Positions 1 through 64,000 of a DNA stretch of 64,000 bases are shown in pieces (position 1 is the stretch's first letter; each line of letters opens with the position of its first letter). The stretch is from the NCBI RefSeq assembly GCF_002775205.1, contig NC_036450.1, forward strand, positions 8,740,479-8,804,478, given 5' to 3'. A program made the position numbers and the translations under genes. The notes below the pieces were generated by a model. The model was given only the letters and a program-made list of their open reading frames with translations. It was not told the origin of the DNA and searched no databases. This stretch comes from Xiphophorus maculatus (taxonomy: Eukaryota > Chordata > Actinopteri > Cyprinodontiformes > Poeciliidae).

Positions 1-3000
1 GCAACAGACCTTCTGCAATCTTGCTAGATTAGGCAACGTGTTTGGAGACATGTCACATTCCTTTTATGTTATGTAAAATGTGAACCTTCTTGTACTAAGC
101 ACTTGTCAATGTTGGGAATTTGCTGAGAGCAATGAAGCAAATGGTTAAAATGATCCACTATGTTGCTTTGCATTGCAACAAAGCTATAAGTCCTATATTT
201 TTATATTTGTAGGTCTGCTTTGGCCAGACTTTTATTTTAAAAACAATAAATAACTTGAGCTGAAGCTTGAAGTAGACCCTGACCATCACACCACCACCAC
301 CATGTCAAACGGGCAAAATGATGTTCTTTTCTGAAATGCTGCTAGTTGAACATTCGCACATTCCACGTTTTGATCCCCAGAGTATTTTTCTAAAGGTCTT
401 GGTCCTATGAAATGGGCCTCTATTCTTTTCATAATAGTTTTTTTGGCTTTATGCTACCCTATTTGTGCAAATTCTCTTTCTTATAGAATCATCAACACTA
501 TTGTTGATTGACACAAGTGGGGCCTGACATACTTTAGATAATCTTTTTTTTTTCTTTACAATCTGCTAAATCATTTAAGTCTTGTAGTAATGTCTTTTTC
601 TGAGATGTTTTTTTTTTTCACCTGCTTCGTCAGACAGGTTCTGTTTATGTGATATAATTAGTTATATTGAGGGCTGTTTCTCAAAAGGATTGCGAATCTA
701 GGACTTAAGATAAAGCCAGGTTTGACATAGCACCATCAGCTCTAGCTTTATCAGTTTCAGGAAGGCCAAACCAGGCGCAGGGGGTGCGACTTTATCAAGA
801 CAGGCATTCAGGTAAATGTGCGTCCACCAATTTCTTCAGCTGACCGTGATATCAATCAGGTTCACTGATGCTACGTCGGTTAAATTGCGTACGCCGTACC
901 TCACATCAAACAAACATCATTGTTTGATGAAGGATTGTGAGGAATTGCAAAGGAAACTGCCGCGACATAATGGATTGATTGATTGAATGCTTAATTACCC
1001 GCAAAAAAAATAAACTTACCCGCAAAAAACTACATTTCCAACCCGTTCTAATTGGATGTGTCATTTGCTCAAATAAACAACTTTAAACTTATAAGTGAAC
1101 AGTCAATATTATAACATGTTAATTTGACAGCAGATTTGTTCATGTCACTCTTTGTTTGTTCCGCATATCGATATAAACAACACAACAGACCGTGATTAAA
1201 TAGAAGAACATTTTGCAGTATTTGGGAAATATGTGGATTAAATGTTGACTAAAGTGCACATGGCTTGTTCTAATAACGTAGAAGGTCCCTAACTACCTCG
1301 CCTTTAATTACCTTTATGGTTAACTTCCTGTTGTAGTTGTGCTTTTGTTTTGAATGGCAATTTATTGTTTAGCTGTTAACGTAAGGGCAGCTTAACGGCA
1401 TCAAAAGACTAAAGATAAATTGTTTATACATTTTTCTTATTAGCAATCCCTTTGATGAAAACAAAAGGTATGTTTATGTGCGTGTATAAAATATTGTGTA
1501 ATTTAAACTGGCTATTGTTTAATATATGCCAAAACTAAAGTTATTTTCTTATTTCTAATCAGATCATCAGATGATGTTACTCGACTGAATACCAAACTGA
1601 GTGATGTTTTAATGCAGGGTGATAGAAAGACCATAACAGACAGATAAGAAAACGAAATCACGGACAAAACATATTGGTTTCTGATCGGCGTAATCGCTGA
1701 CGGAACAAATAAGGCTTCAGGATCAACTAAGCCTGGTCTGGAGCAGGCTAGCTGCACAGAATAAATTGCCATGGTAACCTGCGCTAATGGTTTTGTAAAA
1801 TCCAATCAAGGCTTGAAAATCTCGGCTTAATCGGTTTGTAGTTGTATGAAATAACCCTTTGGACAAAAAAGGTGATTAATCACAGTTAATTCATAATTTA
1901 AAATAGCGTTACATGATTTTTTCTCTTAAATACAATTGTCACTTGATAGCTACTCCTTATAGGTTACTGTTTTTACAGTAAAACAATATAGCACCAGACT
2001 GAAGACTGCTATTAACTCAACCGTCAATTATCTTGATGATTGATTGGATAAAAAAGTGGCGCATTCTGCAGATTTTTAATTAAATTACTTAAGCCTGTTT
2101 TATACAATGTTGGAAATGCATTAATAATTGCAAATAAATCAATCAATTAATTTTTAAAATAAGAAAACAAACATTGTATTTCCAAAATGCAGTTGGTATT
2201 TATTTAGTGTACACTTGATCATTTAAAGCAATCTATTCATCTGCAGCTAAAAAAAAATACTTCTAGCATTAACATGTGAAAAGTTCAGCCCCTTCTGCTT
2301 ACATGACATCTATAATGTTCTGTTGATTATTTTATTTTATCTTGAGTGGAAAATGTCGTTAGTTTTGTACAGTTAGGCTTAATTACTGCTCTGGATATGT
2401 TTTTTTTTCAGCAAATAGCATAGTTTGGAGTCTCTCCAGTTAACGATTATTTGATTAGCTGACAATTATTTCAATACCCAATTAGTCATGAAACAATTAA
2501 TCCAGATTTTAAACCCTAAATTGTATTTAATCACATTAAACATTTAAATATATTAAAAAAGCAAAAACAAAGGAAATTTGTAAGTGGCCAAATACTCAAT
2601 TTATAACACAAACAAAACCACCCGGTGCCATCAATGTGTTTATTTAGGATGTTTTTTTTTTAAATTTCAACATGTCACTGATTACTCATTGAGCAAGTAA
2701 TAAGCACACAAAAAAATCAAGTAGCAAATTAAATAAATCTGTACCAGTTAAGAAGCTGAAGACGATCATTGTCACAGTTTAGCTTTATCATCACTGCAGT
2801 ATCAAGCATAGCTTGGCGGTCATCAGAGTTAAATTCTTCTTTCCCATCACTTTAAAACTCATGTTAAAATTGTTCATATCTCTTGCTCATTCCATTTACA
2901 AATGAGCTTGGTTCTTGTCTCTTGTGATGTAATTGACCCAAATGCACAATAAGCAGAATTAGCTACATTTTTCATCAAAGCTCTTTTTACCAACCTTTTA

Positions 3001-3850
3001 TTCATGCAGTTTTGTAGTAAATATTGATACTTTATTACCTAGCTGTGTTTAATTTAAAGTGTACATTTTATAATAGAAGTACAACAGTAGAGGTAAGCTT
3101 TAAAAATAACTGCACTTTTCCAATAACCGTCTGAGATTGCAATCGGATCAGCATTTTGCCAGTTTGAAAATTTCCAGGTTAAAGGTCTATAAAGGGGAGA
3201 AACTGGTTCTTCTAATTAGCACATTTCAACATCCTGCCCTGCCTCATTCCTTGCTAATCTGTTGGCCTCTTTTGTTGACAGTGCAGTAGTAATTGAGTGG
3301 AGCAGAGCATGGTGAAGCAGGACTCATTTTACACTGTTACGGTCTTGTCATTACCGGGTGGAGACGGCTGTGTGGGCTGGCCTGTTTGGGTCCTCACCAT
3401 TTGAAAGCCAGAGAATATAGCGGATGCACTGGGTGGACAGACTGTGTACACCATGAGAAATGAGCGTATGGGCGTATTCCAGATGGTCTCCACTGGCTTA
3501 ACAACCAGTACACCTACTTTGACCTGACTTGCATGATAAATGCTGACATAACATGATTCTTTATTATGAATAATCCCTGTGGATTTAACATGACTTTCGA
3601 CTTATGAGTTTTGAAAGAATAGAAACCCTACTCCAAGAGTACGTTTTACATTTAAAAAAAGTAAACATAGTATATATTGTTAGTAGTAGATACTAGCTCT
3701 TTGTCTGTCTCCTATTATACTGTCATGTCAGTGACAGTTTTAACAAAAATGTAAAAAAAAATAAATAAATAATAAATGTAAATTTTAATAAAATGTACAT
3801 ACACCAGCTTCAGTCTGTTGCAATTTGAGTGTGTAAAAGCAGGTTTTGTA
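1..3850. other. AT-rich intergenic DNA upstream of slc27a4
   Basis: No exon-like open frame bounded by splice sites and no RNA gene was recognised here. The stretch is AT-rich, with homopolymer runs and degraded repeats. One relic near 2425-2520 contains 'taacgattatttgattagc', which resembles the ends of a common teleost hAT-like repeat. A small inverted repeat lies at 904-929 (catcaaacaa and ttgtttgatg around a 6-nt loop). Regions 660-960 and 1560-1860 are less AT-rich and could be old transposon or conserved non-coding DNA, but nothing decides between these. Confidence 0.5.
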
Positions 3851-3859
3851 GTGTCAACC

Positions 3860-4467
3860 TGTCCCCTGCCACTTTTTTCCTGTAAATGGCAGTGATAAAC
3901 TCATCCCGCACGCCGGCGAGCCAAAAAGGAGCAGACCCCTAGCCTGCCGGGCCAACAAGCAGAGCCGCATTTCCTCTCCCACACCGCAGCAAACCCCACC
4001 TCTCCCGGACGAGACGTAATACCATCTCTCTCTCTCTATTGGTCCGCTCAAGCCGTCTGTCAGCGTTTATTCCTGATTCACTGATTTGACACTGACTGAG
4101 GTGGGCGGGCTCCTCTTAGAAAATTATAAGGTCATTTGAATTACGCCTGCTTGTGAACTCACCGGTTACAATGAATCGAAGGATATTATAAATTATTGTG
4201 ATCCTGATGATGATCGTAGGGTCAAAGTCGACGCGTATCGCTCGGGCATTTTCTCAGCAGCAGCAGCGGGAGGTCGTTGCGGGGTTGACCACAGGAGGAG
4301 AGCCCAGTGCGAGCGTCTGCCTGGGTGCGTTTGTCTGAATCTCTATCCAGCCGGAGGGAGCGACCAGGCTGGCCTGTAAGCCGATCAAGGTGGAATCTCC
4401 CACAACGAGTTTCACATTCGGATCGCTGAGCACCTACATGCTGTAGCAGTGAGAGGAAGGGGGCAAG
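3860..4467 (+). promoter_or_regulatory. slc27a4: Probable promoter and non-coding exon 1 of slc27a4
   Basis: This block is clearly richer in G+C and CpG than its surroundings, and contains CpG-bearing strings such as gtcgacgcgtatcg and gcgagcgtctgcc. It ends with a strong 5' splice site, CAAG|GTACGT, with the last exon base at 4467. The first coding exon of slc27a4 begins one base before its ATG at 7351, directly after an acceptor, so a non-coding exon upstream is required. This is the best candidate, about 2.9 kb upstream. A GC-box-like string (gtgggcggg) lies near 4100. The transcription start is not defined by a TATA box and is inferred to lie between about 4100 and 4250. Confidence 0.5.
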
Positions 4468-5786
4468 GTACGTAAAAAAATCCTCATCCCTGTACCACAA
4501 CTAGGGGCTTGGTGTGCGCCAACTACGCGGATTGGTGGTCAGGTTTTTATTCCCTGGGAGAAAGGAAGATATTCCTGACACTTTCTCGGTATTATGAGCG
4601 ATTGACCCACTTATATGAATCAAAGAGTTCACTCTGATCTGTAATTTCAGGCAGCTTTAGATCCTTAAAAGGTAAATTATGCATATGGAGACCGCATGCC
4701 TGTTCATCATGAAAGATACAGCTGCTGCTGTCGTGCTGTCCATCCGCTTCCTTAAGCAGAGGCGCACACGTTACGCAGCGCATCCTGCCAGTGTAGAAAA
4801 GCCCATCACCACGATGAGCCTCATCTTGTTACAATACAATAAACACAAACCGACCGGCTCAGAAATGAAGGCCGTATCTGAAGCGCACATGGCATCTGGT
4901 TAGAGAGGTTACCAGCAGTGGGCTGAGCCTTCCTCTCCGTACCAGATCCCCCACCGCAATATGATGCTCCGCGCCTTTAAATTTCCGGGTTCAGCGACGG
5001 CGGATGATGAAGCTTTTGTCTCTGTCCGTCATGTGGCTGCTGCTGCCTTTCTGTCATTTCTGATTTTGAATCACTCTCAAATCCCATCCGTTATTAATAG
5101 CGAAGTAAAATTAGGGTATGACACGGAGCTTGTTTAGGTTTCATATTTCGGCTTAGCGATGAAAATCACAATCGCAGCCACATGTTGGAAAAGAACACAA
5201 TCACAATTTTGAAGCAAGAAAGCAAGCTATCACTGAATGTACGGGCTTCTTTTAAGGGTGATTAAGAGAGGAGACTAGGGCTGGTAAATTTCTTATAAGC
5301 AGGGATATAATATTTACAGACAGATCTCCTTTCCTTGCTACCAAGTAGCCGTAGCCACTAACATCAGTAACACTTCAGATGCTTTGTGTTTAAATAGGGT
5401 TTCCTCAAGGTCTTAAATGTTCCTCAGCTGCAAGAGAAAAGTAAATGATTTTTTCAGGAAGCTGTGTATTTCGTTTAATAGTTTATTTTATTACTACACA
5501 AGCAAATTTCACTAACCATTCATTAGGATGTCTTGCTAGAATTTATTATGATGCAAAATGTCGCGGATAAACCAACACTACATATAATACTGAACACACC
5601 ATGTTGTTGATGGTGGTGGCATAATGAAGTCTAAGGGAAGATGGATGTAGTTAAATATAGGACAAATGTCCCCTTTTTCTCTGATATGCCTAAATGAAAT
5701 CAAGAGCAATTATTTGCCTTCAGAAGTCTTCTAATCGGTGAATAGAATTAATCTGTTGATTAACAATTGAATGAACTGACCAGGCA

Positions 5787-6150
5787 ATGAGATCATTAAT
5801 GGGAGCAGCAAAGAGTTCAGTGACTGACAGCTTAAGAAGGAGAATCTCGAAAAGTCAGCTTGTAGTCATGCATTTAAGAATCTGGCCTTTATGGAAGAAC
5901 AAGATTAAAAAACCATTGTTAAAGAAAAACTCTAAGTCCTGTGCTCAGTTTGTGAAAAATCAAGGACTTTTGTACATGTCCTTGACAAGTACAAGTATGT
6001 GAAATAAGGTTCTCTGGTCAGATTAGAGCAAAATTAAACCTTTTCATGTATCAGAAAACTAATGTTTCACATCATCCAAATGCACCATGCTGAAACATGG
6101 TGGTGGCAGCATTGTAATGTTTGGACGCTTCTGTAAGAAGGGCTTCTTAG
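5787..6150 (+). mobile_element. Tc1-like transposon relic
   Basis: The segment has the recognisable order of a degraded teleost Tc1-like transposase region. A 'tctggcctttatggaagaac' block comes first, then 'ccattgttaaagaaaaactc', 'ggttctctggtcagatta' and finally 'aaacatggtggtggcagcat'. Stops and frameshifts interrupt it throughout. It lies in intron 1 of slc27a4. Family assignment rests on memory of these common fish repeats, not on a database search. Confidence 0.5.
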
Positions 6151-6500
6151 GCTTGTCACAATAAAAAATTTTGCTGGACGATAAATTATCTCAGGAGTTA
6201 TGTGATAAACGATAATTTTGCTGTTTTGAGACCGTTTTCAAATAATATAATGTTAATAGCATAATAATGCAAGAACATACTGTCGAAGATCAATAAACTT
6301 TAAATTCTAATAAACATTTAACACTGGAACTGGAAGAGATTTTAAATATTCAAATTAAATAAACAAAACAACAGAAACAACAAATAAAATTGATTATAAA
6401 ATCTCTGAACAAAATAGTTCTTCAAAAAAGGGCTAATTGAGATCAAAGCACCAGACTGAAGACTTTTGCCATCCATTTGTATTAACCTTTTTAGAAACCT
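6150..6500. mobile_element. Degraded hAT-like MITE
   Basis: The segment opens with 'gcttgtcacaataaaaaatt' followed by 'ttgctggacgataaattatc' and 'tgttttgagaccgttttcaa'. This resembles a short non-autonomous repeat common in teleost genomes. No intact terminal repeats or target duplication could be delimited. Intron 1 of slc27a4. Confidence 0.4.
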
Positions 6501-6667
6501 ACTGGGTAGATGGTTCTAAAAGTATTGATCCAGAGTCCAAATCCAATAATAACAGTATTGCATGCCACACTTAAGGATTTGTTTTGTGCAAAATGTTTAA
6601 GTCATGCATGGTTTTTCTTCTAATAAACAGTACTGTGTTGCACTGTATATAGACAGTATATACAGTA

Positions 6668-7046
6668 CAGACCAAAAGTTTGGACACACCTTTCTAATTC
6701 AATGGGTTTTCTTTATTTTCATGACTATTTATAAGGCAAGAAATCCCACTTATTAACCTGACAGGGCACACCTATGTAGTGAAAACCATTTCAGGTGACG
6801 ACCTCTTAAAGCTCATCAAGAAAATGCAGAGTGTGTGCAAAGCAGTAATCACAGCAAAAGGTTGCTACTTTGAAGAAACTAGAATATAAGGGGTATTTTC
6901 AGTTGTTTTACACTTTGTTGTTTAGTGCATGTTTCCACATGTGTTATTCATAGTTTTGATGCCTTCAGTGTGAATCTACAATGTCAATAGTCGTGAAAAT
7001 AAAGGAAACTCATTGAATTAAAAGGTGTGTCCAAACTTTTGGTCTG
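6668..7046. mobile_element. Tc1/mariner-type MITE with long terminal inverted repeats
   Basis: This 379-bp element is bounded by TA on both sides (6666-6667 and 7047-7048), the mariner-type target duplication. Its ends are inverted repeats. The left begins CAGACCAAAAGTTTGGACAC and the right end is the reverse complement of the same string. The similarity continues for about 60 bp through the 'cctttattttcatgactat' block with a few mismatches. The interior has no long open frame, so it is non-autonomous. It sits in intron 1 of slc27a4, about 300 bp before the first coding exon. Confidence 0.85.
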
Positions 7047-7319
7047 TACTATATTATACTGTATATATAGAGGTTTTGAGAAATGTGAAAAAATTTGAGA
7101 GATACAAATACTTTTGTAAAGGAGTGTGTACACCAAGCCTTAGTTAGTAGTTCAAACTTGGCACAGGATGTGTAAACAGAATCACAGTCGATAACATTCT
7201 TTGGCGCTATGGCAGCGCATACTCAAAAAACCCTTCTTGTGTACATACTCTGCTAGCAGTATTTGTGTAAGTGGTCTAATGCTTGGCCTGAAAAGATTCT
7301 GATTTGTAGTTATATATAG

Positions 7320-7339
7320 GTGTGTGTGTGTGTGTGTGT
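7320..7339 (+). repeat. (TG)n microsatellite abutting a splice acceptor
   Basis: A run of about ten TG units ends nine bases before the AG (7348-7349) of the first coding exon of slc27a4. It therefore sits where the polypyrimidine tract and branch region should be. Only the short 'tttcccctcag' remains as conventional pyrimidine tract. Confidence 0.9.
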
Positions 7340-7350
7340 TTCCCCTCAGG

Positions 7351-18560
<11,210 letters not shown>

Positions 18561-18616
18561 CGGCCTGACAGACCACTACATCAACTTGTGCACACACTGA
18601 CATGCAGACATATTTC

Positions 18617-18626
18617 AATAAATAAA
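18617..18626 (+). other. slc27a4: Polyadenylation signals of slc27a4
   Basis: Two overlapping AATAAA hexamers (18617-18622 and 18621-18626) lie 57 nt after the slc27a4 stop codon, implying a very short 3' UTR. A longer form could use later AT-rich signals near 18746 (ATTAAA). Confidence 0.6.
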
Positions 18627-19981
18627 GAAAAGAGGACAACATTGCCTGCCCAGGTTAGCAGAACATGTACATGGATGCTAATGTAAGAGCCATAAGCTTC
18701 CAAAGGCCAATGCACACACACATACGCTCAAACCTACTTTGCTCATTAAAGTTATAAAAAAACAAAAAAAAAGAGATATATGGACAGCACGCTCAAAAGG
18801 ATATACTCTGCTCCATCCATCCCAGCTGAAATCTCCCCGGCAACTCCTCTCGCTACCTCAGCAGACAAAAAGAGAGGCACCAACCACAGAAACCAGGTTC
18901 TTTCTGGAAACTTCAAACATCCTTTCATTGTAACACCGACCTTGAAGACCCCTTACCAACATGCTTTCCCAGCAAGAAATAAGCCACACAGGCTGCCTGG
19001 AATCCAGAATGCAACAACTTGCAAATACAAACTTAAAAGGACACTGAAGAGAACTGTGAAACCAGTCCTGCATATAAAGTGTGCGGAACAACGAAGGGAC
19101 CTTTGTGCACCTAAGTTATCTCTGTTTATGTTATCATGTTATGTTATAGTGAGATTATCTTGTGAAAGATGGCACCTCTGCTTTTGACTTAACCTGCACA
19201 ACTAGCCAGAAAGTGATGAACCATAATCTCCCACACCAGAAGTTCAGATTACCTGAAACATTAGTCATTCCGACCTTGTTGCTCTCCAAAGCATCCATGC
19301 ATTGCTTCTAAAAGGGAACAATTTAAGAGCAGCTGGAAAGGACACATGTTAAATAAGACCAGTGGTTGCAGCTTTAATGTGCAATAACTCTCCAGCATCT
19401 GCAGTGCAATAATCAGCTGCAAGCCATCAGAACTTTGTTTTTATTTATTCATTAAAATATGTCAGCAACATACCAAATATTTTAAGTTGATGTTTACATA
19501 TTTTAGATTATAGAACTTGTATTTTATCCTTTTTTTATGCTGCATGTCCATCCAAATCCATCTTACATTGGCATGTAAGATGTGGCCTGTGGAGTCCATC
19601 AAAGCAAAGCTGTTGAACCCATTTCATATTGGCTGCTGGAACACAAAGTAAAGCAACAGCATAAAGTCAACCCTGGGCTAAATAACACATTTTTATCTTC
19701 TGGTTTGCATGTTGAACTCTCATGGTTATGTGGCCAAATTGTGCAGGTTTTGTCTGAATAGGTAGACTTTGCTCATCTTGGGATGGGTGTGTGTGTGTGT
19801 ATGTTGGTTTGTTTTGTTTGTGTTCACCTAAAGCATATGAAAAAGGACTTGACAGAAGGATTTCCTGATATGAGTGCTTAAGAGCGAGATTCTGCAACAA
19901 CGTCCAGGAGAGCTGATTGACCAAAAAAAATTCAAAACAGAACAGGGAAGAATTGAACAGGAGCTGAAACAGGAGTAGAGA

Positions 19982-20744
19982 AGTCAGAAGTTTACTTATG
20001 TTCACTTTGTTTAATTTGGGGCTTTTTATTATTTATTTAAGCTACTCATTTTCCAGTTTGGAATGGAAAATGAGTAGTTTAACATCAAGTTATCTTAACA
20101 TATAACTTGAAAGAACAAGCATTGGGTGTGCAAATAGTTGACTTTATGGCAGATTGTCTAATCAGCACAGAGTCAAAGATATACATGTAGCTATACATAC
20201 TCATGTAATCTCATTAATATTTGGTTACATATCCCTTTGCGATTTTCAGCTTAATCACACACTTTCTGTAACCATCAACAAGATTCTGGCATCATTCAGG
20301 CTGAATATTTGACCACATTTCATTTCAATTGTTTGGTTACTGGAATGGACCCAATTTTTAAGCTTTGTTTATACATTTTCTAGAAGGCTTAGGTTTGGAC
20401 TAGGGGAAGGCATGGTGGTGGCAGTATCATGCTTGGAAAAGGAAAATTGAGGTCTGGCTCACAGATTATCAAATGTAGATGTTTAAAACACCCTGGGACC
20501 TCTATAATCCCTGGGATTATAGAGGTCCCATTGAGTATAAAGGTGCCGTCAACAAACTACCAGAAGTTTGTTGATGGCAGCAATAAGCATATATTTGAAT
20601 CTGTGAAATTTTGAACTGGTGACATTTGAATCTAATTCTTGTTTCTAAAAATAATTAAACAACAACAGAACAGTTCAAATAAAAATACATAAAAACTAAA
20701 AAATAATGTAATTGGATCCCATGACGATTGTATGTAAACTTCTG
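19982..20744. mobile_element. Tc1/Sleeping Beauty-like transposon relic
   Basis: The ends are inverted copies of each other. The left begins GTCAGAAGTTTACTTATG, and the right ends with the reverse complement of GTCAGAAGTTTACATAC, the well-known salmonid/teleost Tc1 terminus. The interior holds 'catggtggtggcagtatcat' but no transposase frame. Two perfect hairpins lie inside it (20042-20077 and 20494-20530). About 760 bp, far shorter than a complete 1.6-kb element. Confidence 0.6.
20494..20530. repeat. Perfect 17-bp hairpin with 3-nt loop
   Basis: The left arm TGGGACCTCTATAATCC (20494-20510) is exactly complementary to the right arm at 20514-20530, with loop CTG. The left-arm string 'caccctgggacctcta' also occurs near 15087, in an slc27a4 intron, without the second arm. 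Confidence 0.85.
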
Positions 20745-21698
20745 ACCAGAGCTGCTCTTTCTAGTTAATGTTGATATCCATCGCTTTCATGAATGAACGA
20801 GCACCATGGACCATGCGCAGAGCACTGTGCCTCACTGCGAGTTCACGTCCCAGACACACAGGCCCTGGCCCTCATCTTAATCTGACGTTTCAGCATTTCT
20901 TTCTTATTTCAGCTTCAGTCTGTTCTCCATCATAACAACTTGACTACATAGGATCATGGGATTTCCTTAAAATCTGCAAAAACCAAGTGGGTGGGAGCAG
21001 GAAGAATTTATCTCCTAATACTCTCCTTTAAGATTTTATTCCTACCTTGAACTTAATTTGTGTTTGCCGTGTTCGTTTGCCATCCAACCTTCTAATAGCC
21101 ATGCCTTGTTTTCTGTTTTCTGTCTATTCTGTCCCAGTTGAACTCGTGTTGTTTCAGACATTGATTAAAAATCGTCCCGGATATGATTGGCTTGTTCATG
21201 AATTCTGGCGACATTTAGCTTCACCTAAAAATGAATTTCAAGAAACTTTCTTTTGCTCATTTGAGTTCTCTGCTGTTGCTCTGTAACCCTTGACCTTATA
21301 TTGCATCCTGCAGTCACATGCAGTACACCAAAGCAGAATATTGTTATTGTTTTCAGGATGCTGCATGCTTTGGAGCATGTTTTCTTGGTTCATACGTTGC
21401 ATTTACTGACATAGGAAATCTTCAGTCAATTTTTTCACCCATTGTTTCCTCATCATTTGAGGGGGGAAAAGTCCAACAGAGGCGTTCACGAGGTCCAGCT
21501 TCGTTCCAGCCTCCTTTGTCTCTTTCGCTACTGAATTTATTCTTTAATGATGAGTGTAAAATGTTCACATGAATGTGTTTGGGGGGGGAAATGAACAAAT
21601 GACTGATTTGTTGTTGTGAGGTGAGGTGTAATTTGTGTGTCTAAGGTTTGGCTGTTATGATGCTTCTGATTGGTGGCGGTTGCATTTGTCAATTCATA

Positions 21699-21713
21699 CC
21701 ACCAGGGGGCGAG
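21699..21713 (+). promoter_or_regulatory. CTCF-like motif, intergenic
   Basis: CCACCAGGGGGCGAG fits the core CTCF consensus (CCASYAGRKGGC) in full. It lies between slc27a4 and the lipocalin cluster, in the same orientation as the motifs near 18487 and 40291, and could mark a domain boundary. Motif match only; no binding evidence. Confidence 0.5.
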
Positions 21714-23949
21714 TGATTAAACAGCCCCAGAGCACTGCACTCTGAAGAAGATGTTGTCATTTTTTTATATATATATATTTTATATATAATTTAGCTTAAA
21801 TTATTTTATTTTTGGAAGCCTGTCCATTATTCTTTGATCCACTGCTTTTTGTATGTTTTTGTGTGAAATCATGACTCTGTGATTGTGGTCTAAAAGGGGA
21901 TTTATGCTTGGATGACAATCGAGTGAGCGGTATAAATTTTAACCCACCTCTGAGATGCACAAGGAAGGAGAAGAAAATAATTACTCACAGTCTGTTTGAT
22001 TTGACATGTCCATGTTGGAAAAATACTGATGGAAATTAGAGATGTGGCGTTTCCTTAACACTAGAATTAATATAAATTTAATTGGTAAAAATAAATCTTA
22101 CAAAATAAACTTTATTGTTCAAATTTTCCTAAGAGAGTTTTGGGTTTGACAACTACATCCAAATTTCTAAGATTACATTTTATTTTCCTATTAGTTTCAT
22201 GTTTTATATAACACAGCAAAAAGATTTAACTCTAAGCTTTCAGTCCTACATCGGAACTTCAGCCAATTAAACCCTAACTTTATAAGTTATAAAATGTTAG
22301 AAAGCCTCAAAAGAAATAATTTCCGATATAAACTAATTGATCAAGATTACTAGAGTCTCTGTGGATTCACTATTAAGTTGGATGCAATAAAGTTGAATTA
22401 AATTTTGCTGAGGAAACATGTTTTTGTGAGCCTCTGTGTCCACTATGTCTCACCTGGCTTTTTGCACATTTTTTTTCCCCGTTCATTATGGTGTTAGTAC
22501 ATCTGCCTCCCTGTGTTTCTGTTGCTTTTATTTTACTGTGTTGTTGCACTGCAGGAGTTCTCAACCTGTGCAGAGTGTGTGGACGAGGTCTGAGAGGTGT
22601 GTGAGACACACACACAGAGTTTCCCTCCTACCCACACAAGGCTAGTTGTGCACATACTGTATTAAAGGAAAGGGAGATAGATACAGTGCTGCAAATGGAA
22701 AGATAATTATTAATAAAACTATTTACATCGTTCACTTTGACTCTGGTTCTGTTTGTTTTTTTTTTTATTTGGTCATTAATTAACTGTGGGCTCAATGGCC
22801 TTTCTGACAAACATTTTTACGACCAGAAGTTAAAGTATTATTTGTCCAAATTTATTAATTTAACTTCAGACTCTGCTGGCAGTTGTGCTGAGTTAAAATG
22901 AGGCTTTCAAAGCAAAGAACCTTCCGACTTTTTTTCAAGCATCCTCTGCTGGGGCTGGCTAACGTTATAACTTAGTAATATATCTTCCATTAAAAAAAAT
23001 CAGACAGGAAATCAACCAATTTGGCCAACAAGAGCAAAATGATCAGTCATTCAGAATCGTGCCTGATGATGGTGACAACAAATGTTATTGCCTCAAATTC
23101 TTCTCTTTGAAACGTAATTAAAAAACAATGTCTTCTGCTGCATAATAGTTTAATAAAAACATACCAAACTTGAAATGATTACAACATTCATGTCATGACG
23201 GGTGTGTTTGTGTAAACATTTAAAACCATATTGAATTTGTTTTGAAAAACTACAAAAAATATACATATATATTTTAGGTCCAATTCAAAGCCATATTTTC
23301 CTTTTTTTCACAAAGTTAATGGAACCAATAAGACTTAATTAATATAAAATATTTATCCTAACCCAATCTTAAATATTATTTTCAGTTCTTTGTATGATAT
23401 GATATTTTCTTCATGTCAGAGATTTCAGTTTCCTCTTTCTCTGTTTTTTAGAGATTTAATACCAATTTCTCCCCTTCAACACTAGATGTCATATTTACCT
23501 AAAATAAAATAAAAAAGATCCTCTTTCTAATAAATTCAATACTAAAGAGAGGGGCATTCTCCTTCCATGTGGGCATGTGTTTTGTCTGAACTATTTGTCA
23601 GTCTGCCTAAAAGGAGAACTAAGTCAGCAATGTTTTAGGTGCAGATGCTTGTGGTTTGTTCCTCCTGGAACATCATCTGTAAATGTTGCGAAACGCCGTC
23701 CGCCCTGACTTGTGAGCACAGCACCTGAATCTCAGCTGACCTAAATAAACCACATTCATGACTCTGTGTGTTTCTGAGAAGTCGGGGCTGTTAGGAAGCC
23801 ACACATTTTCAACAATTTTGTTCCTGTTCTCTGATCCTTTGCCTCCATTGGCTGACGACCAGGTGGGCGGATCAGGAGTCAAAGCAAATATCAACCCAGC
23901 CTTTGCCAGTCTCCGTCTGTCTGTTGACGTCTGCTGTAGGCTTAGGCCT

Positions 23950-24020
23950 GATAAATTGTTCCAAACTTTTTTGTTTGTTTTCAGCATATTCATCTTGCAG
24001 CTTTGTGTCCTACCACAGCC
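23950..24020 (+). promoter_or_regulatory. Possible core promoter and 5' UTR of the first lipocalin
   Basis: An AT-rich TATA-like string (gataaatt, about 23950) precedes the ATG by about 70 bp, with no nearer splice acceptor that has to be used. A start around 23980 would give a short 5' UTR. An alternative is an upstream exon joined at the AG of 'catcttgcag' (ends 24000). Confidence 0.3.
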
Positions 24021-27000
24021 ATGAAGACTACCATGCTCTCTGTCGCCATGGTGATGATGTGTATGACGATGGCGCACTCAGTGAAGCCACAAAAGGATTT
24101 CAACTTGGAAAAGGTAAAACTAACATTTTACTTGTTCTTTAGGGGGTTGTGTTATCTACTATAGTATGTGAGTGTTGTCAGATTTAAGAACAGTTACTGA
24201 TGGGTGACACAAACAAACTGCTATTATTAATAAGGATTAATGTGTGACAACAGGTGTGGAGCGATGCGGGATGATATTCCACGTGGCAGAAAGGGAAATT
24301 GTTTTAAAAGTGTCAATATTTGTTTGCCTTCATTAGATTATTTCAGATTTGTCAAGTATGTCTTTAATACCAAGTTTCCCACAAGATTAAGTTACAAAAC
24401 ATTATGTCTATGTTATTGGGTGTGGGGTGTCTGTCCATCTGTTTAGAAAATACAGCTACAAAAAGATGGCGTGTATGACGAGCTCTGCTCAGAGGCACCT
24501 TGTCATACTGAGAACGCGTCTCTTCACGATGATAAACATCGCTCATCTACATTATTTTTAGTCAGTCTGTTCCACCATCCTTCCTTAAATACTTAACAGT
24601 GCTCCAAGTGTCTACCCACCAAACCTCCTCCACTCCCCTGAGGACAGAGAGCTACTTTGTGACTTGACAAGTTACAAACTACTGAGACTTTCATAATCTT
24701 GTAAACATTTGTAGCCTGTTTTTAAATATTTAGATAATTCATTGGCTCCCTGTAATCCGCTACGGTCATGAACCAAACTGAGACAGTGAGGTTGTGTGAG
24801 GTTAAATCTTCACCTGTAAATGTAAATATTAATCTACTTCCATCAGTACCTTTCTGTATAGCAAGACATGAAACGTAATGCTTAGAAGTGTTAATTTTAT
24901 ATCCTACATCAGGAGTGTCCAAAGTCTCTCATCAAAGGCACGTTTTAGTCCTTTCCCTGGTTCCACACAAGCGGATCAAATGATGGTTCATTAGCCTCTC
25001 CAGATGTTTTTATATGGCTCGCTACCCAGGGTGCCATTCAGTAAAGGGGTGGCATGAGTGCTTAGAAAAATATTAATATTATCTATAATTTTTATTTGCC
25101 TATTGTGATGTCCAGTAAAGGGCACTATGCAGTGGAATACATCAGTTTATATTTAAGTCTGTTTAGTTCCAAACTAAATGTTTATTTCACACTTTTTTTA
25201 TATACTAGACTCTGGACTTCATTTGATCATTTCAAGTTGCAAAATGTTTCATGGACTTTTCACAGTGAAACAGTTTTATATTAAAGATATTTAAATTGTT
25301 AAAATTGTGGAAGCGCAAAGAGTGGATTTTAAATGAATCATTGATTAAGATAAGCCTCAAAATATAGATTAGTAAAATCTAGATTGATTTCTTCTACACC
25401 AGCAGTGTCCAAGTGAAAAGTGAAATAGAACCAAACAATAAAGTACATACTTAAAACTAATGAAGACAAAAAGTATTATTGAAAAGGTATTAACATGGAC
25501 TGAAATGTTTTATTAAGGTTTTCAGATTTTGCATGTATCTCTTGAAAAACTCTCAACAGATATAAGGGCAGCAATCTTGGCATTATATTTGGAAAGAATG
25601 AGCTATAAATCACTTTAAGACCAAGGTTTCCACAGTCCCCAAGATTTTAGGTGAAGGTGAGATTTCTGAACTGATATTTCGCAGTGTAAGAAAGTTGCAA
25701 ATATTTTATATTAAATCCTATGTTTATTCTAGCGCCTCTAGATTTTGTTTTCATACAGATTTTGAAGCAAACGTTTGTGAATTTGTTAGCTTACATATGC
25801 AAAAGCTGTATTATTTCAACGGAAAACCACTGATTCGAACCAGTTTTCCAGATCAAATAGTTTAATATAGTTTGCCTTTTTTTTCCCTCCCAGATCTCTA
25901 CCTGAAATAAGCTTTATTGTTTTTGTTTGGTTTTGCATTCACATAAAATTTTTATGTTTTCATATGCATTAAGTTTGCAGGTAAATGGTACCGAGTGGGG
26001 CTCGCCTATGACTCTCCAGGCTTTATCCCTTTAAGAGACAAAGTGAAGATCTCCATGGGCGTCATCACAATACTGCCCAGTGGCAGCGTCAACCTCACAA
26101 TGTGGGAAGCTCTGTGAGTTCAAATATGCCAAATAATAAAGGGCAGATAAAGTTAGCCACTGCAAGAAATTACAGATTATTATAAGAACTGATATATAAC
26201 CGGTTAAGTGGATAAACAATTCAGTTCAACTCGTGTCATTTTACTTATAGTGTGATTCACAACTTGTTCGAGATTCAGCGCAAACATCTCACTGTTTTGT
26301 TCTGTGCTTCAGGTCTGTGGCCTGCATTCGTAAATTTTACCAGTATAACAAGACAAGCGTGCCTGGACAGTTCATCTACTTCAGCACCCGTAAGTGGTTT
26401 CTAATTTTACCCTGAGACAAATAAATTGAGGGATTGATGGAAGCTACATAGCTACATCAGCAAGAAATTTCCTTTCACTAACTGGTGCATGAGTCAAAAA
26501 AAAAATCTTTAATGTCATACGTGATGTAAATCAACGAGCTTATTGAGTAAACAATCCAGAGTTGTGTGTGGAAAGACTGAGATGTGTACAGAGATTAAGC
26601 AAGCAAATTCATAAAGCGCAGTGACCAGCGCGTGTTTTTGTGGAGGCTGTTCAGATGCATTGAACACCACAGGAGGTCATTCAAAGAAATATTACAATAT
26701 GACTGAGAAACATTTAAGACTCAGACTCAGATTAAGGAATGTGAGCAAACACACAATGAAAATCTACAAAATAAAAAATGAAGCAGTGTAATGTGATATA
26801 ATTTCCAAATTCAAATAGAAACACAATTTAAATTAGGATTTTTTAAAATACTGAATGTTTACAAATACATAGCTTAATTTGTCTACATTCTTCCTATATT
26901 TCATTTGGGTTTTTTTTTTTTATCTTTTCCTACCACATATATCATAGTGCAAACATTCATATGATATTTTCAGATGTAATAAGTCATACCACCACATACG

Positions 27001-27537
27001 AAACAAAAAACAAGGAATTTTTGTTTTATTTTTCCAAGACATTTTCAAGAAATTCATTGTTGTTTTTCTGCTCAGGCCATAACATGGTGAAGGACGTCAC
27101 TGTTGTGGACACAAACTACACTGAGTATGCTGTGGTTCTCAAATACAAGAATTTTGACAGAGAATACACACAGGTGGCGCTTTACGGTGAGACCCAAAGA
27201 GACAATTTAATTTGACAATTTTGTTTTTTTCGGCTCCTGTGCTGAGTAAATGTAGCTCACCTACATCTGCTTGAACAGGTCGCTCACCGAGAACCAAAGT
27301 ACAAGTCCTGCAGAAGTTTAAGGCCTTTGCTTTGTCCCGTGGTTTCCCCAGAGCATCTATTCTGACCCCTCCTCCAGCAGGTAACTATTGATTAAAAATC
27401 CTCTAAATATCTGCAGTTTAAGTACAATAATATGAGTAATTTTTCTTAAGTAATGGGTGGAAATGTCCTGTTAACTTTATTGTTTTGTTTGTATTGTCTC
27501 ATCAACAGACAACTGTCCAGCATCAGGATCTGGATAA
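24021..27537 (+). CDS. Secreted lipocalin, PTGDS/LCN15-like, lacking catalytic Cys
   Basis: This is a small secreted beta-barrel carrier of hydrophobic ligands; the ligand is unknown. Exons: 24021-24113, 25974-26113, 26313-26389, 27076-27186, 27279-27380, 27509-27537, joining to 183 residues, a normal lipocalin length. Residues 1-20 form a signal peptide. The lipocalin motif FAGKWY is at 32-37, VVDTNYTEYAVV is the second conserved region, and Cys82-Cys177 should form the usual disulfide. Sequons are NLT, NKT and NYT. The residue aligning with the catalytic Cys of prostaglandin D synthase is Gly60 (ISMGVIT), so synthase activity is unlikely. The position of A1M Cys34 is Ser45. An untranslated last exon starts at 27629, three bases of 3' UTR being on the stop exon, the classic lipocalin layout. 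The AATAAA is at 27757. LCN15-like and PTGDS-like labels are both possible. Confidence 0.85.
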
Positions 27538-27762
27538 TAGGTAAGATGTATGTTTGTTACCTAAAACAAGTAAAACAAAGAAAATATTGTAAATTTTTGT
27601 GCTAAATTAATTTTTGCTTCTCTTCTAGGTTTTAGCTCAGAGGAAGCCGAAAGAATTTATTCCGATGTTTTGCTTAATATCAACAATAGAGACGCAATCA
27701 ATACATACAGTATAAGTCTATTTTCTCTGTTTCTTTCATTATTGTTGTCCAATTTAAATAAA
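27538..27762 (+). other. 3' UTR with terminal intron and poly(A) signal of the first lipocalin
   Basis: Three bases after the stop a consensus donor (TAG|GTAAGA, exon end 27540) opens an intron that closes at ttctag (27628). The last exon is entirely untranslated, and AATAAA lies at 27757-27762. A donor this close to the stop should not trigger nonsense-mediated decay. Confidence 0.6.
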
Positions 27763-29430
27763 AAACAATAACATCTTCTTGTATTCCCCCAAACCCTTTT
27801 TTTATAAATGTTTGAAATTACTTGAAATTTGTTTAAAAACCTTCAAACAGTGTCAGGACTTGAATCCATCAGTATCTACTTTTTATGCTCTTCAGCTCCA
27901 GAAGCTTGAAAATCTGAGATGTGCAGAAACTTCACATCAGGACTGAAAACATTGTTTACTGCAGCTTGTCTACAAAGCTCAAAGGATTGATTTTGTTTTA
28001 CAATTTTTCTGTTTTCTCTTCATTTATTCAAATTTTATTATTTTTACAGGTTTTTTTTCTTTTATGTCATTCTGTCTAATGTTTTTAAGCTTTTATGTGC
28101 TTTTTCATGTTTTAGTTTGTTTTTTGTTTTGTTTTGTTTTTTATCTGGGTTTCTTTACTCTCCCTGTGAAGCACTTTGGATTGTCCTTTGTTTTGCAGTG
28201 CTATGAAATAACCCCCCTAAATATTAGCTTAATTATTTAAAAGATTCATTGTTTAAGAAATATAAAAAGCTAGTTATATTCTATTAAAAAAAATAGTTGT
28301 AAGGTGGGGGGGAATACAAGATTTTCATAGAATGTACTAAAATTACAAAACATTTGAATCTGATGCAATACAGTCAAATTGTCAAATACCACTACTTCAA
28401 AATAAAAGTCAACATTATGGCAGTAATATGTCCAAAAAAAAAATGGAAGTCTACGGAGCATTTTTATCCACAAAGGTGTCAGTTGAAGCATCTTGCAATA
28501 CACAAATATACTAAAACAATCAAGTCCATTTTGTAGCTCATCTTTAAAATAATCAAGAACTTAATTACCAACAAATCTCCCATCACCCACAGTGGAAAAT
28601 AATAAACACCGAAGTAATTAAATTGGAAATTAAAGGGTTAAAATCCTTAAATCAACTGAAGTAGTTTTGAACAAGTCAGAAGTTGACATTTAAGGGGGGA
28701 AAAAATTTAAAATGTATTATTTTATGTGTACTTAATTATGAAGGATAATTTGCATTTGTGGCTTAAATAAATAAATAAATTGAATTACAATAAATACTTC
28801 ATTTCTAATTCCAGACACCCAGATTTATTGTCTTGTAGTGTGATGTTGAAGCAGGATCAAAATCACAGCCACTTGAGAAGTGCATGTTTAGGTTTAATTA
28901 CTGTATAAACTTTTTAAAAAATGTAATCTTGATAAATCTCTTAGGAATGTCCATCCACCAATAGATTATTTAGTATGTAGATCATTTAGGTTACAGACCG
29001 GAAGCAGATTTATTATTATTGATTTTTTGAATGTGTCACTGCTGTATCACAGAACACTTTTGTACAAACTCTATGAGGATGGACGAATATGATTCAGATA
29101 TGCTCAAGCATTGCTACCCAACACACAGCCTCCTTTAGAGACCCTTTCGGAGCAGCAAACCAGCCTTTTCCCCACAAACCGGCGGTTAAAACCTAACAGA
29201 TATTGATTGGTTGCATATTTACAGGTAGTTTCAAACTCTGAAGTCCAGGGATTTATTTCTGATTAGTCTGAACAACAAACAATTGAATGTACAGAACCTG
29301 AGGAGGAGATAAAGTGAATCTCGGACCTTCGATCTCAATCTTTGAAAGCAAAGGGGTGGGAATTCAGAAAGCAAAGCATGATGGTTAGCTTTGAAAAGGC
29401 CAGTTCTCACTTTGGGAACAGATTTTCAGG
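27763..29430. other. Spacer between first and second lipocalin genes
   Basis: About 1.7 kb, AT-rich, with no exon-like frame or RNA gene. The promoter of the downstream gene must lie at its right end. No clear TATA box is seen; 'gggatttatttctgatt' near 29250 is the most TATA-like string. Confidence 0.5.
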
Positions 29431-31823
29431 ATGCAAAGAGTTGTGTTTCTGGTGCCTCTACTGGTTGTTGGATCGATATGGACCCACCAGATGGATCCAG
29501 TGATGGAAAATAGTCCAGTAACACCAATGGAGAACTTTGATTTTGAGCAGGTGAGTGTTTAAGACAACAGTTCTTCTTTTCCCCCATTTTAGCCATCAGT
29601 TTATGCAAAACTTTTTTTTCTCACCAACTAAAACATTTAGAATCTCCTGTGTGAAAATGTTTATGTTGATCTCATCCGTTCACCTGCAGATGGCTGGACG
29701 TAGATTGACTGTGTATTTTTTTCTACAGTTTACAGGACGATGGTATGAAATGGCTGTGCTGTCCACCTGTCCTCACTACATGCAGCGCAAGAAGAGAAAC
29801 CCTGTCATTGTGGCGCTAGACCTGACACATGTTCCTACTCAGCATAACTTTACAATGACTTCCTCCTCCTTCAAGTCAGTTTCTCATGTGTTGTAAACTG
29901 CAAAAGATGTAAGTTTTTGTGTGATCTACAACATGTTTCTTCTTTCAGGAATGGCACATGTATGGAGGCTTTGACAGTTTATAGCTTGACCAGCACTACA
30001 GGGCGATTCTTTCACCATATTGCAAGTATATTTCTACCTTTCTCTACATCCTATCTGTCATATAAATTAGTTTTTACATAGCATACTACCACATTCAGTA
30101 GCAGTAACTCTGTAGTTAGTTTTGTGAGACTGTTACATAAGATAAGTTACATTGCTATGGAAGAATTTTGACTCAATTTCCTTTAGAGGTTTGCTTCAAT
30201 TTCTTATTGTTTGAAGTCTGTAATTTAGCATTTCAGTCAGACTAAGGTCTGAACTTTGACTGGTACATTTCAAACATCTTGATTGTTTCCTTTGTCAGCC
30301 TTTCTCTACAGATTTGCTGTCGTGTCTCTGGTCTTTGTGCTGTTGGTGATTGAGTTTCACCACATTTGACTCTGGAACATTTTGACATATTGATTAAATC
30401 TCGATCAGCTCAACAGCTGCAAGGTGCTTTGGTCCTGTCTCTGCAAAACAGACCTGATTTATCCCTCCACCATCATTGTGTTTTGCAGTTTTTCTAATAA
30501 ATCTGCACTGAGAGCATGACATTGGTCTTTATGGCCAAATCTTTCCTTTGGTACTACCTGTCCTGTGGACACTGGTCCAGAAGTCTTATGGTTCATTCAG
30601 ATGCAGCTTTGCAAACCTGATTTGAATTGCTCTGTTCATTTTAGAAAACAACTTGAGAACTGGGGTCTGTAGAGCATGCAACAGGGTACAGATTGGGATT
30701 TTTGCATTTTCTGACCTTGGGGTAAACTTGCAGGGGTTTCCTCTCCTGGGGAGATGGACAGCTGTGTTAAAGTAATTGGCTATCTTTGCTGTCACTGTGT
30801 TAACACACACCTCATGCTCCAAACCAGCAAACCTCCAAAACTCTGTTTCACAGAGTAGTTACACTCCTAAATACACTGTAAACAGTGAATGTGCTTAAGT
30901 TTTCACACATGGCTTTCTTTTAAATCTTCTTAGTTTAATAAATAAGAACACTTTAGAATCTGTTTTATGCTTTGTCCATTTATGATTTAAACAATTTTAG
31001 AATCTGGTAAAGACCTCAAGGTTTTGCTGTTTCTAGTATGTAACGTACTTTCTTTTTTCAGTGAAAATCTATGAAAGGGTTCCTCAGATATCAAATGAAA
31101 ATTCCTCTCTGCAGGATTTGGAGCCGATGTTGATTCCTTCGTGATTCACACAAACTATGATGAGTATGCTCTGATGCTGCAGCTGAGCACAGAGCATCCA
31201 TCGGGAAATAAAACCACCACAGTTAAGCTTTATGGTAAGTCAACAGAGGTTTCTAATCTGACTCTGACTGAGTGACCAGGAGACAAACCAGGATTCAATA
31301 ACCAAATCACAACTTCAGTTAAATCCAGAGATTAAGGTTTAAAACAAACTTTTCATTTTTATCAACGTGTTTCTTTTGACTTGAAGTGAAATCAGTGTTT
31401 TTGAGTCGTCCAGTCAGCGTCACAACTTTGAATATGTTTGGTTTGTGTTGTATTCAATATGATGCCTACCTTTTCATTTTAATTTTATTTTTAAAAAATA
31501 GCCAGAAAGGAGCTAAATCCAAACATTTTTCTCCCATCTGATTCATCAGTAGGAGAGATAGCTGAACAGCAGCCATCTTGGGCTTAAAAAAGAAACAAGA
31601 TGCAACATGAGAATTTGTCATTCAAATAATCTCCTATGTAAGAGTAACTTAGCGACAAATGTCTCCTTCTCAGGTCGAACTATGAGTGTTAGTCCTCCTG
31701 TTGTTGATAAATTTAAAGCGCTCATCAGACATCATGAAATGAGTGAAGAGGCTGCCATCATGAACCAACACAAAGGTACTTCTGACATCTGGTCATTTTC
31801 AAACATAAAATAGCTTGAAAATG

Positions 31824-31876
<53 letters not shown>

Positions 31877-32300
31877 TTGTAGTCATGTTAGCATGATTTA
31901 TTAATTATCAAGCTATGTTTTTATATTCTGGCCATTTTAAGATTTTACATTTTCACTGGATTAGAAGTATTGTCTCAGATTTGTTAAAGCACTTTCAAAA
32001 AGAAGTATTATTATTATTTTATTTCTGTTTTTATTTTTCTGATAGAAAAACATTAATGTTTTCATTTAAAGAGATTTAGTTTTTTTTCTGTCTTTCCAGG
32101 TGACTGTTTTCCAGGTAAACAAATGATGGAGGAAACTGCTGACCATCAGGTAGCTGTGTCCCACTATGCTGAACCAGCTGATGACTCTATTTGACATAAG
32201 AATAATCATAAATAACAGGTAACGTGTTTGTTTTCAGGCTTCTGTTCCTCAGATCTCCAAACAGAATATTACTACAGAGAAAAAGCAAAGTGATGTCTGA
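29431..32300 (+). CDS. Alpha-1-microglobulin-only AMBP paralogue (no bikunin)
   Basis: Exons: 29431-29550, 29729-29874, 29949-30025, 31115-31234, 31674-31775, 32100-32149, 32238-32300, joining to 225 residues. Residues 1-20 look like a signal peptide. The lipocalin motif FTGRWY is at 41-46, and STCP carries Cys54, equivalent to the free reactive Cys34 of A1M. Cys93 (NGTC) and Cys191 (GDCFPG) form the expected disulfide. VIHTNYDEYALM is the A1M hallmark. After the GDC exon the gene does not run on to an RVRR site and Kunitz exons. A last exon encodes about 20 residues (ASVPQISKQNITTEKKQSDV) and stops. Nothing Kunitz-like follows before the next gene. Lysines equivalent to A1M Lys92 and Lys118 are Arg and Ser/Leu; Lys130 remains. 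Sequons: NFT, NGT, NKT, NIT. Probably a secreted plasma lipocalin. A tandem duplicate of ambp with the same intron phases. Confidence 0.88.
31825..31877 (+). repeat. (TTA)n microsatellite
   Basis: About 17 pure TTA/ATT units lie in the intron after the exon at 31674-31775 of the A1M-only gene, starting roughly 50 bp past its donor. Confidence 0.9.
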
Positions 32301-32776
32301 CCAGGTGACAAATAACTCATTGTTAGAAAATTTATTTGGTGGTGCCCATCTTTATACTCTGGTTGTGAAACCTTCATTCAAACAGCAAGCGGTAACAGAA
32401 AATAAGTAGAGGGAAAAGGACAATGGTCAACCCACACAGTAAAAGCCTTGTCATAGATTGGATTTCTGATGCAGCTCACAGTCTCTCCAACTTTATGTTT
32501 TTGCATCTTTTAATATACATGTCCACTGTGTTTACTTTAGATTTTCTCCCAATTTTAATTTAGAAAGAGCCAAAGCGGTCAACAATACCACTGTGCTGAA
32601 GCAGCTAAATTAATTTGCAGTCCTTGTCTGTGACATAACACAATTACACAATGATTTTTAAAAAAATGTATTGTATTTTATTTTGTTGTTATTACTAGTA
32701 TTATTTTTGTAGTAGTAATAGCGTGCATAAATGATCCTAATGTGTCAAAATTCTAATTGTCAAACTAAAGACGAAA

Positions 32777-32782
32777 AATAAA
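32777..32782 (+). other. Polyadenylation signal of the A1M-only gene
   Basis: AATAAA lies 477 nt after the stop codon at 32300, on the same strand, and is the first clear canonical hexamer downstream. Confidence 0.5.
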
Positions 32783-34522
32783 GAACTACTCGTTTGTATG
32801 ATATCTGCCTGCTGAACTCTAAATCCTTTTTATATTTGTAATATAACTCAATGCCACATTGTTCTGAGGAGCTGGTTGAGTAGAAGTTCAACTTCAACTT
32901 CATACGTTGAGCTACTGAGTTTGAGCATGTTGGGGTATAGCCAGTGTAGTGCTGCTTTAAACATACTTTGGCAGGCAGATGGATTGTGTTTGCAGGGAGA
33001 CACCAAAGTGTAATTTAATGTCTGTATAAATCCAGCTGTTCAGTGAATAAATCTCATGTTAAGGAACAAACAGCATCATAAAGACCAAGGAACACAGCAG
33101 AAAGAGTGAAGCTGGGTTAGATTGGAAAACGATATTCCAGACTAGATGCAACGAAGCACACACTATATGGGAGCTGCAGAGATCTTAAGATCAGGTTGCA
33201 GAATCTATCAACAATCATGCGTTCTGCAAACCTGTCTTTGGTGGAAGAGTGGTGAGAAAAAAGCCACTGATAAAAGGAAATGGTAAGAAGTGTTTACAGA
33301 TTGACAGCAGCCATGTAGGAAACATAGCAGAATAGAGGAAGAAGTAGTTCTGGTCATTTGAGGCCAAACTTGAGCTTTAGGATCCTCATATTATTACGTT
33401 TGGCGGAAAATTAACTTTCACTTCACTCCTAACACACTACCTCCACAATGACAAATGGTGGCAGCATGGTGCTGTAGATATGTTTTTCTTCAGCAGGGAC
33501 AGGGAAATGCATGCCACACGTTTCAGAATTTAACAACTGTGAAAACTCTTAATCCTTTTCATTCCCCTTCACACTTATGTACTACTTTGTGTTGTTTAGC
33601 GTACATAAAATCCCAATAAACCAGTTTGGTGTTGCATAATAATAAAATGCAAAACAGTTCCAAGGGTTGTGATAAGTTTGTGTTGTTACATTGGAGCTTT
33701 GACAAAGTAAAGATTTCAAAAGGCATTGAGCAGAACTGACCTGATATGACCAGCATGTTCACTTACTGATCAGTAGGAGGAGCTGTGACAAATGGAAATG
33801 AACTTTTCTCGCCTTAAAAGATGAACCCATAATGTAGAAATCCCAATATGTTAAAACTCAACAAACCAACTCATGAACAAACTCCTGATCACTTTAAAAC
33901 CAGTAAAAAAAAAAGTATTGTCATTTATTTAAAAATGTATCTGTACACTTTTGTCTGTTTGCAGTTATGCTAAATGATTCAATGAAAGCAGACATACTGT
34001 ATTACATGTTTGTATACTATATACAAACATTTTTCCAAACGTGGGAACTATTACATAAGAACATTTCCAGATTTGTGCCTCTAGATGTGACAGTACTGTC
34101 AAATATATATAAAAAACAAAGTTTCTCTGCATCCCAAAACCAAAGTTTAACCATGCATGAAAATCCTGGATCCTGTTTATTTAAAAAATCCCAATTAAAT
34201 AAAAAAAATTTCCTTGTTTCTGTTTTTGCTCATATTACAGCACATATTGATCTGCCAGTACTGCAGCATCTCTGAAGTCCAATGTTTGAGTGGTTCACTG
34301 CCCCTTGTGATAAATCAAACTACAGCAGAGATAAACAGAGTGACAGAACTTTGCTCCTTTACTTGTTTGCATTTTTTGGAAGCTGGGCTGTGGGAGTGAT
34401 TATATCCTGAGTCCTTTACAATTTAATGTGCGGTCCCGTTCTCAGCAGTAGAACAGGGCTGTCATTGTGCTGCACACCTACAGGACAAGGTTCGACAAAA
34501 GTGGACACAAAGTTCGGACAAG
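32783..34522. other. Spacer between the A1M-only gene and ambp
   Basis: Contains the Tc1-like relic at 33060-33760 and AT-rich sequence. No Kunitz-type cysteine pattern was found, so the missing bikunin part of the upstream gene is not simply displaced here. The ambp promoter should lie at the right end. 'tgattatatcctgag' (about 34397-34411) is a TATA-like candidate about 120 bp before the ATG. Confidence 0.5.
33060..33760. mobile_element. Tc1-like transposon relic
   Basis: Blocks in order match degraded fish Tc1-like copies: 'aaagaccaaggaacacagca', 'gaggagctgcagagatc'-like text (gggagctgcagagatctt), 'ggtggaagagtggtgagaaa', 'tggtggcagcatggtgctg' and 'cttcagcagggacagggaa'. The tail 'cacacttatgtactactttg' and 'aaaatcccaataaa' fits the same family. 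Many frameshifts and stops. It separates the A1M-only gene from ambp. Confidence 0.6.
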
Positions 34523-37500
34523 ATGCAAAAATCTGTGGCTTTGGTTTCTTTGCTGTTGCTGGGATGGATAGGGACCGTCCAAGGACTCCCTGTTCTCCCA
34601 GATCCTCTTTACAGCACACAGGAGAACTTTGATCTGAGCAAGGTGAGAGGAGAACCTTTTAAGTTTCGCAAGATTAGTTGAATCATCGAGTATAACAGCG
34701 AGAAATAAAACTGTTTAATACTAAAGGTAAAAGCAAGGGAGCACATGTAGAGCTATTAGTTCTTGTTTTAGTGTTTCTTGCCTTGCATGTCCTATATAAT
34801 ACTTAAGGGATATTTTATATATGTATATAAAAGCATAAAGGCATTAAAATCAAAAATGTCATAACTTTTTTAAAGTACAAACTATGCATAGAGAAGAGGC
34901 TGAATGGCTAAAACAATGTTTTATAGTTTGGTTGCATTTTAAAAATCTTTCAAAAATATCTCAAGTGTGTTTAAACTTTCTGTATGTGCAATGTTTTTTA
35001 TTTTTATGACAATCCTGTTAACTCTTCATGACAGTTTTTGGGAACATGGTACGATGTTGCAAAGGCGAGTAGATCTCCATACATGCAGCGCTACAGCGGA
35101 GAACGGGCCATTGGCAAGCTGGTGCTGCAGAAAGGCAGTACGGATGAAAAGCTCAAAATGACCCGAACTGTTCTCAGGTTGGATTACAAATACTGCCATA
35201 TTTCAGACATAAAGGAGAAGACTCCTAAAATATCAATCAGCAAATGTTCATCACTTGTTCACTTTTCAATGTCTTCTATGAATTGGAAATTTGTATTTAA
35301 AGTCACATGAAGTCAGAAAAAACACACATGCAAATTAACAGATTGCAAAACATTTGAATTTCATCTGCTTGATGATCAAGGCCAAAATCAATGTTCGCCA
35401 AGGCTTTCAAAAGTTCAAACTGGGCCACAGTCAAGTATAATCGATGTATTAAAAAAAACAAAACAAAAAAAACAATCTTGGCTCAAGTCAAATATTTCGA
35501 CATCCAACTTTTTGGATGTCGAAATATAAAAAGTTGGATGTCGATATATATTCTGGTTATTTTATATTTCACCACACACACATATTCTTGGAAATTTCTA
35601 AGATAAGCCACAAAGCAGAACGTATGAATTTACCATTGCTTTACATTTGAAATGATGCTCTCTGTCACGGGTGTCAAACTCATTTGGGCCAAATCAAAAT
35701 CATGAATGTCCTCAAAATTTTGTGGAAGGAGATATTGATTAAATCCATTAACAAATTGCAAAAATATTCATTTATGGCCGACCCTGCATTCGATGAATAC
35801 TTCTTGAAATAAAATAATATTGAACATCATTTCTCATTGATGTTATGTGGTAGTATACAGATAAAAACTGCTTTGATTTAGTGATTAAAAAAAATGGGAA
35901 ACATTTTTTGACAAGACAGACTATCATGTCAATCCTCTCTTAACTTTCAAGAATAAAGTCGCAATAAAAACAAGGAAAACAACGATTCAAAAAAACAGAT
36001 GCTACATTTGATAATCACAGATCACTCTTAGAATCACACAATTTAATAAAACAAAATATTTAAGCAAAATTCAGCAATTGGGCTCACTCAGAGGTTTCTG
36101 TGTTGGGACATTAGCAAGCATTACAAATGGTACTTTTCTGGAATTTGATTACGAATAGTTGATTTGATTTGATCACTTGAATTAAAGTGTATTTTGTGCA
36201 GACGGGGAACATGTCTGGAGAAAACTGGGGATTATGAGGTGACCTCCACACCAGGACGATTTTTCTACCATGTTGCAAGTATGTTGTCTCACTTTTGCTC
36301 TCTGTTAATTTGGTGATTGTCCTCTGATGATCACCTGAGGAAGTAACTCTTGTTGGACCTTTTCTCCCTCTCTGCAGAGTGGGGAGCCGATGTGGATGCT
36401 TATGTTGTTCACACCAACTACAACGAGTACGCCATTGTGATTATGAGCAAGCAGAAATCATCAGGAGACAAGAGCATCTCACTCAAGCTTTACAGTGAGT
36501 TTTCACCTCCTGTAGCGTCACCTTTGGAAAACAGATGACGGAAATTATTGACACATTCTTAACCAAATACTCTTTAATGAAGCGCAAACGTGAACAGACG
36601 TAGGATGTGGATTTCCTGTGGTACATTTTTAACAATACTTCAAAGATAACATGTTGAAAATTAAGAAAGGTGTTTGTCAAATGGAGGTTAACCCTCCTGT
36701 TATGTTGCGGGTCATATTGATCCGTTTTAAAGTAAAATGTAAAAAAAAAAAAAAAAATAGTTGGAAGTATGTTTTTCTGCATGAAACTTTTTCTATTTGT
36801 CTTAATAGGTGCCCTCTACATATAAATTGAAAATGGTTCATTTTACACATTTGCACCACTCTGCGTCTACATTTTACATAGATACTGTTCAGGTCAATTT
36901 GACCCAGCAGTCCAGTTGAAGGGTAAAAAGGGTAAAAAAAAAAAAAAAGTCCAATTCTATTTGTTTCCTTGCAACTATGAACCATATTTCACCACACACA
37001 CACAAACACCTTAATATAATATCAAGATTACAACCAAAATTAAAAATATATCAAAAATCAAAACAATATTTTTTGATATCTAAAGGGCTTTAAAGAAAAT
37101 CTAAATTTCTGTTAATAACAGTATCAACTTTAATGTCAGTGTTCAGCAAGAAAACAAATCCCACATTTTATTCTTCAGATGAGGATAAAATTTAGCTTTC
37201 AGCCTGACTGCGATCCGTCTGGGCTATAACAGTGCAGGTGGTGATTTTGGTAAAAAAAATAAATAAATAAATAAAATAAAAAAATACTTGTCATGTGTTC
37301 TCTGTAGGTCGGACAAAGTCTGTGAGACCAACAATCCTGGAGGACTTTAAAACTCTGGCCAGAGAGCAAGGAATGGGTGACGACGCCATTTACGTTAGAA
37401 AGGACAAAGGTAGACAAACACATTTGCATGCAAACATATGCTAAATAACAAAAACAATATTTTATGAGTCATATAGTACTTGTCCCAACAGAGACTGTTT

Positions 37501-39151
37501 TAAAATCAGTACACATTGTCTATATGTGATTCAGTCATATATGAAAAAGGTTTCCATTTTCTCTGTGTGCAGGCGACTGTGTTCCTGGAGAGATGGTGGC
37601 CGAGCCGACGCCTCAGCCTGAGCCTAAGGTAGAACCAATCATCCACAACCATTGGGCAATATGGAGTTAAAGTTTTACCACTCTATTTTGTGGCACTATT
37701 GTAAAAATGATTAAAGTGACAGTGGTGAAAAATTGTAAAAAAAATCCCGACAATACAGACAGTTTTTTTGATTTTTTAACGTTACTTGGAATTTATCATG
37801 ATAACGTCAAATCAAAATCTCTGTATAAGAAATGTATTACTATAAATTATAGGATAAATGCCCACCCTTAATAATCAGATGGTTGAAACCAGATCTTCAC
37901 ATCCACTGTAGTAACAAACATATAACATGTTTTTCCATCACTGTTTAACTTTAAACTGGACAGCATTTAATCTTTTATGAGAGTTAGGAAAACCAAAATA
38001 TTTTCTATTTTCTAAATATAGAAATAATGTGTTTTTGATGATTTGTTTGTATTCAGTAGCTTTAAAATACTAGTAAAGTGTATGTAATACAAAATTTTAA
38101 CCACCGGGTTAGGGAAAAATATGACTGAAAAGGTCTTCACAATACCTGATATATTGTATTCCAGGGGGAAAAAATATATGCTCTGTGCTCTTAGCAATGG
38201 CTTACTTTTTGAAATCTAAAAACATGCAGTTGCATGGTAAATAGATAATATGATGATTTTGACATAGAAACATACATAATCAGTTTGCTTTGCAACCTTT
38301 CTGTTGATGCTGACTAAGTTTTGTCTCTCCATGTTGCAGCGGGTGAGGAGAAATATTGTCTCTTCTTTGACTTTTGACGACACAGAGGGCTCTGGTATCG
38401 AAGCACCACTGTTCAATGGAACCAGTGAGAGATGAGCTACATTAAAACATCACTTTAGTACCTTTATAATATCTAAAGGAGTCACACGTCATCTCTGTCT
38501 GTCTTTACAGTGGCATGCAACGCCTCTCCGGACACCGGACCGTGTTTCGGGTTGTTAAATCGCTACTTCTACAACTCTTCCTCAATGAGTTGCGAGCTCT
38601 TCCAGTATGGCGGCTGTTTAGGCAATCAGAACAACTTTGTGACAGAGAGAGAGTGTCTGCAGAGATGCCGCACAGAGGGTGAGAAGATATAACGTTCTGC
38701 TTGGAATATGTCATTGGTATTTGACCAATAAGAGGGATTTAATCGAGGTTCAACTTATTTGATTCTCCAGCTGTGTGCCGTCTTCCCATGGCTCCTCAGC
38801 CCTGCACGGGTCAACCAGCTATCTGGGTCTTCGACCCATCCACTGGAGTGTGCATGCCCTACAAACAGGGCTTCTGTCAGCCCAATGCTAACAAGTTCTA
38901 CACTAAGGCAGAGTGTGAAGAGTACTGCGGGGTGATGAAAGACGGTGAGGCAGTTTGGAGATCATCCCAGATACACGTTTTGCAGTAAATAAGCTGAAGA
39001 TGTTAATCTTTGTGCAATTTGGTAGAATTTGCATTCACTCATGAACAATACAACAGAAACCCAATGAAAGTGTATGTCATAAAGTAAAAGCCTTATTCAG
39101 AACATTTAATGTATTTCTCTGTTTGCAGACGGCCTGCTGATGTCAAACTGA
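34523..39151 (+). CDS. ambp: Alpha-1-microglobulin/bikunin precursor (AMBP)
   Basis: Liver-type plasma precursor, cleaved into lipocalin A1M and the Kunitz inhibitor bikunin of inter-alpha-inhibitor. Exons: 34523-34642, 35035-35177, 36202-36278, 36378-36494, 37308-37409, 37573-37628, 38340-38424, 38511-38678, 38771-38944, 39129-39151; 354 residues (human 352). Signal peptide 1-21; lipocalin motif FLGTWY 41-46; Cys92 and Cys189 form the lipocalin disulfide; [10 protein letters not shown] is conserved. The furin-type site RVRR is at 206-209. EGSG with Ser223 fits the chondroitin-sulfate attachment of bikunin. Kunitz 1 spans 236-286 and Kunitz 2 292-342, each with all six cysteines. Oddities: Ser54 replaces the reactive A1M Cys34, and the P1 residues are Phe (Kunitz 1) and Thr (Kunitz 2). 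Third and last gene of the lipocalin row, 2.2 kb after the A1M-only paralogue. Confidence 0.96.
35492..35527. repeat. Perfect 16-bp hairpin with 4-nt loop
   Basis: The arm ATATTTCGACATCCAA (35492-35507) is complementary to 35512-35527. A partial third copy (aaaagttggatgtcgata) follows at once, so the sequence reads forward, back and back again. Lies in the ambp intron between the exons at 35035-35177 and 36202-36278. Confidence 0.8.
35664..35930. mobile_element. Degraded interspersed repeat
   Basis: The string 'cacgggtgtcaaactcattt' followed by 'gggccaaatc' resembles a common vertebrate/teleost hAT-like repeat end. Boundaries are uncertain. It lies in an ambp intron. Similar degraded text (caggagtgtccaaagtctc) occurs near 24911 in the first lipocalin gene. 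Confidence 0.3.
36687..36960. mobile_element. Short interspersed repeat of the 'ccctcctgttatgttgcggg' type
   Basis: Opens with 'aaccctcctgttatgttgcg' and contains 'gatccgttttaaagtaaaa'. Towards the right edge 'gtcaatttgacccagcagtc' mirrors part of the left edge. This resembles an abundant teleost MITE. It lies in the ambp intron after the exon ending 36494 and carries two A runs. Confidence 0.45.
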
Positions 39152-39284
39152 GCAAACTAAGGAAGCGCTGCTGCTCTCCACATCTCTTTTCACAGAGACG
39201 AAACATGAATCAGAATCAAACAAGGTGCACAACAAAAGTACATCTTAGCAAATCAGCTCTGATGTCAAATCATGTCAAGCTGTC

Positions 39285-39290
39285 AATAAA
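39285..39290 (+). other. ambp: Polyadenylation signal of ambp
   Basis: AATAAA lies 134 nt after the ambp stop codon (39149-39151), the first canonical hexamer on this strand, giving a short 3' UTR like that of mammalian AMBP. Confidence 0.7.
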
Positions 39291-39629
39291 AAGTCAATAC
39301 TTTGTGGGTCGGTTATTGTTGCATTTCTGTTTGTCCGTGCAGCATTTAAAGTAACAGAAGGTTCAAGTTTACATTACATTAGTGCCGTACAGATACAAAT
39401 GGAACAGGACTTTTTAACAGCAGGAGTTTCAATAATAAAAATCTGATGTCTTTCAAAAGAAAGATCATGGTTAAAATTGGTCAATATTTGCAAATATTCT
39501 TAGTTTTCTTATTTTACTTTGTTTCTTCATATATTTTGGATTTAATCTTTATACAGAGAATACTGTGCAAAAGTCTTCATACCTTCGACATCTAAACAAC
39601 TAAGTGAGGTGGGAAAACTGGGACACATG

Positions 39630-39840
39630 ATGCTGCTAGTGGTCTCTCATGTTTGGCTAACTGGTCTCTCTAAATTGTCCTTAGGTATGAATGTTTGGTT
39701 TCATGGTTGGTTGTCTTTCTGTTACCCTGTGTTGGACTGGTGACCTGTCCAGGGTGTCCTGCTTCTAGCCCAATGGCTGCTGGAGAAACTCTCCATTAAT
39801 CTTGCATTGACATGAGGGTTGTAGGCTAATGGATGTATGA
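39630..39840. mobile_element. Interspersed repeat fragment
   Basis: The text 'ggactggtgacctgtccagg' followed by 'gtgtcctgcttctagcccaa' is a degraded copy of a repeat tail that is very common in teleost genomes (usually ending in gcctctcgcccaatg). No boundaries are visible. Confidence 0.4.
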
Positions 39841-40290
39841 ATGTAATGTGACAAAATGTTGGCAGGACACCAAATTAACTGCATTTTGTCAAATGCTCTC
39901 AGCTTATATATATTTATAAATCAACATGTTTAAACTATCTGCAAAAATGGCACATCTTGCATGTTTAAGCTGCCTCCTTTTCCTTTTGACATCTGTTTTA
40001 ATGTACAAAGCAGTCAAAATGTGTGCTTTACACTGTAATTTATAATACGATGAGTTTTGGTTCTGTTCTGTAAAGATGCAGAAGTATACTATCGCTGTTT
40101 AAAATGGGAAACTGTGCAAAGATATACATGTTCAAAATTAATTTTCAGGTTTTTTAAAAGAAAAAAAAAGTGTAATTTGAGTGTTTGTGTTTATCTTTCC
40201 TGCCAAGAGAGAATCAACAAAGAGCAAAAAAAGATGCTCTCAATCGAAATCAAGGAGCTTTTAAAGCCAACTTCCTATTCAAGGTCAAAA

Positions 40291-40303
40291 CCAGGAGGTG
40301 GCG
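40291..40303 (+). promoter_or_regulatory. CTCF-like motif downstream of ambp
   Basis: CCAGGAGGTGGCG fits the CTCF core apart from one position (G for Y). It lies 1.1 kb after ambp and is oriented like the motifs at 18487 and 21699. Confidence 0.3.
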
Positions 40304-41408
40304 ATATTCTTCAAACTAAACACGACCCTCCTGAGTTTTTCAGTGGCTCTCTCTAATTTCTGTTCCCATGCAGTGACTTTAGTCAGCAAATGATGAGTCA
40401 TTCAGAGCTGAAAAAGTCACCACTGCAAGCTTTCTCTCCGGTGAACGAGCCAGGCTTCCTGTTCTCGGTTCCCAGAGTTCCCGGCTGCTGGCAGTAGAAT
40501 GCTGGGAATATCCGGAAAGGAAGGGGAAGTGACATCACAGAGCTGACCTTCCGTACCAGGCCAGTTCACCTGGTGCACGCTGCACGAGAGGTGCCAAACA
40601 ACCAAACACACAAAGATAGCAAGAGGAATTTACTTTGTCTTGCTCTCAGAGACTCACACATAGAAGAGTGCATGTTCAACAGTGTTCCTGACACATTTTG
40701 ACACTTTGAGTTTGTTTTCCAAGAAAGCAGTGAAAGAGAGACTCTGAGGTTCCCATGAAGAGAGAGGAAGCGATAACCTCGATTAGTTCTGCAGAAAACT
40801 TTCCGACACTGAACTCACCACAAATCTGACAATAAAATTCCCACCACAGCTTCAGCTGCTTCTCACTACAGCAAAATACTTCAGCTTTTCATCTGTTTAG
40901 CAATTATTTTAAATTTTACTGCTGTACAGACAGCAGAAATAACTTTTTATTGCTCTGAATTTCTTCGGCTCACTGAATTTACTGCTCCACTTATACTTTA
41001 GAACATGACCTTCTGCTTAAGACAACATCCAAACTCCACAAGAAAAAAAAAAAAAGATTTGATTTGGTAGGTAGGAGGATTTTGTCCACAAACGCATTAC
41101 TTTCTGGTCCTTATGTTTCCTCAGCTGCCTGTAAGAGGCTGAGGAATGTGTCAATCCTCCATCCTGATTGGATCTTAAATTTCTTTAACTACTTGTTCAA
41201 GATGTCCACCACAAAGAAAATGTATCTTAATGTCTTAAGTGTAATTGATTTTTTTTTTGATTATTTTAGATTTAGCCACTTAACTGTGGTCAAATTATCA
41301 TATTTTTTAGAATTTTGGTTTTAAATTTTCCAATGTTTTAAGATTCCTTGTTATTTTTTGTTTTTCATATGTATTCGCTTTTCAGCCCTTAGAGGGAGCC
41401 TCTATCAA

Positions 41409-41585
41409 GGGCGCTCCAGTCCAGTCCTCAAGAGCTACCGTCCTGCAACTTTTAGATGCATCCTTACTCCAACAGACCAGGATCTGCTCTGAACAGACCT
41501 TCTAACGAGCCATTCATTTGATTTATGTGTGTTGGAGCAGGGAAGCCTCTGAAAGTTGCAGGATGGTAGCTCGAGCACCCCTATA
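41409..41585. mobile_element. Short palindromic MITE
   Basis: The left part (agctaccgtcctgcaacttt and ccttactccaaca) and the right part (gttggagcagggaagcctct and gaaagttgcaggatggtagc) are inverted copies. Together they form a foldback element of about 175 bp of a type widespread in teleosts. Arms are interrupted by mismatches, so it is an old copy. Confidence 0.65.
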
Positions 41586-44166
41586 CAGCTCTATATGAGT
41601 CTCTGTACAGCTTAGTTCTTTTATTTTGAAAGCCTGTCTTTTCTGCTTTATTGTTTCCCTGTTACTTCTGTGTGCTTTAATCACCTTTTTGGTCTGAGTC
41701 ATAATCATTTCTTATTTTAAGTTGTGCCTCTGGTTTGTTCACATTTCAAATTGTTGCTTCCTTGTTCCTTGTGTATTCTCCAAGCATTTCTCTGATTTCC
41801 TCAGTTCGGCTTCAGTTCTTTGTCTCTCCTCTCACAGCTGCACCCTGTTTCTAACCAGCCTGTTGATCACTCCTTGTCCAGTGATCAACATTCAGTAAGT
41901 TAATTGTCAGAAACTACTGTTACCTGCATCATTACTTCTGAGGCTCCTGTAGTTCTTTTCTTTAGTTAATTTCCCCCTCGCCCGTACCTCCTCACTGCAT
42001 TTGGGTCCTGTGCTACACCATTCTGTGACACAAGTAGCATTAAAGGCACATGTTTTTTTATTGTAATCCTCACAAACTATGCTGTTTTCTGTTTATCTGT
42101 TAGTACATTTCTCTCTTTTTTTACTGCATAGGTATGGCAATTCTTGTTCAGCACTGGCTTTACTCATTTTATTTTATTTTTAATCAAAACACATTTTGTG
42201 CACATCTTTCTTAAAACCTAGCTGTGGTTTTGACCAAACAAAGTGAAACAGAAGTAATTAGGTAAATATTTCACATAGACTGAAGCCTGACATATTCCCT
42301 GCAGATATTATCAGCATTTGAAGAAAGCTTCGGTCGTTACACGTACTACAATGGAAACTCAAACCACACATGCAAGACACATATTTCAGTTTTCTGCTCC
42401 AAACTACAATCTGCTGTGCAAAACTATTTAAAGACTGTTTCATTTATATACTTTGGCTTCAAGACCCTCTTTTTAAATAACATTTTTAATTCAGTGCATT
42501 TACATAGTACAAATTTAGCTAATTTTGTTTGTAGTTTAGTTGTTTTTTAATTTGTTTGAAACCATTTAGGGCAATATACTTAATAAAATTAGAAATGTTG
42601 ACGTGGAGGACAAGTACCCTGTGAAAGACAAATAGCATTTCAAAACACTGACTAAGTAACAGGGAGAAAAGACATCAGTGAATACCTGACAGAGGGCCTG
42701 GTGCTTTGGGAACAAAATGCGAAAAACATGAGTATGACATGAGACACACAACTGTGTGTAGAAAGGATTTGTGTCGCCAAAGATCCGGACAAAAGAAAAA
42801 AGGAGAAATCTGAAAAATAGAGGATGCATGTTTCAACCTAATGCTCATTTGCTGCTTTTCATAAATTATGGTATTGTTGACAAAAGTTTTGCTGAAATAA
42901 AAGAGTTAATAAAGATGCATTAAATAAACAGTGAAGAAAAAATATCCACCATTTACAGAAGTCAGTGTCTGCAAGCAAAAATGAGCATCTGTACAAAGAA
43001 AGAACACAAACAATTCTCCAAGTGCCACAGCAAACTAAACAGGTATGCAATGCAATCCTGTAAGCATCACCGAAGAAGTTCTCACATATTCAGAAAAATA
43101 AAAACATTAATTCCAAGATTCAAGATTCATCTTATTTAATCACACTGAAAAGTGAGGCATGCATTTACATTCAACCATGAATAGAACCACATTGACTGGA
43201 ACAACAGTTGCTAGTCTGGTAGAGGATATCTCTACCAACTATGCACAATCTAAAGATAGACCTTTTCCACAATGGTGGAAGCACAAGCAGATTCTCAATT
43301 GGATTTTGCTTTGACTACACCAACACATGAACATGCTTTGATCTACAAGGCTGGCTATATATTTCAGGGTCTTGAAGGATACTTTCAAGGACCATACTTC
43401 CTGACTGGAGAAAAGTAGACGGCTCCCTCTGGGTTGGGTGACGGTCTGGGTTGAGTGACTCCTCCACTTAATTTCAAGTGGAGGACTTTAGGTATCTTTG
43501 CATCTTGTCATTAGTGATTATTGATGGACGAATGTTTTTTTTGTGTGTGTGCTGGACTTTTGAGTTGAAGACAGAAATGAAGCTCTTAATCTACTTTCCA
43601 CCTTTTAAAGATTGTGCAATGTCAGTCATGACAGAAAGAATGAGCCACAAATGTCCAAAATGTGCTTTGTATGTAGAGAAGCATTTATAATGAGATTACA
43701 AGGGTGAGCTTTGTTTACTTATTAGAGGACTTCTAAAAGTTTCACTCAATTTTATCCACGAGTATCAATTTGAAGGATGTCCAGGTTAGTGTAAATGCAT
43801 GCCAAATGCTCACCAAAATTTAGGAAAATGTTAAATTGCTTCCTTTTATTTCACAATTATGCCTGACTTCATGTTGAATGGGGTTTTCAGGAGTCTGTTT
43901 TACTGATTTCTTGTGGACTTTACCATTCAAACAGCTGTGAAAAGATGCTGAGCTCTCTTTTGGGATGACTCATATGTGGTTCTAGTAATGCAGCGTTCAC
44001 CTCTGTGTTCAGTGACCCTTGACCGACTGACCTGAAGAATATTCTGCCCTCCACCGTCTGTCTCTCTACACAGTGTGACACTCTGGCCCACTCTGCTCTG
44101 AATGACCTCTCCATGACATACACACACAGGGTGTAGCTGACCACTCAGCACACTCCCAGACGAGAT

Positions 44167-44192
44167 ACACACACACACACACACACACACAC
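44167..44192 (+). repeat. (AC)n microsatellite
   Basis: Thirteen pure AC units in the gene-poor region. Confidence 0.9.
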
Positions 44193-45988
44193 CTCACCGT
44201 AGGAGTCGGGACATTCCTTTCCCCAGGTGGCAGAAAAGAAGCAGCCAGATCAATGTCCCAATGTCCTGCAAACCAGCGGCAGACAATTATTAACCCCTGA
44301 TGGGTGTGAGGTCCTCCTCTGCCAGGACAGACTATTGAATGACCTGTGTGCATGGGGGGGTGGGGTTGTGTGTGTGTGGTTAGAGATGTATTTCTGTCAT
44401 GTGGACCTGGTTAACCACCATACAAGAGGTGTCCTATAGCGAAAAAAATGGGACGTGTTTCAGCAAAAATATGCTCTAAATAACTATTTATAGATTTTTA
44501 AGTATCAAAATTTATTTTGATACATATTTTGTACATTTACAGATCAATATGGTTATATGGAAAGATAGAAAAAAATGACGTTTGAATGATGTCATATCTA
44601 CGCCCCCCCGTTTTCCTCACTTCACCATTATGACAGCTCTCTTAAGTTTAGTTCCCTTGTCCGCCAACTCCCCATCTCTCTTTCGCCCCTAGGCCTCCAC
44701 TTCAAATCCAGCATGTCCATGCTTGTGTGTGTGTGTGGTGGACTGGTGGTGGGAGGACAATAGGCAGTAAGGGGACTAGCTGAATGGGACTATTGAGCCT
44801 GCTCAGCCAAACAGAAAATCATCTCCCATCTCACTTCAAACCCCACAGTTTCACTCTGTACAAGCGGGCCTTTATTCTCCATAATTACTCACTGATACAC
44901 ATGTACACACACTTTGGCACACACACACACATTTACATATATACAAATGCATATTGTTTGTTTGCTTATGTACCTTGATGTATGCATGTATGTTGTATTA
45001 TAAACACCAATGTGTGTTAACTTAGACAGTTTGGAGTTCTGTCTAAATGTATTCTTTCTGTATGGAAATAAAATAAAACAAAACAAAATGATTATATTTA
45101 AAAATTATAATTATGAATTTTAATAATGTATATGCTTCATACAAACATGTAGACAAATATGTTATACAAATAGTCTTATTTGTTTCTGCCAATATGACAA
45201 TGTTTTAGCCTTGAACCCGTCAGCCTGCATGTTAAAACCTCGCCTTAGCTACAATCGCATGGAGCCTAAAAGTAGGATGGGAAAAGATTCAGTCTAATCA
45301 CTATAATCTCCAACCCCATTTAAGCCTTATTTTCTCTGCTGTAATAAATAAATATTGCTGCAACATCTGTGTCACACTGTGTGTTAACAACCTAATTCAC
45401 TATAAGCCCCTTAACTAGAGGAATTACCAGAAACCACCTGTCAGACAGAGGCAGCAGGCCTCGACAGAGAAAGTGCTGCTGAATGGTGCAGATATAAAGG
45501 GGCATTTAAACCCAACAGTCACTCCTAGCATGAGATTCTCACCATAAGCATAAATAGCACAGCTTCACTGTATTTACACTTAAACATAATGCTGAAAAAA
45601 CAGATTTGATGTAACTTCATTCTAAACTGGAAAGCAAATATTATCCCTATTGTTGTTCAATAAAGTGATTATTTCAGATACATAAATTTCACCTATAACA
45701 TGATATATGATGATTTTGACACTAGGATTTCAACATAGATAGTGAACAGTACACGTCTGTCTTTGTAATCTGACCTCCTCTTCAAATTAATATTACTTCA
45801 CAGACAGACTCTCCTGTAAGCAAGTAAAATGTGTAGGAGAGTCTGGCAGTCTACAGAAACAGGTGTGGGAGGGGGAGAGCAGAACGAATCTGCTACTCAC
45901 AGCTGGAAAAAACACCGGTACCTCTGGGACTTTTTCTGGCTAATGAAAGGGGTTTTTTCATGTCTAGTTAAACCACTCACTGTTCAGT

Positions 45989-46037
45989 TATCTATCTACA
46001 GTATCTATCTATCTAGCTAGCTATCTAGCTAGCTAGC
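45989..46037 (+). repeat. (ATCT)n/(AGCT)n microsatellite
   Basis: A compound tetranucleotide run (tatctatctac, atctatctatct, then agctagctatctagctagc) leads directly into the long perfect hairpin at 46038. Confidence 0.85.
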
Positions 46038-46111
46038 TGAACGGTAACAAGAACTGAAATCAAGAGCTATCTAAAATCTAGAATCTAGATTTCAGTTCTT
46101 GTTACCGTTCA
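46038..46111. repeat. Perfect 24-bp inverted repeat with 26-nt loop
   Basis: The arm at 46038-46061 (tgaacggtaacaagaactga and aatc) is exactly complementary to 46088-46111. The loop is AT-rich with repeated ATCTA/TAGAT words and can itself fold. No transposon termini or target duplications were recognised at the edges. It is directly adjacent to a tetranucleotide repeat. Confidence 0.9.
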
Positions 46112-47797
46112 TCTGTGCGATGATCAAAAGTATTAGATTAATTTAATAGATTAGGAACTGAGGACGCTAATTGTTTTTGTTCAGCAAGAGGAATTGGAAA
46201 AGTATGCAAATTTCTCCTGGATACAAGATTCTAGTTGCTCAATAGTGTGACTGCTGTACTGTTTTCCTCTAATGCACCAATTTCGCTACTTCAGATACAT
46301 TTTAGACTGTTATTTTTTTCCACCAAATTTGAGTTGTCATGTCTATAGAATAAACCTCAAATTAAACAAAATAGGTTCTAACTATAAAAACCACATCAAA
46401 AGAAAGGTTATTCTCGGCGTAGATAAAATCCATTTCTGTGATGTAAGTTGTACAAAATATAAACATCTAAATTCTCTTAAAAATTTTGTCAGTGTTATTA
46501 AAAGTGGATGAGTTAGAAACCCAAGCTTTTTTTCAAGTTCATGTTTTTATGTACATACTTTATCTACTAAATTTTAGGGCATTATGTGTTCAAGACTCAT
46601 TTTTTGTTAGAAATGACCAAATTGAATAGATGTTGCTGTTATACCAAATTTTGCACTTTCTCTGTCTGTTAAATACATTTTTACCAAGAGATGATGTAAT
46701 ATAAACCATCCAGCATTGACGTGGTTCTGGGATCAACACACATTTTGCACCAAAACACGTTCATCTTTGGGAAATGGAACCCATTTTTTTCCAAAAAGAA
46801 AGAATGCTAGTGTGATGACAGAAGATTACTGTTGTGTTGATACTTGTATGTAATTGGATGTAATTTGATGTTACTCAGGGCAATAATGTGTCTGAGGTGG
46901 ATGTAAACTCCATCCAATTTTAACTCGACTGTTGGATCAACATATCACAAGTTTGCAAAACTACCTCATCGTCAGCAGGACTTCAAAGACAGAAATGTTT
47001 GTGTGTGTAGAAAAAGAAGAAACAAAAAACTCAAATAACTGATTTCTTGTTATTCTGGAATTGAGCAAATAGCAACAACTTTGCTCATTAAAAATTGCCT
47101 AACCAGGAAGATTGTAGGATTTAATATGAAATTGTGATAAAAAAAATTCTGTCTTTTTCAACAACAGCCGCGTTTCCATTAACCGTAAATAACAAATCAT
47201 GTTGATCATCTACTCCAACACTAGGATAGATGAGTAGAGTGAAACTCAGAAGATCTCAGCTTATGCATCTGAACAGGCAGCAACAAGAATAAAATCTTTT
47301 TCAAAAAATCATGGTCAAACTAAGAATTCATACAAATATATGAATTCTTATATTTTGTGTTCTCAAAATTTCAAGTAAATACGAGTTGCAACAAAGAGTG
47401 CAGGCATCAGGAGATGTGCTGAAGCCGCATGCATGCGTGTGACGGACAGGGGAATGCTAGGTTTGGAGGGGGTGGGTGGGTTGAAGCTCCATATGGGCAC
47501 CGCCCTCCCCCAACCCTCCCCACCCCCGAAAACAGGCAGATGTCAAATGGGACGTGCCTGCCTGATGGGGCACAGGGTCACACTGCACAGGGGCAAATAA
47601 CAGAACAGGAGGGGCAGACAGAAAGAGGAGAAAATGTCTTCCTGCCAACAAACCCTCTTGCCCCCCCCTAAATGCTCCCTCCCCCTAAATGCACCAAAAA
47701 AGATGCACACACATGCTGCCAGAGACAAAGCTGGTGGTGCAAAACATGCCAACACACAGGCTCTCAGCATAGCATTACATTTATTATTCTGGCAAAA

Positions 47798-47823
47798 AAT
47801 AATAATAATAATAATAATAATAA
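47798..47823 (+). repeat. (AAT)n microsatellite
   Basis: About eight to nine pure AAT units in intergenic DNA. Confidence 0.85.
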
Positions 47824-49359
47824 AAATTAGATCAAAATGATAAAATTTATTGCTGAGAAAAACATGCAAAATGAATAAATAAAAAGAAAACAAAAATATA
47901 AATTCAAAAAGCTAAAATAGGAATACATTTTAAATACAAAATACATTTCAACTCTGCTGACAATGCAGGAACTGAAAAAAATATTGTCAAAGAGTATAAA
48001 CATAACTCTAGCTGATGGTGTTTCTCTCAAGTGATACAATAAAAAATAAAGAATAAAAAATATTGAAGTAATATTTGATTGTGGAAACTTCTTTTTATCA
48101 TTTTATAAGTAAATAACCACGTGTTTGTTTCTAACGCTGTCATTCTTACTGATGTAAATGTGAGGGATGCAAAACTAGCTGTGCTCATATTAAAGCTTAA
48201 TTTTCAAGCTATAATATAATATATTTAATATACAGCTGATGTAGCTTTAAATAATTATCTAGAATCAGTAAATATTCTTAAACATTCAGATTTTTTTAAA
48301 AATGCTTACATATTTATCAATTATTACTGTCAAGTCTTAATTTTTTCGTATTTCATATTTAATAGTTAAATATGCATTGCATTCACAGGAGTTTGTGAAA
48401 AAGCTACAACGGCCAATTGTAAACGATTGTAATAGGACAGAAAAATTATGGTTACATAACAGCTTAAACGGCAAAATAAATACACTTAAGTTAATAATAT
48501 AAATGTGACAATATGAAAAAATAAAATTAGAATCAAAACAGATATAAAGATTAATCTATTTTTTTCTACAGCATAAAATTTGTCTTTGTATGCAACATCT
48601 CTCACTCTTAAATTATCTAGAGAATTTCTAATTGTGAGTCATCTTAGACTCTAACTTACTATATTTTTGTTGTTTTACATGAGATGGAAATATATCACGT
48701 TTGTCTGTTTGCTTGTCTTATTGATGTAATCACGAGGGACGAGCAATCTAAATATCCTCATTTAGAGCTGCATCGGTCAAGTTTGATCATTTTGATAAGA
48801 AAATATAAATATTAGTTTTTCTATTCATTTTTGATTTCAGATTGTTTCAGATTTTTCATATATTACTTCTGGCATTTATGATACTTTTTTCCAACTGGGT
48901 GAGAAAATACATTTTCCGGCGGCACCTGAAAATGTCCAACTGCAGCTGAAAACGCCAAACTGCCGCCTACCCGAAATGAGCACCGAGCCCAATTAACACC
49001 TCCATAAAACAGTTTCACTGAGGACGAAGTTCATCACAGAGCTGTTGTGCTTGTTTTAGTTAACTGTGGTGAATGAAAGGGAAAGTGGTTGTACTTGATT
49101 ATAAATTGCACAGTGATTGCTGAGTGTGCAAGGCGGCAAGCATGCCTCTAATGCGTCTGGGTCTCTGAAGGGAGATGCAGCGGAGACAGGTGTCTGTTCT
49201 GTTGTGTGTGGGTGTGGAGGTATGGGCTTCAGTCATAAACAAAGCAGGCAAATGGACACACACACATGCACGCAAACACAGAGGCAGATCTCTGAGCTCT
49301 GAATGGTTACGCCCGCAGGGCAGGAGTAAGGTTACTTTACATACTGCACTTACAGCTCC

Positions 49360-50160
49360 CTTTACCACTGGGGTATAAAATGGATTTGAATGAGAAAGAG
49401 GAGAACAGAGAGGGAGGAGGGTGAGAAGAACAGAGGGGAGGAATAGGGTGGGGTGAGGACTCCCTTTTGTGTAACAGGAGGTCTGTTGCTGCCCTGGCAT
49501 GGCTATGGAGATGGAGGAGCGGGGGTCACTCTCCCTGCTCTTCCCTCCCTCTGTCCTTTGACTATAGGCTGGCTGCTCCATCTCTCCTCCTCGTCCTTTC
49601 CTCCCCATTAGCATAGCAGCTGCCTGATACGGGGCGTAGGGTGGAGAATGGCCAGGTTGGGGTGTGCATATGTGTGTGAGAGTGTTTTTCCGCAGAGGGG
49701 AGGGATGTTTCAGAGGGAAGGGAGAGGGGGGGGGGTGAATAAGAGAGGCGGGGGTGGTCCAGTCAATGGCGGTCCGTCTGGCTGGTGAATAGCAGCTAAA
49801 GCAGGCCCCTGGAAGATAGACAAAAGAGCCAGGAGGGGAGGGGATGGGGTCTGGGTGTGTGTGAGGGAGATGGAGGGGTGGAAGAATAAGGCAGTGAATG
49901 GAGCGCCTTGTCACTGGAGCAATGGAAAGAAGCACAGAATGAACTGGAAGAATGAAAGAAGAGTTCAAAAGGGAGCTGAGGGCAAGGAAAAGACCAGCCC
50001 GACCACCTGTCTCTCTGCCTCTCTCTCTATCCATTTCTTTTACTCCCCTTCTTACTCAGGCAAACTTCAGGGAGGGGGCGGGACGGTGGCGTGCTGGTTG
50101 TGGTTAGCGACAGACATGTTTTTGTTTTCAGGGAGAAAGTGCGGTATCAGCAGAATTTAA
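49360..50160. other. Purine-rich, GC-richer intergenic island
   Basis: The + strand is strongly G/A-rich (gaggagaacagagagggagg and similar). Its complement gives a 311-codon open frame on the minus strand (49099-50034), rich in Pro, Ser, Leu and His. The frame has no recognisable domain and no splice context, and its composition follows the strand bias. I read this as non-coding, possibly regulatory, sequence. Confidence 0.4.
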
Positions 50161-52613
50161 AGCTCACTGTCAATCTGCCTGCATCAGTCTGTGCAGGTTT
50201 AAATGCGTTTTATACCCGGGCTGGAGGCCTTTGACTCCACCGTCTGAGTCATGGACAAATAAACTCAAATGAGTAAAAGACTGGGTAGCGTAAGCTTGCT
50301 TCTGACAATGCATGCATAAAAAGTGAAAATAGGACCATGGAATATGAGGTTGCATAAAAAGCACCCCTAAAACTAAGCAAAATCACTTCACTCTGTAAAC
50401 TTTATGAGAGAATAAATAAACTTAAGTTTATAGTGAATCACTCTGCTTGCTGGCAGTTTCAGTGAATACAACAATTCTCACAAGTTAATCCTTTAATTTT
50501 GGACTTTATAGGGGTTGGTGAGTGCTTTGGTTAGCCAGTGTGACTGTGACTGGTTGCACCCTGACTAAAACAAACAAGAAACAAAAATCACTGGGCAAAA
50601 CGTTGAGATAATTCTGTTTGGCGTAATGTCAAATAAATTAAATGTCATAAGATCAGATATGGCTTTGTGCTTCCTAGAGCTTTGTAAAATTACCACTATT
50701 TCAAATTATAAACTGTCTCTAACTGTAAAAAAAAAAAAAAAGAAACAATCTGTGCCTTTTGTCATTGGCTAAACAGAAAAAAAAGAAAAAGAAAATTTGA
50801 CATCAAATAAATACATATTTTAAGCTCACCTGAGTGAGTGTATGTGCTTCACACTATAACGTGGATCTCCTACAAGTAACAAGTTTGTTATTGTTGGTGC
50901 CCTTTGGCCAGCAATGCATCTCTTCTAGCCCGTGTTCACTCTCCATGGTAACCAACTGTTGCACTCCCAGGGTTGGCTCAGAGATGCAGTACAGCATCAG
51001 AATAATGGGGGTTGGGATTGTTTAATTTTTGCAGCAGAGCCACATGTTAATTACGTGGTAAGATGTCAGTTGCCAACACATTGAGCACCTCCAGCTGGAT
51101 TCAGAATAATCCTTTGACAATGCCAAATTGAGACGAGAAGCGCTCTAACTCTTATTGTGAACATCGCTTTGCTGTAAACCTGACAGAATGCTATAAAATT
51201 GATTAATACATCATAATTTCAAAGGAATTTTTAAAATCCATTGTTTTTCCTTTGTTTTTACTAATAAAATCTGCTAAAGTGGTGTTAATTTTTTTTTATT
51301 CATAAACCCTTTACTCTGATACCCACTTGATAAAATCTAGTCCAGCCAATTGCTTTTAGAAGTCAGTCATGTCTCTTTGTCTGGGAGATGTCGTTGTGTT
51401 ACTTAAGGCCAGTTTTTGTCTCGTCTCTGTAGCGAACATGCTCACTCTGCCTGAGGCTAATGCAAATCAACCAAATCTTAGCTGAACTCATTCAGAATTA
51501 TCTGAATTATCTGTTTAACTTGTCACCATATTTTTTAGATTTATTGGACAAGTGACCTAGTTGAGGATCTGCTTACATGCAAGTTTCATTCTCCCTAAGG
51601 GTTGTGGTCGAATAGCAAACAAAGAGGTCAGAGAGGTCATTTTTTTACAGTTAAGAGACAGTTTATAATTTGAATTAGTGGTAACTGGTGGAGCACACCA
51701 ACTCCACCAGTTTGTCTGGAGTCCTGCTATTGGTTAGCATGTTACTGAGCTGTTCAGGGGCAGTTGTTATTTTAACATTTCCAGTAACACAACAATATTA
51801 TGATTATGGTTGTAACCTTAGGAGTGGTTTGATCTTGGTCTCACTAGCCTCAAAGTCTTGGAAAGGAAATGATGGTGTGGGACTGTTTCATGAATTGCGT
51901 TCGACCTGTTGGTTCCAGTGAAAGGAACTCGTAATACTGCAACCAATGTCGATATTTTGGACTTTTTTTTTTTTAGCTCCTTTCTATGTGGGAACAGTTT
52001 AGAAGTGGCCTCCCAGTAAAGCAACGTCCATAAGGGCATGGACATGTGAGTTTGGTGTGAAGAAACTTGACAAAGTTCTGACTTCAACCTGATCAAGCAC
52101 ATGTCAGACTAAGAGTGGAGACTCTGAGAAAGCCTTTCTCATTCAACATCAGTGTTTGACCTCACAAATACTGAAAAAGTCAACAGACTTGTTGGAACTT
52201 ATTTAGCTGCAAAGGCTGGGCCAGTGCCATATTAAAGCCTGGGATGGGATGTCATTAAAATTCACATTTATGTAAAGGCCAGGGATTCAATATTTATATA
52301 AATATAGTGTGGCTAAGCAAAAGGACGACATGGAGTCAAAAGTCCATATTTTAGCTTTTTATCTCTCTCCTGCAGCTGCACGGATGATGAATGATCAACA
52401 CATTTATGGTCTTGTGGGCCCCTCAATCTACGTGACAGGTTTTCTGGTCGGTTAGAAGGCAGGTGGATGACAGGAACTGGAAACTCAAACTTTATTTAAA
52501 ATCATGTCAACAGTGTGAGCAGTGTCACCCTTGGATGTGCATGAAAACTAACAGAGTGTGACGGAGGGAAATCAACCGAGAAGGTGCGCGCTCTGTTACT
52601 CAGGAAATGAAAA

Positions 52614-52641
52614 TGATGTCACCTGTGCAGGTGAGTCATCA
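52614..52641. promoter_or_regulatory. Paired E-box with overlapping AP-1 motif
   Basis: CACCTG (52620-52625) and CAGGTG (52628-52633) face each other two bases apart. The second overlaps TGAGTCA (52632-52638). The outer bases TGATG/CATCA extend the symmetry, making an imperfect 28-bp palindrome. Motif recognition only. Confidence 0.35.
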
Positions 52642-54342
52642 GTGTGCAGGAGACTTAATCCTTCAAGTTGCAAAATTTTAGCCAGCTGCCGGTTTGGAGC
52701 CTGTTGAACCTTTAAATTGACGTTAAGTTGTTAAAATATATATTTTGACAACTTGGGGGGGGGGGAATATACAATTTTACCAATAAGAGCACGATTTAAT
52801 ACAGCACTGCCTAAACGTTGTAAACATATCCATGCTTAAATGGAGACAGTGTTCCTCTTTTTGTGGTTTTCATTGCTCCACATTCTTCCTCTTCTGTGTG
52901 CCTATCACACGTCTTTCAAAGAAGTCGTCCGTTGCTCACCATGGCTCAATCAGACTGCAATCAAGTGAAAACCAGTGGACTTAGGAGGAAGTTATAAACT
53001 TGATCGCACAATCAAGGCTCACACCGCTGGACACATGTCGAGCAGGGTGCCGTTACGAAATGGGGAATTTGTTGCAAAACCAGTTTAACTTGCATTTTAC
53101 ACGTATTGCAATATGTTCAGTTAATCTCATGTGTTGAAGGCCTTTCAAATTTAGGGGTGTGAGCAAGGTTATGAATATTTTATGAACCTCTGAACAATGG
53201 CCTTTTTGAATGGAGCTGGAAGATAATCGGACAGATGCACTTGATTGCAGCTGCCGCAACACAAACCCACTGAAAACATTTCACTGTGCTGCTACTGTTG
53301 AAGACACCAGGCATCTGCATTTGCCAGATTGGATTGGTTACTCTCGTGAAATTGATTTTGTCGCTGCTCTCTTATTTATTTATTTTTTTTCTGGAACAGA
53401 TGCATTTCCCTGAACAAATTACAAGCTTATTTTTTCTCTTTCCCCAGCCACCTTCCTCTCAAAACATGCTCTGTGTTGCCTGGCTCAGTGACACAGGCCT
53501 CACCACGCAAAGCCAAGACTAAGATGTGTGAGGAAAGCCAAGGCACATGAAGAACCTATTAGGGGGCCTAGCAGCCAGCAGCAACTCTGGGAGGCCAGCC
53601 AACTGAGTGTGTGAACAATGGGAACCCAGCTCAACAAAAACATCCTGCAGAAGTGAGGGAGGGAGGGAGAGGCAGGCCAGATAACCCGGCTTGGCTGCAA
53701 CGGTATCAAAACACAGAAGGGCTGGTTTTTAAAGGAGCTAACTTGCCTCCTGTTTGTATCTGACAGAGAAAATGCATCAGGTCAGTGCAGTTCATGCGCT
53801 GGAAACCTTTGAGTTGAGGTTAAGAGCAGTTCAGCTGCAGCTCAGACAAGAGGGTTCAACAGCTGCTTCAACCGATACCACACGCTTTTTACGTGTCAGA
53901 GAAACCAGAAGAAAGAAAAACGGTACTCCTTTCTTGACTGAAAACTCCCTAAAAACCACAACCATCCTTTCCATCTCAGTTGCAACGTGTTTTTTCTTCT
54001 TTCGTTTTTTTTTTTTTTTAAACCAACGCGGCCAACACCCTGAAAGTGTCGCAAGAGAAACACCTCAATCATGTGAAATCTTTTGCTGCTTTTCCCACGA
54101 CCTATTTATGTAGCAACACAATATCGCATGCAGCACAGGATGTCAAACCTGACTCAAATAAGCATTGAATTTCAAAATATGCAACTGATGAGGCTCGTGA
54201 ACAAAAATAGCTACGGTAATTACCTAACAGAAACCTAAAATTCCCAGCACATACATTAGAAACTAAGACCGAAATCTTAACAAAACATGACGGCTGGTGT
54301 TTCCTAATCCTTACACTCACAAACTGTACAACCGTGTTGTAA

Positions 54343-55020
54343 CTTTATCTTAGCCAGAATCCAGCTGTTCTGCGAAGGGTTCAGAGAGTTAATGGAGAAC
54401 ATTGCAGAATAAACAACGTCATGAAGACCAACGAACACACCAGACAGATCCTAGACAAAGCTGTGCAGACGTTTAAAGCAGGATTAGGTGCGAAACAACA
54501 AGCTCTGAACATCTCACTAAGTTCAATTCATTATGCAGTGATAGAAAAAAATGTCACATGTCTAAACCAAACATGAATGTTGGTTTAGACATGACAGAGG
54601 AGAGCTTTTCATGAGAGTATCAGCCAAGAGGCCTGCCTTGACTCTAGAGAAGGGGGGAAAAGATTCACAGTTCAGGTGGGGAAAATCAGTTGAAAGGACA
54701 ACCATTAGTCATCCATGTCACGTTTTCAAAAACAAAGCAACAAGAAGTTCACTCTGCAAGGTCAGGGCGAACATGTGGAGAAATGTGCTCTATTCAGATG
54801 AGATCAAAAATAAACGCTCTACTCAACACGTGAAACACTTTGTGTGGGAAAACTAACACTCCACATCACTCTGAACACATTGATGAGGATGCTTGTTTTA
54901 ACCAGAGAACAGCGTAAGAAGAAAACCTGTTAGAAACTGCAAAAAAATAAAATAAAATAAAAAGTCTGGGGTGGAGAATCACCTTCCAGCAGGACAGTGG
55001 TATCACTGTTACTATCCAGT
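54343..55020. mobile_element. Tc1-like transposon relic
   Basis: The order of blocks is that of a teleost Tc1-like element: 'atgaagaccaacgaacacac', 'gtttaaagcaggattaggt', 'gaacatctcactaagttcaa', 'gtcagggcgaacatgtgg', 'ttcagatgagatcaaaaata', 'ggaaaactaacactccacat' and 'ccttccagcaggacagtgg'. The transposase frame is broken repeatedly. A 14-bp hairpin (54557-54593) interrupts it. Confidence 0.65.
54557..54593. repeat. Perfect 14-bp hairpin with 9-nt loop
   Basis: CATGTCTAAACCAA (54557-54570) is complementary to 54580-54593. It lies inside the Tc1-like relic but is not part of the usual family sequence as I remember it. Confidence 0.75.
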
Positions 55021-55860
55021 CTGACTGAGTTTCAATTATTTACATTTCAAGTCACATTTACTTTTCCTTCTGCTTTTTAAATTATACATTAACCTGTGTA
55101 GGACTAAAGCATAAAGGGTCAATGAAATACGTTGACATTTGTGGCCAACAAATGCAGCCAACAATGATAGTCTCTTTTTTCTCTAATGTTTGAACTGAAA
55201 GTTATTGCAAGATTTTAACAAGACATTCTAGATGTTGCAAGCAGAGCCACAACAAAATGAGGTGAAAACAGTGATGTGTTTTAAACAAATTATGTGACTA
55301 AAGTGAGTATTGTGTTTTTTATCACAAGTTTAGACTTGTGTTGACACAAAAATAACCTGAAAAGCAACGCATTGAAGACCAAAGAAAGGTCAGAACAGCT
55401 GAATAAGTGCAAAAGTTGTACAAGGGAAGAGTTTTTTGGAAGGTTTGTGTGTGCGTGTGTGTAGGCGTGCGGGGGTGTGTGTGTGGGTCTTCGTGGGTAA
55501 CATAAAACCATCTCTCCCACAACACACACAGGGGAGGGGACCCTACTTTAAAACTGAGCCTACCCACAATGCACCAGGCTCCTTTATCCCGGCAGTGAAA
55601 GGATGAGGCCATGATGAATGACAAAAGGGGAGAACTGGGATCTGGGCTGTGCCCGACTTGGAAGTCTGGGAGTTGGTGGGAGGGGAGGTGCATTTTCCAA
55701 AACCAATTCCTTCCATGAACAAAATCCAGCAGGACGAAGAGGAAGAAACTCATCCATACACAAGATCCGTTTTTTTTTTTTCTTCTTTTTTTTTAGTTTA
55801 ATGATTTCTTTACTGGCTTGTACACAAACGTACAAAAATAATACAGCACTCATCTCAATG

Positions 55861-55874
55861 TGACGTCACGTCAC
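55861..55874. promoter_or_regulatory. Palindromic CRE with extra half-site
   Basis: TGACGTCA (55861-55868), the full palindromic cAMP-response element, is followed directly by CGTCAC, giving TGACGTCACGTCAC. Motif match only. Confidence 0.35.
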
Positions 55875-58774
55875 CATCATCACAGTGTTACAAATGTTCA
55901 AAAAGAAAAGTATACAAAAAAAAATAAAATAAAACAGACAAGATGGAACATCTGCATCACTCATTAAAGATTCATCTGTTTCCTTTTGCTTGAAATGAAG
56001 CAAGACCAGAAACACATGCTGACTGACCCAAAAAAAAAAATATCTGCACTTACTCACTTTCTTTCTTTTTTTTTTTCTTCTCCATTTTTTCTAGAAAAAA
56101 AAATATCCTCTCACTCATGTACACCATTCCGACAGCTGGCTCTGCGCGTCATAAATGTTATGACTCGGTGAGCCGTATAACCACACAAGCGTGCAATTTT
56201 TAACCACGTTACAATGATCTTACCATCAAATGTATTATTCCCCCTTTTAAAACGACACAACAGGAAGACAGCACTTCAGAAAAGAAAGTGCCCCAAGATA
56301 TCATCATCATCATCAGCATTTATATATATATCCATATGTATATATACATACACCCAATCACAGAGATACACACATCTTTGTTGAAAAACATGTTTTTTTC
56401 CCACAAAGTAAAACATACATTATGACATTATCACCTGGAGCGTATACATATACAATAGTATTTTGTTGTGTTTGTTTTTTTTCTATTCAGAAAAAAATTA
56501 AATGTTGACACATAAAAGCCAACTTTTCAACAACAGTCATCAGTGCAATTTTTTTTCTCTTAACAAAAAATAAAAAAGAAAGATCAAGTTTAAACACAAG
56601 CGATGCATATTTTATTTGTTGCCTGATGTGAATCTATACCTTGTCGTAGTGGAGCTTTATTGTAGGATTCCGGATGATTATTCCAGGGAAGCTTCTCAGT
56701 CTGGCTGATGACTGTTTAAAAGCCATACGGGCCCCCATGAGAAGCAAACACAAACACATGTCAGGCTCACGCAGAAATAAAAGACACTTTAAAAAAAAAG
56801 AAGCTTCTCATGAGTTAGACCAGTGTTGCTGTGAAGCAGTAGGCTTTAAAAAAATGATCATCAATTAGAAAAGACACAAAACAAGCAGCATTGTTAAAAA
56901 CAAACAAAAAAAAAAAACAGTTAGGGTGTCATGACTCTCAAAATGTAGCAGGCAAGCTTACAAAATCCAATTTTCCTTTTTTTATTTATTGTGTGACATC
57001 CTGCAATAGTCATACGTAGATTTTTTCATAAAGTCTTCATCATCCATCAGTAAGAAGAATCCTGCTCAGTAGTAGAAAATATTCCAAAGCCTTCTGAAGT
57101 TACCCCGTTTGAACACTAGGGGTGCGCAAGGCTCTGTATTTTTGTGCAATAAAACTCCCTGCATTTATAAGTCATGCTATACAACGAAAAAAAAAATTAA
57201 AATAAAATAAAACAGGCTGATGAGGACACAGAAAGAGGAAGAAAGAGTAAAGTGGAGTTCAGAGGCAGGGGGGGCTCATGCTTTAGTCAGCACTGGTTTG
57301 GTTGTAGTGTAACATAAACTGTCCTGACTGAGGAATGCATTGCATCTTCTGCACCGAAGTCCATCGTCTCTGTCAAGGTTACATAGCAGACAGATACTGG
57401 CATGATTGGCAGGGCAAGCTGGGAGAAGGCGAAACAGCTTGAGAATACTTTACAGACGAGGTAGCTGGGAAAAAGGGCAACCAAACGAAAAAAGAAAAGA
57501 AAAGTCAGTTTAATTGAAAGTCCTCTTGAGGGTCAACAGGCTAAAGCTGTGTGGGTCATCTAAGGAGGAGGGGGGTTGCAGGTTTGCACTCAAAAAAAAA
57601 ATTTAAAAAATTAAAAAGAAGAGTCTGAAGCAGCTTGAGTCACCCACCAAACTCTGACTCTACAGGTGTTTTTCTTTTAAAAAGTAGAACCACAACATAT
57701 TCAAAAATGCATCTTTTCAATGTACCTTCATAAATATAAAAGAAAAAAAAACAATAAAATCAGCCTGCTTTCACAGTGATGACTAGGGTGTTAACAGAAT
57801 ACTGAAAGGAGATTATAAAGTGAAATCCAAATTTTCCTTTTTTTTTTTTTCTTTAACGACATACAAAGCGAAAGCAGCGGTTCTTAATACGATGACCACC
57901 AGGGCAGAGTGGTCGCACTGGCCTGAAAGGTTGGGACACCAGCAATGGCAAAATGTGTGTTTGCAGAGCCCATTCAGCTACTGTCAAAAAGGTAAAGCTA
58001 TTGTGTACAGTACTTCACAACAACGATGGAGTCACTCACAGGGTTCCTACGCTGTATGGAAAAATTAAATAAACTCTGGAAAAACGTTTCTGTCTCCAGA
58101 CTTTATTCACTGTCCCGTTGTCTAAACGCTGCATCCATCCGTGCTTGGAATCTGGGATTTTTGCAGGTTTCCTTTTCCAAAGCTTGACCTCAATAAAATA
58201 AAATGTCTGAAGGAAGTAGAGAGCGAACTTTGCAAAATGAGAACTCTGTTGATGTGAGTCCAGAAACATGTGGAGTTGTGAAAAGAAAAATGAGCAGGAA
58301 CCCTGAATACATAGAAAATACAATTGTAGCTGTATGATCCTCATTTTGAGTTTATAATATGTATTAATTTAGGAAAAAAGAGAGACCTCAGGAAACCAAC
58401 AGAGGGTTTCTCCTCTTGTTCGCGTGTCTTCCCTTTCAGATATTCCAGCATGCAGCCGAGCAGCATCAAGTGCCGTGTTTCACATAAAAATAACTTACAA
58501 AAAATGTGGGTATTTTTACAGGACAATGAGGAGCAACAGGTCAAATCTGCACTCCCACAAAGAAACGATTCACTTTGAATGAAAAAACTGGGCCATCTGC
58601 ACTGCACTATCCACACACACACACACGCACGCAGATACGGTGTGACAGTTTCTTCTATAATGACACGATGTTGTATGAACATTCAAGACGAAAGCTTTAA
58701 GTACCAACAAGCTCACCGGAGTGAGGTGCTTTTTGTGAGAGATTCATAATGAAGCTGCGTGATTGTGTGTGAGA

Positions 58775-59404
58775 CAGAACCGGCCCAAGGAATAAGTGAA
58801 AAAGAGCACTGCTTAGGGCCACAAAACAATCAGAAGGGGGCCCAAATTTTGGAAAGAATATACATTTCAAAATTACAGATTCATATAGTGAAATTAGTTT
58901 AGTTTTATAGTTGATTAAATTTTTTTCAGGAAAGTTAATTTAAAAGATTAGAAATTATTTTTAAAAAAGAACAGCAAATGGACTAACAGTAAATAACTAC
59001 AGTGCAGTTAAATGTTTTGTTTTTGTTATTTCTGGGCTTGAATTATAATTCTTGCACACTGTAACTGGATTTGAATGAGTCTACTTTATTTATCTTTTGT
59101 GGGCTGGGAAAAAGTTGCAAATATTAAACCATAAAGTGCTGAAAAACACAGCCAGCTTAAATATTACAAGAATATCGTACTTCTAGGATGCTTGCATTTA
59201 GATCGTCTGCATCAGTTTGGCTTTAGGTCTAGAAACATCCCAGTGCAACCAGTCAAATGTTTCCCATCTTCACAGAAACCTGTGATTTAGCTCTGCCAAT
59301 GGTCGCTGGTGACTTAATTGGAAAAGTCCCCCCCCCCAACACACACACACACACACACACACCAAATTCTGCTAAAGGCCCCTTAAAACCTCGGGCCGGC
59401 TCTG
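58775..59404. mobile_element. hAT-like non-autonomous element
   Basis: The left end CAGAACCGGCCCAAGG is an inverted near-copy of the right end (reverse complement CAGAGCCGGCCCGAGG), with the CAG...CTG termini typical of hAT elements. The bordering 8-mers GTGTGAGA (58767-58774) and GTCTGAGT (59405-59412) agree at six of eight positions, as an old target duplication would. The 630-bp interior has no open frame of note and includes a C run and an (AC)n tract at about 59340-59362. It lies 250 bp downstream of the nrarp stop codon. Confidence 0.6.
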
Positions 59405-59651
59405 GTCTGAGTGAACCATGCGGTGCGCACAGATGGCCCTGTTTGGTTTACAGAGAGGGGAGTTTTTTTGCGCAATTTTATTTCCTTTCCATATATTTTG
59501 GCACAAATACGTAAATAATGGCAGCTATGTTTTGAAAAGAACATGTTTTCTTTAATTGCGTTGCAGTTTTAAGATTGAATTTGTTGCTGATGTGTTTTGC
59601 TCTTTTCGTTCTTTCTTTAATGTTCTACTTTTACCTGACAGCAGAGACAGA

Positions 59652-59990
59652 TCACCGGGCCCCAGAGGAATACTTGGCCTTGGTGATGAGGTATAGCACA
59701 ATGTCCTGGTGGCCCCCGAAGGCGGCAATATGTAAAGCGCTCCACCCTTCCCTGTTAGCCAGTCGGATGTCTGCGCCGAACTTCACCAGCAGCTTCACGA
59801 GCTCCAGGTTGCCGTCGATGACGGACTGGTGGAGCGCTGTCTGTCCCTCCGGCCCGAAGGAGTTGACGTTGAACTCGCAGTTTGTCATGTTCTGCAGCAG
59901 CGAGTGCAGCTCCTTTGTGTTCCCCTTCTTCACTGCCTCCTGGAAGACCCTCTGCGGCGCGGAGCAAGTCGACACATCCGCCTGGCTCAT
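59652..59990 (-). CDS. nrarp: Notch-regulated ankyrin repeat protein
   Basis: Nrarp is a small Notch target that binds the Notch intracellular domain/RBPJ complex and lowers its level, and it also supports LEF1 in Wnt signalling. The gene is intronless, with 112 residues and a stop at 59652-59654. Residues from NMTNCEFNVNSFGPEGQTAL onward are almost identical to human NRARP. Two ankyrin repeats follow: GQTALHQSVIDGNLELVKLL, then the repeat opening WSALHIAAFGGHQDIVLYL. The N-terminus MSQADVSTCSAPQRVFQEAV lacks two residues found in human (114 aa), as in other fish. The ATG has a strong Kozak context (GCCACCATGA on the minus strand). Fish have two nrarp genes; the sequence looks like the 'a' type, but I cannot prove this. 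It lies alone, tail towards the ambp cluster. Confidence 0.97.
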   Translation of the reverse strand: MSQADVSTCSAPQRVFQEAVKKGNTKELHSLLQNMTNCEFNVNSFGPEGQTALHQSVIDGNLELVKLLVKFGADIRLANREGWSALHIAAFGGHQDIVLYLITKAKYSSGAR

Positions 59991-60900
59991 GGTGGCAACT
60001 CGCTGAAGTTTGAGGGGGAACGAGAAATAATCCTGCCTCGGCTCTAAGACTGTGTCGAGCGTCTCTGGTCTGGTAACAGTGCCACAGTTATGCTGGATTA
60101 CACCCAGTTTTAAGGCACTTTTAACGGTGGAAGATCACTGGATATATCCCAAAAAAGGACAAGAGGGAAAACGGCACACCTGGTGTGCAAAAACGTTAAT
60201 ATTTGAGAAATCCTAAATCCCCTAAAACATCAAAGTGTCAAGGAGCGCTCCGGGGGTCTCTGGATGTAATTTTTCTTCTCTAGTAGCAGCAGCAGCAGCA
60301 GCAGGTAGCCTGGACAGTGAGATGAAGAAGAGACTCCTCCGATTTCACTGGGGAGACTGGAAGTATGACCACAATCACCAAAGGGCAGCCTCCTCGTTGT
60401 TGGGTCCCCGTCGGCTTTCCTCCAACGGTCCAACCAGCTTCCTGGCTATATGTGGCTGCTCATGTGGCCATGCAGACGTCTGAGAGAGACAAAAGTAATT
60501 TTCAAAAAAAAAAAAGAAGAAAAATCACAAAAGATGTCCGCATGTATCCAAATTCCTTACACACATTCCGCCACATCCAAGAATGAGACAGCGCGACAGA
60601 GGAGAGGAGAGCTCTGTCCGCACAGGTTTACGCACGGATCTCCCCAGGCTTGCGTCCCGCAGCCAAACTGCAATCCGCTGACTTACCTGCGTCAGATGGA
60701 CGGGTCCGTGTTGTGGCGACAGATAAACCACTTTTGCGGGGCCCCGGGATGCGTGTGTTCCTCCTCCTCGCGGTCCTTATGAGTCTCTGCCCTGCGCCGT
60801 GCTCCGGGGGAATAGTTTTACGCGTCCTTTATTTGCATGACAATGCCTTCCCGAAGAATCAACTGTGGAGGAATGGGCGGAGAAGCGCGGAGGTTATAGG
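59991..60900 (-). promoter_or_regulatory. nrarp: nrarp 5' UTR and promoter region
   Basis: This block is CpG-richer than the surroundings and directly precedes nrarp. An octamer ATTTGCAT (60831-60838; ATGCAAAT on the nrarp strand, continuing AAAGG) could serve POU factors or, with its AT-rich flank, as a weak TATA-like element. The transcription start cannot be fixed from sequence. Confidence 0.4.
60284..60304 (-). repeat. (CTG)n repeat in the nrarp 5' flank
   Basis: About seven AGC/GCA units on the + strand (CTG on the nrarp strand) lie 295 bp upstream of the nrarp ATG, probably within its 5' UTR. Confidence 0.8.
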
Positions 60901-60976
60901 CTGCCGGCTGGGTTAGAGGGAGGGATCAGAGCCTTGCCTGTGTGTCTGTGGGGTGGGCGGCGTGGTTTTCAGCAGG

Positions 60977-61163
<187 letters not shown>

Positions 61164-62681
61164 GCTGGTGGTGGGGGGTTGGAGGTCCAAATAATGTTGC
61201 CACAGAATGTTTCTGTCTTGAGCTCAATATCTGATATCCTGCTTGCCACGCAGTGCAGCTAATTGAAAAGAGTGTCTCAATAAGAACCGATGAGGTATTA
61301 TGGTCAACATGCAGGGCCGGATAAAGATTATATGGGGTCCTAAGACTGGATACCACAGCTCAACTTATTTCTCATTTTAATCATCCGTACTTGAATGTCT
61401 CATTGTATGATAAACGTAAGTAAAAGTACTATGGTTTCTTGGTGTTATACGAACATTTACTGGACAAATGTACAACATGATGTGTTGTTTTTTTTTTAAA
61501 CAGAACTGCAACGATTATTTTTCGCTACTACTAAGGCCGCACATTGATTATGATTGTAAATCAGTTCAATACATGACAGCTATTTATTATTTGATAATAA
61601 TACATATATATGAACCAAGAAATATAGAACACCTGCTAAATTTAGAAGTTCAGTGGATCCCAACCTTTTGTGGTTTAGTATTTTGCAAATTCCCCCTATT
61701 TCTATTTTTTTTTCTTTCTTTTTTTTATGGAAAGAAACTCAAAAATTAGCTGGAGAAAAGTTGCCCACTTGCAGCTATTTTCTCAAATACTTGAAAGAAA
61801 ATGTAATGTAATGTGCATTTTAAAATCGACAGGTGGCGCTCTTTTAGTTATCCGATCATAGCTATCTGCATCTTATTGTTATCAAAAACATTTCGCAGCC
61901 ACAAAATTGTTAGCGAGGGAAAAGCGCTGCTGCAGACTTTCAGCCAGGCGACTGGAAGTTCCCAACACAACTACACTATGCTTCAACCCATTTAATCTGT
62001 CACTTTGGGTCGCACTTTAAAAAAGCAGTTTTCAAAGTGAAACTTGGTTCCTGTGTCTATCATGATTATTTCCTGTCCCTGATACTGCCATCACCCTGTT
62101 GCATCCTGAGAATGGTGTGCTCAAATTCAACACAATAAGGCTTGTGACAAAATATAAACGTTAGTTCTTATCGCCTCCTTTTGCTTTATTCTTGCTGTTT
62201 TATCAATATGACCAGATTTGTGTAGCGTACAGCACCTGTACGCCCCTAAACTGTGGCTCTCTTGACGATTGTATTATATCATTTCCATTTTCGGATGGTT
62301 TATAGTGCTCAATAAGATTTTAGTAATTTTGCATATTATTTCAGAACCAAAACCTGCTTTAGGCTTCTGTGCTGTTTGCTGTATTCATTGATCATCATGA
62401 ATCTGTATTTTAATGTTACAAGCCTCTACTTATTCAGCAGTAGATTTATGAATGGACGTTTTATTTAGGGACACGAGAGTTGAGAATAAAAACTGCAAAA
62501 ATAATTTTCAAAAATGTATCATTTTCTTTTCCCTTCAAAATAATGCTTTTTTTTTTTTTTGGTAAGTGTAATGCGAGAAATATGGGGATGACCGGTGCAT
62601 ATTTCGGCACATGCTTGGTTCCAGGGGGTCCAAACGGCACAGAAGTTTGGATTTATCAGTGTGTATGGGCAGGAACCAAAA

Positions 62682-62692
62682 GGTATAAATAG
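62682..62692 (+). promoter_or_regulatory. Strong TATA box on the + strand
   Basis: GGTATAAATAG is a near-perfect TATA element pointing away from nrarp. It opens a GC- and CpG-richer block (about 62700-63330: gggcccgggctccccg, cgccgctcagctgcc). Transcription would start near 62715. No convincing coding exon follows within the window; the 131-codon frame at 62859-63254 shows no known domain. Possible first exon of a gene beyond the window, or a non-coding RNA. Confidence 0.35.
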
Positions 62693-62920
62693 CAGTCAAA
62701 CGAGCCCCAAACGGGCCCGGGCTCCCCGTGTAAAAACACCTCCGATGGGGAGATTATAGGTGGCTGTTTAAATCATAAACGGCGGATATAGTCCAGTTGT
62801 TTTTAAAGCGACTAGACTGTGGGACTTCAAATAACAAAAGCCCTGCGCTACTTCCTTTTTGCAAGTGAAAAGAGGTGACGCTGTGCGCAGATTGACACGC
62901 CGCTCAGCTGCCCCCGCCAC

Positions 62921-62928
62921 CGTGGGAA
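62921..62928 (+). promoter_or_regulatory. RBPJ/Su(H)-type motif
   Basis: CGTGGGAA matches the high-affinity RBPJ consensus (C/T)GTGGGAA. A second site in the opposite orientation, TTCCCACA, lies at 63202-63209. Both are about 3 kb upstream of nrarp, a known direct Notch/RBPJ target in vertebrates. Too far apart to be a classic paired site. Confidence 0.4.
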
Positions 62929-63329
62929 CCGGGCGCCTGTGTGTGTCTGCGTGTGTGTGTGAGAAGAGAGAGAGGCGAGGAGGGGAGGAAGGGGGGAGTG
63001 GGGTGGTGACAGACGCAAACACGGTGAGACGGAGAGAATACGTGTTAGAAGTCGCCGAGAAGCAAGCAGTAAGAGAAACCGCGGAGAAGGAACATCTCTG
63101 CCTCAATCAGAAAGCTCCGTTTGGCGGCTCCGGAATTTATCTCATCTGTGTAACACTTTCTGAGCAGCTCGCTGCTCTAATGGTTTCACACTGTCCTAAT
63201 TTTCCCACACCCTGCACTGTACCTTTTGGCGCACATTTTGACTTGCGCGTATGAGTCGTGCGACTGCAGCGGAGATCCCACGGATGAAGAAGCCCCGCGC
63301 GTACAGATTTCAATACGGGGCGGCACTCT

Positions 63330-64000
63330 TTATATGACTGCAAACATGAGCTAAATGACAGGTGTCTATTAAAATGAGAGGAAGCTGACCGCGATCGGTT
63401 CATTTTTGTCCATAACTAAAACTCTGCGCCTTCAAAAAATTAAAACTTTACCACATTTTAGATAACAAGCTAACTTTTGAATTCATAGTTCCTTTTAATT
63501 GTGCAGTAATGCTCGCCTACTTCCCTTTTGTGGTCACACAGGCTGGATTAACCACTTCACTTGCACCGCAGTCATTTATTTGTGTGTCATCTGATAACCA
63601 AATGTTTTTGTGAACATTTGGTTAGCATGTAAATCATAAGCTCAGTTTATTTTTTACATGCTATATGTGAAGGCAGTTAACAGGAGTCATTGTTAACCTG
63701 TGTCCACGGTCCTATGGATCCATTTCTCAGCCACTTTCCCCTTGCAGATTTTGCTCAAGCTAGATGGGTCCCAAGTGAATCTGTGCCAATGTGCTTCATG
63801 TTTGCAGCTCACTGGGTTTACCAAGTATCAGCAACATTAACAATACCCTATGAATGTATTTGCTATGTCTCACAAACTGAATTGAGCTTAAATTCAGCAA
63901 CACATCTGGGACCCATAAGTTTCCTACTTTTAATCCAAAGGGTTTGCTTTGTTTGTTTTTTCCACATCAACCAAGTAAATATAACATGGGAGTCTATGTA
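63330..64000. other. AT-rich end of window
   Basis: No gene was recognised. A perfect 12-bp hairpin (taaccaaatgtt, 63595-63606, with 63613-63624) is present. Confidence 0.5.

Follow-up and report, generated by a model that had tools for sequence, protein, structure and literature searches.

A stand-alone A1M-type gene next to an ambp gene with a natural C34S change in Xiphophorus maculatus

A1M, an antioxidant protein of the blood and the lipocalin half of the pair, and bikunin are two proteins of one precursor, AMBP (alpha-1-microglobulin/bikunin precursor). According to a 2021 review (PMC7965949), their fusion is kept in all species with AMBP described, and the figure legend of that review gives C34 and K118 of A1M as fully conserved in 12 of 12 species, plaice included. 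The same review describes the reason for A1M/bikunin co-synthesis as largely unknown, mentions that A1M is thought to aid bikunin synthesis, and calls AMBP intron 6 an unstable hotspot. In the laboratory, a C34S mutant of human A1M has weaker reductase and scavenging activity (PMC8389303). As to related lipocalins, C8G and AMBP have a common exon structure (PMC8420045), and a published tree joins AMBP to two clades of fish PTGDS. Against the universal fusion described in the review, what is notable at the locus presented here is a free-standing A1M gene under purifying selection.

Three tandem lipocalin genes

The window is a stretch of 64,000 nucleotides of Xiphophorus maculatus (NC_036450.1, positions 8,740,479 to 8,804,478 of the forward strand), and all coordinates refer to it. 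Within it, three lipocalin genes, g0, g1 and g2, stand in tandem, all on the plus strand:

24021..27537, plus strand: g0, third tandem lipocalin, PTGDS/A1M-like, 6 coding exons, 183 aa; context, outside the pair
29431..32300, plus strand: g1, A1M-only gene, 7 coding exons, 225 aa, spliced model (exons 29431-29550, 29729-29874, 29949-30025, 31115-31234, 31674-31775, 32100-32149, 32238-32300)
32301..34522, plus strand: intergenic stretch between g1 and g2, Kunitz remnant not detected
34523..39151, plus strand: g2, ambp, 10 coding exons, 354 aa, spliced model (exons 34523-34642, 35035-35177, 36202-36278, 36378-36494, 37308-37409, 37573-37628, 38340-38424, 38511-38678, 38771-38944, 39129-39151)

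The spliced models of g1 and g2 are both intact, their exon borders being GT-AG and their frames open, and they bear out the original prediction of two adjacent A1M-type genes with the hallmark HTNY(D/N)EYA (HTNYDEYA in g1, HTNYNEYA in g2). Note that g0 has a near copy of this hallmark, DTNYTEYA. The exon phases, also put forward for the pair, are indeed the same, i.e. intron phases 0,2,1,1,1,0 are common to both genes and g2 adds 1,1,1. However, the first five are found in g0 as well, so that the phases are weaker evidence than was stated, and among the three genes it is the phase-0 intron 6 that is common to g1 and g2 only. Comparison of the g1 and g2 regions at the DNA level gave 8 short matches beyond the 101-base overlap of the compared stretches, and Rfam gave 0 matches at gathering score.

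The Pfam Lipocalin domain is recognized in g0 (E 4.4e-17, 63.1 bits), g1 (E 2.3e-17, 64 bits) and g2 (E 7.5e-27, 94.7 bits), with a cut-off of 23 in each case. Of the pair g1 and g2, only g2 has Kunitz domains (two stretches, E 2e-29), in agreement with the expectation that bikunin was lost from g1 and kept in g2. The best solved relative of g1 is human A1M with 100.8 bits, followed by PTGDS (51) and C8G (50); g0 scores 75.9 bits with A1M and 66.4 bits with PTGDS. g2 reaches 159.9 bits against human A1M and 143.3 bits against human bikunin, and has the AMBP layout of A1M, cleavage site and two Kunitz domains in one frame. The two genes part at the following features:

32238..32300, plus strand: g1 exon 7, a short tail with a TGA stop after the same phase-0 intron, in the place of the exon of g2 that holds cleavage site and connector
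38340..38351, plus strand: RVRR cleavage site of g2, with which exon 7 begins; next comes a connector that contains an EGSG motif (spliced model)
38511..38944, plus strand: g2 bikunin, two Kunitz domains, each with six Cys, in exons 8 and 9 (Pfam, alignment)

The Ser of EGSG bears chondroitin sulfate in human bikunin, and in trypsin-inhibitory bikunin the P1 residue of the second Kunitz domain is Arg. The residues after the second Cys of the two domains are Phe and Thr in g2, as opposed to Met and Arg in human 1bik, and P1 of the second domain is Thr, not Arg, both in g2 and in the fish cDNA described below.

Behind g1 no Kunitz remnant was detected in the six frames of 32151-34522 (hmmsearch --max, best score 1.0 bit), the 6-sequence profile scoring 85.6 and 85.5 bits on the g2 control stretch. 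The g1 tail resembles the AMBP cleavage region only marginally (5000 shuffles; p 0.017 for the fish cDNA, 0.358 for g2, 0.048 for both jointly), and AATAAA/ATTAAA sites lie 3' of g1 at 32777 and beyond. Since no Kunitz remnant was detected between it and g2, g1 is filed as an A1M paralogue and not as AMBP.

Among the best 9, 40 and 12 candidates scored in the 704-Mb genome no further A1M/AMBP locus was found, and these candidates included no second ambp elsewhere that supplies Cys and bikunin. An intronless lipocalin frame on C5 was considered as a copy of g1 and set aside, as were loci on C8 and C12, which look to us like rbp4. The viral contigs scanned gave no confirmed relative. In the open-licence literature no bikunin-free A1M paralogue in fish was found among the matches listed.

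Functional residues of A1M in g1 and g2

The human numbering was checked at N17, Y22, C34, K69, C72, K92, N96, K118, H123, K130, Y132 and C169, which all fall on the right human letters. The codons at the Cys34 position are:

29768..29770, plus strand: TGT, Cys54 of g1 (= human A1M Cys34), in STCP (sequence and alignment)
35074..35076, plus strand: TCT, Ser54 of g2 (= human A1M Cys34), in SRSP (sequence and alignment)

The alignment thus confirms the reactive Cys in g1 and the Ser in g2. g1 contains three Cys only (54, 93 and 191), the latter two aligning with human C72 and C169, and the A1M part of g2 contains two only (92 and 189), the free loop-1 Cys34 being replaced by a Ser54 that is read from one assembly. 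g2 therefore carries the C34S change naturally. We treat Cys34 as a functional residue that is not required for the identity of an AMBP gene.

The prediction had also assigned the lysines K92 and K118 to g2 and denied them to g1. For K118 this is correct, as g1 has no Lys at this position and g2 has Lys138, but K92 is absent from both genes (Ile113 in g1, Val112 in g2, and Val in the fish cDNA), and the lysine of the g2 motif AKWG, which had been taken for it, corresponds to human K94. The complementarity therefore narrows to C34 on one side and K118 plus bikunin on the other. At the K69 position g1 carries Asn and g2 carries Arg. Both genes retain K130 and Y132, and both have lost Y22 and H123. 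Of the full A1M residue set (C34, K92, K118 and K130), g1 keeps C34 and K130 and has lost the other two. Since K92 and H123, residues named for heme in the human protein, are missing from both genes, the human chemistry may not transfer to them.

Placement of g1 and age of the duplication

A bacterial assembly contains, as a contaminant, a fish AMBP cDNA (L025), which is nearest to g2 and combines bikunin, Cys34 (in STCT) and K118. This cDNA and human A1M were the only further AMBP sequences in the trees. A search of the contaminated assembly with g1 returned only the known AMBP contig, and among 394 genomes of the family of that assembly one matched, with the same contig.

The best tree is (g1,(g2,fish cDNA)), then human A1M, and the node that joins g1 has UFBoot values of 78-81 and SH-aLRT values of 87-92. 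By scores and best trees, g1 is nearer to A1M than to PTGDS, C8G, LCN15 or g0; it shares 43% identity with g2, likewise 43% with the cDNA, 31% with human A1M and 29% with human C8G. Among nine aligned sequences, 13 positions are exclusive to g1, g2 and the cDNA (one lies past the end of the human chain), 9 to g2, the cDNA and human A1M, and 3 to g1 and human A1M. Single-residue matches of g1 are in slight excess with human A1M (20) over C8G (15).

The original prediction expected g1 to fall within the ambp clade. The best tree does place it with fish AMBP, but in AU tests a position outside fish and human AMBP is not rejected (p 0.13-0.27, or 0.30-0.34 without the cDNA), nor is a grouping of g1 with human A1M (0.10-0.18), with C8G (0.07-0.22) or with the cDNA (0.14-0.44). 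Close kinship of g1 with g0 is ruled out (p below 0.001). A duplication after the split from the cDNA, i.e. g1 with g2 alone, is not rejected (p 0.06-0.16), and the best protein trees favour an earlier duplication.

The synonymous distances (195 codons) point in the same direction. dS is 1.27 between g1 and g2, 1.42 between g1 and the cDNA and 0.64 between g2 and the cDNA, and the g1-g2 value exceeds the g2-cDNA value in 399 of 400 codon bootstraps, where undefined values were counted as larger. By these distances, the duplication probably predates the split between g2 and the cDNA, the protein trees by themselves not being decisive. As the cDNA has Cys34, g2 probably lost this residue later, and two losses at different times are a probable description of the locus, rather than one division of labour. 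g1 evolves faster than g2 (27 against 11 unique changes, chi2 6.7), and the pairwise omega between them, 0.26-0.66 over 195 codons, indicates that g1 is under purifying selection.

Readings of the locus and comparison with known systems

As a whole, we favour with moderate confidence an old duplication, a fast g1 with Cys, a later loss of Cys in g2, and a late stepwise split. g1 would have come from fish ambp via an old tandem duplication, which may have stopped between the A1M and the bikunin exons, unless the bikunin exons were lost without detected trace. g1 would then have evolved about twice as fast, losing K118 and keeping the loop-1 Cys, and in g2 Thr33-Cys34 would have changed to Arg-Ser after the split from the fish of the cDNA. 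The g1 product may be a lipocalin that is secreted and whose single unpaired Cys can still reduce, scavenge or form disulfide-linked complexes. The A1M half of g2, which retains K118 and K130, may mainly assist bikunin in folding and secretion and bind ligands independently of Cys. If there is a functional split, it would be late and stepwise. It is a tentative idea that this fish has uncoupled the two proteins that described vertebrates keep in one precursor, with g1 as a free redox A1M and the A1M half of g2, devoid of thiol chemistry, as bikunin's built-in partner in folding and secretion.

A rather unlikely, but serious, alternative is divergence without any division of labour. g1 would have acquired a new ligand, as its sequons and loop changes might suggest, with the Cys as a leftover, and g2 would have lost its Cys by drift in a fast-changing loop. 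The faster evolution of g1, its four N-glycosylation sequons (the A1M part of g2 has none), the strong variation of loop 1 among g1, g2 and the cDNA, and the disappearance of Y22, K92 and H123 from both genes are consistent with such a course. However, human A1M and g1 have the same STCP, even though g1 changes faster than the other two fish A1M sequences, and the comparisons involving g1 point to purifying selection.

It is unlikely, in our opinion, that g1 never had bikunin and is instead a lipocalin of A1M-like or C8G-like type that is older than the fusion or split off before it. Its Cys54 may in that case bond a partner protein, just as C8G is disulfide-bonded to C8 alpha. C8G and LCN15 also have Cys in the column of human Cys34, the Kunitz remnant was not detected, the AU tests leave g1 outside AMBP or with C8G unrejected, and the exon structure is common to C8G and AMBP (PMC8420045). 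On the other side stand the best tree, the higher identity to g2 and the cDNA than to human A1M or C8G, a score with A1M of twice that with C8G, the positions exclusive to g1, g2 and the cDNA, and the first exons of g1 and g2, which are equal in length and alignable.

The original prediction itself, in which a single duplication gave two sister branches with complementary losses and left a redox A1M and a bikunin carrier, is unsupported and seems to us very improbable. Today Cys is indeed found only in g1, and bikunin with K118 only in g2, and the protein AU tests do not reject a duplication later than the split from the cDNA, which would suit it. However, a Cys and bikunin together in a related fish had been named as evidence against it, and the sequence closest to g2 has both, along with K118. 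Moreover, the g1-g2 dS is about twice that of g2-cDNA, plaice is among the 12 species of the cited figure legend, and K92 is missing from both genes. The cDNA and the dS order together imply that the later Cys loss in g2 probably argues against a simple division of labour. Finally, transcripts that join g1 exon 6 to g2 exon 7 into a Cys-bearing A1M-bikunin are hardly credible: both borders are phase 0 and the genes lie about 6 kb apart on one strand, but homology alone explains the phase match and g1 has its own stop exon and AATAAA/ATTAAA sites.

With a stand-alone A1M and a natural C34S AMBP, no engineering is needed to separate two questions, namely what A1M does when bikunin is absent, and what A1M still has to provide to bikunin once its thiol is gone. 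The locus is thus a natural test of why the two are co-made.

Compared with known systems, g2 resembles AMBP of human and other vertebrates in its ten coding exons, lipocalin domain, RVRR site, two Kunitz domains, disulfide Cys, K118, K130 and Y132. It differs from human AMBP in the Ser at Cys34, in Phe/Thr for Met/Arg in the Kunitz domains, and in lacking Y22, K92 and H123. g1 shares with A1M the loop-1 Cys in STCP, HTNYDEYA, KLYGR, the GDC.PG C-terminus, C72, C169 and the phase-0 intron 6; it differs in being encoded alone, without cleavage site or bikunin, in lacking K118, K92, K69, H123 and Y22, and in its four sequons. With C8G, g1 has in common the lipocalin fold family and a Cys at the same loop position, but its score against C8G is half that against A1M. 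Fish PTGDS-like lipocalins such as g0 are likewise lipocalins, and g0 is a tandem neighbour of g1, but the grouping of g1 with g0 is rejected.

Tandem lipocalin genes and the key residues of A1M

Three spliced lipocalin genes lie in tandem, in models whose GT-AG borders were picked by hand to yield open frames:

24021-27537, + strand: g0, spliced lipocalin gene model, 183 aa
29431-32300, + strand: g1, spliced lipocalin gene model, 225 aa
34523-39151, + strand: g2, spliced lipocalin gene model, 354 aa

Pfam detects a Lipocalin domain in all three proteins and a Kunitz domain, in two stretches, only in g2 (ambp). The gene content suggests a ray-finned fish as the source. Among solved structures, g1 matches human A1M (AMBP) best, at 100.8 bits (PTGDS 51, C8G 50), and g2 scores 159.9 bits with A1M and 143.3 bits with bikunin. 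The third lipocalin, g0, is PTGDS/A1M-like (A1M 75.9 bits, PTGDS 66.4 bits); it contains DTNYTEYA and the loop-1 Cys is absent. Intron 2 of g2 harbors a 29-nt inverted repeat (35492-35549, arms 86% complementary, no spacer). Upstream of the lipocalins, at ~9690-18560, there are exon-like frames of one gene, presumably a fatty-acid transport protein of the slc27a family. An open frame with ankyrin repeats (Pfam) at 59655-60134 on the - strand is taken by us to be NRARP-like, and a long CT/GA repeat at ~60920-61190 gives spurious open frames on both strands.

Human A1M numbering was fixed so that N17, Y22, C34, K69, C72, K92, N96, K118, H123, K130, Y132 and C169 all match their letters. The original prediction of a cysteine kept in g1 and replaced by serine in g2 holds in the alignment with human A1M (Cys54 and Ser54, respectively, at C34), and since the only cysteines in the A1M part of g2 are the two disulfide ones, there is no substitute for the lost residue. 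K118 likewise is present in g2 (Lys138) and absent from g1, which has no lysine between EYA and the GNK loop, so this is true wherever the gaps fall. The assignment of K92 to g2 proved wrong, as this residue is missing from both genes (Ile113 in g1, Val112 in g2); the lysine of the g2 AKWG motif corresponds to human K94, a position occupied by Arg in g1. The complementary features thus shrink to C34 versus K118, plus bikunin. K130, Y132, C72 and C169 are kept in both genes, and Y22 and H123 are absent from both. According to a review, C34, C72, K118, Y132 and C169 are conserved in 12 out of 12 species, including plaice (PMC7965949); g1 and g2 thus each lack one residue that is invariant in that set.

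A fish AMBP cDNA and the order of events

A scan of bacterial and archaeal genomes gave one confirmed locus from 61 pattern matches, L025 (NZ_JASBQQ010000017.1, 1-4002), a ~4-kb contig deposited as Defluviimonas aestuarii. Several fish cDNAs are fused in it: a fibrinogen chain (Pfam), an antisense frame that we assume to be apolipoprotein A-I, and a complete AMBP frame of 356 aa without introns, whose first few residues may stem from the adjoining cDNA; the contig is probably liver-type fish contamination of a bacterial assembly. Identity of this AMBP is 71-72% with g2 and 43% with g1, and it carries STC (Cys34), K118, a VKR cleavage site, both Kunitz domains, and Val at K92. A Cys34-bearing bikunin carrier therefore exists among fish.

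Protein trees were built from eight and nine sequences and from two reduced sets. Without the cDNA, g1 joins g2 (UFBoot 72-78, SH-aLRT 82-89); with it, g1 joins the g2-cDNA pair (UFBoot 78-81, SH-aLRT 87-92), the pair itself having UFBoot 80-86 and SH-aLRT 89-90. Human A1M is the next branch (support 75-79 without the cDNA, 68-69 with it). In the reduced sets the fish group has UFBoot 88 and 48, and the g2-cDNA pair falls to 61 and 56. The AU test does not reject g1 with the cDNA (p 0.14-0.44), g1 outside fish and human AMBP (p 0.13-0.27; 0.30-0.34 without the cDNA), g1 with C8G (p 0.07-0.22), g1 with human A1M (p 0.10-0.18), or a g1-g2 pair that arose once the cDNA lineage had branched off (p 0.06-0.16), which would fit the original prediction. 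Grouping of g1 with g0 is ruled out (p < 0.001).

Synonymous distance is, in our judgment, a clearer guide to the order of events than protein trees and AU tests. Over 195 codons it is 1.27 for g1-g2, 1.42 for g1-cDNA and 0.64 for g2-cDNA, and when codons are bootstrapped, g1-g2 exceeds g2-cDNA in 399 of 400 replicates, with undefined values treated as larger. These distances indicate that the g1/g2 duplication most likely predates the split of g2 from the cDNA, and that g2 most likely lost Cys34, along with Thr33 (STC to SRS), after it. A simple division of labour, i.e. one duplication followed by complementary losses, is therefore not supported, and L025 has both Cys34 and bikunin. Change has been faster in g1 (27 unique positions versus 11 in g2, chi2 6.7; 24 versus 10 in the comparison with the cDNA), yet its pairwise omega values, 0.26-0.66 against g2 and 0.19-0.55 against the cDNA, point to purifying selection.

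Bikunin in g2 and its absence from g1

By the P1 rule, the residue after the second Kunitz Cys sets inhibitory specificity. At these positions the bikunin of g2 (38511-38944) and that of the cDNA share Phe and Thr, in place of the Met and Arg of the human protein. On this rule, g2 bikunin would not act as a classical trypsin inhibitor and probably has a different protease target.

The stretch separating g1 from g2 yielded no Kunitz trace (best score 1.0 bit versus ~85 for the control). Intron 6 of AMBP is described as an unstable hotspot (PMC7965949); if the duplication ended in this intron, g1 would have lacked bikunin from birth. Alternatively, a full ambp copy would have been made and its bikunin part would then have decayed, an origin for which the evidence is marginal: in g1 the tail reads PQISKQN, which can be aligned to PQRVKRN in the cDNA (shuffle p 0.017; 0.358 with g2; 0.048 jointly).

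Among the best candidates scored in the whole 704-Mb genome (101 contigs), no other A1M or AMBP locus was found. The queries were the g2 A1M plus linker (10 matches), g2 bikunin (37) and g1 (11). The A1M queries hit only exons of g1 and g2, plus a single distant lipocalin-like frame of 189 aa without introns on contig C5 (L034 1426-1995, G000:C5:10755003-10755575 region), weakly similar to g1, g2 and C8G. Of the bikunin matches listed, 3/37 are g2 exons, and the other 34, at ≤48% identity, are taken for other Kunitz genes.

Comparison with known AMBP systems

A C34S mutant of human A1M is reported to have lower reductase and radical-scavenging activity (PMC8389303); g2 bears this serine naturally. 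As A1M is thought to aid bikunin synthesis (PMC7965949), the A1M half of g2 may be retained for this role, while g1 keeps an unpaired Cys. Since neither gene has K92 or H123, the heme model drawn from human A1M may not hold for them.

Fish AMBP is reported to form a single monophyletic group with which two fish PTGDS clades associate (PMC8420045), and the A1M-bikunin arrangement to be retained wherever AMBP is described (PMC7965949). Two further papers mention only the expression of AMBP or bikunin, in cod and milkfish (PMC2830189, PMC5033585). Among the matches listed in the open-licence literature, none describes an A1M paralogue that lacks bikunin; 'AMBP-like' entries occur in the fish tables of two papers (PMC4598134, PMC11346364), and such genes may thus already be annotated in databases.
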